A stretch of DNA of 64,000 nucleotides, from contig JAQTXA010000004.1 in the NCBI GenBank assembly GCA_028689025.1, positions 1 through 64,000 on the forward strand. The letters run 5' to 3'. This document shows, piece by piece, positions 1-64,000 of the stretch. Within the stretch, counting starts at the first letter, position 1, and every line of letters begins with the position of its first letter. The position numbers were made by a program, and so were the translations under genes. The notes under the pieces were generated by a model. That model was not told the origin of the DNA, did not search any database, and saw only the letters and a program-made list of their open reading frames with translations. The DNA comes from Aliarcobacter sp. (GTDB taxonomy: Bacteria > Campylobacterota > Campylobacteria > Campylobacterales > Arcobacteraceae).

Positions 1-2
1 TT

Positions 3-872
3 CCTCAGTTTAATTGTAATTGCCATAACTGTAAAGGTTATAGAGAAGGAAAAACTACAATTAAAAGAAGAACACAAAGTTCAATAACTATTAGTGAAGA
101 TGGACAAAATTGGGTTTTATTTAATACTTCACCTGATATTTTAGAGCAAATTCATAATTCACCATTTTTACATCCACAACAAAGACGTGAGACAAAAATA
201 AAAGCAATAATTTTTATTGATGCTCAAATTGACCATACAACTGGACTTTTGATGCTTAGAGAAGGTTGTCCCCATCCTGTTTATTGTACAAAAGAGGTTC
301 ATGAAGAACTTAATACTTCTTTCCCATTATTTAAAATGCTTGAACATTGGGATGGTGGTGGAACTATTTATAATGAAATAGTTTTAAATAAAGCCTTTGA
401 AATTCCAGTTATGCCAAACCATGAGTTTTATGCAATGCCTTTAATTTCAAATGCTCCACCATACTCTAAATATAGAGATAAGCCAAGGGATGGAGATAAT
501 ATTGGAGTTGTTGTTGTAAATAAAAAAACTGGAAAAAGACTTTTTTATCTTCCAGGACTTGGAGTTGTTCAACAACATATTATCGATGAAATGGCAAAAG
601 CTGATGTTTTATTAGTTGATGGAACTGTTTGGACTAATGATGAAATGATAAAAAATGGTTTTTCTTCAAAACTTGGAACTGATATGGGACATTTACCTTT
701 AAGTGATAAAGGTGGATTGATTGAAATATTAGACAAGTTAGAAAAACCAAGAAAGATATTAATACACATAAATAATACAAATCCAATCTTAGATGAGGCA
801 ACACCTGAATATAAAGAACTTATATCCCATGGTATTGAAATATCTTATGATGGCATGAGTATAGAAATTTAA
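3..872 (+). CDS. pqqB: PqqB, PQQ biosynthesis metallo-hydrolase-fold protein (5' partial)
   Basis: The frame is open from the left edge, so the N-terminus lies outside the window. The visible part has about 289 residues, close to full PqqB length (about 300). It begins with the zinc-knuckle region CNCHNC typical of PqqB, followed by the family's TSPDI and IDAQIDHTTGLL segments and a C-terminal HINNTNPIL motif. PqqB has a metallo-beta-lactamase fold and is thought to act on the tyrosine of the PqqA peptide during pyrroloquinoline quinone synthesis. The hydroxylase role is literature knowledge, not visible here. It is followed 20 bases later by pqqC with a good AGGAG site, so the genes are probably one operon. 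pqqA is presumably upstream, outside the window. Confidence 0.95.
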   Translation, partial: PQFNCNCHNCKGYREGKTTIKRRTQSSITISEDGQNWVLFNTSPDILEQIHNSPFLHPQQRRETKIKAIIFIDAQIDHTTGLLMLREGCPHPVYCTKEVHEELNTSFPLFKMLEHWDGGGTIYNEIVLNKAFEIPVMPNHEFYAMPLISNAPPYSKYRDKPRDGDNIGVVVVNKKTGKRLFYLPGLGVVQQHIIDEMAKADVLLVDGTVWTNDEMIKNGFSSKLGTDMGHLPLSDKGGLIEILDKLEKPRKILIHINNTNPILDEATPEYKELISHGIEISYDGMSIEI

Positions 873-892
873 TTTAATAGTAGGAGAAAAAA

Positions 893-1600
893 ATGGCTGA
901 GCTTTTAAGTAAAGAGGACTTTGAAAAAAAATTAAGAGATATGGGAAGAATGTATCATATTCACCATCCTTTTCATATTAGAATGTACAAAGGGGAATGT
1001 ACAAAAGAGGAGATTCAAGGTTGGGTTGCAAATAGATTTTATTATCAATGTATGATTCCTATAAAAGATGCCGCGATTATGTCAAATTGTGATAGTTTAA
1101 GCGATAGAAGAAAATGGATTGATAGAATCACAGACCATGATAGTGTTGGTGGTGGAATTGAAGCTTGGTTAGAGTTAGGTGAAGCAGTTGGTCTTAAAAA
1201 AGAGGATTTAATTTCTCATAAATTTTTATTACCATCAGTAAGATTTGCTGTTGATGCTTATGTGAATTTCGCACGTCAGCGACCTTGGAAAGAGGCTGCA
1301 ATGTCATCTTTAACAGAGATGTTTGCCCCTGAAATTCATCAACAAAGATTAAATACTTGGCCAGATAATTATCCTTGGATTGAACAAAAAGGTTTAAGAT
1401 ATTTCCAAAAAAGATTAAGTGAAGCAAGACGAGATGTTCAACACGGTCTTGCAATCACACTTGAAGAGTTTAATACACCAGAACTTCAAGCAAAAGCAGA
1501 AACAATTTTACAGTTTAAATTAGATATATTATGGACAATGTGTGATGCTTTATATTTAGCATACGAATTAAAAAGACCACCATATTTTAATTGTAAGTAA
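893..1600 (+). CDS. pqqC: PqqC, pyrroloquinoline-quinone synthase
   Basis: The protein has 235 residues, the normal length for PqqC. It is an all-helical, cofactor-free oxidase of the TENA/THI-4 fold that performs the final ring closure and oxidation to PQQ in the cytoplasm. Recognisable family segments include HHPFH near residue 24, WVANRFYYQ near 44, a DHD motif near 80 and [14 protein letters not shown] near 140. The ATG is preceded by AGGAG at 882-886. The gene follows pqqB by 20 bases and precedes pqqD by 4 bases, which is standard pqq order. There are no signs of damage. Confidence 0.97.
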
Positions 1601-1604
1601 TAAA

Positions 1605-1862
1605 ATGAAAAAAATAAAATTAAATCCAAATTTCCAGTTTCAATGGGAAGAAAAACAAAACTGTTATGTATTGTTATATCCAGAAGGAATGGTTCAATTA
1701 AATCAAAGTGCAGGAGAAATCCTGAATCTTTGTGATGGAAATAATAATGTAGAAGATATAAATAAAATCTTGTGCAAAAAGTTTGAAATAGAAGATTTAA
1801 CGCAAGATATAAATGCTTTTTTAGAAGAAGCACAAAATAGAAATTGGATAAGTTATGAATAA
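1605..1862 (+). CDS. pqqD: PqqD, PqqA peptide chaperone
   Basis: This 85-residue protein has the PqqD pattern: an N-terminal strand pair ending in LYPEGMVQLN, then a helix with SAGEILNLCDG and the acidic winged-helix remainder. PqqD is the RiPP recognition element that binds PqqA and presents it to PqqE. The ATG lies only 4 bases after the pqqC stop without an obvious ribosome site, so it is probably translated by coupling. Its 3' end overlaps pqqE by 8 bases, consistent with the known PqqD-PqqE partnership (the two are fused in some bacteria). Confidence 0.95.
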   Translation: MKKIKLNPNFQFQWEEKQNCYVLLYPEGMVQLNQSAGEILNLCDGNNNVEDINKILCKKFEIEDLTQDINAFLEEAQNRNWISYE

Positions 1863-2958
1863 TGAAATAAAACCACCTTTATGGATTCTTTTGGAGTTAA
1901 CTCACAAATGTCCATTGGAATGTGCCTACTGTTACAATCAATTAGATTTTGCAAATACAAAAGATGCTATGAGTAAAGAAGATTGGTTTAGAGTAATGGA
2001 ACAAGCAAGAGATTTGGGCGCTGTTCAGCTTGGAATCTCAGGTGGTGAACCTTTATTAAATAAAGATGTAGTTGAAATTGTAAAAAAAGCAAATGATTTA
2101 AAATTTTATACAAACCTAATAACTTCAGGTGTTGGAGCTCCAAAAGGTGTGGTTGCAAAACTAAAAGAAGCAGGACTTAAAACTGTACAACTTGGTGTTC
2201 AATCTCACGATAAAAATACTATGACTTTAATTACAAATAATAAAAGTGCCTATGATGAAAAAATTGCCTTTGCAAAAGAGGTAAAAGATGCAGGTCTTCA
2301 ACTCATTGTAAATACTTGTATCACAAGACAAAATATTCATCAAGTTGGTGAGATTATAGAGTTTGCTGAAAGTTTAGGAGCAAATTATCTAGAGATTGCA
2401 AATATTCAATATTATGGTTGGGCACTAAAAAATGTAAATGCACTTTTACCATCACAAGAACAAATTAGCGTTGCAAGAGCAGTTACAAATCATTATAGAA
2501 ATGAAAGAAAAGATATGAAAGTATTTTTTGTAGTTCCTGATTATTTCGCAACTCGTCCAAAAGCTTGTATGAATGGTTTAGGAACAACATTTTTAACAAT
2601 AAATCCAGATGGAATAGCCCTTCCATGTAATACAGCAAATACTTTACCTTTAGAGTTTCCAAATGTAAAAGAGTTTTCAGTAGAGCAAATCTGGAATGAA
2701 TCGGAATCTTTTAACTATTTTAGAGGTGATAAATGGATGAAAGAACCTTGTCGAACTTGTGATGAAAAAGAGAAAGATTTTGGTGGATGCAGATGTCAAG
2801 CCTATGCCCTAACTGGTGATATGAATGCCACTGATCCTGTTTGTATAAAATCTCCAAATCATGGACTAATAAATAAAAAAATTGAAGAGAGTGTAATTCA
2901 TGGAGATGATAAAATCATCTATAGAAATAGATTGAACTCTTTGACTTTTAGTAACTAA
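1855..2958 (+). CDS. pqqE: PqqE, radical SAM PqqA glutamate-tyrosine cross-linking enzyme
   Basis: The protein has 367 residues. The radical SAM cluster motif is C19-x3-C23-x2-C26 (CPLECAYC), followed by a GGEPLL segment that contacts SAM. The C-terminal third is a SPASM domain with auxiliary-cluster cysteines in CMNG, LPCNTA, CRTCDE and GGCRCQA. PqqE forms the carbon-carbon bond between Glu and Tyr of PqqA, the first step of PQQ synthesis. It overlaps pqqD by 8 bases. It is the last pqq gene on this strand and converges with the regulator gene that ends at 2983. Confidence 0.97.
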   Translation: MNNEIKPPLWILLELTHKCPLECAYCYNQLDFANTKDAMSKEDWFRVMEQARDLGAVQLGISGGEPLLNKDVVEIVKKANDLKFYTNLITSGVGAPKGVVAKLKEAGLKTVQLGVQSHDKNTMTLITNNKSAYDEKIAFAKEVKDAGLQLIVNTCITRQNIHQVGEIIEFAESLGANYLEIANIQYYGWALKNVNALLPSQEQISVARAVTNHYRNERKDMKVFFVVPDYFATRPKACMNGLGTTFLTINPDGIALPCNTANTLPLEFPNVKEFSVEQIWNESESFNYFRGDKWMKEPCRTCDEKEKDFGGCRCQAYALTGDMNATDPVCIKSPNHGLINKKIEESVIHGDDKIIYRNRLNSLTFSN

Positions 2959-2974
2959 AATTTAATAAAAAAAT

Positions 2975-2997
2975 GAAAGACCTCACTCAGGTCTTTC
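2975..2997 (-). terminator. Rho-independent terminator of the regulator/kinase operon
   Basis: A perfect 9-base stem (GAAAGACCT with AGGTCTTTC, 5-base loop) is followed on the minus strand by a T-rich tract. It overlaps the last codons of the response regulator. On the plus strand the downstream side is not T-rich, so its value for pqqE is less certain. Confidence 0.75.
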
Positions 2998-3642
2998 TAT
3001 CATATAACCACTTCCTCTAATATTTTTAATAAAATCTTCTCTTAGAACAGTTTTTACTCTATTAACTTCAGCTCTAATTGTTGCATTATCAATATAATCA
3101 TCATTCCAAACATAGGTTCTAAACATATCATATTGAACTACTAAACTTCTGTTTAGTGCTAGAAGTTCGATGATTTGGAGTTGTCTTTTTGGTAAAATAT
3201 GAGGTTCATTATTATATAAAAGAGTCATGTTTTCAGAGTCAAAACTATAGTGTTTTGATAATCTTTTATGTCTTTGGGGAACTATTCTTGTTTTTAAAAT
3301 TTTATTGATTCGTAAAGTTAACTCTTTTAGATGAAATGGTTTTTTCAAATAATCAAAACATCCCAAATCAAATGCCCTTGAAATCTCTTCAATATCTATA
3401 AGTGCAGAGATATAAATAGTTGGAACCATTCTTTTTTGTTCATGTAATCTTTCTAAGATTTCAAAACCATCAATATCAGGAAGATTTATATCTAAAATCA
3501 ATAAATCAAATTTTTCTTTTTCTAAAATTGCTAATGATTCCATTCCTGTTTTTGCGCTTATTATCACATGTCCTGTTGAGGCAATATATTCTGTAATCAT
3601 CTCATTTAACATAATGTCATCTTCAACTAATAAAATTTTCAT
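2983..3642 (-). CDS. OmpR-family response regulator
   Basis: This 219-residue protein has an N-terminal receiver domain with the acidic pair E7/D8-D9, phospho-acceptor D51 (LDINLPD) and conserved K in the KKPF motif near residue 101. A winged-helix DNA-binding domain spans about 125-217 and ends with the family signature VRGSGY-like NIRGSGYMIE. It is cytoplasmic and should bind direct repeats about one helical turn apart. The gene overlaps the upstream kinase gene by 4 bases (ATGA type), so the two form a cognate pair. The tandem 11-base repeats at 5639-5682 are a plausible target. No orthologue name can be assigned. Confidence 0.93.
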   Translation of the reverse strand: MKILLVEDDIMLNEMITEYIASTGHVIISAKTGMESLAILEKEKFDLLILDINLPDIDGFEILERLHEQKRMVPTIYISALIDIEEISRAFDLGCFDYLKKPFHLKELTLRINKILKTRIVPQRHKRLSKHYSFDSENMTLLYNNEPHILPKRQLQIIELLALNRSLVVQYDMFRTYVWNDDYIDNATIRAEVNRVKTVLREDFIKNIRGSGYMIERPE

Positions 3643-5546
3643 AATACTCCTTTAAAAGTGTAAGTGAATGAAGCCCAATTTTCACCAGATTCTAGTTTTA
3701 TTCCAACATTCTCTTCACTACAGATTCTTTTTACTAAATTTAATCCAAGTCCAAAACCTTCTTTTGAAACTTCTTCTCTATAATACTCTTCAAATATTTT
3801 TTGAGGATCTAAAATTTGAGCAGAACGACTCTCTATTATAAAATCACAATCACCCTTTGAAACTCTAAGAATTACATATATTGTCTCATTTGGCAAAGTA
3901 TATTTAATTGCATTTGTAAGATTGTTATCTACGATTCTTTGTAGCTTTATTTCATTGAAATTTAAAATTACTTCATCAAAGTTGCAAATAAATTCAAATT
4001 TAGATTTAAATTTAATCGCTGTTTGTGTGTAAAAATCAATTCTGCTTCTCATAAAGTCTTTAAAATTTATTTTATGAGTTGCATGATTTACTTGGTCTTT
4101 TTTTACAAGATAACTTAAATCATCATATATACCAAAGATATTTTTCATGGCTATTTCAATATTTGTTAAATATTTATTTTTTCCAAATTGAATCTCAAAC
4201 ATATCAATATTTCCCATTATAATTGACAAAGGAGTATTTGTTTCATGGATTGCATATTTTAAAAACTGTTTTTGAGAAGCTATTAGATTTTGTGCATAGG
4301 TATTTCCAATCTCTAACTCTTTTGATTGTCTATTATAATCTTGTTCTGATTGTTGAATTAGATGTGTAAGGGCTTGTAAACTTCTTGCATGATCACTAAG
4401 TGCTGTATCTTGTAACTCTTTATCATTCTCTTCATCTTCGTGTTCAATCTCTTTTTCACTAAGAGCCAAAACCGTTAGAGTTTGATTTAATAACTCATTA
4501 TGGTCATGGTGATGATAAAACTCTCCATAAGTAAAAAATCCAGCTGTTGTAGCAATTTGTGAAAAAGGACTAATCTCAATATCTATTAAATTTGGCATAT
4601 ATCTTCGTCTTGCCATACAAGCGTAGATAAAAAATGATTCAGTGTTTTTTATGGCGCATTTATTAAACAGGGATTTTAAAGGATTCTTCATCATTAGTTC
4701 AACATTACCAAAACCTAATTTTACAATATCTCCTTTGTGTAAATTTCCTGCAAAACTCAAACTTCCATCTTCATGTTTTGCAATAACAGCACGTGCTAGG
4801 GGAATATTGTTTTTTTGAACAATTAGTGGAAATTCAATTCCAGTTGCTGGAAGTGACCGTGCTACATACTCTCCTAAATACTTTTCATAAAATTCTAGGG
4901 GTTTTAAACCAGAGATTTTATATACTCTATTTCCTTCAACTTCTTCAATTTCATGTTCTATTCCAATTGGCGACCAGTTGAAGTTGTAAGCATTACAGAC
5001 TTTTAAATGATCTGAATTAAAAGAGACTCCAACTGAACCTCTTGTTAGAATATTATTTTGTGATGAAATAAAAGTTTGTGTAAAGTGAGCATTATCTCCA
5101 GCCATTCCCCCTGAAACTAAAACATTACTATTAATTGAAGCAATACCATTTAAAAACTCTTCCCCGTTTGTTGTTTCCCCATCTGTGAATGTTAATAGCA
5201 GTTTTGTATTCTCGCAACATAAAGCTTGGGCCAATAAAACTCCATTTTTAAAAGAGTCCTCTTCATCAATATGAACTGTTTTTAATGTGGTCTTTTCAAA
5301 AGTAGAGATTGATATTACTGTTTTAAGTGTAGTGATCTCAGCATTGTTTATCTCTCCATCTGTAGAAGAACCAATACAAATAGCATGTGGTAGTTGTTTT
5401 GTAAGAATATTTAATATCTCTTCTAGGATATTTTTTTTATCTCCACAAAATATTTGAACTAAGATATTCTTTTCATTCTTAAATAATGAAAAATCTATCA
5501 ATTCATTTAATGGTTTGTTACTTAGTGTGTAATTATATGTTTTCAT
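3639..5546 (-). CDS. FIST-domain sensor histidine kinase
   Basis: The 635-residue protein lacks transmembrane segments and is probably cytosolic. Residues about 25-230 match FIST_N (GSSTDGEI, GGMAGDNAHF) and 235-365 match FIST_C, which carries a histidine cluster (YHHHDHNE). A coiled-coil linker follows, then the phospho-acceptor H434 in IHETNTPL, an N-box (NNLTNAIKY) and the GFGLGLNLVK glycine box. The usual DxGxG motif is replaced by ESRSAQIL, so the ATPase G1 box is degenerate, as in some related kinases. FIST domains are believed to bind small ligands, perhaps amino acids. It is co-transcribed with the OmpR regulator and faces the aldehyde dehydrogenase, so it may sense alcohol or aldehyde status. 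That role is inference. Confidence 0.92.
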   Translation of the reverse strand: MKTYNYTLSNKPLNELIDFSLFKNEKNILVQIFCGDKKNILEEILNILTKQLPHAICIGSSTDGEINNAEITTLKTVISISTFEKTTLKTVHIDEEDSFKNGVLLAQALCCENTKLLLTFTDGETTNGEEFLNGIASINSNVLVSGGMAGDNAHFTQTFISSQNNILTRGSVGVSFNSDHLKVCNAYNFNWSPIGIEHEIEEVEGNRVYKISGLKPLEFYEKYLGEYVARSLPATGIEFPLIVQKNNIPLARAVIAKHEDGSLSFAGNLHKGDIVKLGFGNVELMMKNPLKSLFNKCAIKNTESFFIYACMARRRYMPNLIDIEISPFSQIATTAGFFTYGEFYHHHDHNELLNQTLTVLALSEKEIEHEDEENDKELQDTALSDHARSLQALTHLIQQSEQDYNRQSKELEIGNTYAQNLIASQKQFLKYAIHETNTPLSIIMGNIDMFEIQFGKNKYLTNIEIAMKNIFGIYDDLSYLVKKDQVNHATHKINFKDFMRSRIDFYTQTAIKFKSKFEFICNFDEVILNFNEIKLQRIVDNNLTNAIKYTLPNETIYVILRVSKGDCDFIIESRSAQILDPQKIFEEYYREEVSKEGFGLGLNLVKRICSEENVGIKLESGENWASFTYTFKGVL

Positions 5547-5552
5547 AAAAAA

Positions 5553-5561
5553 ATTGTAGCA
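5553..5561 (-). promoter_or_regulatory. Extended -10 promoter of the FIST kinase, near the ATG
   Basis: Reading the minus strand there is TGC-TACAAT, then six bases and the kinase ATG at 5546. A start of transcription 6-7 bases after the hexamer would fall on or next to the A of ATG. No Shine-Dalgarno sequence is present. This suggests a leaderless mRNA. It is a prediction from spacing only. Confidence 0.5.
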
Positions 5562-5638
5562 GATATTTTAAAAATTTCAAAGAAAAAAAATCATTAAAAA
5601 GCTCGAAAATACGGTATTTTGTAACAATTCTTATCACC

Positions 5639-5682
5639 GCTATACTCATGCTATACTAAGGCTAAACTTACGCTATAAATCT
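5639..5682 (+). promoter_or_regulatory. Four tandem 11-base repeats upstream of the aldehyde dehydrogenase
   Basis: Four consecutive 11-base units read GCTATACTCAT, GCTATACTAAG, GCTAAACTTAC and GCTATAAATCT. The constant core is GCTAWA with a period of one helical turn. A candidate -10 (TAGAAT, 5687-5692) follows directly, so the array covers the position of the -35 element. Direct repeats of 10-11 bases are the usual binding layout of OmpR/PhoB-type activators, and such a regulator is encoded next door. The link to that regulator is inference. Confidence 0.6.
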
Positions 5683-5766
5683 CGTGTAGAATTTCACTAA
5701 GAGAAAAGATAAGTTAATAAATTTAACGACTTTTTCCAAAAAATAAATAAAAATAAAGGGTATAAA

Positions 5767-7263
5767 ATGATCTATAGTAAACCAACATATAAAGCACAAT
5801 ATGAGAATTTCATTGGTGGAGAATGGTTAGCTCCAATTAGTGGTGAATATTTTGACAATATCTCTCCAGTTGATGGTGAAGTTCTTACAAGAATTCCAAG
5901 ATCAAATGAAAAAGATTGTGAAGCTGCTATTTTAGCTGCTGATAAAGCATTTCAATCATTCAAACATACTTCAGTTCTTGAAAGAAGTACTTTATTAAAT
6001 AAAATTGCAGATGCAATTGAATCTAATTTAGAAAATATTGCAATTGCTGAAACTTTAGATAATGGAAAAGCGGTTAGAGAAACTTTAGCAGCTGACGTTC
6101 CTTTAGTTGTTGACCATTTCAGATATTTTGCATCTGTAATTAGAGCAGAATCAGGAACAGTTTCTGATTTAGATGAAAATACAATTTCTCAAGAAATTCA
6201 TGAACCATACGGTGTTGTTGCTCAAATTATTCCTTGGAATTTCCCATTATTAATGGCTGCTTGGAAACTAGCACCTGCAATTGCTGCTGGAAATTGTGTT
6301 GTTATGAAACCAGCATCTGCAACACCAATGTCAATTCTGATTTTAATGGAAACAATTCAATCAGTATTACCAGCAGGTGTTATTAATATCATTAATGGTG
6401 CAGGTGGAAAAATCGGTAAATATTTATCAACTCATGAATTAGTTAAAAAAGTTGGATTCACAGGTGAAACTACAACTGGTCAATTAATTATGCAATATGC
6501 AACTGAAAATATTATTCCTTCAACTTTAGAACTTGGTGGAAAATCACCAAATATCTTCTTAGAATCTATCATGGACGCGGATGATGAATTCTTTGATAAA
6601 GCAATTGAAGGTTTAGTATTATTTGCATTTAACTCAGGAGAAGTTTGTACTTGTCCATCACGTGCATTAATTCAAGAGTCAATTTATGAGCCATTTATGG
6701 CAAGAGTACTTGAAAGAGTAAAAGCTATTAAATTAGGAAATCCATTAGATTCTGATTGTATGATGGGAGCTCAATGTTCTTTAAATCAAAAAGAAAAAAT
6801 TATGGAATATATTAATATTGGTAAAGAAGAGGGTGCTGAATTATTAATTGGTGGAGATGTTTACCAATCAGAAACTAATCCAAATGGTTTCTATATTCAA
6901 CCAACACTATTTAAAGGTCATAACAAAATGAGAATTTTCCAAGAAGAAATTTTTGGACCTGTACTTGCTGTTACAACTTTTAAAGATGAAGATGAAGCAT
7001 TAGCAATTGCAAATGATACAATTTATGGTTTAGGTTCAGGTGTTTGGTCAAGAGATGCTCACCAATTACATAAATTCTCAAGGGGAATTGAAGCTGGTAG
7101 AGTTTGGGTAAATTGTTATCACTTATATCCATCTCATGCATCATTTGGTGGATACAAAAAATCAGGTATCGGAAGAGAAACTCACATGATGATGTTAAAC
7201 TCTTACAGACATACAAAAAATATTTTAACTTCTTACAGTAAAAATAAATTAGGATTCTTTTAG
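5767..7263 (+). CDS. NAD-dependent aldehyde dehydrogenase, ExaC/AldB type
   Basis: This 498-residue cytosolic enzyme oxidises aldehydes (probably acetaldehyde or other short ones) to acids with NAD(P)+. The Rossmann/NAD region has PWNFPLLMAAWK and GFTGETTTGQ. The general base is E255 in LELGGKSPN and the catalytic nucleophile is C294 in GEVCTCPSR. That last motif is characteristic of the AldB/ExaC group, not the betaine aldehyde group. AAAGGG lies before the ATG. Position between a pqq cluster and DUF779 fits the second step after a PQQ-dependent alcohol dehydrogenase, as in pseudomonad ethanol oxidation loci. The alcohol dehydrogenase itself is not in the window. Codon use is strongly optimised (many GCA/GAA/GTT runs), suggesting high expression. 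Confidence 0.95.
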   Translation: MIYSKPTYKAQYENFIGGEWLAPISGEYFDNISPVDGEVLTRIPRSNEKDCEAAILAADKAFQSFKHTSVLERSTLLNKIADAIESNLENIAIAETLDNGKAVRETLAADVPLVVDHFRYFASVIRAESGTVSDLDENTISQEIHEPYGVVAQIIPWNFPLLMAAWKLAPAIAAGNCVVMKPASATPMSILILMETIQSVLPAGVINIINGAGGKIGKYLSTHELVKKVGFTGETTTGQLIMQYATENIIPSTLELGGKSPNIFLESIMDADDEFFDKAIEGLVLFAFNSGEVCTCPSRALIQESIYEPFMARVLERVKAIKLGNPLDSDCMMGAQCSLNQKEKIMEYINIGKEEGAELLIGGDVYQSETNPNGFYIQPTLFKGHNKMRIFQEEIFGPVLAVTTFKDEDEALAIANDTIYGLGSGVWSRDAHQLHKFSRGIEAGRVWVNCYHLYPSHASFGGYKKSGIGRETHMMMLNSYRHTKNILTSYSKNKLGFF

Positions 7264-7287
7264 GATTTAATTCTAAAAGAAAATTAC

Positions 7288-7323
7288 AAAACCCATAGAA
7301 AGTTCTCCTCTATGGGTTTTTTT
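7288..7323 (+). terminator. Rho-independent terminator after aldehyde dehydrogenase
   Basis: An 11-base stem (AAAACCCATAG with CTATGGGTTTT) encloses an 11-base loop and is followed by further T residues. It lies between the aldehyde dehydrogenase stop and the DUF779 start, so part of the transcript may read through into DUF779. Confidence 0.85.
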
Positions 7324-7343
7324 CGTTGTGTAAAGGATATAAA

Positions 7344-7715
7344 ATGTCAACACAAAGATTAGATGTAACACCAGCAGCAGCTGAGGTTATAGAAAAGTTA
7401 AAAGAGTTACATGGTGAATTGGTTTTTAACCAAAGTGGTGGTTGTTGTGATGGAACGGCTCCCATGTGTTATGAAAAAGGTGATTTTCATGTTCCTAGTC
7501 GTAATGTAAAAATGGGTGAAATTTGTGGTTGTGAATTTTTTATAGATAAAGATCAATTTGAATATTTTAAACACTCATTTATCACAATAGATGTAAGAGC
7601 TGAAAAGGCTGCTTTTGGAAATTCATTCTCTCTAGAAATAGATTTAGGTTATCAGTTTATTACAAAATCAAGAATTTTTACTGATGAAGAATATGCGAAC
7701 TTAGAAATAAAATAG
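7344..7715 (+). CDS. DUF779 protein, aldehyde dehydrogenase companion
   Basis: A 123-residue protein of the DUF779 family. Conserved cysteines appear in SGGCCDGTAPMC near residue 38 and in EICGCEF near 63, a pattern that suggests metal or cluster binding. The family is regularly found beside AldB-type aldehyde dehydrogenases, as here, but its biochemical role is not established. The ATG at 7344 is chosen because AAAGGA at 7332-7337 is well placed. A TTG 18 bases upstream is in frame but has no ribosome site and abuts the terminator. Transcription may come by read-through from the aldehyde dehydrogenase. Confidence 0.9.
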   Translation: MSTQRLDVTPAAAEVIEKLKELHGELVFNQSGGCCDGTAPMCYEKGDFHVPSRNVKMGEICGCEFFIDKDQFEYFKHSFITIDVRAEKAAFGNSFSLEIDLGYQFITKSRIFTDEEYANLEIK

Positions 7716-7721
7716 ATTAAA

Positions 7722-7755
7722 AAAAAGGGAAAGAGTAAAAACTCTTTCCCTTTTT
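7722..7755. terminator. Bidirectional terminator between DUF779 and csp
   Basis: A near-perfect 15-base stem (AAAAAGGGAAAGAGT with ACTCTTTCCCTTTTT, 4-base loop) is flanked by A runs on the left and T runs on the right. It can stop transcription from both converging genes. Confidence 0.9.
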
Positions 7756-7772
7756 AAATAGTAAAGCTAAAA

Positions 7773-7991
7773 TTATAAAGCTGTTACGTTTTCTGCTTGA
7801 AGACCTTTTTCACCTTGACCAACTTCAAAAGTAACTTTTTGACCGTCATTTAATGAAACTCTACCATAACCTGAATTGTTGATGTTTCTGTAATGTACGA
7901 ATACATCTTTACCACCATTTTCTTGCTCGATAAAACCATAACCTTTTTCGCTATTAAACCATTTAACTGTTCCGTTTACTAATGTTGCCAT
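7773..7991 (-). CDS. Cold-shock domain protein (CspA family)
   Basis: A 72-residue single cold-shock domain. It begins [16 protein letters not shown], containing RNP1 (KGYGFIEQ), and continues with RNP2 (VFVHYRNI). Such proteins bind single-stranded RNA and DNA and act as RNA chaperones. The tail AENVTAL is typical. An AT-rich leader of about 140 bases separates the gene from its extended -10, matching the long cold-inducible leaders known for cspA mRNAs. Whether this copy is cold-induced or constitutive cannot be told. Confidence 0.96.
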
Positions 7992-8141
7992 TGTAACCCC
8001 TTTTTTTTTAAAATATACTTCATTTCTAAAGTGTTGAAAATATAAAATCGAGAATTCTTTAGATTGAGTGTGTACTTAAAACTAGCGTTACAAGAAAAAC
8101 ATAAACTATAGATGAACCCTAAACCATCTTTCAATGCAGAC

Positions 8142-8150
8142 ATTATAGCA
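8142..8150 (-). promoter_or_regulatory. Extended -10 promoter of csp
   Basis: The minus strand reads TGC-TATAAT, a consensus extended -10. A start about 7 bases downstream would give a 5' leader near 143 nt before the csp ATG. No -35 match is obvious, which is common in Campylobacterota promoters. Confidence 0.7.
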
Positions 8151-8206
8151 CAAAAATAAAAAAAAAGACTCTTTTATTAAAAAATTGTTAAATTCTTTTA
8201 TTTTGA

Positions 8207-8599
8207 CTAGTTTTTCGCCTCTTCATTTGTAACAAGTGCAAGATTTGTAAGGCTATATTTTTGTAATAAATCTAATACTTTTACTACTCTTTCATACTCT
8301 ACTTTCTTATCAATCCTTACTATCACGGCTTTCTCTTTGTTTTTTATAGCTTTTAGATTATCTTCTAAAGAAGCAAAAGATACTTCAATACCTCTAATTG
8401 CTAATTTATCTTGATTTAGTTCAATAAAAATTTGATCTTCATCAATTTTCATTTCTTTAGCATTTGAAGCAGGTAAATTTAGAACTAATGCTAATTCTTC
8501 CTTCTTAAAAACAGAAGAAACAATAAAAAAGATTAAAAGAATAAACACAACATCTATAACAGGTGTTAAATCTAAACCTAAAGATTCTCTTCTTTTCAT
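8207..8599 (-). CDS. exbD: ExbD-type biopolymer transport protein (system 1)
   Basis: The protein has about 130 residues. An N-terminal cytoplasmic stretch is followed by one membrane helix with the ExbD signature DLTPVIDVVFILLIFF, whose aspartate is the proton-path residue. A periplasmic domain follows. With ExbB it forms the proton-driven motor that energises TonB-type proteins. The ATG at 8599 is chosen because it lies one base after the exbB stop and matches the start of the second ExbD in the window (MKKRE). A TTG at 8614 is an alternative. No tonB gene is adjacent, unlike the second system at 50616-52207. The region 7992-8206 downstream holds only the csp leader and promoter. Confidence 0.93.
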   Translation of the reverse strand: MKRRESLGLDLTPVIDVVFILLIFFIVSSVFKKEELALVLNLPASNAKEMKIDEDQIFIELNQDKLAIRGIEVSFASLEDNLKAIKNKEKAVIVRIDKKVEYERVVKVLDLLQKYSLTNLALVTNEEAKN

Positions 8600-8600
8600 C

Positions 8601-9074
8601 TTAGTTTTGCCCAACTAACTCTTTTTTTGCTTTTAATTCTATAGAGTCAATCATTGAAATAAAATGATTGTAAGCAATTTGGTGAGGAATTGCCACAATT
8701 AGACCAGCAATTGTTGTGATTAAAGCTATTGAAATTCCATTTGAGAAAATAGTAGGATCTCCTAAACCATTTTGAGTTATAGCTTCAAATGATTTATAAA
8801 CTCCAATTACTGTTCCTAAAAGTCCAAGAAGAGGAGAAATAGTTGCTATATTTTTTATAATAGTTAAACCTGATTCTAGTTTTTTTACTTCATATTCAAT
8901 TTGAGATAAAATTGATGCATTAATTGTTACTTTGTTTTTTATTTTACTAATCATTGCATTTTTTCTTGGAAGTGTTAAAAATTTCCATAAAATAATAGTA
9001 AACCCAATTATGTTTAATACAATTAATATATAAACAATAATTCCACCCTTATCAATATAACTCATTAAATCCAT
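8601..9074 (-). CDS. exbB: ExbB-type MotA/TolQ/ExbB proton channel protein (system 1)
   Basis: The 157-residue protein is short compared with E. coli ExbB. It has a first membrane helix near residues 10-30 (GGIIVYILIVLNIIGF) and the conserved pore helices with LLGLLGTVIGVY and ISIALITTIAGLIVAIP. It forms the pentameric stator around ExbD. The start at 9074 is preferred: GGGG lies 8-11 bases upstream and the N-terminus then matches the second ExbB (MELSLIDYINRGG). A longer reading from 9140 would overlap the divergent gene. A minus-strand -10 TACAAT lies at 9098-9103. Confidence 0.93.
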   Translation of the reverse strand: MDLMSYIDKGGIIVYILIVLNIIGFTIILWKFLTLPRKNAMISKIKNKVTINASILSQIEYEVKKLESGLTIIKNIATISPLLGLLGTVIGVYKSFEAITQNGLGDPTIFSNGISIALITTIAGLIVAIPHQIAYNHFISMIDSIELKAKKELVGQN

Positions 9075-9097
9075 GTAAACCCCAATTATTTTTTTGT

Positions 9098-9131
9098 ATT
9101 GTACAAAATTTTTGTTAATAGATGGTACAAT
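9098..9131. promoter_or_regulatory. Divergent -10 elements for exbB and the PLP enzyme
   Basis: The minus strand has TACAAT at 9098-9103, giving exbB a leader of about 17 nt. The plus strand has TACAAT at 9126-9131, seven bases before the ATG at 9139, which would make that mRNA leaderless. Both are predictions from sequence and spacing only. Confidence 0.45.
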
Positions 9132-9138
9132 TTTTTCC

Positions 9139-9996
9139 ATGAACTACACAAATTCGCCAATTCAAAAAATCACTTTTAATAATCAAAAATATTTTATAAA
9201 AAGAGATGATTTATTACATAATGATTTTTCAGGAAATAAAGCCAGAAAATTTTACTACTACTTAATCAATGATTTTCCAAATATAAAAAAAATTGTTTCT
9301 TCGGGTTCTGCCCAATCAAATGCCATGTATTCGTTATCTGTTTTATGTAAGATAAAAGGATTAGAGTTTGATTATTATGTTGAACATATTGCGTCATATT
9401 TAAAAGAGAATCCTATTGGGAATTATAAATTTGCCCTTGAAAATAAAATGAATATAAAAGAAGAAGAATTACCACTTACTTTTGAAGAAGATATTTTATT
9501 TATAAGTGAAGGTGGAGCTGTTAAACAAGCTTCTGTTGGAATTGAAATTTTGGCAAATGAGATAAAAACTTGGGCAAATGAAAATAAAATAGAAAAGCTA
9601 AAAGTTTTTTTACCAAGTGGCACAGGAACAACTGCTCTTTATTTACAAAAGTATCTTCCCTTTGAAGTATTAACTTGTGCTTGTGTTGGAGATGAAGATT
9701 ATTTAAAAAAGCAGTTTCTAGAACTTGAAAAAGATAATTTTCCAACAATAATACAAAGAGAAAAGAAATATCATTTTGGCAAACTTTTTAAAGAGTTTTA
9801 TGATATTCATAAAGAGCTATTAATTCAAACAAATATTGAATTCGATTTACTTTATGACAGTTTAGGTTGGATTTGTTTTGAAAATTATGTAAATAGTCAT
9901 AAAAATAGAGATTATACTTTTCTTTATATTCATCAAGGTGGAGTAATTGGAAATATCTCAATGTTAGAGAGATATAAATATAAATATGATAAATAA
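9139..9996 (+). CDS. PLP-dependent enzyme, ACC deaminase / D-cysteine desulfhydrase family
   Basis: This 285-residue fold-type II PLP enzyme has the lysine-bearing segment FSGNKARKF, the SSGSAQSNAMYS loop that grips the substrate carboxylate, and a phosphate-binding SGTGTTALYL loop. The family includes D-cysteine desulfhydrase (giving pyruvate, H2S and ammonia) and 1-aminocyclopropane-1-carboxylate deaminase. Campylobacterota members are not well characterised and the substrate cannot be assigned. The ATG at 9139 is preferred over a TTG at 9094 because the latter runs into the exbB promoter. There is no ribosome site, and a -10 sits immediately upstream. It stands alone between divergent exbB and a kinase. 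Confidence 0.82.
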   Translation: MNYTNSPIQKITFNNQKYFIKRDDLLHNDFSGNKARKFYYYLINDFPNIKKIVSSGSAQSNAMYSLSVLCKIKGLEFDYYVEHIASYLKENPIGNYKFALENKMNIKEEELPLTFEEDILFISEGGAVKQASVGIEILANEIKTWANENKIEKLKVFLPSGTGTTALYLQKYLPFEVLTCACVGDEDYLKKQFLELEKDNFPTIIQREKKYHFGKLFKEFYDIHKELLIQTNIEFDLLYDSLGWICFENYVNSHKNRDYTFLYIHQGGVIGNISMLERYKYKYDK

Positions 9997-10039
9997 AATA
10001 TTTATTTTATTTTTAATAAAAAAAAGATAGTATCCGCCC

Positions 10040-11971
10040 ATGTTATCAAAAAAAGAAATAAAACTTATAAAACTTATTAAATATACTCCTATTTTTATTG
10101 TTGGAATTGTTTGTTTAATTATTACTATACTTTTGTCAGTTGAAAAAAATATCTCATTAAATAAAGAGTTGGAATCTCTAAGAAAAGATTATTTAGAAAG
10201 AAATAGAGAAATAATCAAAAATGAAGTGGACAAAGTTTACGATTATATTTCTCATCAAAAAATAAATAGTGAAGATGAATTAAAACGAAATATAAAAACT
10301 AGAGTTAATGAAGCCTATGCTTTAACTAATTATATTTATGAAAAATATAAAAATAAAGAGAGTAAAGAACAGATTATTACTAGAATAAAAGATTCTCTGC
10401 GAGCCATTAGATTTAATGATAATAGAGGATATTTTTATATAAATAGTATGGAAGGTGTAAATATATTACATCCTATTAATCCTGAACTTGAAAATCATTC
10501 CCTTTTAGATTTAAAAGATGACTTAGGAAATTTTGTATTAAGAGATGTAATAAAAAATTCAAAAATTTCAAAAGAGTCATATACTACACTTTATTGGAAT
10601 AAACCAGAAGATTTAAAAAATAAATATAAAAAAATCACATTTAATAAAGTTTTTGAACCATATAATTTTATTATTGGAACGGGTGAGTATCTGAATGATT
10701 TTGAAAATATTGAAAAAAAGGAAATTTTATCTTACATTTCAACTATTAGATATGATAAAAATGGTTATGTTTTTGTAATTGATGAAGAAGGTGTTTATTT
10801 AAGTCATGTAGAAAAATCTTATGTAGGATTAAATAGAATTAATTTAAAAGATCAAAATGGATTTATGATAACAAAAGAGATTTTAAATGTAGCACTTAAT
10901 GGAAAAGATGGATATTTAAAATATATTGGGACAATAAAACCTGAAACAAAACTTCCTTCTGAAAAAATCTCTTATGTAAGAGGTTTTAAAGATTGGAATT
11001 GGGCAATATCAACAGGTTTTTATACAGATGAATTAGAAAAACAGATTTCTGAAAAAGAATTTAAAATTAAAGATGAATATACAAATAAATTAAAGAATTT
11101 ACTTTTAATAAGTTTATTATTAACGTGTGTTTTTTTAGTTGTCTCTTTTTATATCTCAAGAAAATTAGAAAAGAGATTTTACAGATATAAACAACAAGTA
11201 CTTAATCATATTAAACATGACAGGGAAAAAGATACTATTTTAGCTCAACAAGCAAAAATGGCTGCAATGGGTGAAATGCTTGAAAACATTGCCCATCAAT
11301 GGAGACAACCACTTAGTTCAATTTCTACTATTTCAACTGGAATTAAAATACAGTACGAGTATGCTGATGTGAATAAAGAAGATGTTATAAAATCTATGAG
11401 TATGATAGCCACAACGACAAAATATTTATCTCAAACTATTGATGATTTTAGAGATTATTTTAATCCTCAAAAAGAGCCTACTTATTTTAATTTAAAAACT
11501 ATTTTTGAGAAAGTTTCTGATTTAATGGAACCACAGTTACATTTAAAAAATATTCAAATAATAAAAGATATTGATGATGTTTATATTTTTGGAATGGAAA
11601 ATGAGTTTTTACAAGTAATAATTAATCTTTTAAATAATTCAAAAGATGAGTTTGAAACAAAAGAGTTTGAAAAAAAATATATTTTTATTGATACAAAAGT
11701 TACAGAAGATGAAATTACAGTTATTTTAAAAGATAATGCTGGTGGAATTGATGAAAAAATAATTGATAAAGTATTTGAATCATATTTTACAACTAAACAT
11801 AAATCAAAAGGTACAGGAATAGGTCTTTATATGTCAAAACAGATTGTTGAAAAACATATGAAAGGCTCTATTACTGTTTCAAATGAGAGTTATATTTATA
11901 AAGAAAAAAGTTATACAGGTGCAGTTTTCTTAATAACTTTTGTTCAAAAAAAGCAAGAAGAGATTATTTAA
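10040..11971 (+). CDS. Membrane sensor histidine kinase with double Cache domain
   Basis: The 643-residue kinase has membrane helices at about 12-34 and 353-373. Between them are two Cache-like repeats: 90-215 with GYFYINSMEGVNILHP and 225-335 with GYVFVIDEEGVYLSHV. These bind small extracellular ligands. The cytoplasmic part has H419 in IAHQWRQPLS, an N-box (INLLNNSKDEF) and DNAGGI and GTGIGLYMSK glycine boxes, so it looks catalytically intact. No response regulator is adjacent; it is an orphan kinase. No Shine-Dalgarno site precedes the ATG. A TAGTAT hexamer 5 bases upstream might be a -10. The 3' end overlaps the convergent c-di-GMP gene by 8 bases. Confidence 0.92.
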   Translation: MLSKKEIKLIKLIKYTPIFIVGIVCLIITILLSVEKNISLNKELESLRKDYLERNREIIKNEVDKVYDYISHQKINSEDELKRNIKTRVNEAYALTNYIYEKYKNKESKEQIITRIKDSLRAIRFNDNRGYFYINSMEGVNILHPINPELENHSLLDLKDDLGNFVLRDVIKNSKISKESYTTLYWNKPEDLKNKYKKITFNKVFEPYNFIIGTGEYLNDFENIEKKEILSYISTIRYDKNGYVFVIDEEGVYLSHVEKSYVGLNRINLKDQNGFMITKEILNVALNGKDGYLKYIGTIKPETKLPSEKISYVRGFKDWNWAISTGFYTDELEKQISEKEFKIKDEYTNKLKNLLLISLLLTCVFLVVSFYISRKLEKRFYRYKQQVLNHIKHDREKDTILAQQAKMAAMGEMLENIAHQWRQPLSSISTISTGIKIQYEYADVNKEDVIKSMSMIATTTKYLSQTIDDFRDYFNPQKEPTYFNLKTIFEKVSDLMEPQLHLKNIQIIKDIDDVYIFGMENEFLQVIINLLNNSKDEFETKEFEKKYIFIDTKVTEDEITVILKDNAGGIDEKIIDKVFESYFTTKHKSKGTGIGLYMSKQIVEKHMKGSITVSNESYIYKEKSYTGAVFLITFVQKKQEEII

Positions 11972-14900
11972 AGTTTCTTACAAACTCTATAAAATCTTCT
12001 TCTTTTAATGCTTTTGCATAAAACCAACCTTGGATTTCATCACAATTTTCTAGCTCTAGAAACTCTTTTTGATTTATCTTTTCAACACCTTCTGCTATAA
12101 CTTTCATTCCTAATCCTTTGGCTAAAGCAATAATTGTTTTGGCAATAGCTATATCTTTTAAACTGTGGGGAATTTCAGCTATAAATGATTTGTCAATTTT
12201 TAGTTTATCTATTGGAAATTGTTTTAAATAACTCAAAGATGAGTATCCTGTTCCAAAATCATCAATTGATAATTGAACGCCAATTTCTTTAAGATTTTTA
12301 AGAATCATTATAGATTCTTCAATGTTTTCCATAATAAAACTTTCTGTTAATTCTAATTCTAAATAATTTGCATCTAAATTTGTTATTTTTAAATTATCAA
12401 GTACAGTTTTATAAATATCACTGTGTTTAAATTGAATTGAAGAGATATTTACAGCAATTTTCCCATCTTCTAATAGATTCATTTCATGAAGTTTTTTCAT
12501 AAATGAACAGGCAGTTTTTAATACAAAATCACCTAAAGGAATAATTAGTCTGCTCTCTTCTGCATGTGGAATAAATTCATCTGGAGTAATAACTCCCAAG
12601 CTTTTATGATTCCATCTTAAAAGGGCTTCAGCTCCAATAATTTTATTTGTTTTAATATCAATTTGTGGTTGATAATAAACTTCAAATTCATTATTTTTAA
12701 TAGCATCACTTATCTCTTGTTTCATAACTATTTTTTCAAATATTTCACTTGTCATCTCATCTTTATAGAATTGATATTGATTTCTTCCTGCATTTTTTGC
12801 ACTATACATTGCCGTATCTGCATGTTTAATTAAATCTTCACCATTTAATCCATTATTTGGAAAAATAGAGATTCCCATACTAATTGTGGTATCAAATAGA
12901 TACTCTTCTAGCTTTATGGGTTCTAGAAAATCATTTAGTATTTTTTTTGCAATCTTTTCAATATCTTTTCGCTCAAGAATATCTTCAATAACAATGATAA
13001 ATTCATCTCCACCAATTCTTGAAATTGTGTCATTTTTTCTAACATTTTTTTGTAATCTTTGTGCTACAAGATTAATTATTTTATCACCAATTGAGTGACC
13101 ATAAGAGTCATTTATTATTTTAAAATTATCAATGTCAATAAAAAATATTGCTAATCTTTGAGATAATTCATTACATTTTTCTATAGATTTATTGAGTCTG
13201 GCATTTAATAATAATCTATTTGGCAGATTTGTAAGTGGATCATGGTGGGCTAAATAATCAATTTTTGCAGTTGAGTTTTTTATTTTTGTAATATCAGAAA
13301 ACAGGGCTACATAATTTAGCACTTTTCCATTTGAATCTTTTGCAACACTTAAATTTAGCCATTCAGGATATATCTCTCCACTTTTTTTTCTATTCCAAAT
13401 TTCACCTTTCCATGAACCTTTTTTTTCTAATTCATGCCATAATTTTGAATAAAACTCTTTGTCGTGTTTTCCTGATTTTAATATTCTTGGATTTTGATAA
13501 ATTATTTCATCAAAAGTGTAACCTGTGATATTTGTAAAAGCACTATTTATAGAGATGATTTTTCCTGTTTCATCTGTTATTATAATTCCCTCAGTTGTAT
13601 TTTCAAATACAATATCAGATAGTTTTAATTTCTTTTCTATTATCTCTTCTTGTGTTATATCTTTAAAAATACAGTGGGTTCTAATTTCATCGTTTATATT
13701 AGAAATATTTCCTGTGAAACTAGCTAGGAAAACTTCATTATTTTTCTTTTTAATTTTTATATGTTCATTTTCAACATGTTTTTCTACTAGAAAAACTTTA
13801 AATATCTCTTTTAATCTTTCAAATGTTTCATCTGAAAAATGAAAGAATTTTTGACCAATTACTTCATCTTTTTCATAACCAGTGATTTCAAGCCATTTTT
13901 TATTAACATTACACACAACACCTCTATCATTTAATGATTGATAAGGGTAAGGAGCTTCATCATATAAAAATTTAAACTTGCTCTCTATCTCTTTATTTTT
14001 ATTTGCTAGTTCTGTAATATTTGTAAATAGGAGTTTTATTATTGAGTTTTCTAATAAAACTGTATTTAAAACAGTTAATTGAAATTGATTATTTTTTATT
14101 TCAAATATTTCATTTTGATTAAAAGTATTTGTTTTTATTTTTTTGTAAATATCTTCCCATTTTGAATGAGGAATTATTGTTGTAATATTTTTATCAATTT
14201 CTATATCAAATAAATCTGAAGATTTTTTATTAAACCAATAGATAATTTGTTCATCATCATTATCAAAAAGTTCAATAACTGCTTCGTTTAATGAGTTAAA
14301 AGTATTTTTAACATCTTTTAGTTTTGATTCTAAAAATAGATTGTAGTTTCCTTTTATATTATTTAAAATATCTTTTGAGGTAATTACAAAATACTCTTTT
14401 TCTTTTTTATTAAAAATTACAGCTCTTCTTATCTCATTTTCTTTCATTTTAGTTACAACATCAAATAAAAGCTCTTCTTCATCAAAACAGATTAGATTTT
14501 GGTGCATAAATTCTTGAATATTTAGGTTTGAATCGATATGTTTTTGAGCAAGATTTATAACATCACTCTCTGTTAAAATCCCGATAGGTTCATTTTTATC
14601 AAAAATCAAAACAGAACCAATATTTTTTTGAGTCATTAAATCTATAACATTTTGAATATTTACTTCTTTTTGAACATGAACAGCTTTTGAATTATTTTTT
14701 ATTAACTCTTTTGCTTTTATATTAGTTTTGAATAAATCCTGCTCAAATTGGAAAATTATTTTTTCTTGAATAATACAGCCTAAATAGTTATCCTCTTTAT
14801 CTACAACTAAAACTCTTCTAACATTATGATTTAACATTAATCCTAAAACATAATCAATTTTTCTACTTTGTTTACTTGTAATTAATCTCTTATTTGCAAA

Positions 14901-15104
14901 ATCAAAAGCTTTTAAATTTAAATTTTCATGTTTTGCATATAAAAATAAAATATCTCTTTCTGTAATAATTCCTACAGGTTTTTTATCTTTTAATAAAACA
15001 GTATGTTTTGTTCTGTTTTTTATCATAAAATCTAAAACTTCTTGTAATGTAACATCACAATTTATTGAATCATCAATTTGTGAAATCAACTTAGTTAAGG
15101 CCAT
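11964..15104 (-). CDS. CBS-PAS-GGDEF-EAL cyclic-di-GMP turnover protein
   Basis: The protein has 1046 residues and no membrane helix. Four CBS motifs occupy about 1-250, for example KKPVGIITERDILFLY and NEPIGILTESDVINLA. A weak PAS (about 270-370) and two clear PAS domains follow (about 375-490 and 495-615, the latter with ITGYTFDEII). The GGDEF domain has an intact RIGGDEFIIV active site, and the EAL domain has EALLRWNH and DDFGTGYSS, so both diguanylate cyclase and phosphodiesterase activity are possible. CBS domains usually bind adenine nucleotides, so the output may be tied to energy state. TAGGA precedes the ATG. The gene faces aroK across a 120-base spacer. Confidence 0.94.
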   Translation of the reverse strand: MALTKLISQIDDSINCDVTLQEVLDFMIKNRTKHTVLLKDKKPVGIITERDILFLYAKHENLNLKAFDFANKRLITSKQSRKIDYVLGLMLNHNVRRVLVVDKEDNYLGCIIQEKIIFQFEQDLFKTNIKAKELIKNNSKAVHVQKEVNIQNVIDLMTQKNIGSVLIFDKNEPIGILTESDVINLAQKHIDSNLNIQEFMHQNLICFDEEELLFDVVTKMKENEIRRAVIFNKKEKEYFVITSKDILNNIKGNYNLFLESKLKDVKNTFNSLNEAVIELFDNDDEQIIYWFNKKSSDLFDIEIDKNITTIIPHSKWEDIYKKIKTNTFNQNEIFEIKNNQFQLTVLNTVLLENSIIKLLFTNITELANKNKEIESKFKFLYDEAPYPYQSLNDRGVVCNVNKKWLEITGYEKDEVIGQKFFHFSDETFERLKEIFKVFLVEKHVENEHIKIKKKNNEVFLASFTGNISNINDEIRTHCIFKDITQEEIIEKKLKLSDIVFENTTEGIIITDETGKIISINSAFTNITGYTFDEIIYQNPRILKSGKHDKEFYSKLWHELEKKGSWKGEIWNRKKSGEIYPEWLNLSVAKDSNGKVLNYVALFSDITKIKNSTAKIDYLAHHDPLTNLPNRLLLNARLNKSIEKCNELSQRLAIFFIDIDNFKIINDSYGHSIGDKIINLVAQRLQKNVRKNDTISRIGGDEFIIVIEDILERKDIEKIAKKILNDFLEPIKLEEYLFDTTISMGISIFPNNGLNGEDLIKHADTAMYSAKNAGRNQYQFYKDEMTSEIFEKIVMKQEISDAIKNNEFEVYYQPQIDIKTNKIIGAEALLRWNHKSLGVITPDEFIPHAEESRLIIPLGDFVLKTACSFMKKLHEMNLLEDGKIAVNISSIQFKHSDIYKTVLDNLKITNLDANYLELELTESFIMENIEESIMILKNLKEIGVQLSIDDFGTGYSSLSYLKQFPIDKLKIDKSFIAEIPHSLKDIAIAKTIIALAKGLGMKVIAEGVEKINQKEFLELENCDEIQGWFYAKALKEEDFIEFVRNFK

Positions 15105-15210
15105 TTTTATCCTATGTATAAAGAGTTTTTAAGGCGTTATACTATCTAAATTTAGCCCAAATTAAAGTAAATGAGCTAATTCTTGGTATAAAAATTTACA
15201 TAACTTTAGA

Positions 15211-15216
15211 TATAAT
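15211..15216 (+). promoter_or_regulatory. -10 box of aroK
   Basis: A consensus TATAAT ends eight bases before the aroK ATG at 15225. Transcription would start within one or two bases of the ATG, and no Shine-Dalgarno site exists. A leaderless or almost leaderless mRNA is therefore suggested. On the opposite strand TATAAC at 15136-15141 may serve the c-di-GMP gene. Confidence 0.55.
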
Positions 15217-15224
15217 CCCAAACT

Positions 15225-15734
15225 ATGAAAAAGAACAATATAATATTAATAGGTTTTATGGGTGTTGGTAAGGGTACAGTTGCACGTGCTTTGGTTAAAA
15301 AATCAAATATGTTTGCAATTGATACTGATGATTTAATAGAAAGTATGGAAAACAGAAGAATCAAAAAGATTTTTGAAGTTGAAGGTGAACCATATTTTAG
15401 AGCCTTAGAAAAAAAGACTGCTTTATGGTTGGAAAAAAGTGTAAATAACACAATTATTTCAACTGGTGGTGGATTTTATAAGCAAGAAAATATAAACAAA
15501 ATAGGAAAGGTTGTTTATCTAAAATCATCATTTCAAGGTATCTTAGACCGAATTAATGCTGCCCCAAATGCTGCAAATAAATTGAAAAAAAGACCACTTT
15601 TACAAAATATGGAAGAGGCAATAAAACTTTATAATTTAAGAGCAAAAGAGTATGAAAAAGTTGCAAAAATTATAGTTGATGTTGAAAATAAAGATATAAA
15701 AGATATTGTAAAAGAGATTTTAGGACAAATATAA
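15225..15734 (+). CDS. aroK: Shikimate kinase
   Basis: The 169-residue cytosolic kinase phosphorylates shikimate with ATP, fifth step of the aromatic pathway. Seen are the Walker A-like P-loop GFMGVGKGT (residues 10-18), the DTDDLIE shikimate-binding motif near 34, FRALEK near 58, the STGGG loop near 78 and the lid arginines in KKRPLL. Length and order are normal. It leads a run of plus-strand genes: the hisD ATG directly follows its stop codon. A TATAAT lies right upstream. Confidence 0.96.
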   Translation: MKKNNIILIGFMGVGKGTVARALVKKSNMFAIDTDDLIESMENRRIKKIFEVEGEPYFRALEKKTALWLEKSVNNTIISTGGGFYKQENINKIGKVVYLKSSFQGILDRINAAPNAANKLKKRPLLQNMEEAIKLYNLRAKEYEKVAKIIVDVENKDIKDIVKEILGQI

Positions 15735-17030
15735 ATGAAAATAATTAATACAAAAGATGTAAATTTTAAATCAGAATTTGATGGAATTTTAGCACGAGCT
15801 AAAAGTGACATCAAAGGTGTTTCAACAATTGTTATGAATATTATTGATGAAATTGTTCAAGAGGGAAACACAGCTGTAAAAAGACATATTGAAAAATTTG
15901 ATAAATGGGAAGTTAAATCAGATGAAGATTTAATGATAAATCCAGATGATATGAAAAAAGCCTATGACAATATTGATGAAAAACTAAGAGATGCTTTACA
16001 TATAGCTTATAATAGAATCAAAACTTATCACGAAAAACAACTTCCAAAATCATGGATAGATTTTGAATCAAATGGAACAATTCTAGGACAAAAAGTAACT
16101 CCTGTTGACAGAGCTGGTCTTTATATTCCAGGTGGAAAAGCTGCATATCCTAGCTCACTTTTAATGAATGCAATTCCAGCAATTGTAGCAGGTGTAAAAG
16201 AGATAGTTGTTTGTACTCCAACACCTGATAATGAAGTAAATGAACTTTTACTTGCAGCTTGTCACTTATGTGGAATCAAAAAAGCTTATAAAGTTGGAGG
16301 GGCATCTGCAATTGCTGCAATGGCTTATGGAACGCAAACTATTCCAAAAGTTGATGTAATTACAGGTCCTGGAAATATTTTTGTTGCAACTGCAAAAAAA
16401 CTTGTTTTTGGTGAAGTAAATATTGATATGATTGCAGGGCCAAGTGAGATTGGAATACTTGCAGATGAAACAGCAAAACCTCACTATTTAGCAATTGATT
16501 TATTATCTCAAGCTGAACATGATGAGATGGCAAGTTCTATTATGATTACAACTTGTGAAGAAGTTGCACAACTTACAAGCAATGAAGTTGAAGAGTATTT
16601 AAAAAATCTAAGTAGAGAAACAATTGCTAGAAAATCAATTGAAGATAGAGGTGCAATTATAGTTGCCTCTTCAATGGAAGAAGCACTTGAATTAATGAAT
16701 GAAATAGCTCCTGAACACTTAGAAGTTATGACTAAAAATCCTTTTGAATTATTGCCATTTATTAAACACGCAGGTGCAATTTTCTTAGGTGAAAATACTC
16801 CTGAACCAATAGGTGATTATTTAGCTGGTCCAAATCATACACTTCCAACAGGAAGCACAGCTAAATTTTATAGTCCTTTAAATGTGGAAAATTTTATGAA
16901 AAAAAGCTCAATTATTAATTTTTCAAAAAATGCAATAAATGAATTGGGTGAAGCATGTGCATTACTTGCAGATACAGAAGGTTTAACAGCTCACGCAAAA
17001 GCTGTTAGAGTTAGATTAGAAAACAAATAA
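15735..17030 (+). CDS. hisD: Histidinol dehydrogenase
   Basis: The 431-residue enzyme catalyses the last two oxidations of histidine synthesis, from histidinol to histidine, using NAD+ and zinc. Family segments include DRAGLYIPGGKAAYPSS, VITGPGNIFVATAKK, IAGPSEIGILAD and the zinc/active-site region SQAEHDEMAS, with the C-terminal AGPNHTLPTGSTAKFYSPL. The ATG abuts the aroK stop with no gap, so translation is probably coupled. The pairing of aroK and hisD is not a pathway unit, just co-transcription of amino-acid genes. Confidence 0.97.
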   Translation: MKIINTKDVNFKSEFDGILARAKSDIKGVSTIVMNIIDEIVQEGNTAVKRHIEKFDKWEVKSDEDLMINPDDMKKAYDNIDEKLRDALHIAYNRIKTYHEKQLPKSWIDFESNGTILGQKVTPVDRAGLYIPGGKAAYPSSLLMNAIPAIVAGVKEIVVCTPTPDNEVNELLLAACHLCGIKKAYKVGGASAIAAMAYGTQTIPKVDVITGPGNIFVATAKKLVFGEVNIDMIAGPSEIGILADETAKPHYLAIDLLSQAEHDEMASSIMITTCEEVAQLTSNEVEEYLKNLSRETIARKSIEDRGAIIVASSMEEALELMNEIAPEHLEVMTKNPFELLPFIKHAGAIFLGENTPEPIGDYLAGPNHTLPTGSTAKFYSPLNVENFMKKSSIINFSKNAINELGEACALLADTEGLTAHAKAVRVRLENK

Positions 17031-17055
17031 TAAAAGAATAAATAAAGGAATAAAT

Positions 17056-17358
17056 ATGTCAATGTTTGGTGATTGGTTTAGTGAAGATGAAGATGATATT
17101 TTTATGGGAAGCCCAAAATCTAAATTTTTTGATGTTTCAAGACAAGCTTCAAAAGAAATAGTTGAAGAAGAGACTGATAAAATAATTGAAAAATTAGCTG
17201 TTTTAGAGATGATAATTAGTGAAAATAAAGATGAAAACTTTGATATAAACGAATATATTAAAGAATATACTTTAGAAAACTATGAAAAAGTAAAAGCTAT
17301 GAAAAAAGGTCTTTATGTTGAATTCACAGGTGAGATAATCTGTAGATTAGATTCGTAA
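17056..17358 (+). CDS. DUF2018 family small protein
   Basis: A 100-residue acidic, helical protein beginning MSMFGDWFSEDEDDIFMGSP, with the KFFDVSRQASKEIVEEE and KIIEKLAVLEMI segments typical of DUF2018. The family appears restricted mainly to Campylobacterota. I recall that the Helicobacter pylori member (HP0242) is a dimer with an unusual knotted or intertwined helical fold, but the function is unknown. AAGGA precedes the ATG. It sits between hisD and the polyprenyl synthase gene in the same direction. Confidence 0.8.
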   Translation: MSMFGDWFSEDEDDIFMGSPKSKFFDVSRQASKEIVEEETDKIIEKLAVLEMIISENKDENFDINEYIKEYTLENYEKVKAMKKGLYVEFTGEIICRLDS

Positions 17359-17367
17359 GGTTATAAA

Positions 17368-18267
17368 GTGGAAGAGTTACAACAAGTAAAAGAACAAATA
17401 AAGAAATTTGTAGAAGTTTGTAATCATAAAAAAAGTTTAGAACTTTTAGATAAGTTAGCAACTGGAAAAATGTTACGTTCAAAACTTATTTTGAAAATTG
17501 CTGGAATAAATGAAGAGAGTATTAAACTTTGTGCTGTTGTTGAGATGATTCATGCAGCTTCACTTTTACATGATGATGTAATTGATGATGCTGATACAAG
17601 AAGAGGTCAACCATCAGTTAATGCAATTTATGATAATAAAACTTCTATTATGTTTGGAGATATTTTATATTCAAGAGCATTTACAGAACTTTCTCAAATG
17701 GATAAAAAAGTAGCATATACTATCTCAAATGCTGTAACACTTCTTAGTATTGGTGAAATGATTGATGTTGATTTGACAAATAGTTTCAATAAATCTTATG
17801 ATTTATATCTTGATATGATTTATAAAAAAACAGCTTCTTTAATAGAAGCATCTGCAAAAGCAGCTGCAATTCTAGCTGGACTTGATGAAAACAAATATGC
17901 TTTATATGGTAAAAATCTTGGACTTGCTTTTCAAATGGTAGATGATATTTTAGATATTACTCAAGACTCAGCAACTCTAGGAAAACCAGCAATGCTTGAT
18001 TTTGTCGAGGGAAAAGTAACAATTCCATATTTATTACTTCACGAAAGAGTTGAAGATAAAACAAAATTAGAATCTTTATATAAAAAAGAGTTAACGCAAG
18101 ATGAGAGTAATTGGATAAAAGAGCAAATGAGTATTACAAATGCTTTAAATGATTCAATTTTACAAGCAAAAGCTATTGGAAACGAGGCGATTAATGCTGT
18201 AATTGATGAAAAAGATAGCCAAACTCTTGTGATGATTATGAAAGCTATGATAGAAAGAGAGTTTTAA
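17368..18267 (+). CDS. ispB: Long-chain trans-polyprenyl diphosphate synthase (octaprenyl type)
   Basis: The 299-residue protein has both aspartate-rich motifs of trans-isoprenyl transferases: DDVIDDADTRRG near residue 71 and DDILD near 192. It extends farnesyl or geranylgeranyl diphosphate with IPP to make the quinone side chain. The residues just before the first motif determine chain length and are small here, so a long product is plausible, but the exact length cannot be read. The start is GTG at 17368 with AAGG upstream. The hemA ATG overlaps its stop by one base. Quinone tail and haem synthesis genes side by side suggest a respiratory operon. Confidence 0.87.
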   Translation: MEELQQVKEQIKKFVEVCNHKKSLELLDKLATGKMLRSKLILKIAGINEESIKLCAVVEMIHAASLLHDDVIDDADTRRGQPSVNAIYDNKTSIMFGDILYSRAFTELSQMDKKVAYTISNAVTLLSIGEMIDVDLTNSFNKSYDLYLDMIYKKTASLIEASAKAAAILAGLDENKYALYGKNLGLAFQMVDDILDITQDSATLGKPAMLDFVEGKVTIPYLLLHERVEDKTKLESLYKKELTQDESNWIKEQMSITNALNDSILQAKAIGNEAINAVIDEKDSQTLVMIMKAMIEREF

Positions 18268-19565
18268 TGAGTTATTTAGTAATTAGTTTTTCTCATAAAA
18301 ATATTGACATAAAAATGAGAGAAAAACTAGCTTTTAATAGCGAAGAAGATAAAGAGAGATATTTAAAACAAATATTAGAAAATGAATATACAAAAGAAGC
18401 TGTAGTTTTATCAACTTGTAATAGAGTTGAGATAGTTACTAGATCTTTAAATGTAAAAAATAGTGCAAAAAATATTATAGAAAAATTATCTACATATTCA
18501 GGTTTAGATTTTGATACATTATATGAAAGAGCAGATATTTACGATAATGATGGAGCAGTTCATCATCTTTTTTCTGTTGCATCTGCTTTGGATTCTTTAG
18601 TAATTGGTGAAACACAAATCGTTGGACAATTAAAAGATGCTTTTAGATTTTCACAAGCAAAAGGACACTGTTCTACAAATATTACAAGAGTTATGAATTA
18701 TGCTTTTAAATGTGCTGCAAATGTTAGAAATGCAACAAGTTTAGGAACAGGTTCAGTTTCAGTTGCATCAACAGCTGTTGCAAAAGCAAAAGAGATAATT
18801 GGAAATACAAAAGGTGTAAAAGCACTTGTTATTGGTGCTGGTGAGATGAGTGAACTTACAATAAAACATTTGATTTCATCTGGTTTTGATGTAGTTCTTA
18901 CAAGTCGTGATATAAAAAAAGCTCAAATTTTAGCAGATACTTTCGATGTAAATGTAAGTGTTCAACCTTATAGTGAATTATCAAATCTACTTGCAACAAC
19001 TCCAGTTATGATAACAGCAACTTCAGCTCCATATCCAATAATCACAAAAGAGAATGCTCCTAGTTCTTCAATAGCTAGATATTGGTTCGATATTGCAGTT
19101 CCAAGGGATATTGATGAAAATATATCATTGAGTGGATTAGAAGTTTTTACAGTTGATGATTTACAAGATATTGTAAATGAAAATATGAGTTTACGAGCAG
19201 AACAAGCAAAAACTGCATATGGAATAGTTAGCCGTATGTCAATGGAATTTTTTGAGTGGTTAAAATCTTTAGAGATTGAACCAGTGGTAAAAAATCTTTA
19301 TTTAAAAGGTGAAACAATCATCGATAAAAAAGTTAAAAATGCCATAAAAAAAGGTTATATCAGAGCTGATGAAGAAGAGAATATTAGAAAACTTTGTCAA
19401 ACAGTAATTACAGAATATCTACATAATCCATCAAAACAATTAAAAGATATTTCAAAAAATATGGAGTGTGATGTTGTTGTTTCAACTGTTCAAAATATGT
19501 TTGGATTAAGTAACGATTCAAATGTCTCAAATAAATATAAATGTGATCATATTACAAAAAATTAA
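18267..19565 (+). CDS. hemA: Glutamyl-tRNA reductase
   Basis: The 432-residue NADPH-dependent enzyme reduces Glu-tRNA to glutamate-1-semialdehyde, the first committed step of C5 haem synthesis. The nucleophile is the cysteine of LSTCNRVE (near residue 52). SLVIGETQIVGQLK, SVASTAVAKA and the nucleotide-binding VIGAGEMSEL are all present, followed by a C-terminal dimerisation helix. The start overlaps the preceding stop (TAATG). proS follows 16 bases downstream, an order common in Campylobacterota. Confidence 0.97.
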   Translation: MSYLVISFSHKNIDIKMREKLAFNSEEDKERYLKQILENEYTKEAVVLSTCNRVEIVTRSLNVKNSAKNIIEKLSTYSGLDFDTLYERADIYDNDGAVHHLFSVASALDSLVIGETQIVGQLKDAFRFSQAKGHCSTNITRVMNYAFKCAANVRNATSLGTGSVSVASTAVAKAKEIIGNTKGVKALVIGAGEMSELTIKHLISSGFDVVLTSRDIKKAQILADTFDVNVSVQPYSELSNLLATTPVMITATSAPYPIITKENAPSSSIARYWFDIAVPRDIDENISLSGLEVFTVDDLQDIVNENMSLRAEQAKTAYGIVSRMSMEFFEWLKSLEIEPVVKNLYLKGETIIDKKVKNAIKKGYIRADEEENIRKLCQTVITEYLHNPSKQLKDISKNMECDVVVSTVQNMFGLSNDSNVSNKYKCDHITKN

Positions 19566-19581
19566 AATAGGAAAATAATCA

Positions 19582-21306
19582 ATGAAATTTAGCAGAATGT
19601 TTATCCCAACTACAAAAGAGACTCCAAATGATGCCTCTTTACCATCTCATCAATTTTTAATTAGAGGTGGATTTATAAATCAAGTTGGTGCTGGAATCTA
19701 TAACTTTATGCCATTAGGGAAAATTGTTCTTGATAAAATAAGAGCAGTTGTAAAAGATGAAATGGATAAAGCAGGAGCAAATGAAGTTCAATTAGGTTTT
19801 GTAACACCAACTTCTTTATGGGAAGAATCTGGACGAGCGAATACTATGGGTTCTGAGATGCTAAAATTTAAAGATAGAAAAAATACAAGTTTTGTTTTAT
19901 CTCCTACAAATGAAGAAGCAATTGTTGATTTAGTTAGAAATAGAATTACTTCATATAAAGATTTACCAGTTAATCTTTATCAAATAAATACAAAATTTAG
20001 AGATGAAGCGCGACCTAGATTTGGTCTTATGAGAGGTAGAGAATTTTTAATGAAAGATGCTTACTCTTTTCACTCATCAACTGAAGATTTAGTTAGAGAA
20101 TTTAATCTAATGGAAGCAACATATAAAAAAGTTTATACAAGACTTGGACTTGATTTTAGAGTTGTAGCTGCAGATTCAGGTGCAATTGGTGGAAGTGGTT
20201 CTAAAGAGTTCCATGTTTTAGCAGATAGTGGAGAGGATACTATTGTTGTTTGTCCTGATTGTGAATATGGTGCGAATATTGAAGCAGCTACTCGAAAACC
20301 AAAACATGTTTCTGCTTGGTTTGAAAATACTAATTCTCCTGTTTCTATGGAAAGAGTTTTAACACAAGATTTAAAAACTATTGAAGATGTATCAAATTTT
20401 TTGAGTATTTCAAAAGCACAAACAATTAAAGCAGTTATTAAAAAAGCTATTTTTGAAAATAAAATACAAATAGTAATCTTTTTTATAAGAGGAAATGATG
20501 AGCTTGAAGAAACAAAAGCTTGTAATGCTATAAATGCTTTAGAATTAATTGATGCAAGTGAAGAAGATATAAATGATGCTGGATTAATTGCTGGTTATTG
20601 TGGACCTTTTCATTTACCATCAAACATTGATTTTGTAATTGATTTAGAAATAAAAGATGAATTAGGATTAGCTTGTGGAGCTAATGAAGAACATTATCAT
20701 TTAATAAATACAGATTTATCAACATTAGAAAAGGCAAAGTATTTTGATTTAGTTGCAGTTCAAGAAGGTGATAGTTGTCCTTGTTGTGGTGGAACTTTAA
20801 AATATACAAAAGGGATAGAAGCTGGACATATTTTCCAATTGGGAACAAAATATTCAGAAGCTATGAATGCAAACTTTTTAGATGAAAATGGAAAAGCAAA
20901 ACCATTTATTATGGGATGTTATGGAATTGGAGTTTCAAGATTAGTAGCAGCAGTTATTGAGCAAAATCATGATGACAAAGGTTGTATCTGGACAAAAGAG
21001 ACTGCACCTTTTATGGTTGATATTATTGTTTCAAACTCTAAAAAAGAGGAAGAAGCACAAGCTGGTGAAGAAATCTATTCAAAACTAAAAAGAGCAGGAA
21101 TTGATACTATTTTAGATGATAGAGTAAATGCAAGATTTGGTTTTAAAATGGGAGATTTTGAATTAATTGGTTTTCCTTATGCTGTAGTAATTGGTAAAAA
21201 ATTACCAGAAGGATTTGTTGAAATCATAGATAGAAAAACATTAGAAAAAACTGATGTTAAAATTGAAGATGTCCTTTCTAAAATAGTAGAATTAATTAAA
21301 CAATAG
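19582..21306 (+). CDS. proS: Prolyl-tRNA synthetase, bacterial type with editing domain
   Basis: The 574-residue class II synthetase charges tRNA-Pro. Motif 2 is visible in [16 protein letters not shown] and motif 3 in [17 protein letters not shown]. The INS editing domain lies between them (about 225-410), making this the bacterial rather than the archaeal-like form. The anticodon-binding domain is at the C-terminus (about 470-570). AGGA precedes the ATG. Length is normal and no key residue appears to be missing. Confidence 0.97.
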
Positions 21307-21315
21307 GGGTGGATT

Positions 21316-22176
21316 TTGGAAAAAGAATTAGAAAAAAATATTGAAGTTCTTACAAAAGATATAACATCTTATATTCCAGACAATATTGTAGAAATATTAA
21401 GTGGATATACTTTTTCATTATTAATGGCATTATTGATTTTTGTTATTGGAAAGTGGGCAGTTAATAAATTAGTTGCATTATTAGGAAAAGTTTTACGAAA
21501 AGTAAAAGGTATGGATGAAACTCTAATTAAATTTTTAGAGAATATTGTTTATTACGCTTTAATGATAGTAGTTCTTTTAACATCTTTAGGAAAACTAGGA
21601 GTTGAAACAACTTCATTTTTAGCAATACTTGGAGCTGCTGGTTTAGCTATTGGTTTAGCATTAAAAGACTCTTTAGGAAACTTTGCCTCAGGTGTTATGA
21701 TTATATTATTTAAACCTTTTAAAGTTGGTGATTTAGTAACAGCAGCTGGAGTTACAGGAACTATAACTGAAGTTGGTATTTTTAACTCAATTTTTTTAAG
21801 TGCTGATAATCAAAAAATAATCATACCAAATGGTGCAATTACAAGTGGTTCAATAATTAATATAAATGCAAATGATACAAGAAGAGTTGATTTAGTTGTT
21901 AGTATTGGATACAGCGATGATATTAAAAAAACAAAAGATGTTTTAAATAATATTTTAACTTCAAATGAAAAAGTTTTAGTTGATAAAGGAATTACAGTGG
22001 CAGTTGCAGAACTTGCTTCATCATCTGTTGATTTTGTAGTTCGTGCTTGGGTTAAAACTCCTGATTATTGGGATGTTAAATTTGCTTTAACAGAAACAAT
22101 AAAATTAAGATTCGATGAGGAAGGTATCTCTATTCCATTCCCACAACAAGATGTTCACCACTACAACAATATTTGA
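21316..22176 (+). CDS. Small-conductance mechanosensitive channel (MscS family)
   Basis: The 286-residue membrane protein has three helices at about 28-50, 70-90 and 97-125. The last is the glycine/alanine-rich pore helix (GAAGLAIGLALKDSLGNF). The cytoplasmic beta domain follows with FKPFKVGD and IIIPNGAI. It should open under membrane tension to release solutes. The start is TTG at 21316 with a strong AGGGGTGG site at 21305-21312. It lies 9 bases after proS. The 3' end is close to or overlaps the start of the cca gene. Confidence 0.94.
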   Translation: MEKELEKNIEVLTKDITSYIPDNIVEILSGYTFSLLMALLIFVIGKWAVNKLVALLGKVLRKVKGMDETLIKFLENIVYYALMIVVLLTSLGKLGVETTSFLAILGAAGLAIGLALKDSLGNFASGVMIILFKPFKVGDLVTAAGVTGTITEVGIFNSIFLSADNQKIIIPNGAITSGSIININANDTRRVDLVVSIGYSDDIKKTKDVLNNILTSNEKVLVDKGITVAVAELASSSVDFVVRAWVKTPDYWDVKFALTETIKLRFDEEGISIPFPQQDVHHYNNI

Positions 22177-23551
22177 AATACCAAAAGTATTAGAGGATAT
22201 TTTAAAAGATTTACAAGAATTAGGAGCAACTCCAATTCTTGTAGGTGGCTGTGTTCGTGATTATTTTTTAGATATTCCAGTAAAAGATTATGATGTTGAA
22301 ATCTTTGGAATAGATTGCTTTGAAACTATTGAAAAATCCCTACAAAAACATGGTTCTGTTAAATTAGTCGGAAAATCATTTGGAGTTTTAACTCTAAGGG
22401 TTGATGAGTACGATTTTGATTTTGCACTTCCAAGAACTGAAAAAAAAATTGGAAACACCCACCAAGACTTTGAAGTAATAACAAATGCCAAACTAAGCTT
22501 CAAAGAAGCAGCTATTAGAAGAGATTTTACTATTAACTCAATAGGTTATGATTTTTTTAAACAAGAGTTTTTAGACCCCTTTGATGGAATAAATGATTTA
22601 AAAAATAAAACTATAAAACATATAGATGATAATACTTTTATCGAAGATTCTTTACGAGTTTATAGAGCAGTTCAATTTGCTTCTAGATTTGGTTTCCAAA
22701 TTGAAGAAAATACAAAAGAGCTTTGTAAACAAATTGTTTTAAATGATGAGTTAAAGTATCTTCCAAAAGAGAGAATTTATGAAGAGTTTAAAAAACTATT
22801 TTTAAAATCTTTAAAACCCTCAATTGGTTTTGAACTTCTTCGTGAATTAGGAGTTTTAAAATATTTTCACGAATTAGAAGTTTTGATAAATTGTGAACAA
22901 GATAAGGAGTATCATCCTGAAGGTGATGTTTGGATTCATACCATGATGACACTTGATGAAATGGCTAGAATCCTAAAAGAAGAAAAAATAGAAGATGAAT
23001 ATAGAAAACTATATTTATTTTATGGGATTCTTTGCCATGATTTGGGAAAACCATTTTGTACTCAAGAGATAAATGGAAAAATCACTTCCCACAAACACGA
23101 ATCTTTAGGAATTGAACCAACAATATCTTTTTTATCAAAACTTACTAATGAAAAAAAATTTATAGAGATAGTTTGTTCATTAGTAAAAAATCACTTAACA
23201 CCTTTTCAACTCTATTTGGCAGAATCATCTTTAAAAGCAATAAAAAGGTTATCTCTAAAAGTAAATATTGAAGATTTATGTTTAGTTTGTTTGGCCGATT
23301 GTTTAGGCAGAACCATTCTAGATAAAGAAAAATGTCCAAAAGCAACTTCTTGGCTTTTAGATAAAGCAAAAGAGTTAGAAATACATAATGAACCTATAAA
23401 ACAATTAGTTTTAGGAAGAGATTTAATAGAACTTGGATTTAAACCCTCAAAAGAGTTTAAAGAGATTTTAGAGTTTGCTTTTGATTTGCAACTTGATGAA
23501 AATATGAAAAAAGAAGAGATAATTAAAAAGATTAAAGAAAAATTTCTTTAA
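22151..23551 (+). CDS. cca: CCA tRNA nucleotidyltransferase / poly(A) polymerase family with HD domain
   Basis: The 466-residue class II nucleotidyltransferase has the head motif LVGGCVRDYFL and the catalytic carboxylates in KDYDVEIFG, followed by RRDFTINSIGYD and the RNA-binding neck. The C-terminal half carries an HD phosphohydrolase domain with CHDLGKP. It repairs or adds the CCA end of tRNAs. HD-bearing forms also have phosphatase/phosphodiesterase activity. The ATG at 22151 overlaps mscS by 26 bases and matches the family N-terminus. An ATG at 22115 gives 12 more unusual residues and a deeper overlap, so it is less likely. The stop is 5 bases from the convergent lnt stop. Confidence 0.92.
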   Translation: MFTTTTIFEIPKVLEDILKDLQELGATPILVGGCVRDYFLDIPVKDYDVEIFGIDCFETIEKSLQKHGSVKLVGKSFGVLTLRVDEYDFDFALPRTEKKIGNTHQDFEVITNAKLSFKEAAIRRDFTINSIGYDFFKQEFLDPFDGINDLKNKTIKHIDDNTFIEDSLRVYRAVQFASRFGFQIEENTKELCKQIVLNDELKYLPKERIYEEFKKLFLKSLKPSIGFELLRELGVLKYFHELEVLINCEQDKEYHPEGDVWIHTMMTLDEMARILKEEKIEDEYRKLYLFYGILCHDLGKPFCTQEINGKITSHKHESLGIEPTISFLSKLTNEKKFIEIVCSLVKNHLTPFQLYLAESSLKAIKRLSLKVNIEDLCLVCLADCLGRTILDKEKCPKATSWLLDKAKELEIHNEPIKQLVLGRDLIELGFKPSKEFKEILEFAFDLQLDENMKKEEIIKKIKEKFL

Positions 23552-23556
23552 TCTTT

Positions 23557-24789
23557 TTATGGTCTATAAATTCTATTTTGGCTTGCATTTACCACATGAA
23601 AAATATTTATATCATATTTTCTTGAATAGTATTTTAGTAATAAATGTTGCAACGTTGGTTCAATTGATGGAATAAACCAAGCATTATTTGAAATAACAAT
23701 CATATATTTTGTATCAGCTAAATTTTCAAATATTTTATCTGTTGTAGCTTCATAACAAATTGCATTTCTAAATTTTTCACCTTTGATTGTAAAATCAGTT
23801 GGTGCAGTTGCTTTTGAATAATCTTGTGCGCCATTATAAAAAATCTTATTTATGAAATCAACAAGAAACTTAGGAAAAGGAATCTCTTCACCAAAAGGCA
23901 CAAGAACTACTTTTTTAGCTATTTGGATTTCACCTTTTGAAAAATGATAAGAAGCATTATAAATTTGATTATCTTCAACATATAAAGCGCCTGTGATAAT
24001 ATCGATTTTATATGACAATTCTTTTAATCTTTCAAGAAGTGCAGTATTTCTATTTAAAACAGTTGTAAATGCAGTTTCTGGTAAAACTACTAAATCTTTT
24101 TGTAAATTTATACCATTGTTTATCTCTTCAAAATTTTGTTCATCAAGGGTTGATTTGTATTTTTTATCCCATCTTAAATCTTGATTTACATCCATTTGTG
24201 GCATATAAATTTTTGCATTTGGGTTTTGAATATATAAACCTTTTGGAAAAGTTAGTGTAAATAAAAGTGGAATAAGTGCTAATATTTTAAATCTTTTGAG
24301 TTTTATCATAAAATAAAAAGATACTAATACAAGAAAAAAATCTACTTTTCCAATACCAATATATGAATCAATGAATAATAATTCAAATTTCATCCAGTTA
24401 AAACCAAAAGGTGCAAAAAAAGTAAAAGCAAAAATTGCTAATATTCTAAAAGTTAATCTATCAAATAAAGCAAAAAAATAGAAAATGAAACCAAAAACAG
24501 TTCCAATAAATATTAAAATTATAGGTGTTAAATAAACTAAATCATAATATTGTAAGCTAACAGCCATCCAATTACACCATAAAACACCTGTTAAAAATCC
24601 ACTAATAAATAGTGCTTTTTTGGGAATAATTAATAAAAAATATAAAGCAAATAGTGCCAATACAGTATTTAAAATCTTAATTTCTATATTGAAATAACTT
24701 AAATATATGAAAGAACTTAATAAAATTGAACTAATGAAGCCTTTTATTATGAAGTTTTTGTTAGAATAATCGCGTTTTAGTAAAAACAT
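23557..24789 (-). CDS. lnt: Apolipoprotein N-acyltransferase
   Basis: The 410-residue inner-membrane enzyme transfers the third acyl chain to the N-terminal cysteine of lipoproteins. About six membrane helices fill residues 12-185. The periplasmic nitrilase-fold domain follows with the catalytic triad region: E in VVLPETAFTT, K in IQIAKKVVLVPFGEE and C in AICYEA. It is shorter than the E. coli enzyme (512 residues) and lacks a clear last membrane helix, as in other Campylobacterota. It diverges from yajC with only 28 bases between start codons, so the promoters must overlap coding sequence or each other. Confidence 0.92.
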   Translation of the reverse strand: MFLLKRDYSNKNFIIKGFISSILLSSFIYLSYFNIEIKILNTVLALFALYFLLIIPKKALFISGFLTGVLWCNWMAVSLQYYDLVYLTPIILIFIGTVFGFIFYFFALFDRLTFRILAIFAFTFFAPFGFNWMKFELLFIDSYIGIGKVDFFLVLVSFYFMIKLKRFKILALIPLLFTLTFPKGLYIQNPNAKIYMPQMDVNQDLRWDKKYKSTLDEQNFEEINNGINLQKDLVVLPETAFTTVLNRNTALLERLKELSYKIDIITGALYVEDNQIYNASYHFSKGEIQIAKKVVLVPFGEEIPFPKFLVDFINKIFYNGAQDYSKATAPTDFTIKGEKFRNAICYEATTDKIFENLADTKYMIVISNNAWFIPSIEPTLQHLLLKYYSRKYDINIFHVVNASQNRIYRP

Positions 24790-24817
24790 AATAAACTACT
24801 TTTTAAAAGGAAATTTG

Positions 24818-25084
24818 ATGAATACGGATTTAATAAATTCATTGCTACCTCTAGTTGCATTGTTTGCAATTTTTTACTTTTTGATTATCAGACCACAACA
24901 AAAACAAGCGAAAGCTCATAAAGAAATGGTTGCTAATTTGAAAAAAGGTGACAAAATTGTAACAAATGGAGGCTTAATAGTAGAGGTTGCTAAAGTAGAA
25001 GATACATATTTTCTAGTAAAAAACAGTGACAATACTGAAATGAAACTAATCAAAGAGTTTGTAGCAAAACTTTTAGAGGAATAA
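24818..25084 (+). CDS. yajC: Sec translocon accessory protein YajC
   Basis: The 88-residue protein has one membrane helix (about 7-25) followed by the YajC signature IIRPQQKQAKAHKEM and LKKGDKIVTNGGL. It belongs to the SecDF-YajC holotranslocon. AAAGGA at 24806-24811 supports the ATG at 24818; a TTG three bases earlier is less likely. secD follows after about 80 bases. Confidence 0.95.
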   Translation: MNTDLINSLLPLVALFAIFYFLIIRPQQKQAKAHKEMVANLKKGDKIVTNGGLIVEVAKVEDTYFLVKNSDNTEMKLIKEFVAKLLEE

Positions 25085-25163
25085 TAGCCTTCTTAAAACT
25101 TAAGATATGTAGAAATTACATATCTTATAACTTCAAATGACGAACCTAACTAAGGAAAAAGAA

Positions 25164-26729
25164 TTGAAAATCTTTAATTATAGACTTATAATATTTGTAT
25201 TAAGTATTATTTTTGGTGTTGTCTTCTCAATCCCATCTTTATTACAAACTGATACCGGAAAAAAAATAGCTTTAGGCCTTGATTTACAAGGTGGATTACA
25301 CATGCTTTTAGGTGTTAATACTCAAGAAGCAGTAACTTCAAAAATCAAAACTATTGCTACAACAGTAAAATATTTTTCAGATGATGAAGAATTATTAATA
25401 GATGGACTTTCAATTGAGAGTGATGCTGTTGTATTTACTCTGTTGGATAAAGATGAAATGCCAAAAATGGATGAAATGTTAAATCAAATAAAAGGTTTAG
25501 TTATTTCAAAAGATGATTTAAAATATACTTTAAAATTAACTACTGAAGATATAGCTAAAACAAAAGATTTAGCTGTTGTTCAAGCTGTTGAAACTATTAG
25601 AAATAGACTTGACCAGTTTGGTTTATCAGAGCCTTCTGTTTTAAGACAAGGAGATACAGACATTGTTGTTGAACTTCCTGGAATTAAAACAGCACAAGAT
25701 GAAAAAGCAGCACGTGAGCTTATCTCTAAACCTGCAAATCTTGAATTAATGGCTGTTGATGAAGAAAGAGCTGATCAAGTATACACAATGACATCTTCAC
25801 AAGCTGCCTCTTATGGGAATATAATTTTAGAAGATACAAAGAATTCTAATATTAAATATCTTGTAAAAGAGATTCCTGTTTTAACAGGAAGTCAAGTAAT
25901 CGATGCACAAGTTGCTTTTGACCAATCTAATCAAGCGATTATTAACTTTACTCTAAATTCTACAGGTGCTAGAATCTTTGGTGATTTTACAGCAAAAAGT
26001 GTTGGTAAAAGATTAGCGGTTGTTTTAGATGGCAAAGTTTATTCAGCACCAAATATTAGAGAGCGAATTGGTGGTGGAAGTGGACAAATTTCAGGTGGAT
26101 TTACAGTTGCTGAAGCTGGAAATGTAGCTATTGCTTTAAGAAGTGGAGCTTTACCTGCCACAGTAACATTACTTGAAAAAAGAAGTGTTGGACCATCTTT
26201 GGGAGCTGATTCTATAAAATCAGCTTCAATAGCATTGATTGCTGGGTTTGCCTTAGTATTTTTATTTATGATTTTCTATTATAGAGGGGCGGGCGTTATT
26301 GCAAATGTTGCATTAATTGCAAATGTATTTATTATTATTGCGGTAATGGCAATGTTTGGAGCAACTTTAACACTTCCTGGAATGGCTGGAATTGTACTTA
26401 CAATTGGTATGGCAGTTGATGCGAATGTAATTATTACTGAAAGAATAAGAGAGTTATTAAGCGAAGGTGCTTCTGTTGCAAAAGCTATAGAAGATGGATA
26501 TTCAAATGCAATTAGAGCAATTTTAGATTCAAATATTACAACTTTATTGGTTGCAGTGATTTTATATGCTTATGGTACAGGACCTATAAAAGGGTTTGCA
26601 ATTACAATTTCTATTGGTATTTTAGCTTCTATGTTAACTGCAATTTTAGGAACACATGGAATGTATGAAGCCTTGTCATCTAAAATAAATAGAGATAAAA
26701 ATCTAAGAAAATGGTTTGGAGTTAATTAA
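25164..26729 (+). CDS. secD: Protein translocase subunit SecD
   Basis: The 521-residue RND-type membrane protein uses the proton gradient to pull preproteins out of SecYEG. It has a first helix at about 6-24, a periplasmic P1 domain, the D1 signature GLDLQGGLHMLLG, and five C-terminal helices with GMAVDANVIITERIRE carrying the key aspartate. A TTG at 25164 is chosen because AAGGA at 25152-25156 is perfectly spaced and the N-terminus then starts at KIFNYRLIIF. An upstream ATG at 25137 has no ribosome site and adds nine polar residues. The stop overlaps the secF ATG by one base. Confidence 0.95.
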   Translation: MKIFNYRLIIFVLSIIFGVVFSIPSLLQTDTGKKIALGLDLQGGLHMLLGVNTQEAVTSKIKTIATTVKYFSDDEELLIDGLSIESDAVVFTLLDKDEMPKMDEMLNQIKGLVISKDDLKYTLKLTTEDIAKTKDLAVVQAVETIRNRLDQFGLSEPSVLRQGDTDIVVELPGIKTAQDEKAARELISKPANLELMAVDEERADQVYTMTSSQAASYGNIILEDTKNSNIKYLVKEIPVLTGSQVIDAQVAFDQSNQAIINFTLNSTGARIFGDFTAKSVGKRLAVVLDGKVYSAPNIRERIGGGSGQISGGFTVAEAGNVAIALRSGALPATVTLLEKRSVGPSLGADSIKSASIALIAGFALVFLFMIFYYRGAGVIANVALIANVFIIIAVMAMFGATLTLPGMAGIVLTIGMAVDANVIITERIRELLSEGASVAKAIEDGYSNAIRAILDSNITTLLVAVILYAYGTGPIKGFAITISIGILASMLTAILGTHGMYEALSSKINRDKNLRKWFGVN

Positions 26730-27697
26730 TGGAAATTTTTAAAACAGATAAAACTTATGATTTTATGAGTAAAAGAATACCTTTTTTAGGCCTTTCTTCT
26801 TTTTTAGTAATAGTATCAATTATTTTACTTCTAACAAGAGGTTTAAATTTTGGTATTGACTTTGCTGGTGGAACTATAATTCAAGTTAAATATGAACAAG
26901 CAGCACCTATTGATAAATTAAGAGAAATTTTAAAACCAACAAAATATTCAAATGCTGTAATTACTGAATTTGGGAATCCAAATGAAGTTATTATTAGAAT
27001 TACGGGAAGTACTTCCGATTTGACAAATGATATTGGTGACGAAATGCATACACTTTTATCTCCAAGTGGAAAGTTTGAGATTAGAAGAGTAGATATGGTA
27101 GGACCAAAAGTTGGTGGAGAACTTAGAGAAAAAGGTTTAATGGCTTTAGGTTTATCTTTAATTGTAATGCTGATTTATGTTTCATATAGATTCGAATGGA
27201 GATTTGCAGTTGCTTCAATTTTGGCACTACTTCACGATGCTACTATTGCAATGGGTGCTATTAGTTTATTTCAAGTTGAAGTTAATTTAGATATTTTAGC
27301 AGCAATTTTGACACTTCTTGGATACTCGATAAATGATACTATTATTGTATTTGATAGAATTAGAGAAAATTTACAAATAACAAAAGATACACTTTTAGAA
27401 AATGTAATAAACTTCTCAGTTAGTAAAACTTTATCAAGAACTACACTAACTTCTTTAACAACATTATTTGTTGTTGCAACGTTATTGTTTTTTGGTGGAG
27501 AGATTATTTACGGATTCTCATTTACTCTGTTTGTAGGAATTATTGTAGGAACTTATTCTTCAATTTTCGTAGCATCAACTTTTTTAGTTCAATTTAAATT
27601 TTCAGTTGAAGATTTTAAAAATAAAGAGGCTGAGAAGATGAAAATAGCAAAAGAGAAAGCTAGAAATAGAGCTATGTATGAACAAGGTACAATTTAA
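26729..27697 (+). CDS. secF: Protein translocase subunit SecF
   Basis: The 322-residue partner of SecD has an N-terminal helix, the LNFGIDFAGGTII signature and the C-terminal five-helix bundle with LLGYSINDTIIVFDRIRE and SRTTLTSLTTL. It overlaps secD through TAATG. A strong terminator follows at 27739-27771. In Campylobacter I recall leuS lying directly after secF. Here about 2.5 kb of other sequence separates them. Confidence 0.96.
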   Translation: MEIFKTDKTYDFMSKRIPFLGLSSFLVIVSIILLLTRGLNFGIDFAGGTIIQVKYEQAAPIDKLREILKPTKYSNAVITEFGNPNEVIIRITGSTSDLTNDIGDEMHTLLSPSGKFEIRRVDMVGPKVGGELREKGLMALGLSLIVMLIYVSYRFEWRFAVASILALLHDATIAMGAISLFQVEVNLDILAAILTLLGYSINDTIIVFDRIRENLQITKDTLLENVINFSVSKTLSRTTLTSLTTLFVVATLLFFGGEIIYGFSFTLFVGIIVGTYSSIFVASTFLVQFKFSVEDFKNKEAEKMKIAKEKARNRAMYEQGTI

Positions 27698-27738
27698 AAA
27701 TAGATAGTTTTTAATAAATTAAAATTTATGTTTTTATA

Positions 27739-27771
27739 AAGGAGAGAGTTTTTTGACTCTCTCCTTTTTTT
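27739..27771 (+). terminator. Rho-independent terminator after secF
   Basis: A perfect stem (AAAGGAGAGAGT with ACTCTCTCCTTT) encloses a 6-base loop of mostly T and is followed by a T run. It ends the yajC-secD-secF operon. Confidence 0.92.
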
Positions 27772-27820
27772 ATTGATTAGTTTTACGATGGATATTGTGG
27801 ATTTGTTTGTTGTGATGCTT

Positions 27821-28268
27821 CTTACTTTTTCTTTTTAGTAAAGAAAAAGTAAGCAAAAAGAAAAGCGTATCGAAAAATGTACTTTTGGGGATTTTTTTCA
27901 ATCGTCACTAAAATTTAAAAACTCGACTCCGTACCTCCGTCTCAAACAGTTTAAATTTCTTAACGCTCCTCAATCAAAAAATCTAATCCCAAAAATACAA
28001 ATCGATACAATTTTCTGTTCATCCATACTTTTAAATTTTTAACAATTTTTTTGAATAAAGAAATATTGGCGTATAAAAATGTGAGCATTTTCAAAATAGC
28101 GTTAAGAAAAATCTATATAAATTCGTAAAGAAATTTGAACTGTTTGAAGACGGAGGAACGGAGTCAAGTTTTCAAATTTTAGAATTTGTATAGATTTTTT
28201 AGCTATTTTGAATCCCTGTGAACGCTTTTCTTTTGCTAACTTTTCTTTACTAAAAAGAAAAGTAGAAT
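27821..28268. repeat. Nested inverted-repeat element, about 450 bases, non-coding
   Basis: Outer arms 27821-27868 and 28222-28265 are inverted copies with a few single-base gaps. Each arm itself folds into a 10-11-base hairpin (ACTTTTTCTTT with AAAGAAAAAGT on the left). Inside lie two inverted copies of a 55-base core, 27908-27961 and 28128-28182, about 90 percent identical and containing CTCCGT-rich motifs. Each core is flanked by its own pair of inverted arms: 27867-27897 with 27976-28008, and 28090-28124 with 28182-28212. No open frame, transposase or obvious target duplication was found. It resembles a MITE-like or structured-RNA element. Together with the terminator it accounts for most of the 628 bases between secF and the next gene. 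Confidence 0.8.
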
Positions 28269-28325
28269 CCTCAAAGAATAAGAAATGTATAATCTTATTA
28301 AAAAATAATCAATAAACGAGATTTT

Positions 28326-29546
28326 ATGTGTAAATGTAGCCAAAAAAATTGTGATTTAGAAGTTTTTGAGAATAATGATAAATGTATTTTACATTGTGAA
28401 AAAGATGAATGGAAACTAGATGCTAAAGAGAATCAATATTTTTCTGATTGTTTAAAAAATTTAATTTCTGAATATAAAAAAACTGATGATTATAAAAATG
28501 GATATTTACTTGAATTAGAAAGTTTAGTTTATCCATTACATAATTTTGCTTATTTTAAAGAGATTGAGGTTCATTTTGAGGATAGTAAGTTTATTAATGA
28601 TGTTGTTCTTTCTTCAAAGGATACAAAATTTATTCAATTTTTTAATTGTGATTTTTATTCTAATTTTAGAATACTTGGTAATCTAGGTACTTTTGATAAA
28701 GAGTTAATTATTCGGGAATGTATTTTTCACAAACTAGAAGATACAAATGTAATATTTAATCTTAGTGGTACTAATTTTGAAAAATATGTAGATTTAAGAG
28801 AAACTAAATTTTATAGAAAAACAGAATTTGATGATTCATCTTTTGAAGATAATGTGTTTTTTAATAATTGCTACTTTTCTGATAAGTTAAATTTAGAAAA
28901 TACTATTTTTTATGAAAAGGTAAATTTCTTTAATATTAAATTAGATAATGGAATATCAAACCGTGAAACAGCAAGAATAATAAAAGACTCTTTTGAAAAG
29001 CAAAACAACATAATAGCCGCAAATGAATTTTATGCTTTAGAGATGAAAGAAAGAGAAAAAGAGTTAGAAGAAGATATTAAAGAAGGTAAAAACTTTTTAG
29101 AATGGTTAGTTTTCAAAATTCATGGGATATCTTCAAATCATTCACAAGATTGGTTATTAGCTCTTTATTGGATATTTATAATTGGTTTTATATCTTCATA
29201 TTATGATTTTAATTTAATTCAATATGAAGGTAAATATGTACATTATGAATTATCATTAATTTTTAAAACAATTGGATTAATATTTGTTGTGTTGTTTTTA
29301 AATAGTATATGTAAAATAAAAGATAAATTAGTAAATGGTTCATATTTTATAATATGTTTTTATTTAGTTTATATATATTCAACAGAAGATTATTTACTAA
29401 GCTTATTTTCTAAAACAATTAATCCTTTTTCTGTAATGAAAACTAATGATGCAATTAATGGTATTCAATTATTCTTTAAAATAATTATTGCATACTTAAT
29501 CTACCAATTAATAATCTCAATAAGACAAAATACAAGAAGAAAATAA
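28326..29546 (+). CDS. Pentapeptide-repeat-like protein with C-terminal membrane domain
   Basis: The 406-residue protein starts with a cysteine-rich segment (CKCSQKNC, later CILHC) that may bind metal. Residues about 90-215 form a degenerate pentapeptide-repeat solenoid, for example NLSGTNFEKYVDLRETKF and DSSFEDNVFFNNCYF. A charged helix follows (NNIIAANEFYALEMKEREKEL), a segment I associate with membrane-anchored pentapeptide proteins. About four membrane helices occupy 275-395. Function is unknown. The gene follows the inverted-repeat element and ends in a good terminator. The gene downstream encodes a paralogue of only the membrane domain (shared NWLLAL/DWLLAL and LIYQLIIS/LIYKMLLA motifs). 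Confidence 0.8.
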   Translation: MCKCSQKNCDLEVFENNDKCILHCEKDEWKLDAKENQYFSDCLKNLISEYKKTDDYKNGYLLELESLVYPLHNFAYFKEIEVHFEDSKFINDVVLSSKDTKFIQFFNCDFYSNFRILGNLGTFDKELIIRECIFHKLEDTNVIFNLSGTNFEKYVDLRETKFYRKTEFDDSSFEDNVFFNNCYFSDKLNLENTIFYEKVNFFNIKLDNGISNRETARIIKDSFEKQNNIIAANEFYALEMKEREKELEEDIKEGKNFLEWLVFKIHGISSNHSQDWLLALYWIFIIGFISSYYDFNLIQYEGKYVHYELSLIFKTIGLIFVVLFLNSICKIKDKLVNGSYFIICFYLVYIYSTEDYLLSLFSKTINPFSVMKTNDAINGIQLFFKIIIAYLIYQLIISIRQNTRRK

Positions 29547-29550
29547 TTTT

Positions 29551-29577
29551 AAAAAGGCTTGAATACAAGCCTTTTTT
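29551..29577 (+). terminator. Rho-independent terminator
   Basis: An 11-base perfect stem (AAAAAGGCTTG with CAAGCCTTTTT) has a 4-base loop and a T tail. It separates the pentapeptide-repeat gene from its membrane-domain paralogue. Confidence 0.92.
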
Positions 29578-29592
29578 AAGAGGAAGTTTTGA

Positions 29593-29598
29593 TATAAT
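29593..29598 (+). promoter_or_regulatory. -10 box of the membrane-domain paralogue
   Basis: A consensus TATAAT lies 44 bases before the ATG at 29643. It supports separate transcription of this small gene after the terminator just upstream. Confidence 0.6.
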
Positions 29599-29642
29599 AA
29601 AATTTCGTGTTTAATAAAAAAATCTTATTAAAAGAAGGTCAG

Positions 29643-30137
29643 ATGCAAGTAGAAAATAATAATATTTCTTTATACCAAAAAGTAAAAAATAGATTTGATT
29701 TAATAACTTCAAATAATGGAACAAATTGGCTTTTGGCATTAAATTGGATTTTAGTAATAGAGTTTTTTTCTGCGGTTTTAGAATATTTATTTATTGATAG
29801 TGCTAAAAATTTTGTTATATATATTCCCGATGGGATGTTAAAAGAGTTGTTAATTGCAGTGATGATTGTAGTTTTTATTTGGTATAGCATTTATAATTTT
29901 GTTTTTATGAAAAAAGAACAGTTTTTCATTTTCACCCTTTATATCTCTTTATGTATTTATCTTTTGATTACAAATGACTTATCTTTTAATCTTTTAGCTC
30001 ATAATCTAAACTTTTTTGAAATGACAATCGATGGATTTGGCTTTTATTTGATATTTCAATTACTCTTAAAATTTATTATTTTTTATCTAATTTATAAGAT
30101 GTTGCTAGCTTTTAGAAACAGAAATAGGCTTTCATAA
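29643..30137 (+). CDS. Small membrane protein, paralogue of the upstream protein's membrane domain
   Basis: The 164-residue protein has a short polar N-terminus then four predicted helices (about 28-45, 65-85, 90-110 and 135-155). The pattern NWLLALNWILVIEF and the end FYLIYKMLLAFRNRNR align with DWLLALYWIFIIGF and AYLIYQLIISIRQNTR in the protein at 28326-29546. It therefore looks like a duplicated membrane domain without the pentapeptide part. The ATG at 29643 is chosen for its GAAGG site; a GTG at 29607 lies too close to the -10. No known family is recognised. It may modulate or assemble with the larger protein, which is speculation. Confidence 0.75.
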   Translation: MQVENNNISLYQKVKNRFDLITSNNGTNWLLALNWILVIEFFSAVLEYLFIDSAKNFVIYIPDGMLKELLIAVMIVVFIWYSIYNFVFMKKEQFFIFTLYISLCIYLLITNDLSFNLLAHNLNFFEMTIDGFGFYLIFQLLLKFIIFYLIYKMLLAFRNRNRLS

Positions 30138-30178
30138 GTAGATACCCAAAAAGCAATCTTTTATCATTTTTTAGCTAA

Positions 30179-30184
30179 TATAAT
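30179..30184 (+). promoter_or_regulatory. -10 box for the DUF6394-leuS operon
   Basis: A consensus TATAAT is placed 39 bases before the ATG at 30224, giving a leader of about 33 nt with AAAGGA as ribosome site. It probably drives DUF6394, leuS, lptE, folC and the helicase gene, which are separated by only a few bases. Confidence 0.6.
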
Positions 30185-30223
30185 TGCCTTAACAAAAGCA
30201 AAAATTATAATTAAAGGATAAAA

Positions 30224-30568
30224 ATGGATTGGGGTAAAGTAATTTATATTTTCTTTTCACTAATGTCTTTAACTACAACTGCTGGATTTTTATACGAACC
30301 TAATGCAATCGCATTATTTATAGCAGCTGGTGTTAATGTAATCTCAACAATACTTAAACTTGGGGTTAAAAATTTACTCGCAGCAGAACTATTAGCTAGT
30401 TCGTTAGTTGCAGATTTACATCTAATCCCTTCATTTATGGTACTTACATTTTCAAATGATTTACCTTTAGCTATTTCTTTAGCAATCGGTGCCGTTGTTG
30501 CTAATATTTTCTCTATAGCATTAGCTTTAATAGAGAGTTCAAAAAGTCAAGAAAAGGATGAGTTTTAA
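30224..30568 (+). CDS. DUF6394 small membrane protein
   Basis: The 114-residue hydrophobic protein has about four membrane segments and begins [19 protein letters not shown]. It fits a small integral-membrane family of Campylobacterota that I know as DUF6394; the function is unknown. AAAGGA lies before the ATG. Its stop overlaps the leuS start (TAATG), so it is translationally coupled to leuS. This close link to a synthetase seems to be positional rather than functional. Confidence 0.75.
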
Positions 30569-33033
30569 TGGAATATGTTTCAAAAGAGATTGAAAAAAAA
30601 TGGCAAACTTTTTGGAGTGAGAATCAATCTTTTGAGCCAAGTGATGATTTAACAAAAGAAAAAAAATATATTTTAAGTATGTTTCCGTACCCAAGTGGAA
30701 GAATACACATGGGACATGTTAGAAACTATTGTCTAGGCGATGCTTTTGCTAGACATTTTAGAAAATCTGATTTTAATGTTTTACATCCAATTGGTTGGGA
30801 TAGTTTTGGAATGCCAGCAGAAAATGCAGCTATAAAAAATAAACTTCATCCAAAAAAATGGACTTATGAAAATATCGATTATATGAGAGATGAATTAAAA
30901 GCTTTAGGTTTATCTTTTAGTGAGACTAGAGAGTTTGCAACTAGTGATGAGCTTTATACAAAATGGGAACAAGAGTTCGTTATAAAAATGTATGAAGCTG
31001 GAATCATCTATAGAAAATCTTCAGTAGTAAACTGGTGTGAAGAGTGTCATACAGTTTTAGCAAATGAGCAAGTTGAAGAGGGTTGTTGTTGGAGATGTGA
31101 TAATGAAGTTAAACAAAAAGAGATGCCAGGATATTATGTAGGTATTACAAAATATGCTCAAGAATTACTTGATGATTTAGAGTTATTAAAAAATGATTGG
31201 CCAAGTCAAGTTTTAACAATGCAAGAAAATTGGATTGGAAGAAGTGAAGGTTTAGAGTTTAAATTTGAGTTATCAATAGATTCAAAAGCAAAATTAGAGA
31301 GACAATTTTCTAAATATACAGTATTTACAACAAGACCTGACACTATTTATGGAGTTTCTTATTCTGCACTTGCACCAGAACATCCAATTGTTAAATATAT
31401 AGTTGAAAATAATTTATTGCCTGAAAACAAAATCAAAGCAATTAAAGAGATGCAAAAAGTAAGTGAAAGAGATAGAGCAACTCATGATAAAGAGGGAATA
31501 TCTTTAGAAATTGATGTTATGCATCCATTAACAGGTGCAAAAGTTCCTGTTTGGGTAGCAAACTTTGTATTAGGTTCTTATGGTGGAGGTGCAGTAATGG
31601 CAGTTCCTGCCCATGACCAAAGAGATTTTGAATTTGCAAAAAAATATGATTTACCTATAAAACAAGTAATTATTGGTGAGACTGGAATAATTGAAAAACA
31701 AACTGAAGCCTTTACAGGTGAAGGTAAATTAATTGATAGTGAAGGTTTTACAAATCTAGCAAATCAAAAAGCAAAAAAAGCAATTATTTATCATTTTGAA
31801 CAAAACTCTTTAGGTGTAAAACAAGTTAATTTTAAACTAAGAGATTGGGGAGTTTCAAGACAAAGATATTGGGGAGCACCAATTCCTTTTGTTCATTGTG
31901 ACTCTTGTGGATTAGTTCCTGAAAAAACTGAAAATTTACCAATTGCATTACCTGAAGATGTTGAAATTACAGGTGAGGGAAATCCACTTGATAATCATCC
32001 AACTTGGAAACATTGTGCTTGTCCAAAATGTGGAAAACCAGCTCTTAGAGAAACTGATACTTTAGATACATTTGTTCAATCATCTTGGTATTTTTTAAGA
32101 TATGCAACTAATCCAAAATCTTGGAATGAAGTTGGTATTTCAAAATCTGATAGTGATTATTGGATGGATGTTGACCAATATATTGGTGGAATTGAACATG
32201 CGATTTTACACCTTTTATATGCGAGATTTTTCACAAAAGTATTAAATGATTTAGGTTATACAAATTCAAGAGAACCATTTAAAAAACTACTTACTCAAGG
32301 TATGGTTTTAAAAGATGGGGCAAAAATGTCTAAATCAAAAGGAAATGTAGTTGACCCAGATTTAATTGTTGAAAAATACGGAGCAGATACAGCAAGACTA
32401 TTTATGATGTTCGCTGCACCACCAACAAAAGAGCTTGAATGGAATGATAGTGCAGTTGATGGAGCATATAGATTTATTAAAAAATTCTATGAAAGAGCTG
32501 CTAATGTAACACCTCTTGGATTAGAAAAATTTGCTACGATTGAACATTCAACTTTAAATAAAGATGAAAAAGAAGCAAGAAAAAAAGTATATGATGCTTT
32601 AATTAAATCAAATGAAGTATTTAACAAAACTTATACTTTTAATACTCTAATTGCTTCTTGTATGGAAGCTTTAAATGCTTTACAAGCTCAAAAAAATGAA
32701 GCAGTTTGGGCAGAGGGTTATTCTATTTTAACAAATATTTTAGAGCCAATTATTCCCCATGCTTGTTGGGAATTATCACAACAACTATTTAATCTTGAAA
32801 ATTTCAATAAAAAACTTGAAATTAAAGATGAAGTTTTTACATTTGATACTATAATTTTAGCAGTTACTGTTAATGGTAAAAAAAGATGTGAAATCGAAGT
32901 ATCACCAGACACTTCAAAAGATGATATTTTGGCACTTGCAAAAGTAGCAGCTGCAAAATGGCTGGGTGATAGTGAGTTAGTTAAAGAGATAGTTGTTCCA
33001 AATAAACTTGTAAATTTTGTTATAAAAGGATAA
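30568..33033 (+). CDS. leuS: Leucyl-tRNA synthetase
   Basis: The 821-residue class I synthetase has the HIGH-type motif HMGHVRNY near residue 48 and KMSKSKGN near 588. The zinc-binding cysteines are in CEECHT and CCWRCD. The CP1 editing domain (about 225-410) shows the threonine-rich TTRPDT and [13 protein letters not shown] motifs. All catalytic motifs appear intact. It starts by overlapping the DUF6394 stop and is followed after 7 bases by lptE, the same leuS-lptE order as in E. coli. Confidence 0.98.
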
Positions 33034-33040
33034 TACTAAT

Positions 33041-33568
33041 ATGAATATTTTTAAAAAAGTACTATTTGTACTTTTTACTTTTACTATTTCATTTTCATTT
33101 TTAGGATGTGGATATAAGCCTTCAAGCTATTATGCAAAAGAAGAACTTTCAGGAAATGTATTTGTAAATGTACTTGTTGATTTACAAGATCCCAAAAATA
33201 GTGTTTTAGTAAAAGATTCTATAAATCAAATTTTAATTCAAAAATTAGATTCTCAACTTGTTACTAAAGAATCTTTAGCTGATGTAGTATTGAATCTATC
33301 TGTAAACGCTGTTAGTCTACAAGTTTTACAATATGATATTTCAGGATATAACAAATTATATAAAGCTGTAATTGGTATACATATATCTTATTTTAAAAAG
33401 AGTGAAAATAAAAGAAGGTCATTCTATTTAGATGGAGAATATGATTTCTCTATAGATAATGGAACTACAATATCTGATAGTCAACGATTTGAAGCTATTA
33501 AAGCTGCTTCTGATAAAGCTTTAGAAGAGTTTATATCAAAAGTAGCAGTTTCAGCACATAAAAAATAG
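33041..33568 (+). CDS. lptE: LPS-assembly lipoprotein LptE-like
   Basis: The 175-residue protein has a lipoprotein signal with the lipobox FLGC at about residue 23, so it is predicted to be anchored in the outer membrane. The GYKPSSYY segment after the cysteine and the mixed alpha/beta body fit LptE, which plugs the LptD barrel and helps insert lipopolysaccharide. Sequence conservation in this family is weak, so the assignment leans on the lipobox, size and leuS-lptE synteny. folC follows after one base. Confidence 0.78.
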   Translation: MNIFKKVLFVLFTFTISFSFLGCGYKPSSYYAKEELSGNVFVNVLVDLQDPKNSVLVKDSINQILIQKLDSQLVTKESLADVVLNLSVNAVSLQVLQYDISGYNKLYKAVIGIHISYFKKSENKRRSFYLDGEYDFSIDNGTTISDSQRFEAIKAASDKALEEFISKVAVSAHKK

Positions 33569-33569
33569 A

Positions 33570-34742
33570 ATGCAATTAAACCTAAAGAAGACAAACTTAG
33601 AAGAGTTTTTGAAATATAAGACTCTTTATTATGACAAGATAGATTTTACAGTTGTAAAATCTTCTTGGGAAAAACTATCAAAAAAAATAAAACTCCCTTT
33701 TGTAATTCATATTGTTGGAACCAATGGAAAAGGAAGCACGGGAAGATTTTTAGCTCACTATTTACATAAAAAAGAATTCAAAGTTTTACATTATAGCTCA
33801 CCTCATATTATGAAATTTAATGAAAGAATCTGGATAAATGGTTTTGATGTAAGTGATGAAGCCCTAGAAACAGCTCACAAATTTTTACAAGATTTATTTG
33901 AAATTGAACTACTTGAAAAATTAACATATTTTGAATATACAACTCTTTTAGCTTTTTATCTATCAAAAGATTTTGATTATTTAGTTTTAGAAGCTGGACT
34001 TGGTGGAGAGTTTGATGCTACAAATGTGGTTGAAAATAATCTATCATTAATCACAACAATTGGCCTTGATCATCAAAGTTTTTTAGGAAATACAGTTGAA
34101 GAAATAGCTGCTACAAAAATGCGCTCAAGTGATAATAAAATGCTTATAGGTTATCAAGTTTTTGATGAAGTTGTAAAAACTACCTATAAAGTAAAAGAAC
34201 AAATTTTAGAGCAACGAAATAGAAATATTGAGATTATCGAAGTAAAAGAGTTTGATAAATACTCAATAAATGATAAATTTGCTTCATATTTAAAAAGAAA
34301 TTTGCATTTAGTAATTACTTGTTTACAAGAGTTGAAAATTCCTATTGATACAAAACTTTTTGATGATGTTAAACTTTTTGGAAGATGTCAAAAAATAGCT
34401 TCAAATATAACTATTGATGTGGGTCATAATCCCTTAGCAGCCACTGTAATTGCAAAAGAGTTTGAGAATAAGAAAGTAACTCTAATCTATAACTCTTACG
34501 CTGATAAGGATTACACTGAGGTTTTAAGAATCTTAAAACCAATTATCAAAAAACTTATAATAATTGAACTTGATGATAAAAGAGTTGTAAAAAAAGAGGA
34601 ATTGTTAAAAGTTATTAAACAATTAAATATAACAAATGAAGAGACAATAAAAATAGAAGAAAATGAAGAGTATTTAATTTTTGGTTCATTTTTAGTTGTT
34701 GAAAAATTCTTATCTTTTATTGGCTACAATGAAAACTCTTGA
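33570..34742 (+). CDS. folC: Folylpolyglutamate / dihydrofolate synthase
   Basis: The 390-residue Mur-ligase-fold enzyme has the P-loop IVGTNGKGSTGRF near residue 48, the VLEAGLGGEFDATN motif near 140 and IDVGHNP near 285. It adds glutamate to dihydropteroate and/or tetrahydrofolate in the cytoplasm. It is slightly shorter than E. coli FolC (422). The ATG lies one base after the lptE stop, and the end overlaps the helicase start by 14 bases. Confidence 0.94.
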   Translation: MQLNLKKTNLEEFLKYKTLYYDKIDFTVVKSSWEKLSKKIKLPFVIHIVGTNGKGSTGRFLAHYLHKKEFKVLHYSSPHIMKFNERIWINGFDVSDEALETAHKFLQDLFEIELLEKLTYFEYTTLLAFYLSKDFDYLVLEAGLGGEFDATNVVENNLSLITTIGLDHQSFLGNTVEEIAATKMRSSDNKMLIGYQVFDEVVKTTYKVKEQILEQRNRNIEIIEVKEFDKYSINDKFASYLKRNLHLVITCLQELKIPIDTKLFDDVKLFGRCQKIASNITIDVGHNPLAATVIAKEFENKKVTLIYNSYADKDYTEVLRILKPIIKKLIIIELDDKRVVKKEELLKVIKQLNITNEETIKIEENEEYLIFGSFLVVEKFLSFIGYNENS

Positions 34743-36852
34743 AAAGCAACTTGAAAATCTTTATATTCAAAAGAATAAAATAGATGAAGAGATAGAGCTT
34801 TTAAAAGAAAAAATAAAACTTGAAAAAGAAAAAGTTCTTCTAAAAAAAGATTTCACTAAAAATGAAAAAATAGAACTTTTTAAATCTTTATTTGTAGCTC
34901 GATTTGATATTTATGCGAAAAAGTGGGTGAGTCGTGATGGAAGTAAACAAGGTTTTTATCCTGTAACTGCAACTTTTCAAGGTGAAGATTATTTACCTTT
35001 GACAAACTATCAAATTGAAGAGCATTTAAGAGGAAATCTATTTCTAGCTACATATTGTATTGATTCTAAAAATATCTCTAAATTTATTGTTTTTGAAATT
35101 CTTGATGAAGATAAATATAAACTTCAAATAACATTAAACTCTTTAAATATTAGAGCTTATTATGAATTAAACTCTTACAATGCGGTTTTTGCATGGATAT
35201 TTTTAGAAGAGGAATTACCATCAAAAATAGTTTTTAATTTCGCACAATTTATTTTAAAAAAAGCAAATATAAGTGCAAAAATATATCCAAATAAAGAGTT
35301 TGCAACAAAAGAGAGTTTGGGAAATAGTCTTGAACTTCCTTTGCATTTAAAACTAAGAGATAAAAATAAAACAGTTTTTATAGATGTAAATACAAATAAA
35401 ATTTACGAAGACCAATGGATGGTTTTAAATTCAGTTCAAAAGGTTTCAAAACAGATAGTTTATAGTTTTAATGAAAATTCAGACTCAGTAAATTATGAAA
35501 AAGATTTTGAGAAAATAAGTTTCCCTATGGAAAAGCTAGAGATAGTTTTATCTGATTTTATTTATATTCCAACACTTAATTTATCAAAATCATTTCTGAA
35601 TAAATTAAAATCATTTGCAACCTTTGAAAATCCTCAAATTAAAATTCTTTTGAATTTGAGAAAACCCTTGTACAACACTCCTAAATATATAAAATCTTTT
35701 GATGAAGATGATAAATATTTGATGCTTCCAAGGGGTTTAAAAGAGAAAGTTGTTGGTTTTTTTAATGTTAATGCTCTTAAATTCTCTTTTATTGATAAAA
35801 GAAATTTTAAAGAGATTGAAACTAAAAAAGTTACATTTACTTTACGACCAGAACAAAGCGATGCAATAAAAGAGATTAAAAAAACAGATTTTTCAATTTG
35901 TGTTGCGCCTCCTGGTTTTGGAAAAACTTTGCTTGGTGCTAAGATTTTTGAGCAAAGAGCATGTACAACAATGATTGTTGTAAATAAAAATATGCTTTTA
36001 AATCAATGGATTGAGAGATTTGTTGATTATTTTGGATATGAAAAAAAAGATATTGGATATTTAGGAAAAGGTCACAATAAATTAAATGGAATAATTGATG
36101 TGGCAACAATGCAAAGTCTAAAAAATGACCCCGATATAATCAATAATTACTCTTTTGTAATTGTTGATGAATGCCATCATATTCCAGCAATTACCTTTGA
36201 GCAAATTATTAAAAATTTCAAAGGTAAATATATCTTAGGTTTAAGTGCAACACCAAATAGAAAAGATGATTTACAACCTATTTTATATCAGCAATTAGGT
36301 GAGATTTCTTATGAGTATAAGAAAAAAAGAACCCATACAAATAGACTTCAAATCATCAGAACTGATTTTGAAAGTACAGCTGATAATTATGCAACAATCA
36401 TAAATGAATTATGCCTTGATGAAAATAGAAATAATTTAATAGTTGAGGCTATAAAAACTAATATTGAAAGAAAAATTTTAGTTTTAACTGATAGAATAGA
36501 ACATATAAATAATCTAGAAAATCTCTTGCAAAAAGAGAATATAGATTATATTTGTGTTCATGGAAGTCTGAATAAAAAAGAGCAAGTTGAAAATATGGCT
36601 TTGGTAAATACAAAGTCATTAATAATTGCAACCACTTCATATTTTGGTGAGGGAATTGATTTTCTACACTTAAATACGATTATGTTTGTAACACCAATTT
36701 CATATTATGGAAGACTTGTTCAATATCTTGGACGAATAGGTCGAGGAAATCAAGAGTGTTTAGCTATTGATTTCTTAGATTCAAAAAATGCGATGTTAAA
36801 CTCAGCCTACAAAAAAAGGTTAGAGGGATACAAACAAATGCATTATAAATAA
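34729..36852 (+). CDS. Superfamily 2 helicase with a degenerate TOTE-type primase domain
   Basis: The 707-residue protein has an N-terminal coiled coil (1-45), a domain at about 48-235 resembling the archaeo-eukaryotic primase of TOTE conflict systems (SLFVARFDIYAKKW, LPLTNYQIEEHL, the IYPNKE and LGNSLELPL segments, and EDQW), and a C-terminal SF2 helicase. Helicase motifs are intact: Walker A PPGFGKT with K399, DECHH at 480-484, GLSATPNR and YLGRIGRG. In the primase part the expected hhDhD reads FEIL (E123, L125) and the sxH histidine is replaced by phenylalanine in NAVFAW, so priming is unlikely. No separate nuclease domain is seen. The ATG at 34729 overlaps folC by 14 bases. The role may be in defence or repair and is unproven. 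Confidence 0.82.
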   Translation: MKTLEKQLENLYIQKNKIDEEIELLKEKIKLEKEKVLLKKDFTKNEKIELFKSLFVARFDIYAKKWVSRDGSKQGFYPVTATFQGEDYLPLTNYQIEEHLRGNLFLATYCIDSKNISKFIVFEILDEDKYKLQITLNSLNIRAYYELNSYNAVFAWIFLEEELPSKIVFNFAQFILKKANISAKIYPNKEFATKESLGNSLELPLHLKLRDKNKTVFIDVNTNKIYEDQWMVLNSVQKVSKQIVYSFNENSDSVNYEKDFEKISFPMEKLEIVLSDFIYIPTLNLSKSFLNKLKSFATFENPQIKILLNLRKPLYNTPKYIKSFDEDDKYLMLPRGLKEKVVGFFNVNALKFSFIDKRNFKEIETKKVTFTLRPEQSDAIKEIKKTDFSICVAPPGFGKTLLGAKIFEQRACTTMIVVNKNMLLNQWIERFVDYFGYEKKDIGYLGKGHNKLNGIIDVATMQSLKNDPDIINNYSFVIVDECHHIPAITFEQIIKNFKGKYILGLSATPNRKDDLQPILYQQLGEISYEYKKKRTHTNRLQIIRTDFESTADNYATIINELCLDENRNNLIVEAIKTNIERKILVLTDRIEHINNLENLLQKENIDYICVHGSLNKKEQVENMALVNTKSLIIATTSYFGEGIDFLHLNTIMFVTPISYYGRLVQYLGRIGRGNQECLAIDFLDSKNAMLNSAYKKRLEGYKQMHYK

Positions 36853-36867
36853 AATAAAGGTAGTTAA

Positions 36868-38481
36868 ATGTTAGGGATTATAGTTGCAACAACACTTATT
36901 GCATTAATCTTAAATCTAATTTTAAAAAAAGTGCATCTACCAACAATTATTGGTTATATATTAACAGGTACAATTATTGCTTATGTTTTTGATTTACATC
37001 ATGCTGTGGATAATCATTCATTAAAAGAGATTGCAGAGTTTGGTGTGGTTTTTTTAATGTTTACAATTGGACTTGAGTTCTCTTTAAATCATCTAAAAAA
37101 GATGAAAAGAGAGGTATTTGTTACAGGAACTTTACAAATTGTTGTAACTACAATAGTTGTATATTTAATTGCAAGATTTATTGTTGGATTTGATACTCAA
37201 ACAGCTCTTATTATTGGAACAGCACTTTCTTTATCTTCAACTGCAATTGTATTAAAAACATTTAATGAAACAAAAGAGATAAAAAAACCACATGGTAGAA
37301 GAGTTCTAGGAATTTTAATTATGCAAGATATTGCAGTTATTCCAATACTTTTAATGATTTCGTTTTTTTCAATGACAGATGATGGAGCTTTGGTTTTTAC
37401 AATTGGTAAGACAATTTTGGCTGCAATTGTACTATTAGCACTTTTATATTTTAGTGGAAAGTATTTATTAGAGCCATTTTTAAGATATGTTTCTTCTACA
37501 AAATCTGATGAATTATTTGTGGCTTCAGTTTTACTTTTAGCTATGGGATCTGCTTATTTAGCTTATTATTTTGGATTTTCATATTCACTTGGTGCATTTA
37601 TAGCAGGAATGATGATTTCAGAAACTAAGTTTAAACATCAAGTTGAAGCAGACCTTATTCCTTTTAGAAATATTCTTTTAGGTGTATTTTTTGTAACGGT
37701 TGGAATGCAAATTAATTTTACAGTTATCTATGAGTATGCTTGGATAATTGCAATAATATTGCCTTTAGTAATGGGTTTAAAATACATAGTTATTTATACA
37801 CTTATTAGATTTGAAGATAATAAAAGAGTAGCTTTTAAATCAGCACTTTCATTGATTCAAATAGGGGAATTTTCACTAGCAATCTTAGAATTAGCACGTA
37901 GTCAAAATTTAGTTGATGTAACTTATTCTCAAATACTAATTGTTACTATTGTAATATCGATGATTTTAACACCATTTATTCTGAAAAATTTATCAAAAGC
38001 AGCGGCAAAATTAATTCCAGAAGATGTAATGATGATTACAAATACATACAATGTTTCTGAAGATACAGAAAATCATGTTGTTGTTTTAGGATATGGAAAT
38101 TTTGGACAAGCTATTGTGAATGAGCTAAAGAGTTTTGGACAAAATTATGTAATTTTAGAACATAACATAAAGTTTTATCAAATAGGAAAAGAACGAGGTG
38201 AACCAATTGTTTTTGGAAATGCTGCTCAAAGACATATCTTAAATTCTATAAATATTACAAAAGCATCAGCCGTAATTGTTGCTGTTACTAATCCTGAAAT
38301 ATTACATCTTATTTGTGAAGCAGTTAATGATTTAACTCACAATAGCAAAACAATTGTTACTGTAACAACAGATGAAGAAAAAGCAACTCTTGATGGTTTA
38401 CACTTAAAACATGTTATTGTTGAAACAAATCAAATTGCAAGAGCAGTTGTAGATGAAGTTATGTATTGTAGGCTCTCTTAG
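36868..38481 (+). CDS. CPA2-type cation/proton antiporter with TrkA-N domain (KefB-like)
   Basis: The 537-residue membrane protein has about 12 helices in residues 1-385 matching the Na+/H+ exchanger fold (EFGVVFLMFTIGLEFSL, LSLSSTAIVLKTF, FSYSLGAFIAGMMIS). A cytosolic RCK/TrkA-N domain is at about 400-520 with the nucleotide-binding VVVLGYGNFGQA. Such proteins exchange K+ or Na+ for protons under nucleotide or redox control. The ion cannot be decided from sequence. AAAGG lies upstream. It follows the helicase gene by 15 bases. Confidence 0.92.
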   Translation: MLGIIVATTLIALILNLILKKVHLPTIIGYILTGTIIAYVFDLHHAVDNHSLKEIAEFGVVFLMFTIGLEFSLNHLKKMKREVFVTGTLQIVVTTIVVYLIARFIVGFDTQTALIIGTALSLSSTAIVLKTFNETKEIKKPHGRRVLGILIMQDIAVIPILLMISFFSMTDDGALVFTIGKTILAAIVLLALLYFSGKYLLEPFLRYVSSTKSDELFVASVLLLAMGSAYLAYYFGFSYSLGAFIAGMMISETKFKHQVEADLIPFRNILLGVFFVTVGMQINFTVIYEYAWIIAIILPLVMGLKYIVIYTLIRFEDNKRVAFKSALSLIQIGEFSLAILELARSQNLVDVTYSQILIVTIVISMILTPFILKNLSKAAAKLIPEDVMMITNTYNVSEDTENHVVVLGYGNFGQAIVNELKSFGQNYVILEHNIKFYQIGKERGEPIVFGNAAQRHILNSINITKASAVIVAVTNPEILHLICEAVNDLTHNSKTIVTVTTDEEKATLDGLHLKHVIVETNQIARAVVDEVMYCRLS

Positions 38482-38510
38482 TTAGAAAAATTTAATTTTA
38501 AGGTAATTTA

Positions 38511-39560
38511 ATGAATATAGAAAATATGAAAGTTATTTCAATAGATGATAATAAAACAAATCTTCTGATAATTGAAAGTTATGCAAAATTACTTTCTTTA
38601 AAAATTGATAGTTTTACAGAACCAAAAGAAGCTTTACTTTCTGTAAAAACTTGTGAATATGATTTAGTAATAGTAGATTATATGATGCCTGAGATTGATG
38701 GATTAGAATTTATTAAAAGATTCAGAGAGAATAATATTGATACTCCTATTATCATGCTTACTGCAGTTGGTGATGATATGCAACTGCAAATAAAAGCTTT
38801 AGAATATGGTGCAAATGATTTTTTAAGTAAACCAATAAATGCACCTGCATTTAAAGCTAGAATTATCAATATGCTAAAACTTAGAAAAAGCCAATTACTA
38901 TTAAAAAATAAAGCTTTACTTTTACAAGAAGAAGTAGATAAAGCAACTTTTAGATTAAAAGAGTCAGAACAAGAAATTTTGCAAATGCTTGGTAAAAGTG
39001 CCGAATACAAAGATCCTGAAACTAATGCTCATACACAAAGAGTTGCCCACTATTGTAAGCTTTTAACAAAAGCTTATGGTTTGGATGAAGAATTACAAGA
39101 TATTATTTTTTATGCTTCCCCCTTTCATGATTTAGGAAAAATAGGAATTCCTGATAGAATTCTTTTAAAACCTGCTAAATTAGATGATGATGAATATAAT
39201 ATAATGAAAAAACATTCACAAATAGGATATGAAATTTTAAAAGGTTCAAAAAGTAAATATTTAAAAGCAGGTGGAGTAATTGCATATAATCATCATGAAA
39301 AATATGATGGAAGTGGTTATCCAAATGGCTTAAAAGGTGAAAACATACCAATTTTCGGAAGAATAACAGCAATTGCGGATGTTTTTGATGCATTAACTTC
39401 TACTAGACCATATAAAAAAGCTTGGAGTATTGATGATGCTTTTAATCTCTTATTAGAAGAAAAAGAGAAACATTTCGATCCTGTTCTTGTAGATTTGTTT
39501 ATAAAAAATAAAGAAATAGTTATTGATATTCATAATAAATTCTCACAAGAAGAGAATTAA
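38511..39560 (+). CDS. Response regulator with HD-GYP c-di-GMP phosphodiesterase output
   Basis: The 349-residue protein has a receiver domain with acidic residues D12-D13 and phospho-acceptor D56 (VDYMMPE), then a short coiled coil (about 125-150) and an HD-GYP domain. The output domain has the metal-binding HDLGKIGIPD and the signature HHEKYDGSGYPNGLKGE, both intact, so it should hydrolyse cyclic di-GMP when phosphorylated. The next gene, a hybrid kinase, overlaps by one base (TAATG), so the two are probably partners. It opens the signalling block that runs to 49945. Confidence 0.94.
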   Translation: MNIENMKVISIDDNKTNLLIIESYAKLLSLKIDSFTEPKEALLSVKTCEYDLVIVDYMMPEIDGLEFIKRFRENNIDTPIIMLTAVGDDMQLQIKALEYGANDFLSKPINAPAFKARIINMLKLRKSQLLLKNKALLLQEEVDKATFRLKESEQEILQMLGKSAEYKDPETNAHTQRVAHYCKLLTKAYGLDEELQDIIFYASPFHDLGKIGIPDRILLKPAKLDDDEYNIMKKHSQIGYEILKGSKSKYLKAGGVIAYNHHEKYDGSGYPNGLKGENIPIFGRITAIADVFDALTSTRPYKKAWSIDDAFNLLLEEKEKHFDPVLVDLFIKNKEIVIDIHNKFSQEEN

Positions 39561-42541
39561 TGTTTAAGTTTATTTATAGAACCATTATTAACCCTATAAT
39601 TGGACCTATTATTGTTGCTTCAACAGCTCTTGTTTTATTAGCAATATTCTATTTACCAACTCTATCTTTGAGTAATCAAAAAGAAAAGATTATTGTTGAT
39701 TCAACTCAAGTAGTTGATTATTTAAAAACTTTTCGCGCTTATTATAATGAATTTGTAGTTTTAAAACTTATAAATAAAAGTAACATCAAAGTTGATTATA
39801 ATCATGAGTTTTCTTCAGATACTATTCCTTTACCTGCTACAACTATTTATAATTTAAGTGATAAATTAACAAAAAATCAAGATATAAGAATTAACTTTTT
39901 TAGTGATTATCCATTTCCTAATAGAGCAAATAGAGTTTTGGATCAGTTTCAAAAGAATTCTTTAGAATATTTAAGAAAGAATCCAAAAGAGTTTTATACA
40001 AGAGAAGATATAGTAAATGGAAAAAAAGTTTTTAGGGTTGCATTCTCTGATGTTATGACTTCTCAAAATTGTTTAAATTGCCATAATAATAGGGTTGATA
40101 CTCCCAAAAATGATTGGAAATTAAATGATGTAAGAGGTGTTCTTGAAGTTATTACTCCTTTTAAAGAGGAGTTTGTATTAAGTGCAAAAAATACAGAAGC
40201 AATAATTGTTTTTATGCTTTTTGTTATCTTGTCTTTTATAGTTCACTATACAATTTTATATTTCAAACGTGAAAAAGAGCTAAAAACACAAAATAATAAA
40301 TTGGAAGATGAAGTTTTAAAAAGAACAAAAGAGTTAAATGATTCTAATTTACTTTTATTAGAGTACAAAAAAGCTGTTGATGCAAGTGCAATTGTTTCAA
40401 AAGCTGATAAAAATGGAAATATAATCTATGTTAATAAAACTTTCTGTGATGTTTCAGGCTATTCAAAAGATGAATTACTTGGGAAACCTCATAATATTGT
40501 AAGACATCCTGATATGCCAAAAGAAGTTTTTAAAGAGTTATGGGAAACAATAAAAGCAAAAAAAATATTTAAAGGCATTATAAAAAATAGAAATAAAAAT
40601 GGTAGTTTTTATTATGTGGCAAGTACAATAGTGCCAATTTTGGATAAAGATGATGAAATAATCGAATATTTATCATTAAGATATGATATAACAGAATTAG
40701 TTGAAGCTAGACAAAAAGCAGAGATTGCACAAAAAGCAAAATCTACATTTTTAGCAAATATGAGTCACGAAATAAGAACACCATTAAATGCTATTATAGG
40801 TTTTTCTGATATTTTGTGTGAATCAAATATTGATAGTGAAAATAAAGAGAATGCAAAAATAATATCAAGAAGTGCAAAATCATTATTAAATATAATAAAT
40901 GATGTGTTAGATATATCAAAAATGGAAAATGGTAAGTTAGATGTTGAATTAAGTGAATTCTCATTATTCGATTTAACTGAACATATTGTGGAGCTTTTCT
41001 CGATAAATGCAACGGATAAGAATATAAAATTTGTATATAGTGTTGATCCAAAGTTACCCCATTTAGTTATTAGTGATTCAATGAGATTACAACAAGTTCT
41101 ATCAAATTTATTAAGTAATGCAATCAAATTTACAAGCGAATATGGAAAAATATATTTTAAAATTGAAGTTTTAGATTATGATAATGAAATAGCAAAAATT
41201 AAATTTTCTATTAAAGACAGTGGAATAGGTATGACACCTGAACAATTAAAAGTTATATTTAATCCATTTTCGCAAGCAGATAGTGGAATAAGTAGAAAAT
41301 TTGGTGGAACAGGTTTAGGCTTGGCAATTTGTTTTGACATTCTTAAAATTTTAGGTGCACAAATTGAAGTAAATTCTGAAATTGGAAAAGGAAGTGAATT
41401 TTCTTTTGTATTAGACTTGAAAATAATAAAACTTAATGATAGTTTGAAAAAGGAAAATATTTCTTTAGCTATTTGTGATTTAAGTAATGATGAAGACAAT
41501 GTAAAAGAGAGCGTAAAAAATTATTTAGAAAAAATTGCAGATGTTTTTGATATTAGAAAAGAACCAAACAAAAAAGTTGATATTCTTTTTTGTTTTGGAG
41601 GAAGTAATTTTAGTAATAATTTAATTGAATTTAAAAATCAAAATAGTAAATCTAAAGTAGTTTATGTGGGAGATAAAGATAATTTAGCTCAAGATGTTTT
41701 ACCATATATTGATTACAATATTAATTTACCAATATATGGTTCTAAAATTTATAATATTATTGCTGATAATTCTAATATAAATAATAGTGTTTTAGATAAA
41801 TCTTCAGATAATGAAAAATTTCAAGGAAAAATATTAGTAGCAGAAGATAATGTAAATAATCAAAAATTAATTGAAATATTATTGAAAAAATTAGGATTAG
41901 AATCTATTATTGTTTCAGATGGTGAACAAGCTATTGAAATGTATAAAAAAGAGAAGTTTGATTTAATATTAATGGATATAAATATGCCAATAATGGATGG
42001 TATTAGATCAACAAAAGAAATAATTGAACTTAAAAAAGATTCTTTTTATAATGATATACCAATAGTAGCATTGACTGCAAATTCTATAGTAGGGGATAAA
42101 GAAAGATATTTAAGTGATGGGATGGATGATTATTTGTCTAAGCCAATAGAGTTTGATAAGTTGGTAGCTATTTTAAAGAAATATTTACGTAAAGATATTG
42201 TTGAACCATTATTAACTAATAATATAGAATTTGATAAAAACATAATAATTGAACGTTTGGGATTAGATGAGAGTACAGTTGATATGTTACTTGATAATTT
42301 CTTTTTAACATTAGATAGTGATTTAAATAAATTACAAAATTCAATAGATATTAAAGATAGTAGTAAGATTTCAGAGATAGCACATTATATAAAAGGTGCT
42401 TGTTCTAATTTTGTAATGAAAGAAGCAACTGAAATATTACAAGAGATAGAGACAAAAGCGAATAATCAAGAAGTGAATTTTGATTTGAAAGAGTTGATTA
42501 GTATTTTTGATAAAATTAAAATTAAGTTTGAGGAGAAATAA
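39560..42541 (+). CDS. Hybrid histidine kinase with heme-type DUF3365 sensor, REC and HPt
   Basis: The 993-residue protein has membrane helices at about 13-35 and 214-234. The periplasmic part matches the DUF3365/Tll0287-like fold and contains a c-type heme motif CLNCH (C171, C174, H175). A PAS domain (about 265-385), the phospho-acceptor H403 in MSHEIRTPL, an ATPase domain (GTGLGLAI), a receiver with D806 (LMDINMP) and a C-terminal HPt with H942 (AHYIKGAC) follow. It is a complete phosphorelay on one chain, plausibly redox-sensing. It overlaps the HD-GYP regulator by one base. The FIST gene follows at once, and its REC and HPt are close relatives of those in the next two kinases. Confidence 0.94.
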   Translation: MFKFIYRTIINPIIGPIIVASTALVLLAIFYLPTLSLSNQKEKIIVDSTQVVDYLKTFRAYYNEFVVLKLINKSNIKVDYNHEFSSDTIPLPATTIYNLSDKLTKNQDIRINFFSDYPFPNRANRVLDQFQKNSLEYLRKNPKEFYTREDIVNGKKVFRVAFSDVMTSQNCLNCHNNRVDTPKNDWKLNDVRGVLEVITPFKEEFVLSAKNTEAIIVFMLFVILSFIVHYTILYFKREKELKTQNNKLEDEVLKRTKELNDSNLLLLEYKKAVDASAIVSKADKNGNIIYVNKTFCDVSGYSKDELLGKPHNIVRHPDMPKEVFKELWETIKAKKIFKGIIKNRNKNGSFYYVASTIVPILDKDDEIIEYLSLRYDITELVEARQKAEIAQKAKSTFLANMSHEIRTPLNAIIGFSDILCESNIDSENKENAKIISRSAKSLLNIINDVLDISKMENGKLDVELSEFSLFDLTEHIVELFSINATDKNIKFVYSVDPKLPHLVISDSMRLQQVLSNLLSNAIKFTSEYGKIYFKIEVLDYDNEIAKIKFSIKDSGIGMTPEQLKVIFNPFSQADSGISRKFGGTGLGLAICFDILKILGAQIEVNSEIGKGSEFSFVLDLKIIKLNDSLKKENISLAICDLSNDEDNVKESVKNYLEKIADVFDIRKEPNKKVDILFCFGGSNFSNNLIEFKNQNSKSKVVYVGDKDNLAQDVLPYIDYNINLPIYGSKIYNIIADNSNINNSVLDKSSDNEKFQGKILVAEDNVNNQKLIEILLKKLGLESIIVSDGEQAIEMYKKEKFDLILMDINMPIMDGIRSTKEIIELKKDSFYNDIPIVALTANSIVGDKERYLSDGMDDYLSKPIEFDKLVAILKKYLRKDIVEPLLTNNIEFDKNIIIERLGLDESTVDMLLDNFFLTLDSDLNKLQNSIDIKDSSKISEIAHYIKGACSNFVMKEATEILQEIETKANNQEVNFDLKELISIFDKIKIKFEEK

Positions 42542-42542
42542 A

Positions 42543-43682
42543 ATGGAACTAATAAATCTTGTTTATGATAATAACAATTGGTTGGTAAAAGATGGTGATT
42601 TAAAAAACGAAGATTATTCTAAAGCAAATATAGTTTTTTTATTTGGTGATACAGATATTATAAAAGATGAAAAAAGATATTTAGAATTAGTTCAACTTTT
42701 TCCTACAGCAAAAATTGTAGGTTGTTCCTCATCTGGAAATGTTTTAAATTCTCAAGTTAGCAAATATCCTTTAGTTGCAACTGCAATCTCTTTTGAAAGT
42801 TCATGGGTTGAAATTTCATCAATTAATTTCAATGAAGGTGATGATATAGAAAAACTTTCTGAAAGTCTAATAAATAATCTTCCAAAAGAAAAATTAAAAC
42901 ATATATTTTTAATGAGTGATGGACTTTTGATAAATGGTTCAGAGTTAACAAGAGGAATAAATAAAGTTAATAAATTTACAACAGTTACAGGCGGAATGGC
43001 AGGAGATGGAGCTAGATTTCTTGAAACTTATGTAATTGCCAATAATGTCCCTGCAAAAAAAACAATAGTTGCAGTTGGGTTTTATGGAGAACTTTTATCT
43101 ATTCAAAGTGGTTGTTTTGCTGGCTGGAGTGAATTTGGAAGTCAAAGAACAATTACAAAATCAAGTGGAAATATTCTTTATGAAATAGATGGCCAGCCAG
43201 CATTAGATTTATATAAAAAATATTTAGGTGAATATGCTTCACAGTTACCAAATAGTGGACTTAGATACCCTTTAAATATTAAAGAGAACGATGATTCACA
43301 CGAAATTATCAGAACACTGTTATCTATAAATGAAGAAGATAAAAGTATTACTTTTGCAGGAGATGTTCCAACTGGATTTAAAGCAAGGCTAATGAAGCCA
43401 GATATTGATGAGTTAATTAATGGGGCAGGAAAAGCTGCTGAGGTTATTAACAAAGTTAATGATAAAACAGCTCTTGGTTTAATTGTAAGTTGTGTTGGAA
43501 GAAAGATAGTAATGAATCAATTAATTGATGATGAACTTGAAATAATACAAGAGACATTAGGTGATAATGTTCATTTAATAGGTTTTTATTCTTATGGAGA
43601 GATTGCTCCTTTTCAAGATAATCTTCTAACTTGTGAATTACATAATCAAACAATGACTTTAACTACTATTTACGAGTCATAA
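42543..43682 (+). CDS. Stand-alone FIST-domain protein
   Basis: The 379-residue protein without membrane segments is made of FIST_N (about 30-215, with VGCSSSGNV and TGGMAGDGARF) and FIST_C (about 220-375, with SCVGRK and GFYSYGEIAPF). It is a ligand-binding sensory module with no catalytic output. The same architecture forms the input of the kinase at 3639-5546, with matching motifs such as GGMAGD and the LGEY segment. The ATG at 42543 follows GAGGAG; an earlier ATG at 42507 lies inside the previous gene. It sits between two hybrid kinases (2-base gap to the next), suggesting it feeds signal to the soluble kinase downstream. Confidence 0.92.
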   Translation: MELINLVYDNNNWLVKDGDLKNEDYSKANIVFLFGDTDIIKDEKRYLELVQLFPTAKIVGCSSSGNVLNSQVSKYPLVATAISFESSWVEISSINFNEGDDIEKLSESLINNLPKEKLKHIFLMSDGLLINGSELTRGINKVNKFTTVTGGMAGDGARFLETYVIANNVPAKKTIVAVGFYGELLSIQSGCFAGWSEFGSQRTITKSSGNILYEIDGQPALDLYKKYLGEYASQLPNSGLRYPLNIKENDDSHEIIRTLLSINEEDKSITFAGDVPTGFKARLMKPDIDELINGAGKAAEVINKVNDKTALGLIVSCVGRKIVMNQLIDDELEIIQETLGDNVHLIGFYSYGEIAPFQDNLLTCELHNQTMTLTTIYES

Positions 43683-43684
43683 TT

Positions 43685-46492
43685 ATGCATCGTTTATTAG
43701 AAAGACAAATAAAAAGATATTTTGGAAAGAGTTTTTTAATAAATTCTTTTGATGAAAATTTATTAAACTTATTAAAAGACATTTCACAAACTTACATGGA
43801 TAATGAAGGTGAGAGAAAATTCTTAGAAAATACAATTACTGTAAATACAGAGGAGTTAAATAATTTATTAAGAGAAAGATCTTCTTTATTAGAGTCAAGA
43901 ACTGAAGAAAACCATGAGGTTATAAATCTTTTACACCAATATAAAAATGCTATTGATAGCTCATTAATAGTTAGTATGACAGATTTAGATGGAATTATTA
44001 AGTATGCAAATGAAAATTTTTGTAAAACTAGTGGTTATTCAAAAGAAGAGCTTATTGGAAAATCACATAGTATTATAAAAAATCCAGATAATCCTAATAG
44101 TTTATTTACTGATATATGGAGTACTATTAAAAACAAGCAAATTTGGCATGGAACTTTCTCAAATTTGAAAAAAAGTGGCGAAACTTTTTATATTAATATG
44201 ACAATAGTGCCACTATTAGATAGAAATCAAGAGATAAAAGAATATATGTCACTTAGTGAAGATGTTACTCAACAAATAGTTTATCAAAAAGAGTTGAAAT
44301 TCCAAAGAGAAAGAATTAATACAATTTTTAATGCACAAGAAAATATAGTATTAATTGTAGATGAACATGATGGTGTAGTTGATGCAAATAGAAGGTTTTT
44401 TGAAGTTTTTGATTTTATTGATTTAGAAGATTATAAAAATAGAGTCAATAATATTTCTCTTTTATTCGATGAAAATTATAATAATGACAATTTAAGTGAA
44501 TCTTTATGGTTCAAGCAATTTCTCGAGAAGAGTAATCATTTATATAAAATTAGCAGAATAGATAATAATTCAGAAGAACAAATATTTAGTATTCATTGTA
44601 GAAATGTAGAATTGAATAATAAAACTTACTATTTATGTACTTTTATAGATATTACAGAACTTGAAAATGCTCGAAAAAAGGCAGAAATAGCACAACAATC
44701 AAAATCAATTTTTTTAGCAAATATGAGTCATGAAATACGAACCCCATTAAATGCAATTATAGGTTTTTCTGATATTTTATGTGAATCAGGTATAAAAACT
44801 GAGGATAAAGAGAATGCAAAAATTATATCAAAAAGTGCAAAATCCTTGTTAAATATAATAAATGACGTTTTAGATATCTCAAAAATGGAAAGTGGAAAAT
44901 TAGATATTTCAAATGAAGCATTTTTATTTGAAGTTTTTATTGAGCATATTGTTGAACTATTTTCTGTTGTTTCAAAAGAGAAAAAGATAAAGTTTATTTA
45001 TAACGCTGAATCATTTTTACCATATTCTTTGATTGCTGATAATACAAGACTTCAACAAATTTTATCAAATCTTTTAAGTAATGCAATAAAGTTTACACCA
45101 GAAAATGGTGAAGTAATTTTCACAGTAAAAATTTTAGATAGAGTTGATGATGATATAAAAATTAAATTTTCTGTAAAAGATAGTGGATTAGGAATGACTC
45201 CTGAACAACAAAAAATTATATTTGATCCATTCTCTCAAGCAGATGAAGGAATAAGTAGAAAATTTGGTGGAACAGGTCTTGGTCTTGCAATTTGTTCTGA
45301 TATTATTAAATTAATGAATTCTGAAATTGAACTTGTTTCTAATCTAAATGAAGGAAGTGAATTTAGTTTTACTCTTGATTTAAAAATTGATAAATTTGAA
45401 AATAAAGATAAACTCTTAGAAAAAAGTTTGAAATTTTTATTATATTGTAGTGAAGGCAACAATGAAAAATTAAGAGCAAATATTCAAAGTCATATAAATA
45501 AAATTGGTTTTGTTAGTGATTACAATAGCCAAGATAATAAAATAGGAGATGTTTTATTCTGTTGTGGAATAGATAACTTAAATTTAGTAATAAAAGAGTT
45601 CAAAAAAGAAAACAGTAATTCACTTATTATTTATATAGGAAATTCAAAAAATATAGTAGATATACAAATAAAAGATTATATAAATCATTATATTGATTTA
45701 CCAATTTATGGATCAAAAATTTACAACATAATAATGGATAACTCAAATTTACATAAAGAAGTATTAAAAAAATCGTCAAATAGAGAAAAATTTGATGGTA
45801 AGATCTTAGTTGCAGAAGATAATCCTAATAATCAGAAATTAATAGATATATTATTAGGAAAATTAGGTTTACAAGTTGTTCTTGTTGCAAATGGAGAAGA
45901 AGCAATAGAAAAATACAAACAAGAAAAGTTTGATTTAATATTGATGGATATAAATATGCCAATAATGGATGGTGTAAATGCAACAAAAGAGATACGAAAA
46001 ATAGAAAATGATTATTATAAAATACCAATTGTAGCATTAACTGCAAATTCAATTGCTGGAGATAAAGAAAAATATTTAAATCAAGGAATGGATGACTATT
46101 TATCAAAACCTATAGAGTTTGATAAATTAGTAAATCTTTTAAAGAAATATCTATTAGCTAATGAATTTTATGAAATTCAATTACAAAAAATAACTTCAAG
46201 TAACATCTCAAAGAAACTTTTAATACCAAAAGAAATAAGTGAAATGTTAATTACAGATTTTAAAAATAAGATACTAAAAGATATGGAAGAATTAAATCTT
46301 TTAATTATAAATCAAGATAGTATTGCTTTAAAACAAAAAGCATATGATATTAAAAATTCTTGTTTAAATATGGATTTAGTAATGGCTACAGAGATATTGG
46401 AAAAAATAGAAGAATCTTCTTTAAATAATGAAGAATTAATTAATGAATTTAATAATCTGAATAAAATTATTTTATTTACTTGTGATTTATAA
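43685..46492 (+). CDS. Soluble hybrid histidine kinase, PAS-PAS-HK-REC with HPt lacking its histidine
   Basis: The 935-residue protein has no membrane helix. A helical N-terminus (1-75) precedes two PAS domains (about 80-205 with TSGYSKEELIGKSHSI, and 210-330). The phospho-acceptor H349 lies in MSHEIRTPL and the ATPase box is GTGLGLAI. A receiver follows with LMDINMP. The C-terminal HPt-like domain reads AYDIKNSC where the two paralogues have AHYIKGAC and AHYLKGSC, so the phosphorylatable histidine is Tyr887 (TAT at 46343-46345, one base from CAT). The relay must therefore pass to another HPt or end at REC. It probably receives input from the FIST protein just upstream. Confidence 0.92.
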   Translation: MHRLLERQIKRYFGKSFLINSFDENLLNLLKDISQTYMDNEGERKFLENTITVNTEELNNLLRERSSLLESRTEENHEVINLLHQYKNAIDSSLIVSMTDLDGIIKYANENFCKTSGYSKEELIGKSHSIIKNPDNPNSLFTDIWSTIKNKQIWHGTFSNLKKSGETFYINMTIVPLLDRNQEIKEYMSLSEDVTQQIVYQKELKFQRERINTIFNAQENIVLIVDEHDGVVDANRRFFEVFDFIDLEDYKNRVNNISLLFDENYNNDNLSESLWFKQFLEKSNHLYKISRIDNNSEEQIFSIHCRNVELNNKTYYLCTFIDITELENARKKAEIAQQSKSIFLANMSHEIRTPLNAIIGFSDILCESGIKTEDKENAKIISKSAKSLLNIINDVLDISKMESGKLDISNEAFLFEVFIEHIVELFSVVSKEKKIKFIYNAESFLPYSLIADNTRLQQILSNLLSNAIKFTPENGEVIFTVKILDRVDDDIKIKFSVKDSGLGMTPEQQKIIFDPFSQADEGISRKFGGTGLGLAICSDIIKLMNSEIELVSNLNEGSEFSFTLDLKIDKFENKDKLLEKSLKFLLYCSEGNNEKLRANIQSHINKIGFVSDYNSQDNKIGDVLFCCGIDNLNLVIKEFKKENSNSLIIYIGNSKNIVDIQIKDYINHYIDLPIYGSKIYNIIMDNSNLHKEVLKKSSNREKFDGKILVAEDNPNNQKLIDILLGKLGLQVVLVANGEEAIEKYKQEKFDLILMDINMPIMDGVNATKEIRKIENDYYKIPIVALTANSIAGDKEKYLNQGMDDYLSKPIEFDKLVNLLKKYLLANEFYEIQLQKITSSNISKKLLIPKEISEMLITDFKNKILKDMEELNLLIINQDSIALKQKAYDIKNSCLNMDLVMATEILEKIEESSLNNEELINEFNNLNKIILFTCDL

Positions 46493-46504
46493 AAAAGGCA
46501 AGTT

Positions 46505-49500
46505 ATGAGAAATATTACAATTAAAATAAAGTTGCTATTACTGTTTATACTAGTAAAAGTATTGCCACTGTTATTAATAGCATATATGGCATATGAAGGT
46601 GTCCTAAAATTAGATAGTTATCTAACAAAAAGTACAAATTTTTTGTTCAACCAAAGTAAAAATATAATAATAAATACAGCAGATGCTTCAATAGAAGATA
46701 GTATAAAAAACCTAGATAAAAAATCACAAGAAACTTTAGAAAAAGTATCTTATGATATAGCAAATCAGGTAGCTAACTTTTTGTATGAAAGAGATAGAGA
46801 TATTTTATTTTTATCAAAATTAGATTTGAATGATAAAGTATTGAAAAACTTTTCTGATTCAAAAAATAAAAATATTACTCTGCATGGAAACTATTATTAT
46901 GATGAAGTAAGTAATAGCTATAAAACTAATGAAGAAGCAAATCAAAAAGAGAAGAGAGAACAAAAAGCTAATCTAGTTGATAATCAAAAAGAGTTTAATA
47001 CAATTGAGCCAGTTGAATTCTTAAAAAAAGAGATACCAATCTATAAAGAAGTTACTTTTTTTGACCTAGAGGGTAAAGAAAAATATAAAATATCTTCACT
47101 TAATGAAGAGAAATTAGATGTTTCTAACAAGAAAAATACTTATGTAAACTCAGAAACCTATTTTGATGAAATATCAAAATTAAAAAATGGTGAGATTTAT
47201 GTTTCAGATGTAATAGGTGAATATGTAGGAACAAAAGTAATTGGAACTTTTACAAAAGAGAAAGCAATAAAAGCTGGAATTGCATTTGAACCTCAAAAAT
47301 ATGGATATGCAGGTATTGAAAATCCATTGGGAAAAAGATTTGAAGGAATTGTAAGATTTGTAACGCCAGTTTTTAAAAATGGTGAAAAAATTGGTTATGT
47401 ATCAATGGCTTTAGATCATAGGCATATTAGAGAATTTACAGATACTGTAAATCCAACAAGTCAACAAGTAAAACAGAATATTTCAGATGCAACATTAGGT
47501 AATTATGCCTTTATGTGGGATTATGAGGGGAAAAGTATTTCACACCCAAGAGATTATTCAATTGTAGGATATGATAAAAATACAGGACAAAGAGTAATGC
47601 CTTGGTTAAGTGCAGATATTGCAGCAAAATATTATACCTCAAATCAAGATATAAATGAATTCCTAAAAAATTACCCAACTTTTGAAGAACAAAGTCTAAG
47701 TAAAAAACCAAACTTAAAACAATTAAAAGAAGATGGCAAGGTAGGACTTGATTGTAGATATCTAAACTTTGCTCCACAATGTGAAGGATGGATGCAAGTA
47801 ACACAAAATGGTGGATATGGGTCATTTGTAATAAACTGGAGTGGAGTGTGGAAATTAACAACAGCAGCAACAATTCCATACTATACCGGTAAATATGGAA
47901 AAAGTAAAAGAGGCTTTGGATTTGTAACAATTGGGGCAAGTGTAGATGATTTTCATGCTGCTGCAAATGAGACAAAAAGAAGTGTATCTGAGATATTAAA
48001 AGTACAAACTAATAATATGGAACAAATTGTAAATGAGAATAAAAATGAGATAGCTGACTTTATTAACACTTTAATTAATGAATTAACTATTGTGACAGTT
48101 GGTATGGTTTTAATTATTATCTTTATTGCAATTTGGATGTCAAATTATATTTTGTCAAAAATAAACAATTTATTGGTTGGTACAAAAAGATTCTCAAATA
48201 AAGAGTTTGATTATAGAATAAAAGTTAGTTCAAATGATGAAATAGGTAATTTGGAAAAATCATTTAATAATATGGCATCGGAAATTAATACACTTGTTAC
48301 TGCTCAAAAAGATTTAACAGAGCACTTAGAAGATAAAGTAAATGAGAAAACTGATCAGTTATTACAAATTAATCAAGATTTAGAAAAAGAGATAGATAAA
48401 AGAACAATATCTCTTAAAGAAGCACTTTTAAAAGCACAAAATGCGGATAAAGCAAAGTCAACATTTTTAGCAAATATGAGTCATGAAATAAGAACACCAT
48501 TGAATTCTATTATAGGATTTTCGGAAGTTATAAGTATTTCAGATAATGTTGATGATACAAGTAAAAAATATTCGAAAATTATTGAAATAAGCGCAAAATC
48601 ACTACTTACTATATTAAATGATATTTTAGATATATCAAAAATTGAAAGTGGTAATTTTAAAATTTCTTTTGAAAAAGTGGATATTCATAAAATATGTGAA
48701 AATAGTTTTGAACTTTTTTCTAACAGAGCAATTGATAAAAAAATAGATTTTAATTTTAACATAGATAAAAATATACCAAAATGTCTTTTCTCAGATACTA
48801 TTAGAATTAAACAAGTATTATCAAATATTCTAAGTAATGCAATAAAATTTACTCCAGAAAATGGAAAAATAGATTTTGATGTACAACAATTAAGTAAAAC
48901 AGATGATATTACACAAATAAGATTTATTATAAAAGATAGTGGAATAGGAATATCAGAAGATAAAATAAAAAATATTTTTGAACCCTTTATTCAAATTGAT
49001 AATGAATCAAACAGAAAATATGAGGGAACAGGATTAGGTCTTAGTATTAGTAATCACATAATAAATGCTTTAAATTCTCAAATTGAAGTAAAAAGTGAAA
49101 TTAATAAAGGTACATCTTTTTGGTTTGATTTAGATTTTGAAATTTGTAAAGAAAATGTTATAGCTTTAGAAGAAAATATTATTGTTGAATCTCAATTTGT
49201 AGGAAAAGTTTTAGTAGCAGAAGAAAATCATTTAAATCAAGAAGTTATAAAATATATGCTTCAAACTTTTAATGTTCAATTTGAATTAATAGATAAGCCA
49301 AAAGATGTAATAGAAGAGTATAAAAAAAGCAATTATAATTTAATTTTAATTGACAATAATATGAAATTATTAAATGGTCTAGAAGTATTTGAAGAAATAT
49401 TAACTTATGAAAAAGAGAATAATTTAAACCATATCCCATTAGTTATTTTGAGTACAGATAATAGTATGATGAATAAAATAGGTGTTGATTCATATTTAAG

Positions 49501-49945
49501 TAAACCTATAAATAAGGATAAATTAAAACAGATATTAGAATTATATCTAATTAATAATTCTATCAATTTTGAAGAGAATACGGCCGAAAATAGTATTCTT
49601 GAGAATAAAGATGTTGTTAATCTAGAAGAAGTAAAATTTTCATATGACAAAAATGATGCAATAAATGCTCTTTCTTTAGATGAATCAATTATTGACATGT
49701 TATTAGATAATTTCTTTTTAACATTAGATAGCGATTTGAAAAAAATTCAAAGTGCAATTGATTCTAAAAATAGTATTGATTTAAAAGAATCAGCACATTA
49801 TTTAAAAGGTTCTTGTGCAAATTTAGTGATGAAAGATGCTGTGGAAATTTTGCAAGAAATAGAAACAAAATCAAAAAATGGTGAAACGGATTTTGATTTA
49901 AGAAGATTAAGATTGTATTTTGAACAAATAAAAAAAGAGATATAA
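46505..49945 (+). CDS. Membrane hybrid histidine kinase with large periplasmic sensor, HAMP, REC and HPt
   Basis: The 1146-residue protein has helices at about 10-32 and 525-548. About 490 periplasmic residues between them have Cache-like character (WDYEGKSISHPRDY, CEGWMQVTQNGGYGSF). A HAMP domain and coiled coil follow, then H660 in MSHEIRTPL, the ATPase domain (GTGLGLSIS), a receiver and an HPt with H1098 (AHYLKGSC). The receiver keeps its aspartate but reads LIDNNMK instead of LMDINMP, and the acidic pair is EE, so it may be tuned or weak. It ends the signalling block. Its HPt is nearly the same as that of the kinase at 39560, so the relay modules arose by duplication. Confidence 0.93.
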   Translation: MRNITIKIKLLLLFILVKVLPLLLIAYMAYEGVLKLDSYLTKSTNFLFNQSKNIIINTADASIEDSIKNLDKKSQETLEKVSYDIANQVANFLYERDRDILFLSKLDLNDKVLKNFSDSKNKNITLHGNYYYDEVSNSYKTNEEANQKEKREQKANLVDNQKEFNTIEPVEFLKKEIPIYKEVTFFDLEGKEKYKISSLNEEKLDVSNKKNTYVNSETYFDEISKLKNGEIYVSDVIGEYVGTKVIGTFTKEKAIKAGIAFEPQKYGYAGIENPLGKRFEGIVRFVTPVFKNGEKIGYVSMALDHRHIREFTDTVNPTSQQVKQNISDATLGNYAFMWDYEGKSISHPRDYSIVGYDKNTGQRVMPWLSADIAAKYYTSNQDINEFLKNYPTFEEQSLSKKPNLKQLKEDGKVGLDCRYLNFAPQCEGWMQVTQNGGYGSFVINWSGVWKLTTAATIPYYTGKYGKSKRGFGFVTIGASVDDFHAAANETKRSVSEILKVQTNNMEQIVNENKNEIADFINTLINELTIVTVGMVLIIIFIAIWMSNYILSKINNLLVGTKRFSNKEFDYRIKVSSNDEIGNLEKSFNNMASEINTLVTAQKDLTEHLEDKVNEKTDQLLQINQDLEKEIDKRTISLKEALLKAQNADKAKSTFLANMSHEIRTPLNSIIGFSEVISISDNVDDTSKKYSKIIEISAKSLLTILNDILDISKIESGNFKISFEKVDIHKICENSFELFSNRAIDKKIDFNFNIDKNIPKCLFSDTIRIKQVLSNILSNAIKFTPENGKIDFDVQQLSKTDDITQIRFIIKDSGIGISEDKIKNIFEPFIQIDNESNRKYEGTGLGLSISNHIINALNSQIEVKSEINKGTSFWFDLDFEICKENVIALEENIIVESQFVGKVLVAEENHLNQEVIKYMLQTFNVQFELIDKPKDVIEEYKKSNYNLILIDNNMKLLNGLEVFEEILTYEKENNLNHIPLVILSTDNSMMNKIGVDSYLSKPINKDKLKQILELYLINNSINFEENTAENSILENKDVVNLEEVKFSYDKNDAINALSLDESIIDMLLDNFFLTLDSDLKKIQSAIDSKNSIDLKESAHYLKGSCANLVMKDAVEILQEIETKSKNGETDFDLRRLRLYFEQIKKEI

Positions 49946-50035
49946 TATTAGTTTATATTATAATTAATATATAATTTTACATTATGTAATTTAGCTGTTT
50001 ATAAACTTCCTTTTTATAGACTATACCCAAGTATA

Positions 50036-50061
50036 CAACTAAAGATTAAATTCTTTAGTTG
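50036..50061. promoter_or_regulatory. Inverted repeat upstream of the rhodanese gene
   Basis: A perfect 10-base inverted repeat, CAACTAAAGA with TCTTTAGTTG around a 6-base AT spacer, ends 22 bases before the ATG at 50084. A shorter palindrome, TATAC-CCAA-GTATA, lies just before it. There is no T tract that would make it a terminator, so an operator or an mRNA hairpin near the ribosome site AAGGGG is more likely. Confidence 0.5.
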
Positions 50062-50083
50062 TAATCAATTAAGGGGTATTTAA

Positions 50084-50599
50084 ATGAAATTATCAAAAGT
50101 TCTTTTAGGAATGGTATTGTTAGCAGGTTCTTTATTTGCAAGTGAATTTATTAATTATGATAAATTATCAAAAAGTTTAAAAGAAGATGCAAAGAAATCT
50201 GGACTTTATGCAACAACTGATGAAGTTAAAAAAGCATTAAATGAAAAAGATTGGGCTGTTGTTGATGTAAGAACAGCAGAAGAATGGGCTGCTGGATATA
50301 TAAAAGGAAGTCAAAGAATAGGAAGAGAAACTCCTGAAAAAGCAATTGAAACTTTTGTTACTGATGACCAAGGTAAATTCATTAAAGATAAAATTATTGT
50401 AGTTTGTAATTCAGCTTCAAGAGCATCAATTGAGGCAGAAACATTAAGAAAAATGGGTTTTCAAACTGTAAAAATTTATGATTTATATAGCTGGATTGAT
50501 GAGTGTAATCCTGTAATTACAAAATATTCTTCTCATGAAGATAAAGAGGGAAGAAAGCAAAAATTCGGTGATTTTTACGCTGAACATTGTAAAAAGTAG
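50084..50599 (+). CDS. Periplasmic rhodanese-like protein
   Basis: The 171-residue protein has a signal peptide (residues 1-19, cleavage after LFA). A single rhodanese domain carries VVDVRTAEEWAAGYI and the active-site loop CNSASR with its cysteine, so sulfurtransferase or persulfide handling in the periplasm is plausible. The C-terminus is rich in charged residues. AAGGGG precedes the ATG. It lies alone between the kinase block and the convergent tonB-exbBD operon. The natural sulfur donor is unknown. Confidence 0.9.
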   Translation: MKLSKVLLGMVLLAGSLFASEFINYDKLSKSLKEDAKKSGLYATTDEVKKALNEKDWAVVDVRTAEEWAAGYIKGSQRIGRETPEKAIETFVTDDQGKFIKDKIIVVCNSASRASIEAETLRKMGFQTVKIYDLYSWIDECNPVITKYSSHEDKEGRKQKFGDFYAEHCKK

Positions 50600-50615
50600 T
50601 AGGTAGATTTATCTA

Positions 50616-51002
50616 CTACTTTTTTGAATCAGTTATTAAAGATATATTAAATAACTGATTATTTTGCAGTATTTCTAAAACTTCTATTATTTTCTCATAT
50701 TTTACTTCTTTATCAATTTTAAAAATAATATTTCTATTTTTATCTTCAACTTTTTCCATTTCATCTTTTATAGACTCAAGAGTTGTTTCTTTCCCATAAA
50801 TGGCTAGTTTATGGCTATTTAGTTCGATTATTATCTCTTTTTCTTTTAATTCAATCTCTTTAGCACTTGAAGTTGGAAGATTTAAAACAAGAGCTAATTC
50901 ATCTTTTTTAAATACAGATGAAACTATAAAAAATATTAAAAGAATAAAAACAACATCAATAAGTGGAGTAACATCAGGAGTTAAAATTTCTCTTTTTTTC
51001 AT
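50616..51002 (-). CDS. exbD: ExbD, TonB energising protein (system 2)
   Basis: The 128-residue protein has one helix with the ExbD signature PDVTPLIDVVFILLIFF, including the proton-carrying aspartate, and a periplasmic domain. It overlaps exbB by 4 bases (ATGA) and forms the operon tonB-exbB-exbD. It is closely related to ExbD at 8207-8599 (FIVSSVFKK-ELALVLNLP is shared). It converges with the rhodanese gene with 16 bases between stops. Confidence 0.95.
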   Translation of the reverse strand: MKKREILTPDVTPLIDVVFILLIFFIVSSVFKKDELALVLNLPTSSAKEIELKEKEIIIELNSHKLAIYGKETTLESIKDEMEKVEDKNRNIIFKIDKEVKYEKIIEVLEILQNNQLFNISLITDSKK

Positions 51003-51508
51003 ATCTTTTTAAGAACCTCTTTTTCAATTCTAAGTTCGATTTCATCTAAAATACCAACAATATAGTTGTAACCCATATAGTGAGGAATTGCAACGATAAT
51101 TCCAGCAATTGTTGTAATAAGTGCCACAGAAATTCCATTTGAGAAAACTGAAGGATCTCCTAAACCACTTTTTGTAATTGAGTCAAAAGAGTCTAATACT
51201 CCAATAACTGTTCCTAAAAGACCTAATAAAGGTGCAGTTGAAGCAATTATTTTTACTGTATTTAATCCAAACTCTAACTTTTTTATTTTTCTACTAATAA
51301 TATTTTGTATAGAATCTTTTTTAAATTCACTATTATTATGTTGAGCAAAAGTAAGTATTTCATTAATAACTTGATCCTTGTTATTTTTAGAAAGGGAAAG
51401 AACTACTAATTTCCAAAACATTATTGTAAATCCTATAACATTTAAAAAAATTAGGATATAAACAATAATTCCACCTCTATTTATATAATCTATTAAACTT
51501 AACTCCAT
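50999..51508 (-). CDS. exbB: ExbB, TonB energising proton channel (system 2)
   Basis: The 169-residue protein starts MELSLIDYINRGG, with a GGAG site 6 bases upstream. It has the conserved helices GGIIVYILIFLNVIGF, APLLGLLGTVIGVL and ISVALITTIAGIIVAIP. It starts 3 bases after the tonB stop. It forms the pentamer that, with ExbD, couples the proton gradient to TonB and so to outer-membrane siderophore receptors such as the one at 57880. Confidence 0.95.
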   Translation of the reverse strand: MELSLIDYINRGGIIVYILIFLNVIGFTIMFWKLVVLSLSKNNKDQVINEILTFAQHNNSEFKKDSIQNIISRKIKKLEFGLNTVKIIASTAPLLGLLGTVIGVLDSFDSITKSGLGDPSVFSNGISVALITTIAGIIVAIPHYMGYNYIVGILDEIELRIEKEVLKKI

Positions 51509-51511
51509 TTC

Positions 51512-52207
51512 TTAACTCCTTGTAATTTGATAAACAATTGGTACAGTAATTTCCCAAGAATTTTTATTTAGTTTTTCTGGTATTGGCTCAAACTTATATA
51601 TTCTTGCAAGAATCTCAATTGCTGCTTCATCTAATTTTTCAAAATCTGATTTTTTTACAACTTTTATATCTTTTATTTGTCCATCTTTTGAAATTACAAA
51701 ACAAACATTAACTTTTCCCATTTGATTTAATCTTTTTGCACTTTTAGGATAAGTTTTATTTTGTTCAATTAGTTGTTGTAATTTTGATAAATATTCATTT
51801 TCTAATAAATCTTTTTCATTAGAATCTACTTTTATCTCTTTGTTTTCAGATATTAAAGGAGTTTGTTTTGAAGTTTCTACTACTTCTACTTTCTCAACTT
51901 TTTTGGGAACATCCTCTTGTTTAAGAACTTCTTTTATTTTTTTATGATGTTCTTTAATCATATTTTTACTAAGTGTTTTAGGTAGAGGTTTTGTTTCAAG
52001 GGCCTTTTCTACAGTTTTTTCAACTATAGGTTCTTGAATTGGTTCAGTTTTTTTTATTACTACATTTTGTAGATTAATTTTTGATATATTCTGAACTGGT
52101 TTATCCTTTATTACCAATTCTTCATCTACTTTTAAATTAGCAAAAAGAACTAAATGAGCTGATATTGTTAATATCAAGATTGTGATTAAACTTTTTTTAT
52201 TTTCCAT
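51512..52207 (-). CDS. tonB: TonB energy transducer
   Basis: The 231-residue protein has an N-terminal anchor helix (about 7-25, with the key histidine in ISAHLVLF), a long lysine/proline/glutamate-rich spacer that spans the periplasm, and a C-terminal TonB domain (about 150-231) with YPKSAKRLNQMGKVNV and a VVKKSDFEKLDEAA segment. It is first in tonB-exbB-exbD. The minus-strand TATAAT at 52220-52225 lies 12 bases before the ATG and no ribosome site is seen, so the leader is very short. A Fur-box palindrome overlaps the promoter. Confidence 0.95.
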   Translation of the reverse strand: MENKKSLITILILTISAHLVLFANLKVDEELVIKDKPVQNISKINLQNVVIKKTEPIQEPIVEKTVEKALETKPLPKTLSKNMIKEHHKKIKEVLKQEDVPKKVEKVEVVETSKQTPLISENKEIKVDSNEKDLLENEYLSKLQQLIEQNKTYPKSAKRLNQMGKVNVCFVISKDGQIKDIKVVKKSDFEKLDEAAIEILARIYKFEPIPEKLNKNSWEITVPIVYQITRS

Positions 52208-52219
52208 AAGTAGAAATAT

Positions 52220-52246
52220 ATTATAATATTGATAATAATTATCTTA
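52220..52246. promoter_or_regulatory. Fur box and promoter of tonB
   Basis: GATAATAATTATC at 52231-52243 is a near-palindrome close to the Fur consensus (GATAAT repeats). It lies where the -35/spacer region of the tonB promoter should be, next to minus-strand TATAAT at 52220-52225. A plus-strand TATAAT at 52222-52227 overlaps it and could serve the divergent tolC gene, so one box may control both operons. Confidence 0.65.
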
Positions 52247-52336
52247 ATTGAAATAAAAAATGATAGATTTTTATTTCCGTTAAAAAATGATTAAAAAAGA
52301 TTAAATACAATTCCCAAAAGAAAAAAGGAGAAAACT

Positions 52337-53533
52337 TTGCGTAGTTTACTAATTTGCTCTTTATTTTGTAGTTTTGTTTTTGCTGAAAATTTAGAAATAT
52401 TACAAAATGAAAAAAAAGAGTTAAGAAATTTAGAAAAAAAGTCAATAGAATCCCGTTATGAGAGTTTAAAAAATGATTGGATTTCTCCAATTACAATAAA
52501 TTCAGGATTAAGTAGAGACCATTCATTCTCAAGTAAAAGTGGTTCATTTGATAAAAGTGCATCAATTGGTTTTACCCAAAGTATTTATGAATCAGGCGGG
52601 ATTGAGTTAAGTATGCAATATGCAAAGGATAAATATGATTCAGAAATGTTAGCTTGGGAAAGTGATAATTACACAATTTTAGAAACAGTGTATGAAACCT
52701 TACTTGAGATATCAAAAATAAAATTACAAATTGAGCAAAGTTCTTATTCTCTTCAAAATAAAGAGATTGAATTAATATTAAAAAAGATTCAATATGAATC
52801 AGGTTCTGGTGATATTACAGATTTAAACAATGCAATTATTTCAAAAAATTCTCAATATAAAGAGAATATTTCTTTACAAAATTCTTTAAAAGATAAAGAG
52901 TATGAATTATCAAAATATACATCTTTAAAATATGAAGAGATTGAAATTTTGGATTTTAAAGGTATAAAAAAAGAGGATTTTATAAATCAAAATATTGCAT
53001 TACTTGTTGAAAAATCAAAAATAGAGATGTTAAATACAAGTTATAAACAAACAAAAGTTTCATATCTTCCAAAAGTATCAACAACTTTAAAAGCTAGTTA
53101 TTCGAATAGTGAAGATTTTTATTCAAGTAGCCAAAAGGAAGCAAATAATACTGGATTAGCTTCTTTGAATTTAACTGTTCCTTTGTATGATTATAATAAA
53201 TCAAATAAAGTTGAAGAGTCAAAGGTAGATTATTTAAAACAAAAAGCCCAAGTAAATGATTTAAAAAATCAGTTGGCTTATGAATATGAACAGATTTTAA
53301 ATCAAATAGATAGTTATGAAAAATATAATGAAACAATCAAAAATAGTATCAAAATATATGATGATTTACTCTCTATAAATAAAATTTCAAATGATGCTGG
53401 AATGACTTCTACTTATGATTTAGATATTTTAAAAAATACAAAAAAAATAAATGAATATGATATAGCAATAAATGAGATTAATATCAAATTACAATATTCA
53501 AAATTATACTTTAAAACAAAAGGTGAACATTAA
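52337..53533 (+). CDS. TolC-family outer-membrane efflux protein
   Basis: The 398-residue protein has a signal peptide (about 1-16, cleaved after FVFA). Its body is coiled-coil rich with the TolC-type repeated layout of two halves (GDITDLNNAI in the first, GMTSTYDLDIL in the second). It would form the trimeric exit duct for the exporter encoded next. The start is TTG at 52337 with AAGGAG six bases upstream. The macA-like ATG overlaps its stop. Confidence 0.92.
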   Translation: MRSLLICSLFCSFVFAENLEILQNEKKELRNLEKKSIESRYESLKNDWISPITINSGLSRDHSFSSKSGSFDKSASIGFTQSIYESGGIELSMQYAKDKYDSEMLAWESDNYTILETVYETLLEISKIKLQIEQSSYSLQNKEIELILKKIQYESGSGDITDLNNAIISKNSQYKENISLQNSLKDKEYELSKYTSLKYEEIEILDFKGIKKEDFINQNIALLVEKSKIEMLNTSYKQTKVSYLPKVSTTLKASYSNSEDFYSSSQKEANNTGLASLNLTVPLYDYNKSNKVEESKVDYLKQKAQVNDLKNQLAYEYEQILNQIDSYEKYNETIKNSIKIYDDLLSINKISNDAGMTSTYDLDILKNTKKINEYDIAINEINIKLQYSKLYFKTKGEH

Positions 53534-54801
53534 TGACAAATTCGCAATTACAACAGGATTTAGATAGTTATAGTAATAAAAGTTCGAAAAAGATTTATAT
53601 TTGGGCAGTAGTTTTTTTATTGATTAGTGGTTTTTGTGCATACTATTATTTTTTTATAAAAGCTGATAATAAAAATCAGATAGTTGAATATATTACTACT
53701 AAGGTAAAAAAAGGTGATTTATCTGTGATTGTTAGTGCAACAGGAAATTTAAATCCAACTAATAGTGTTGATATTGGTATTGAAGTATCTGGAACCATAA
53801 AAGAAATTTATGTTGATTTTAATGATGAAGTTGAAGTAGGGCAAGTTTTGGCAAAACTTGATACAAGAAAATTACAAATTGAAGTTGATAGTTCAAAAGC
53901 TTCTTTATCAATATCAATGGCAAATTTAAAAGAGAGTGAAGTAACTTTAAAAAATAAAAAATCAAGTTATGATAGAACTCAAAAGATGTATGATAGTTCA
54001 AATGGTAAATATCCATCTATTAATGAATTAGATAATTCAAAATATACCTATGAATCTGCACTTGCTTCTTATGAAGCAGCAAAAGCTAAAGTTAATCAAT
54101 CGGAATTTAGTTTAAATACAGCGCTACAAAATTTAGATAAAGCAGTTGTAAAATCATCTATAAAAGGAATTGTGTTAAATAGGGAAGTTGAAGTTGGCCA
54201 AACATTAGCAGCCTCAATGAATGCACCAAAACTGTTTACCCTTGCAAAAGATTTAAGTCAAATGGATTTAATTGTAAGTATTGATGAGGCAGATGTTTCA
54301 GATATAAAAAAAGGTTTAGATGTAACTTTTACAGTTGATGCTTATCCAAATGAAAATTTTAAAGGAAAAATTAAACAAGTAAGGTTAAACCCAGTTGATG
54401 TAAATGGTGTTGTAACTTATGAAACAGTAGTTTTAGTTGATAATGAAAAACTACTTCTTCGACCAGGGATGACTGCAACTGCAAAAATAACAACAAAAGA
54501 GAGTAAAGATAAACTAATTATTCCAAATAGTGCACTTAGATTTAAACCAAAAGAACAAGCTGAGCAAAAAGCAAATACTATGAGTTTAGTGCAACCTCCA
54601 AGAGGCCCACAAAATGGAAATACTACAAAAGAGTTAGGCAAAAAAGAGTTTTCTGCTATTTGGATAATGGAAAATAATATTCCAAAAAGAGTTATGGTTA
54701 AAGTTCTTGATACAGATGGAAAATCAACTACTATTGAATCAAAAGATTTAAAAGTTGATGATGAAGTAATTAGCTCTCAAAAGAGTAGCAATGCAAAGTA
54801 G
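53533..54801 (+). CDS. MacA-like periplasmic adaptor (HlyD/RND family)
   Basis: The 422-residue protein has one N-terminal membrane helix (about 22-42), followed by the barrel-sandwich motif VSGTIKEIYVDFNDEVEVGQ, an extended coiled-coil hairpin (about 115-200), the second lipoyl half (GIVLNREVEVGQ) and a beta-barrel domain. A proline/glutamine-rich insert lies near residues 340-365. It links the inner-membrane MacB-type pump to the TolC protein. It overlaps the tolC stop (TAATG) and overlaps the ATPase start by 11 bases. Confidence 0.92.
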   Translation: MTNSQLQQDLDSYSNKSSKKIYIWAVVFLLISGFCAYYYFFIKADNKNQIVEYITTKVKKGDLSVIVSATGNLNPTNSVDIGIEVSGTIKEIYVDFNDEVEVGQVLAKLDTRKLQIEVDSSKASLSISMANLKESEVTLKNKKSSYDRTQKMYDSSNGKYPSINELDNSKYTYESALASYEAAKAKVNQSEFSLNTALQNLDKAVVKSSIKGIVLNREVEVGQTLAASMNAPKLFTLAKDLSQMDLIVSIDEADVSDIKKGLDVTFTVDAYPNENFKGKIKQVRLNPVDVNGVVTYETVVLVDNEKLLLRPGMTATAKITTKESKDKLIIPNSALRFKPKEQAEQKANTMSLVQPPRGPQNGNTTKELGKKEFSAIWIMENNIPKRVMVKVLDTDGKSTTIESKDLKVDDEVISSQKSSNAK

Positions 54802-55495
54802 CAAAACTATAATTGAATTCAAAAATGTAGTTAAAACTTATGGTGAGGGCGATGCAAAAACTTATGCTCTAAATGGCGTAAATTTTTCTATAAAAGAGGG
54901 TGAGTTTGTGGCAATCATGGGAGCAAGTGGAAGTGGAAAATCAACTTCAATGAATATGATTGGTTGCTTGGATAAACCAACAAGTGGGGAATATTTATTT
55001 AATGGAATTAATGTTGAAAAGTTAAATAGAAACCAAATGGCACTTTTAAGAAGAAATTTTTTAGGATTTATCTTCCAAAGTTTTAATCTTTTGGGAAGAA
55101 CAACAGCTTTAGAAAATGTTGAACTGCCACTTGTGTATAGAAAAATTCCTCTAAAAGAAAGAAAAGAGTTAGCTTTAGATGCTTTAAAAAAAGTAGGACT
55201 TGAAAGTGTTGCCAATCATACTCCATCTGAGCTTTCAGGTGGTCAACAACAACGTGTAGCAATTGCAAGAGCCATTGTTACAAAACCCTTAGTAATCCTT
55301 GCAGATGAGCCTACTGGAAACCTTGATAGTATAAAAAGTATGGAGATTATGAATTTATTAAAATCATTTAATGAAGATTTTAATATCACAGTTATTATGG
55401 TAACTCATGAAGAAGAGATGGCAGCATTTGCTTCTAGAATTATCTATTTCAGAGATGGACATATTGAAGATAGTTTAAAAAAAGGATATAAATAA
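54791..55495 (+). CDS. ABC transporter ATPase, MacB/LolD type
   Basis: The 234-residue ATPase has Walker [10 protein letters not shown] near residue 43, the Q-loop in IFQSFNLL, the signature [14 protein letters not shown] near 146, Walker [13 protein letters not shown] and the H-loop in VTHEEEMAA. The protein is the nucleotide-binding half of a MacB-type exporter. In E. coli MacB this domain is fused to the permease, but here it is a separate gene overlapping the adaptor gene and sharing its last base with the permease start. Confidence 0.95.
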
Positions 55496-56709
55496 TGTTA
55501 ACAAATGCCTTTTTAATTGCTATAAAAGAGATAAAAAGAAATATTTTACGTTCAATATTAACAATTTTAGGAATAGTAATTGGAGTAGCTTCTGTAATTG
55601 CCATGGTAATGATAGGTGATGGAACAACAGCAAATGTAAAAGAGAGTATTTCAAAACTTGGAACTAATATGTTAACTCTAAGAGTTGGTCAAGAAAGAAG
55701 AGGACCACCAAGGGAAGATAATAGTTCCAAAGCATTTACAAATGAAGATATTGATGCTTTAAAAAGCGAGATTCAAAATATAAAAGCAGTTGCAGCTGAA
55801 AATTCATCAACTATAAATGTAGTTTATGGGAATAAAAGTAATAGCTCATCAGTGGTTGGGACAACAAACGATTATTTCATAATAAAAGATTGGGAACTAA
55901 ATGATGGAAGATTATTTGATGAAAGTGAGTTGAATTCTGGAAAAACATCTTGTATTATAGGAACTACAATAGTAAAAGAGTTATATTCAGAAGATGAAAA
56001 TGCAGTTGGTTCAACATTAAGATTAAAAGATTTTTCTTGTAATGTAATTGGAGTTTTAAAATCAAAGGGAGCCGCAACTTTTGGTCGAGATCAAGATGAA
56101 ATAGTTATTGTTCCTTTAAAAATGTTTCAAAGAAAAATAAAAGGAAATAAGGATGTTTCTTCAATTTTAATCTCAATTAGTGAAGAAAGATTTATTGAAG
56201 ATGCAAAAACTGACATTATTGCTTTAATGGAAGAAAGAAGGGCTATAAAAATTGGTGAACCTGATAATTTTAATCTAAGAGATATGCAAGATTTAATATC
56301 AACTATGACATCAACTACAAAAACATTAACTTATCTTTTAGGTTCAATCGCAGCAATTTCTTTGGTTGTTGGTGGAATTGGAATTATGAATATTATGTTA
56401 GTTTCAGTAACAGAGAGAACAAGAGAGATAGGAATAAGATTAGCAATTGGAGCTATGGAGAATGAAGTATTGTTACAATTTTTAGTTGAAGCTATTGTTT
56501 TATCAACTTTGGGTGGAATAATTGGGATTATTTTAGGCTTAGGTTTTGGTTTTATAGGAGTTACTATGATGGATTTATCATTTATTTTGAATAAACAAAT
56601 AATTCTAATTTCTTTTATATTTTCTACATTAATTGGAGTTGTTTTTGGATATTTTCCTGCAAGAAAAGCAGCAAGATTAAATCCTATTGATGCCTTGAGA
56701 TACGAATAA
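55495..56709 (+). CDS. MacB-type ABC transporter permease
   Basis: The 404-residue protein has helix 1 at about 20-42 ([21 protein letters not shown]), a large periplasmic MacB_PCD domain (about 45-245) and three C-terminal helices within the FtsX-type domain ([21 protein letters not shown], then 325-350 and 365-390). These are mechanotransmission transporters driving export of peptides, siderophores or drugs through MacA and TolC. The substrate is unknown. A bidirectional terminator separates it from fur. Its location between tonB and fur hints at an iron-linked cargo. Confidence 0.94.
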
Positions 56710-56715
56710 ATTTAT

Positions 56716-56750
56716 AAATAAAATCTTTTCTTTTTGAAAGGATTTTATTT
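56716..56750. terminator. Bidirectional terminator between the exporter and fur
   Basis: A 15-base stem with one G-T pair (AAATAAAATCTTTTC with GAAAGGATTTTATTT) surrounds a 5-base T loop. T tracts on either side suit termination of both converging operons. Confidence 0.85.
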
Positions 56751-56755
56751 AAAGT

Positions 56756-57226
56756 CTATTTTCTTGAAGTGTTAGTGTTTTGACAATTTTCACAAATTCC
56801 ATAAATACTCATTACATGTTCTTTTAAAATGAAATTATTTTTCTCTGCAATTTTAATTTGATTTAATTCAATAAAATCATCTGTAAACTCAATAATTGTG
56901 CCACATGAAGTGCAAATTAGATGGTCATGGTGTTTTAATCTATTTAACTCATATCTGATAATTCCATCACCAATATCTAATTGATTTACTAATTTCATAT
57001 CGTGAAAAAATTTCATTGCTCTATAAACAGTTGCAATTCCTATTGATACGTTAAAATTTTGTTTAATTTTATTTGAAATTTCTTCTGCGGTAAAGTGTTC
57101 TTCTGAAAAATATAGAACTTTTAAAATATAATCTTTTTGAATTGAATTTTTCAAACCTATTTTTAATACGTTGTCTTTAAAGTTTTTTAAAAAAATATCA
57201 AATGATAATTCTTGAGAGTTTTCCAT
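56756..57226 (-). CDS. fur: Ferric uptake regulator (Fur family)
   Basis: The 156-residue protein has a winged-helix domain at about 20-90 (FTAEEISNKIKQ, IGIATVYRAMKFFHDMKL), the metal-site region KHHDHLICTSCG and a second CxxC (CENC) near the C-terminus. This is the zinc-stabilised Fur layout rather than PerR or Zur, but those cannot be fully excluded. It represses iron uptake genes when Fe(II) is present. Its ATG overlaps the stop of a 47-residue gene upstream (TAATG), and two Fur-like palindromes lie before that gene, so autoregulation is likely. Confidence 0.92.
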   Translation of the reverse strand: MENSQELSFDIFLKNFKDNVLKIGLKNSIQKDYILKVLYFSEEHFTAEEISNKIKQNFNVSIGIATVYRAMKFFHDMKLVNQLDIGDGIIRYELNRLKHHDHLICTSCGTIIEFTDDFIELNQIKIAEKNNFILKEHVMSIYGICENCQNTNTSRK

Positions 57227-57369
57227 TATACAAAGCCTTTTATTAAAATAAATATAATACCCAAAGAGAGAGTAAAACTATATAACTTCCATAAATTTTT
57301 ATGTATTTTAACATTTTGTTTATATAACAGTGAATTAGTTATATCTTTTTGATTTAATAGCTCTTTCAA
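57226..57369 (-). CDS. Small membrane protein coupled to fur
   Basis: A 47-residue frame starts at TTG 57369, with an excellent AAGGAG site five bases upstream, and its TAA overlaps the fur ATG (TAATG). The product begins MKELLNQKDITNSLLYKQNV, and its C-terminal third is a hydrophobic helix (LSLGIIFILI), so it is a predicted tail-anchored or single-span protein. An in-frame ATG at 57402 would give 58 residues but lacks a ribosome site. I do not recognise the family. Placement implies co-expression and translational coupling with Fur. Confidence 0.6.
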   Translation of the reverse strand: MKELLNQKDITNSLLYKQNVKIHKNLWKLYSFTLSLGIIFILIKGFV

Positions 57370-57420
57370 TATAGCTCCTTTTGTAAAAGCAAATACTATC
57401 ATTTATAATCTTAAAGAATA

Positions 57421-57490
57421 TTGATTTTAATTATCAATAAAATCATTACATGAATTTATTTAATGGCTTGATTATAATAACGATTATCAA
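57421..57490. promoter_or_regulatory. Two Fur-box-like palindromes between fur and hemP
   Basis: TTGATTTTAATTATCAA (57421-57437) and the 23-base stretch 57468-57490, which has TTGAT and ATCAA ends around an AT-rich centre, resemble Fur operators. They lie in the divergent spacer between the fur operon (minus) and hemP (plus). The rest of 57370-57588 is AT-rich and shows no other gene. Confidence 0.5.
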
Positions 57491-57588
57491 TTTTATTAAA
57501 GATTAAGTTTTACTTAGTTAGCATTCCATTAATATTTTATTAATAATTTAAATATTTTTAATAAAATAAATTGATTTAGGTATTAAAA

Positions 57589-57723
57589 GTGAAAGAAATT
57601 AAAGATAAACAAATAGATTCAAAAGAGATTTTTCATAAAGAAAAGAGCATTGAAATTATTCATGATGGACAATCTTATTATCTGAAAATCACAAAAGCAA
57701 ACAAATTAATACTTACAAAATAA
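57589..57723 (+). CDS. hemP: HemP, small hemin/iron uptake protein
   Basis: A 44-residue frame starts at GTG 57589 with a TTTAGG site eight bases upstream. The C-terminal half IEIIHDGQSYYLKITKANK followed by LILTK is the HemP family signature (a beta-hairpin with H-x-G-x-x-Y-x-L and the terminal LILTK). HemP proteins are very small and lie in iron or haem uptake operons. In Burkholderia-like bacteria HemP/HmuP is reported to activate receptor expression. Here it lies upstream of a TonB-dependent receptor, flanked by Fur-like boxes. The start codon is the less certain part; the family match is strong. Confidence 0.88.
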   Translation: MKEIKDKQIDSKEIFHKEKSIEIIHDGQSYYLKITKANKLILTK

Positions 57724-57788
57724 GTAAGATATAGCCAGCAAGAGTAAAGTTCTCCTACAAATAGCCAGCCAATTTAAGAATAAAGTTT

Positions 57789-57806
57789 AAGTAATGATAA
57801 TTACTT
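57789..57806 (+). promoter_or_regulatory. Fur-box-like palindrome before the siderophore receptor
   Basis: AAGTAAT and ATTACTT form a 7-4-7 inverted repeat around GATA, 73 bases before the receptor start. It resembles Fur operators with GATAAT cores. Two direct copies of ATAGCCAGC at 57731 and 57761 lie upstream and have no clear role. Confidence 0.5.
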
Positions 57807-57879
57807 TATTGAGCTGGTGTTAAATAAGTTTTATTAAATTTATTCAACAATCAAAATGATTTTCTGGGAGGAAAAGAAA

Positions 57880-60039
57880 TTGAATAAATATATCACAAGT
57901 AAAAAACACAAAAATACAAACTATTTTAAAGCATCGGTTGTAACTGCAACAGTTTTATTAATATCACCTGCAATGTTAAATGCAGAATCAACACTTTTAT
58001 CAGATGTAAAAGTTGTTGAACAAAGTGAACAAACTGATTATACTCAAAATTATAAAGTTAATAAATCATCTTCATCAAAAGTTACTCAAGATTTAGTTGA
58101 TACTCCTCAGACTATCTCTGTTATTACAAAAAAAGTTATTGAAGAACAACAATCAACAACTCTGCAAGAAGCACTAAGAAATACGCCAGGAATTACTCTA
58201 CAACTTGGTGAAAATGGTAATACAAACTCTAAAGATAATATCACAATGAGAGGTTTTGACGCTCAAGGAAGTATTTATAAAGATGGTATTCGAGATTTAG
58301 CAAATGCAAGTAAAGATACATTTAACACAGAAGCTGTTGAAGTTACAAAAGGTGCAGTTGGTGCTGATAATGGAAGAGGTGTTTCATCTGGATATATAAA
58401 TCAAGTTACAAAATCAGCAACAAATAAAGATGAAGTTTCAGGAACTGTAGGTTATAGCACAGCAAAAAATGCAAGATTAACAGCAGATATTAATAAAAAA
58501 TTGAATGAAACTACAGGTGTTAGATTAAATGTAATGAAACAAAATGGTGATGTTGCAGGTCGAGATGAAGTTGAAATCGATAGAACGGGAATTGCTGGTT
58601 CTGTTACTTTTGGTATTGGAACAGCTACAAGAACAACTATTAATTATGAACATACTGAACAAGATGATGTTCCAGATGGAGGAATTTCAACTGTAGGATT
58701 AAATGGAAGTGCACAAAAAGTTGATACATCTAAATTTTATGGAAGCTCTGATGACTATGAAAAATCTAAAAATGACACATTTACATTAAAATTTGAGCAG
58801 GATTTTTCTGACAATACAACATTTACTAACACATTAAGATATGCAAAAACAAGACAAAGAATGTTATTAACTTCTCCATTTAATTATGATACATCTGCAA
58901 ATACTGTAGATAGAAGAATGCATGTAAAATGGCAAGAAAATGAGATATTAACAAATCAGTCAAATTTTACAACAGAAGTGCAAACTGGTATGTTATTACA
59001 TAAAATTAGTACAGGGATTGAATTAACAAAAGAGAGTCAACTTACAAAAAATTATACTTCTCAAACTGCACAAATTACAAGTTTATATAATCCAGCAAAT
59101 ATTTCGTGGAATGCTTTATCATTTTCTGGACAAAAAAGTGATGGTGAAACTACAACAGTTGGAGCATATTTATTTGATTCTATAAATATTGGAGAAAAAT
59201 TCATATTTACAGGAGGAGCAAGATTTGATAGATATGATACAACAAATGATATTGTTTCAAGTACCTTAGTTCCTTCAACATTAGAAGATGAAGGAACTCT
59301 AAATAGTTATAAGGCTGGTTTAGTTTATAAACCAGCTGATAATGGAAGCGTTTATATCTCAAGAGCAACAACACAATTACCTCCAGGTGGAGCAAACTTT
59401 ACTTTAAGTACAACCGCTACAAATGCAAATAATCCAGATATGGAACCACAAAAATCTGTAACTGATGAAATTGGTACAAAATGGGATTTATTAAATAATA
59501 GATTATCTTTAACAACTGCTATTTATAAAACAGTTGTTGAAAATGAAACAATGACAGAATCAGATGGAAGTACATCTCAAAACGGTGAAAAAGAGGTTAA
59601 AGGTATAGAACTTGGTGTGGTTGGAGAAATTACAGAGAAATGGAATGTAACAGCTGGTGTTGCAAAAATGAATACGAAATACACACAAGCTACTTCAACA
59701 AATGATGGTATGAGTTTAAGATTCTCACCTGAACACACAGCAACTTTATGGTCAACATATAAATTTACTCCAGCAATTAATGTGGGAGCAGGAGCAAGAT
59801 ATGTGGGAACTCAAGATGTTAAAATAAGTTCAAGTTCAACTGAAGCTATTTCAAAAATTGATTCTTATGTGGTTTATGATGCAATGGCTTCTTATAAATT
59901 TAATAAGAATTTAACATATCAATTAAATGTTTATAATTTAACTGATGAAGAGTATGTTGCAAATATGAATAACTCTGGAAGAAGATACACTCCAGGTGCT
60001 TCAAGAAGTGGTTTATTGACACTTGCATATAAATTTTAA
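57880..60039 (+). CDS. TonB-dependent siderophore receptor (Fiu/PiuA-like)
   Basis: The protein has 719 residues from TTG 57880, chosen because GGGAGG at 57866-57871 is ideally spaced. An ATG at 57856 would add eight residues ahead of that site. A signal peptide ends near LNAES (about residue 37). The plug domain spans about 70-180 (DTPQTISVITKKVI, LREALRNTPGI-like LQEALRNTPGITL, NITMRGFDAQG) and the 22-strand barrel follows, ending in a terminal aromatic (AYKF). It imports ferric catecholate-type siderophores with TonB. The piuC-like gene downstream is the usual partner of Fiu/PiuA receptors. The true ligand is unknown. Confidence 0.93.
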   Translation: MNKYITSKKHKNTNYFKASVVTATVLLISPAMLNAESTLLSDVKVVEQSEQTDYTQNYKVNKSSSSKVTQDLVDTPQTISVITKKVIEEQQSTTLQEALRNTPGITLQLGENGNTNSKDNITMRGFDAQGSIYKDGIRDLANASKDTFNTEAVEVTKGAVGADNGRGVSSGYINQVTKSATNKDEVSGTVGYSTAKNARLTADINKKLNETTGVRLNVMKQNGDVAGRDEVEIDRTGIAGSVTFGIGTATRTTINYEHTEQDDVPDGGISTVGLNGSAQKVDTSKFYGSSDDYEKSKNDTFTLKFEQDFSDNTTFTNTLRYAKTRQRMLLTSPFNYDTSANTVDRRMHVKWQENEILTNQSNFTTEVQTGMLLHKISTGIELTKESQLTKNYTSQTAQITSLYNPANISWNALSFSGQKSDGETTTVGAYLFDSINIGEKFIFTGGARFDRYDTTNDIVSSTLVPSTLEDEGTLNSYKAGLVYKPADNGSVYISRATTQLPPGGANFTLSTTATNANNPDMEPQKSVTDEIGTKWDLLNNRLSLTTAIYKTVVENETMTESDGSTSQNGEKEVKGIELGVVGEITEKWNVTAGVAKMNTKYTQATSTNDGMSLRFSPEHTATLWSTYKFTPAINVGAGARYVGTQDVKISSSSTEAISKIDSYVVYDAMASYKFNKNLTYQLNVYNLTDEEYVANMNNSGRRYTPGASRSGLLTLAYKF

Positions 60040-60068
60040 ATAGTTCAATCCGAAAGGGTTGAATTATT
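60039..60068 (+). terminator. Hairpin after the siderophore receptor
   Basis: AATAGTTCAATCC and GGGTTGAATTATT pair over 13 bases with G-T pairs, around a GAAA tetraloop. A T-rich stretch follows. It may attenuate transcription between the receptor and the hydroxylase gene. Confidence 0.65.
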
Positions 60069-60124
60069 ATTTTAAAAATGAAATAGAGTCATTTTATTTT
60101 TAGAGTAATAAAAAAAGGAAAAAA

Positions 60125-60805
60125 ATGATTTTACATATTCCAAATGTTTTAAATAGTGAAGAATTGCTTTTTTGTAAAGAGATATTAAATAGTGCCAATT
60201 GGATAGATGGAAAATTATCAGCAGGTTCACAAGCAGTGAATGTAAAAACAAATCTTCAATTAGCTTCAAATTCTCAAGAATTAAATCAATTAAGACAAAT
60301 TGTCACTAAGGCTTTAAACTCAAATGTTATGTTTGTCTCTTCATCTTTGCCAAATCATATTATATCTCCATTTTTTAATAGATATGAAAATGGTGCCTTT
60401 TATGGAAATCATGTTGATAGTGCAATTTTATATGATGAAACAGTTGGAAAAAGTTTTCGTACTGATGTTTCTGCTTCTTTATTTTTTACAGATCCAGAAG
60501 AGTATGAAGGTGGCGAAATGATAATAGAGGATACTTATGGCTTACATGAAATAAAACTTCCTGCAGGGGATTTAATACTTTATGATTCAACAAGTTTACA
60601 TAGAGTCGAACCAGTTACAAAAGGTGTTAGAATGGTGAGTTTCATGTGGGTTCAAAGTATGATTAGAGATAGTGCAAAAAGAGAGATGTTATTTAATCTT
60701 GATAATACTATTCAAAATTTAAGGACAAAATATCAAGAGAGTGAAGATATTTTATCTTTGAGTATTCATTACCACAAATTAATACAACAATGGGCAGAAA
60801 TTTAA
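60125..60805 (+). CDS. PiuC-type PKHD Fe(II)/2-oxoglutarate dioxygenase
   Basis: The 226-residue enzyme has the iron-binding HxD in GNHVDSAI (H near residue 98), a distal histidine in DSTSLHRVEPV and the 2-oxoglutarate arginine in KGVRMVSF. This fits the PKHD/PiuC (YbiX) family. AAAGGAA precedes the ATG. The family is regularly co-encoded with Fiu/PiuA siderophore receptors and is Fur-regulated, but its substrate is still not established to my knowledge. The next gene starts 3 bases after its stop, so the two are co-transcribed. Confidence 0.93.
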   Translation: MILHIPNVLNSEELLFCKEILNSANWIDGKLSAGSQAVNVKTNLQLASNSQELNQLRQIVTKALNSNVMFVSSSLPNHIISPFFNRYENGAFYGNHVDSAILYDETVGKSFRTDVSASLFFTDPEEYEGGEMIIEDTYGLHEIKLPAGDLILYDSTSLHRVEPVTKGVRMVSFMWVQSMIRDSAKREMLFNLDNTIQNLRTKYQESEDILSLSIHYHKLIQQWAEI

Positions 60806-60808
60806 AAT

Positions 60809-61909
60809 ATGCAAAACAGAGTTTTAGAGCCAAAATTGGATTTTATTCCACAAGAGTTAGTTTGTTTAAAAGATTATGAAAACTTCGCAAAATCAAGACT
60901 TGATGATAATGCATGGGCGTATATTTCAGGTTTTGCTGCTGACGAAATTACAGCAAGTTCAAATAAAAAAGCATTTGAAAATATCTCTTTATTGGGAAGA
61001 AGTTTAGAAGATGTAAAAGGTGGACATACAAAATTAAACCTTTTTGGACAAGAGTTTGATAATCCAATTATTTTAGCTCCAGTAGCCTATCAAAAATTAG
61101 CTCACGATTTAGGTGAAATAGCAACTGCTCAAGCTTCAAAAGCGATGGGAAGTTGTATGGTTGTTAGTGGTTTTTCAAGTACAACTTTGGAAGAGATTAG
61201 CAATTATGCAGATAATTTATGGTTTCAACTTTATCTGCAATATGATATGAAAGATAATCTCTCTTTGATAAAAAAAGCTGAAGATTTAAATTATAAAGCT
61301 TTGGTAATTACAATTGATGCTCCAATTTCAGGAGTTAGAAACAAAGAGCAAAAAGCAGGATTTTATCTACCAAATGGAATTGAAGCTGTAAATATAAAAG
61401 GTTTCAAACAAGCAAATATAGAAATTAAAGATAATCAAAGTATGGTTTTTGATGGAATTATGGCAACTTCTCCCACTTGGAAAGATATAGAATTTATACA
61501 AAAAAACACAAAATTACCACTTATTTTAAAAGGAATAACCCATCCAGCTTATGCGAAAAAAGCAATGGAGATTGGGCTTGATGGAATTGTAGTTTCAAAT
61601 CATGGTGGAAGAGTTTTAGATACTTTAGTTTCAACAATGCAGATTTTGCCAAAAATTGTTGAGGTAGTTGATAAAAAAATCCCAATAATAATCGATGGTG
61701 GAATTACAAGGGGAACTGATATTTTAAAAGCCTTAGCATATGGCGCAAGTGCTGTAATGATTGGAAAGCCAATTATGTATGCTTTGGCAACAGCTGGAGC
61801 TTTGGGAGTTGCTCATAGTTTAAAGATTTTAAAAGATGAATTAGAAATTGCAATGGCTCTAACTGGATGTAAAACTTTAAAAAATATCAATAAAGATATT
61901 TTGTTCTAA
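60809..61909 (+). CDS. FMN-dependent alpha-hydroxy-acid dehydrogenase/oxidase
   Basis: The 366-residue enzyme belongs to the lactate/glycolate oxidase fold. The catalytic histidine and arginine are in VVSNHGGRVLDT (near residue 265), FMN-binding segments are in ILAPVAYQKLAHDLGE and IPIIIDGGITRGTDILKAL, and substrate-side motifs in WFQLYLQ are also seen. It oxidises a 2-hydroxy acid, likely L-lactate or a related acid, passing electrons to quinone or oxygen. No membrane anchor loop is evident, so an oxidase is possible. It starts 3 bases after piuC, which is an unusual partner for an iron-uptake operon. Confidence 0.9.
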   Translation: MQNRVLEPKLDFIPQELVCLKDYENFAKSRLDDNAWAYISGFAADEITASSNKKAFENISLLGRSLEDVKGGHTKLNLFGQEFDNPIILAPVAYQKLAHDLGEIATAQASKAMGSCMVVSGFSSTTLEEISNYADNLWFQLYLQYDMKDNLSLIKKAEDLNYKALVITIDAPISGVRNKEQKAGFYLPNGIEAVNIKGFKQANIEIKDNQSMVFDGIMATSPTWKDIEFIQKNTKLPLILKGITHPAYAKKAMEIGLDGIVVSNHGGRVLDTLVSTMQILPKIVEVVDKKIPIIIDGGITRGTDILKALAYGASAVMIGKPIMYALATAGALGVAHSLKILKDELEIAMALTGCKTLKNINKDILF

Positions 61910-61925
61910 TTAATAACAATTATCA
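61909..61925 (+). promoter_or_regulatory. Weak Fur-box-like site before the PepSY gene
   Basis: A TTAATAACAATTATCA-like stretch overlaps the end of the preceding gene. One half (AATTATCA) matches Fur half-sites well; the other is poor. It suggests, weakly, that the PepSY gene has its own Fur-controlled promoter. Confidence 0.3.
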
Positions 61926-61988
61926 GATTGTTAAAAAATCGTTAAAATTAATTTGTTAAGATTCCACTGAAAATAAAAAAGGATATAA

Positions 61989-63161
61989 ATGTATAAAAAT
62001 ATTTGGTTTAAACTTCATTTGATTTTGGGTCTTAGTGCTGGTTTTATTTTACTTATAGTTGGATTTACAGGTTCAATGCTCTCTTTTGAAAAAGAGATAT
62101 TAAGTTCTATTAATCAAAACACATATAAAGTTGCTGTTTTTGATAATCCTAAACTTTCAACAAAAGAGTTATTAGAAAAATTCCAAGAACAAAAACCACA
62201 AGCAAAAATAAATGGTATTACAATTTCATCTTTTGAGGATGATTCTACTTCTATAAATGTAGCTGGTGAAGGACAAAATGCAAGAAAAGGAGTTACATAT
62301 TATGTGAATCCATATACAGCAGAAATCTTACCAGAATTAAAAGGGGTGAGTTTTTTCAAAACTGTTGAGAATATTCACAGAAGACTACTTTTAAGTGATC
62401 TTGGAAAACAAGTTGTAGCTCTTAGTGTAGTTTCTCTTTTAGTTTTAATGTTTACAGGAATCTACACATATTACCCAAGACTAAAAAAGAATTTTTTACA
62501 AAGTTTAAAATTGAATTTTCAATCAAAAGGAAGATTTCTTTTAGCAAATCTTCATAGTGCAATTGGAATGTGGGTTATTCCATTTTATTTAGTTTTTTGT
62601 TTAACTGGACTTTATTGGTCTTATGATTTTGTAAGTAATGGTTTACACTCTATAACGGGTGTTGAAAAACCTAAAAAACCACAAATGAAAGCTCCCGTTG
62701 AAGGTCAAAATAAAGCACAAGGTGAAAAACAAAAAGAGCCAAGAGCTGAAATGCCAATTCAAATGGGTGAAAAAATCTCTTTTGATGATGTTGCTTTATC
62801 TGTTGATACTTTTAAAAATTTAGTAAAAAATGAATACTCAAGTGCAACTTTACGATTCCCTCAAAAAGGAAGTGTTTATAGTTTTGATTATTTAACAATA
62901 GATACACCACATGAAAGAGCAAAAAATAAAATAGAGTTTGATATTAAAACAAATGAAGTTTCTAAACATGAAAAATATGAAGATAAAACTTTAACTCAAA
63001 AACTAATGGGAAGTATTTTAGCACTTCATACGGGAGAATATTTTGGAGTAATAGGTCAAACACTTATGTTTTTAGCTTCACTTATGATGCCACTTTTTGC
63101 AATAACTGGTTTGATTTTATATGTAAAAAGAACCAAAAAAAAGAAATTAATAAAAGGGTAG
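61989..63161 (+). CDS. PepSY-associated membrane protein (PiuB-like)
   Basis: The 390-residue protein begins with a helix (about 8-33, LILGLSAGFILLIVGFTGSML) and has further helices near 135-160, 190-215 and 355-380. This is the four-helix PepSY_TM pattern. Histidines in HLILG, ENIHRRL, LHSAIG and ALHTGEYFG lie at the helix ends and could bind haem. A charged proline/lysine-rich loop (about 225-255) is inserted. Members of this family are thought to reduce ferric siderophores at the inner membrane. AAAAGGA precedes the ATG. It completes the receptor-piuC-oxidase cluster. Confidence 0.88.
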   Translation: MYKNIWFKLHLILGLSAGFILLIVGFTGSMLSFEKEILSSINQNTYKVAVFDNPKLSTKELLEKFQEQKPQAKINGITISSFEDDSTSINVAGEGQNARKGVTYYVNPYTAEILPELKGVSFFKTVENIHRRLLLSDLGKQVVALSVVSLLVLMFTGIYTYYPRLKKNFLQSLKLNFQSKGRFLLANLHSAIGMWVIPFYLVFCLTGLYWSYDFVSNGLHSITGVEKPKKPQMKAPVEGQNKAQGEKQKEPRAEMPIQMGEKISFDDVALSVDTFKNLVKNEYSSATLRFPQKGSVYSFDYLTIDTPHERAKNKIEFDIKTNEVSKHEKYEDKTLTQKLMGSILALHTGEYFGVIGQTLMFLASLMMPLFAITGLILYVKRTKKKKLIKG

Positions 63162-63179
63162 TTTAAAACTACTCTTTTT
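63153..63179. terminator. Terminator between the PepSY gene and the acyltransferase
   Basis: A 12-base stem with one G-T pair (AAAGGGTAGTTT with AAACTACTCTTT) includes the PepSY stop codon and is followed by a T run. Upstream A residues allow it to serve the converging gene as well. Confidence 0.8.
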
Positions 63180-64000
63180 TAATCTCTTTCTATATATCTT
63201 TGACGTGCAGTATCTTTTATTTTTGCAACTTCAACTAAAATAAATCCATCTATACAATCACCAAAACTATTATCAACATTAAATCCTAAGAATTTAACAC
63301 CTTTATCTTCAGCAATATCACTATATTGTTTGTAAAGTGTTGGAATAGAAACTCCAATATTTGCCAAAGTTGATTTTAGAAATTTGAAATCTTTTTTCTT
63401 ATCGTTTAAATCAAAAGTCTCTTTTATTTCACTTAGATTATTTGAGTAAGAGTAAGGAACTTTTGCCTCAACCATATTTTGATTATCACCATAATAGTGT
63501 GAATAATAAAATATCATCATATCTTTTGCAATTGTAGGAAATGAGGCACTCATAGAAACAGGTCCAAACATATATTTGATATTTGGATTAGTTCTTAAAT
63601 ACGCACCAATTCCAAACCATAAATAATCCAAAGCTCTTGTTCCCCAATATTTTGGTTGAACGAAACTTCGTCCTAACTCAATAGAATCTTTTAAATAAGG
63701 AGTAAACTCTTCATTATATTTAAATAAAGTATTTGAATAAAAACCTTTTACTCCAATATTCTTAAAAATAAAATCTGAGTTTCCAATTCTATATGAACCC
63801 ACAATTTCTAAATCATTTTCATCCCATAAAATAATATGTTGGTAATAAATGTCATATTTATCAGTATCTCTTTTTTTATTAACACCTTCACCCACTTTTC
63901 TAAAAGATAACTCTCTTAATCTTCCAAGCTCTTTTAAAACTATTGAATCTTCAGTGTAATCATATAAATAGATTTTTTTACCGTCATTAGTTTGACCAAT
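63179..64000 (-). CDS. GNAT/OlsB-like N-acyltransferase domain (5' partial)
   Basis: The frame is open to the right edge, giving 273 visible residues without a start codon; the methionine at 63895 is internal. The sequence contains LRELSFRKVGEG near the edge, then IILWDENDLEIVGSYRIG, ELGRSFVQPKYW and MFGPVSMSASFP. This is typical of the Acetyltransf_5/hemolysin-like (OlsB) family that acylates amino-acid lipids. In many relatives the domain is the C-terminal half of a longer protein with a PlsC-type acyltransferase in front. That part would lie outside the window. It is convergent with the PepSY gene. Confidence 0.85.
   Translation of the reverse strand: MGQTNDGKKIYLYDYTEDSIVLKELGRLRELSFRKVGEGVNKKRDTDKYDIYYQHIILWDENDLEIVGSYRIGNSDFIFKNIGVKGFYSNTLFKYNEEFTPYLKDSIELGRSFVQPKYWGTRALDYLWFGIGAYLRTNPNIKYMFGPVSMSASFPTIAKDMMIFYYSHYYGDNQNMVEAKVPYSYSNNLSEIKETFDLNDKKKDFKFLKSTLANIGVSIPTLYKQYSDIAEDKGVKFLGFNVDNSFGDCIDGFILVEVAKIKDTARQRYIERD

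Follow-up and report, generated by a model that had tools for sequence, protein, structure and literature searches.

A Palindromic Element Pair at the secF Locus

In the window analysed here, a stretch of 64,000 nucleotides from an Aliarcobacter sp. contig (assembly GCA_028689025.1, JAQTXA010000004.1), nested palindromes occupy positions 27813-28265. On one side lies secF; on the other, two accessory genes, whose products are a 406-aa protein with a weak pentapeptide-repeat match and a 176-aa protein with no match, precede the core genes DUF6394-leuS. The original prediction had placed the element in a housekeeping region, which describes the secF flank but not the opposite one. The features of the locus are as follows.

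27740-27765, plus strand: probable secF terminator, a hairpin with a T-run, outside the element (inverted repeat, sequence)
27813-28008, plus strand: left element, type I, with its AT-hairpin at the left end; aligned to the reverse-complemented right element; folds well alone (z -4.7 against shuffles)
27821-27853, plus strand: AT-rich hairpin of the left element (inverted repeat, alignment); also in relatives, and in variant form in other phyla
27853-27867, plus strand: linker GCAAAAAGAAAAGCG after the left AT-hairpin (alignment); hairpin plus linker also in relatives, in variant form in other phyla
27867-27902, plus strand: 5' arm of the left outer stem, with GTATCG at 27867-27872 and GGGGATTTTTTTCAAT at 27887-27902 (folding, alignment)
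27971-27990 and 28003-28008, plus strand: partners of that arm, CAATCAAAAAATCTAATCCC and CGATAC respectively (folding, alignment)
27911-27919 with 27950-27958, plus strand: left inner stem (inverted repeat, alignment)
27920-27949, plus strand: left core, consisting of AACTCG (27920-27925), an apical stem and CTCAAACAG (27941-27949) (inverted repeat, alignment)
27959-27965, plus strand: conserved one-sided bulge CTTAACG after the left inner stem (comparison with Arcobacter-group copies)
28009-28080, no strand: spacer separating the two elements (sequence)
28081-28265, minus strand: right element, type II, inverted; resembles single host-genome copies; folds well alone (z -5.9 against shuffles)
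28090-28212, minus strand: large hairpin of the right element
28131-28139 with 28171-28179, minus strand: right inner stem (inverted repeat, covariation, alignment)
28140-28170, minus strand: right core (same basis)
28240-28262, minus strand: AT-rich hairpin at the right end of the right element
28326-30137, plus strand: the two accessory genes between the pair and DUF6394-leuS; relatives have other genes or none here

The nested palindromes are two diverged copies, inverted head to head, of one gene-less, dispersed intergenic element of about 190 bp (185-196 bp in the window by alignment). When one half is reverse-complemented, it aligns with the other, and the two are thus homologous elements set back to back: the palindromes within a palindrome are a pair of palindromic elements, inverted relative to each other, with both AT-hairpins pointing outward. 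The alignment matches them at the AT-rich hairpin end and in inner stem, core and bulges; their outer stems are different. An inverted-repeat search recovered the outer arms (27827-27862/28226-28261, 81%; 27856-27868/28222-28234, 100%), the left arm's own hairpin (27821-27834/27840-27853, 100%), the inverted inner cores (27908-27942/28148-28182, 91%; 27942-27965/28124-28147, 92%) and the arms of the right core (28107-28129/28177-28199, 87%). Together with the folding of the whole region, 12 standard deviations below dinucleotide shuffles (z -12), this search bears out the nested inverted-repeat element that had been proposed. The two nested inverted halves of that proposal also stand, and its bounds do not: each half is a complete element, better delimited as 27813-28008 and 28081-28265.

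The general plan runs, from the outside inward, through an AT-rich hairpin (CTTTTCTTTTTAGTAAAGAAAAG), a linker (CAAAAGAAAAGCG), variable outer stems, one-sided bulges of CTTTACG or CTTAACG against TA, an inner stem, an internal loop of AACTCG and CTCAAACAG, and a small apical stem. The bulge is conserved as CTTTACG/CTTAACG among Arcobacter-group copies and, by reading, is CTTAACG-like in Bacteroidota and Haemophilus. The CTCCGT-type motif, first taken for the conserved core, turned out to be the variable apical part; what is conserved is the flanking AACTCG...CTCAAACAG.

Chance pairing of AT-rich arms, which the original prediction had raised together with a core confined to this locus, is ruled out by the shuffles and by homologous copies elsewhere. 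Within the window, the arm and core patterns recur at no other place. Separately, positions 40685-49000 of the window hold three long coding regions with partial repetition (60-85% identity), spaced by about 3.9 kb, which are apparently tandem paralogues of sensor or regulator genes.

Copies and Hotspots in the Arcobacter Group

We searched for the element in the host genome (G000) and its relatives. The right element matched three single copies with unrelated flanks, at 92% (G000:C5:138762-138947), 82% (on C19) and 80% identity (on C32), so that the host carries the family at four loci, the window included. Matches were found in 25 of 60 relatives; the strong ones fall within the genus, much of which has the element, and within one further genus of the same taxonomic family. 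The relative G012 has, at three loci with differing flanks, a composite built from two copies in inverted orientation. These single copies and recurrent pairs bear out, as regards the anatomy, the suggestion of mobilised repeats paired in inverted orientation. At the three G012 loci (L072, L088 and L046), the spacer between the copies has further small palindromes (GCAATGGTATTGCC...GGCAATA), which recur at all three.

At the secF site itself, where a comparison of relatives had been proposed, G029, G026, G010, G009 and G021 have the pair or what remains of it, and G013, G017, G018 and G020 lack the element. A second locus, site A, lies beside a comFC-like gene and retains an aligned full copy in several species; the interior is deleted in G005 and G001, a stump remains in G018, and G017 and G029 have no copy. 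These internal deletions, stumps and losses indicate that copies decay freely in place. The site-A elements form one lineage beside differing neighbouring genes, a pattern equally compatible with ordinary homologous exchange in which the repeat serves as anchor. The ends of the window copies are imperfect (GTGATGC/GTGAGC), no target duplication beyond AT-rich chance was seen among Arcobacter-group copies, and no clean empty site was found for the window's own copies.

The surroundings of eight single copies in the Arcobacter group revealed a recurrent layout. In seven of them, core DNA that occurs genus-wide lies beyond the AT-hairpin, and the opposite flank occurs only in the same genome or in one other; joining the flanks of all eight gave no matching empty site in 31 genomes. 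At two hotspots, one following tex and one following a flavoprotein gene, the core gene is succeeded by a single accessory gene or genes, then by the palindrome, the AT-hairpin and core DNA. The stop codon of the cargo falls inside the GTGAGC end (L497), 0-4 bp from it (L500, L501, L510) or at most 18 bp from it (L499, L503). Other genomes have empty hotspots that lack cargo and element alike, with 12 bp (G010) or 49 bp (G018) from tex to the next gene, and 61 bp at the flavoprotein hotspot in G028; in G014, the cargo and half of the palindrome are missing together. The cargo includes a SIR2-NB-ARC-TPR protein, a RhuM protein, two DUF2971 proteins and two FRG proteins, all from known or candidate phage-defence families.

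This layout resembles integron cassettes in plan, in the Arcobacter group only; it is not general in other phyla. By this analogy, the element would be the 3' boundary site of single accessory genes, an attC-like folded single strand, and gene and element would be exchanged as a unit. The fixed polarity, with cargo adjoining the GTGAGC end and core DNA on the AT-hairpin side, the joint absence of cargo and element from the empty hotspots, and the candidate defence families among the cargo all speak for it. Nevertheless, we consider it unlikely. The elements of other phyla sit beside ordinary housekeeping genes, and a comparison of 100 adjacent with 100 distal genes gave no excess of defence families. 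PADLOC at a loose cut-off also matches core genes of the window, and given this and the lack of enrichment, we claim no linkage to defence outside the Arcobacter-group hotspots. Furthermore, the accessory gene is oppositely placed relative to the element at site A and in the window, and the attC core motif GTTRRRY is, by eye, absent from the stem base, which reads GTTAAGA without the final Y. Finally, the 8-bp duplications that flank Sedimenticola members, described below, are typical of a DDE transposase.

Paired Stems and a Core Common to Many Phyla

Across copies, the sequence of the stems is free to vary and their pairing is maintained. Among 20 copies from the Arcobacter group, pairing holds in 97% of stem cells, and both sides have changed at 15 of 33 pairs, with 59 doubly changed cells against 18 in shuffles (0 of 500 shuffles reached the observed number). 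The signal was also seen in 18 copies from one Clostridium genome, where 37 of 80 pairs are compensated and 120 cells are doubly changed against 29 in shuffles (again 0 of 500). The apical stem covaries as well (GC/GC, AC/GT, GGC/GCC, GACT/AGTC and CAAACT/AGTTTG), and in the secF-site copy of G026, TTGCAA replaces TTTAAA in both arms of the inner stem. In a Lachnospiraceae genome (G446, L350-L359), we observed that the outer 40 bp of the arms are copy-specific yet complementary within each copy, and that the inner 110 bp are common.

To look beyond the group, we scanned one genome per species for the core AACTCGCTNCGCTCAAACA and obtained at least 116 stretches among the matches listed. Among these, the core occurs in Bacteroidota, Beta-, Gamma- and Deltaproteobacteria, Clostridia, Nitrospirota, Patescibacteria and others. 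For 100 of 110 loops among the matches listed, the arms are mutually complementary beyond the 95th percentile of swapped arms (median 35.5 versus 14). Thus, the hairpin tip is constant across phyla, and the stems are unrelated in sequence yet paired. The nearly invariant part is the internal loop AACTC/TCAAACA around the apical mini-stem; as this sample was picked by an exact core 19-mer, it cannot measure core variation outside the apex and overstates the invariance of the core. An AT-rich hairpin with a purine-rich linker accompanies many of the cross-phylum copies as well, again on the same side. Copy number reaches up to 78 per genome, against 0-1 for a reversed-pattern control.

The core also appears in other contexts. 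Nine viral contigs of about 9-14 kb (L473, L441, L421, L435, L447, L449, L453, L462 and L488) carry the exact core 19-mer with no palindrome, adjoining a conserved block (CTGGCGCACTTCG...); by reading only, genes of L473 and L441, the two contigs with listed reading frames, look like those for filamentous-phage Zot, coat and adsorption proteins. Haemophilus prophage-like contigs (L410, L411, L416, L463 and others) hold a complete copy of the element. Searches of plasmid and phage collections gave no DNA match to the element, and no gene family was shared among 100 genes adjacent to elements in other phyla. No description of the element turned up in the open-access literature, where its sequence strings gave only primer coincidences among the titles listed; since the literature covered was open-access papers, we call the element undescribed provisionally.

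Strong covariation and conserved internal loops are what a functional RNA would show, and a structured RNA was among the possibilities first put forward. The elements could accordingly be a family of long structured RNAs spread by mobility, either independent small RNAs or RNase III-processed mRNA elements, in which the core would be a loop that binds protein or RNA. We regard this as rather improbable, and less likely than a function in DNA. Most copies lie between genes (an open frame of at least 150 aa covers 16 of 124 loops), without preference for either orientation towards their neighbours (28 ++, 26 --, 25 convergent, 11 divergent), which fits a DNA rather than an mRNA function. No Rfam 15 covariance model matched at the gathering level, and below it there was noise only. 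Moreover, the loop strand shows no preference for G.U over A.C, and the opposite strand is slightly favoured, so that an RNA of that opposite strand would be compatible with the counts: across phyla, mismatches on the loop strand are A.C in 169 and G.T in 118 distinct contexts, a modest bias (p 0.003). In Sedimenticola the numbers are 128 and 85, and Clostridium has no bias. The excess of A.C over G.T suggests that the complementary strand, which bears the GCGNAGC tip, may be the one that folds. d(GCGNAGC) sequences form exceptionally stable DNA mini-hairpins, and GNA triloops are specially stable, a stability that standard DNA folding parameters may omit; with such parameters, the core folded alone gave no hairpin.

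The arms might also be kept alike by mutation, through quasi-palindrome correction by template switching, in otherwise inert repeat DNA on which no selection acts. The free arm sequence agrees with this, as does the large excess of double over single changes in the Clostridium copies (120 versus about 12 wobble cells). However, such correction should erase asymmetric loops, and therefore cannot explain their conservation: CTTAACG against TA and AACTC against TCAAACA persist and are common to several phyla. We judge this account, too, to be fairly unlikely as a whole.

Mobility of the Family and Known Systems

Movement could be seen in Sedimenticola. In Sedimenticola SB48, core-bearing palindromes end in GTAACTACTCAC...GTGAGTAGTTAC, with 12-bp inverted ends. 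Of 51 copies with both ends, 23 are flanked by an exact 8-bp duplication and 39 by one that agrees at six or more of eight positions, against 0.9% at this threshold in a swapped-flank control. When the flanks of 18 sites were joined and sought in the sister species SN1189, six sites were contiguous and empty, with a single 8-mer, and one was filled. Inverted ends, 8-bp duplications and empty sites together indicate that the Sedimenticola elements transpose in the manner of DDE transposases. A parent transposon was sought as facing exact ends 0.8-4 kb apart, and none was seen among the first 100 listed of 174 places. The Sedimenticola copies have no AT-rich hairpin, and their link to the Arcobacter-group element is confined to the common core and hairpin plan. 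Two Sedimenticola sites (G436:C49:25637-25663 and G436:C56:5577-5603) are 27-bp remnants of just two facing terminal inverted repeats, as if the interior had been deleted.

These results place the element as MITE-like in that it has no coding capacity and its copies are dispersed at non-homologous sites. The suggestion of a MITE is supported at the level of the family, by the terminal inverted repeats, duplications and empty sites seen in the distant Sedimenticola and not at the window's own copies. Overall, the feature in the window is probably an inverted pair of gene-less, palindromic mobile elements from a MITE-like family with a hairpin core conserved across phyla. Such an element would be moved in trans by a transposase supplied by others, and we infer that a protein reads its conserved core in the form of a hairpin of single-stranded or extruded DNA. 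Arm pairing would matter only during mobilisation, so that resident copies would decay, and template-switch correction between the arms may add to the compensation. The window pair would have arisen when two diverged subtypes were joined head to head, and would then have been inherited at the secF site.

A broader proposal combines two claims: a cross-phylum class of mobile DNA recognised by the fold of its hairpin tip, not by its ends, and, in some lineages, the trading of single accessory, often defence-like, genes at fixed chromosomal hotspots, which would amount to an integron-like system without a recognised integron. Here, the tip would comprise the AACTC/TCAAACA loop and the apical mini-hairpin, d(GCGNAGC) on the complementary strand, and a conserved protein would move the elements through single-stranded or extruded DNA. 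The probability that both claims hold is, in our assessment, low. A 19-base core common to unrelated palindromes in many phyla points to either a conserved reader or very wide horizontal transfer, and finding the reader would open a new mechanism of mobility or regulation. In the Arcobacter group, the core also marks the points at which conserved loci take up single accessory genes, several of which are candidates for phage defence.

Several known systems invite comparison. REPs are palindromes of 20-40 bp, of GTAG and CGTC families, that are linked to RAYTs (PMC3733652). Like REPs and BIMEs, the elements are extragenic palindromes in several phyla, often in inverted pairs, and they might have been mobilised by a Y1 (RAYT) transposase. 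This origin is highly improbable: the elements are about 190-240 bp long, the window pair carries no GTAG or CGTC tag, and no link to a RAYT was seen. No Y1_Tnp match was found in the host genome (assembly 95% complete), and 6 of 31 genus genomes have one; the 8-bp duplications in Sedimenticola also do not fit single-strand Y1 insertion. With integron attC sites, the copies at the Arcobacter-group hotspots, and only these, share a folded imperfect palindrome, conserved unpaired bases, a place right after the stop of a single accessory gene and a fixed polarity. Unlike integron cassettes, they have no attC core motif by reading and form no array, and members elsewhere have 8-bp duplications.

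Haemophilus genomes have inverted pairs of the element (L142 and L169, the latter between ilvC and ilvY). The intergenic dyad sequences of Haemophilus influenzae are mentioned in one paper as thought to aid the mobility of gene loci (PMC4144887). The dyads are likewise inverted, intergenic and near movable loci, a likeness of description and not of sequence; as a lead, the two Haemophilus pairs may be such dyads. Finally, the bacterial MITEs RUP, ERIC, Correia/NEMIS and CIR have been reviewed (PMC2229807). Like MITEs, the elements are small, gene-less, intergenic, dispersed and hairpin-forming, and those of Sedimenticola have terminal inverted repeats and target duplications. MITEs have ends that fit a transposase and an unconstrained middle; in the present elements, the ends differ between lineages, the middle is conserved across phyla, and the stems covary.
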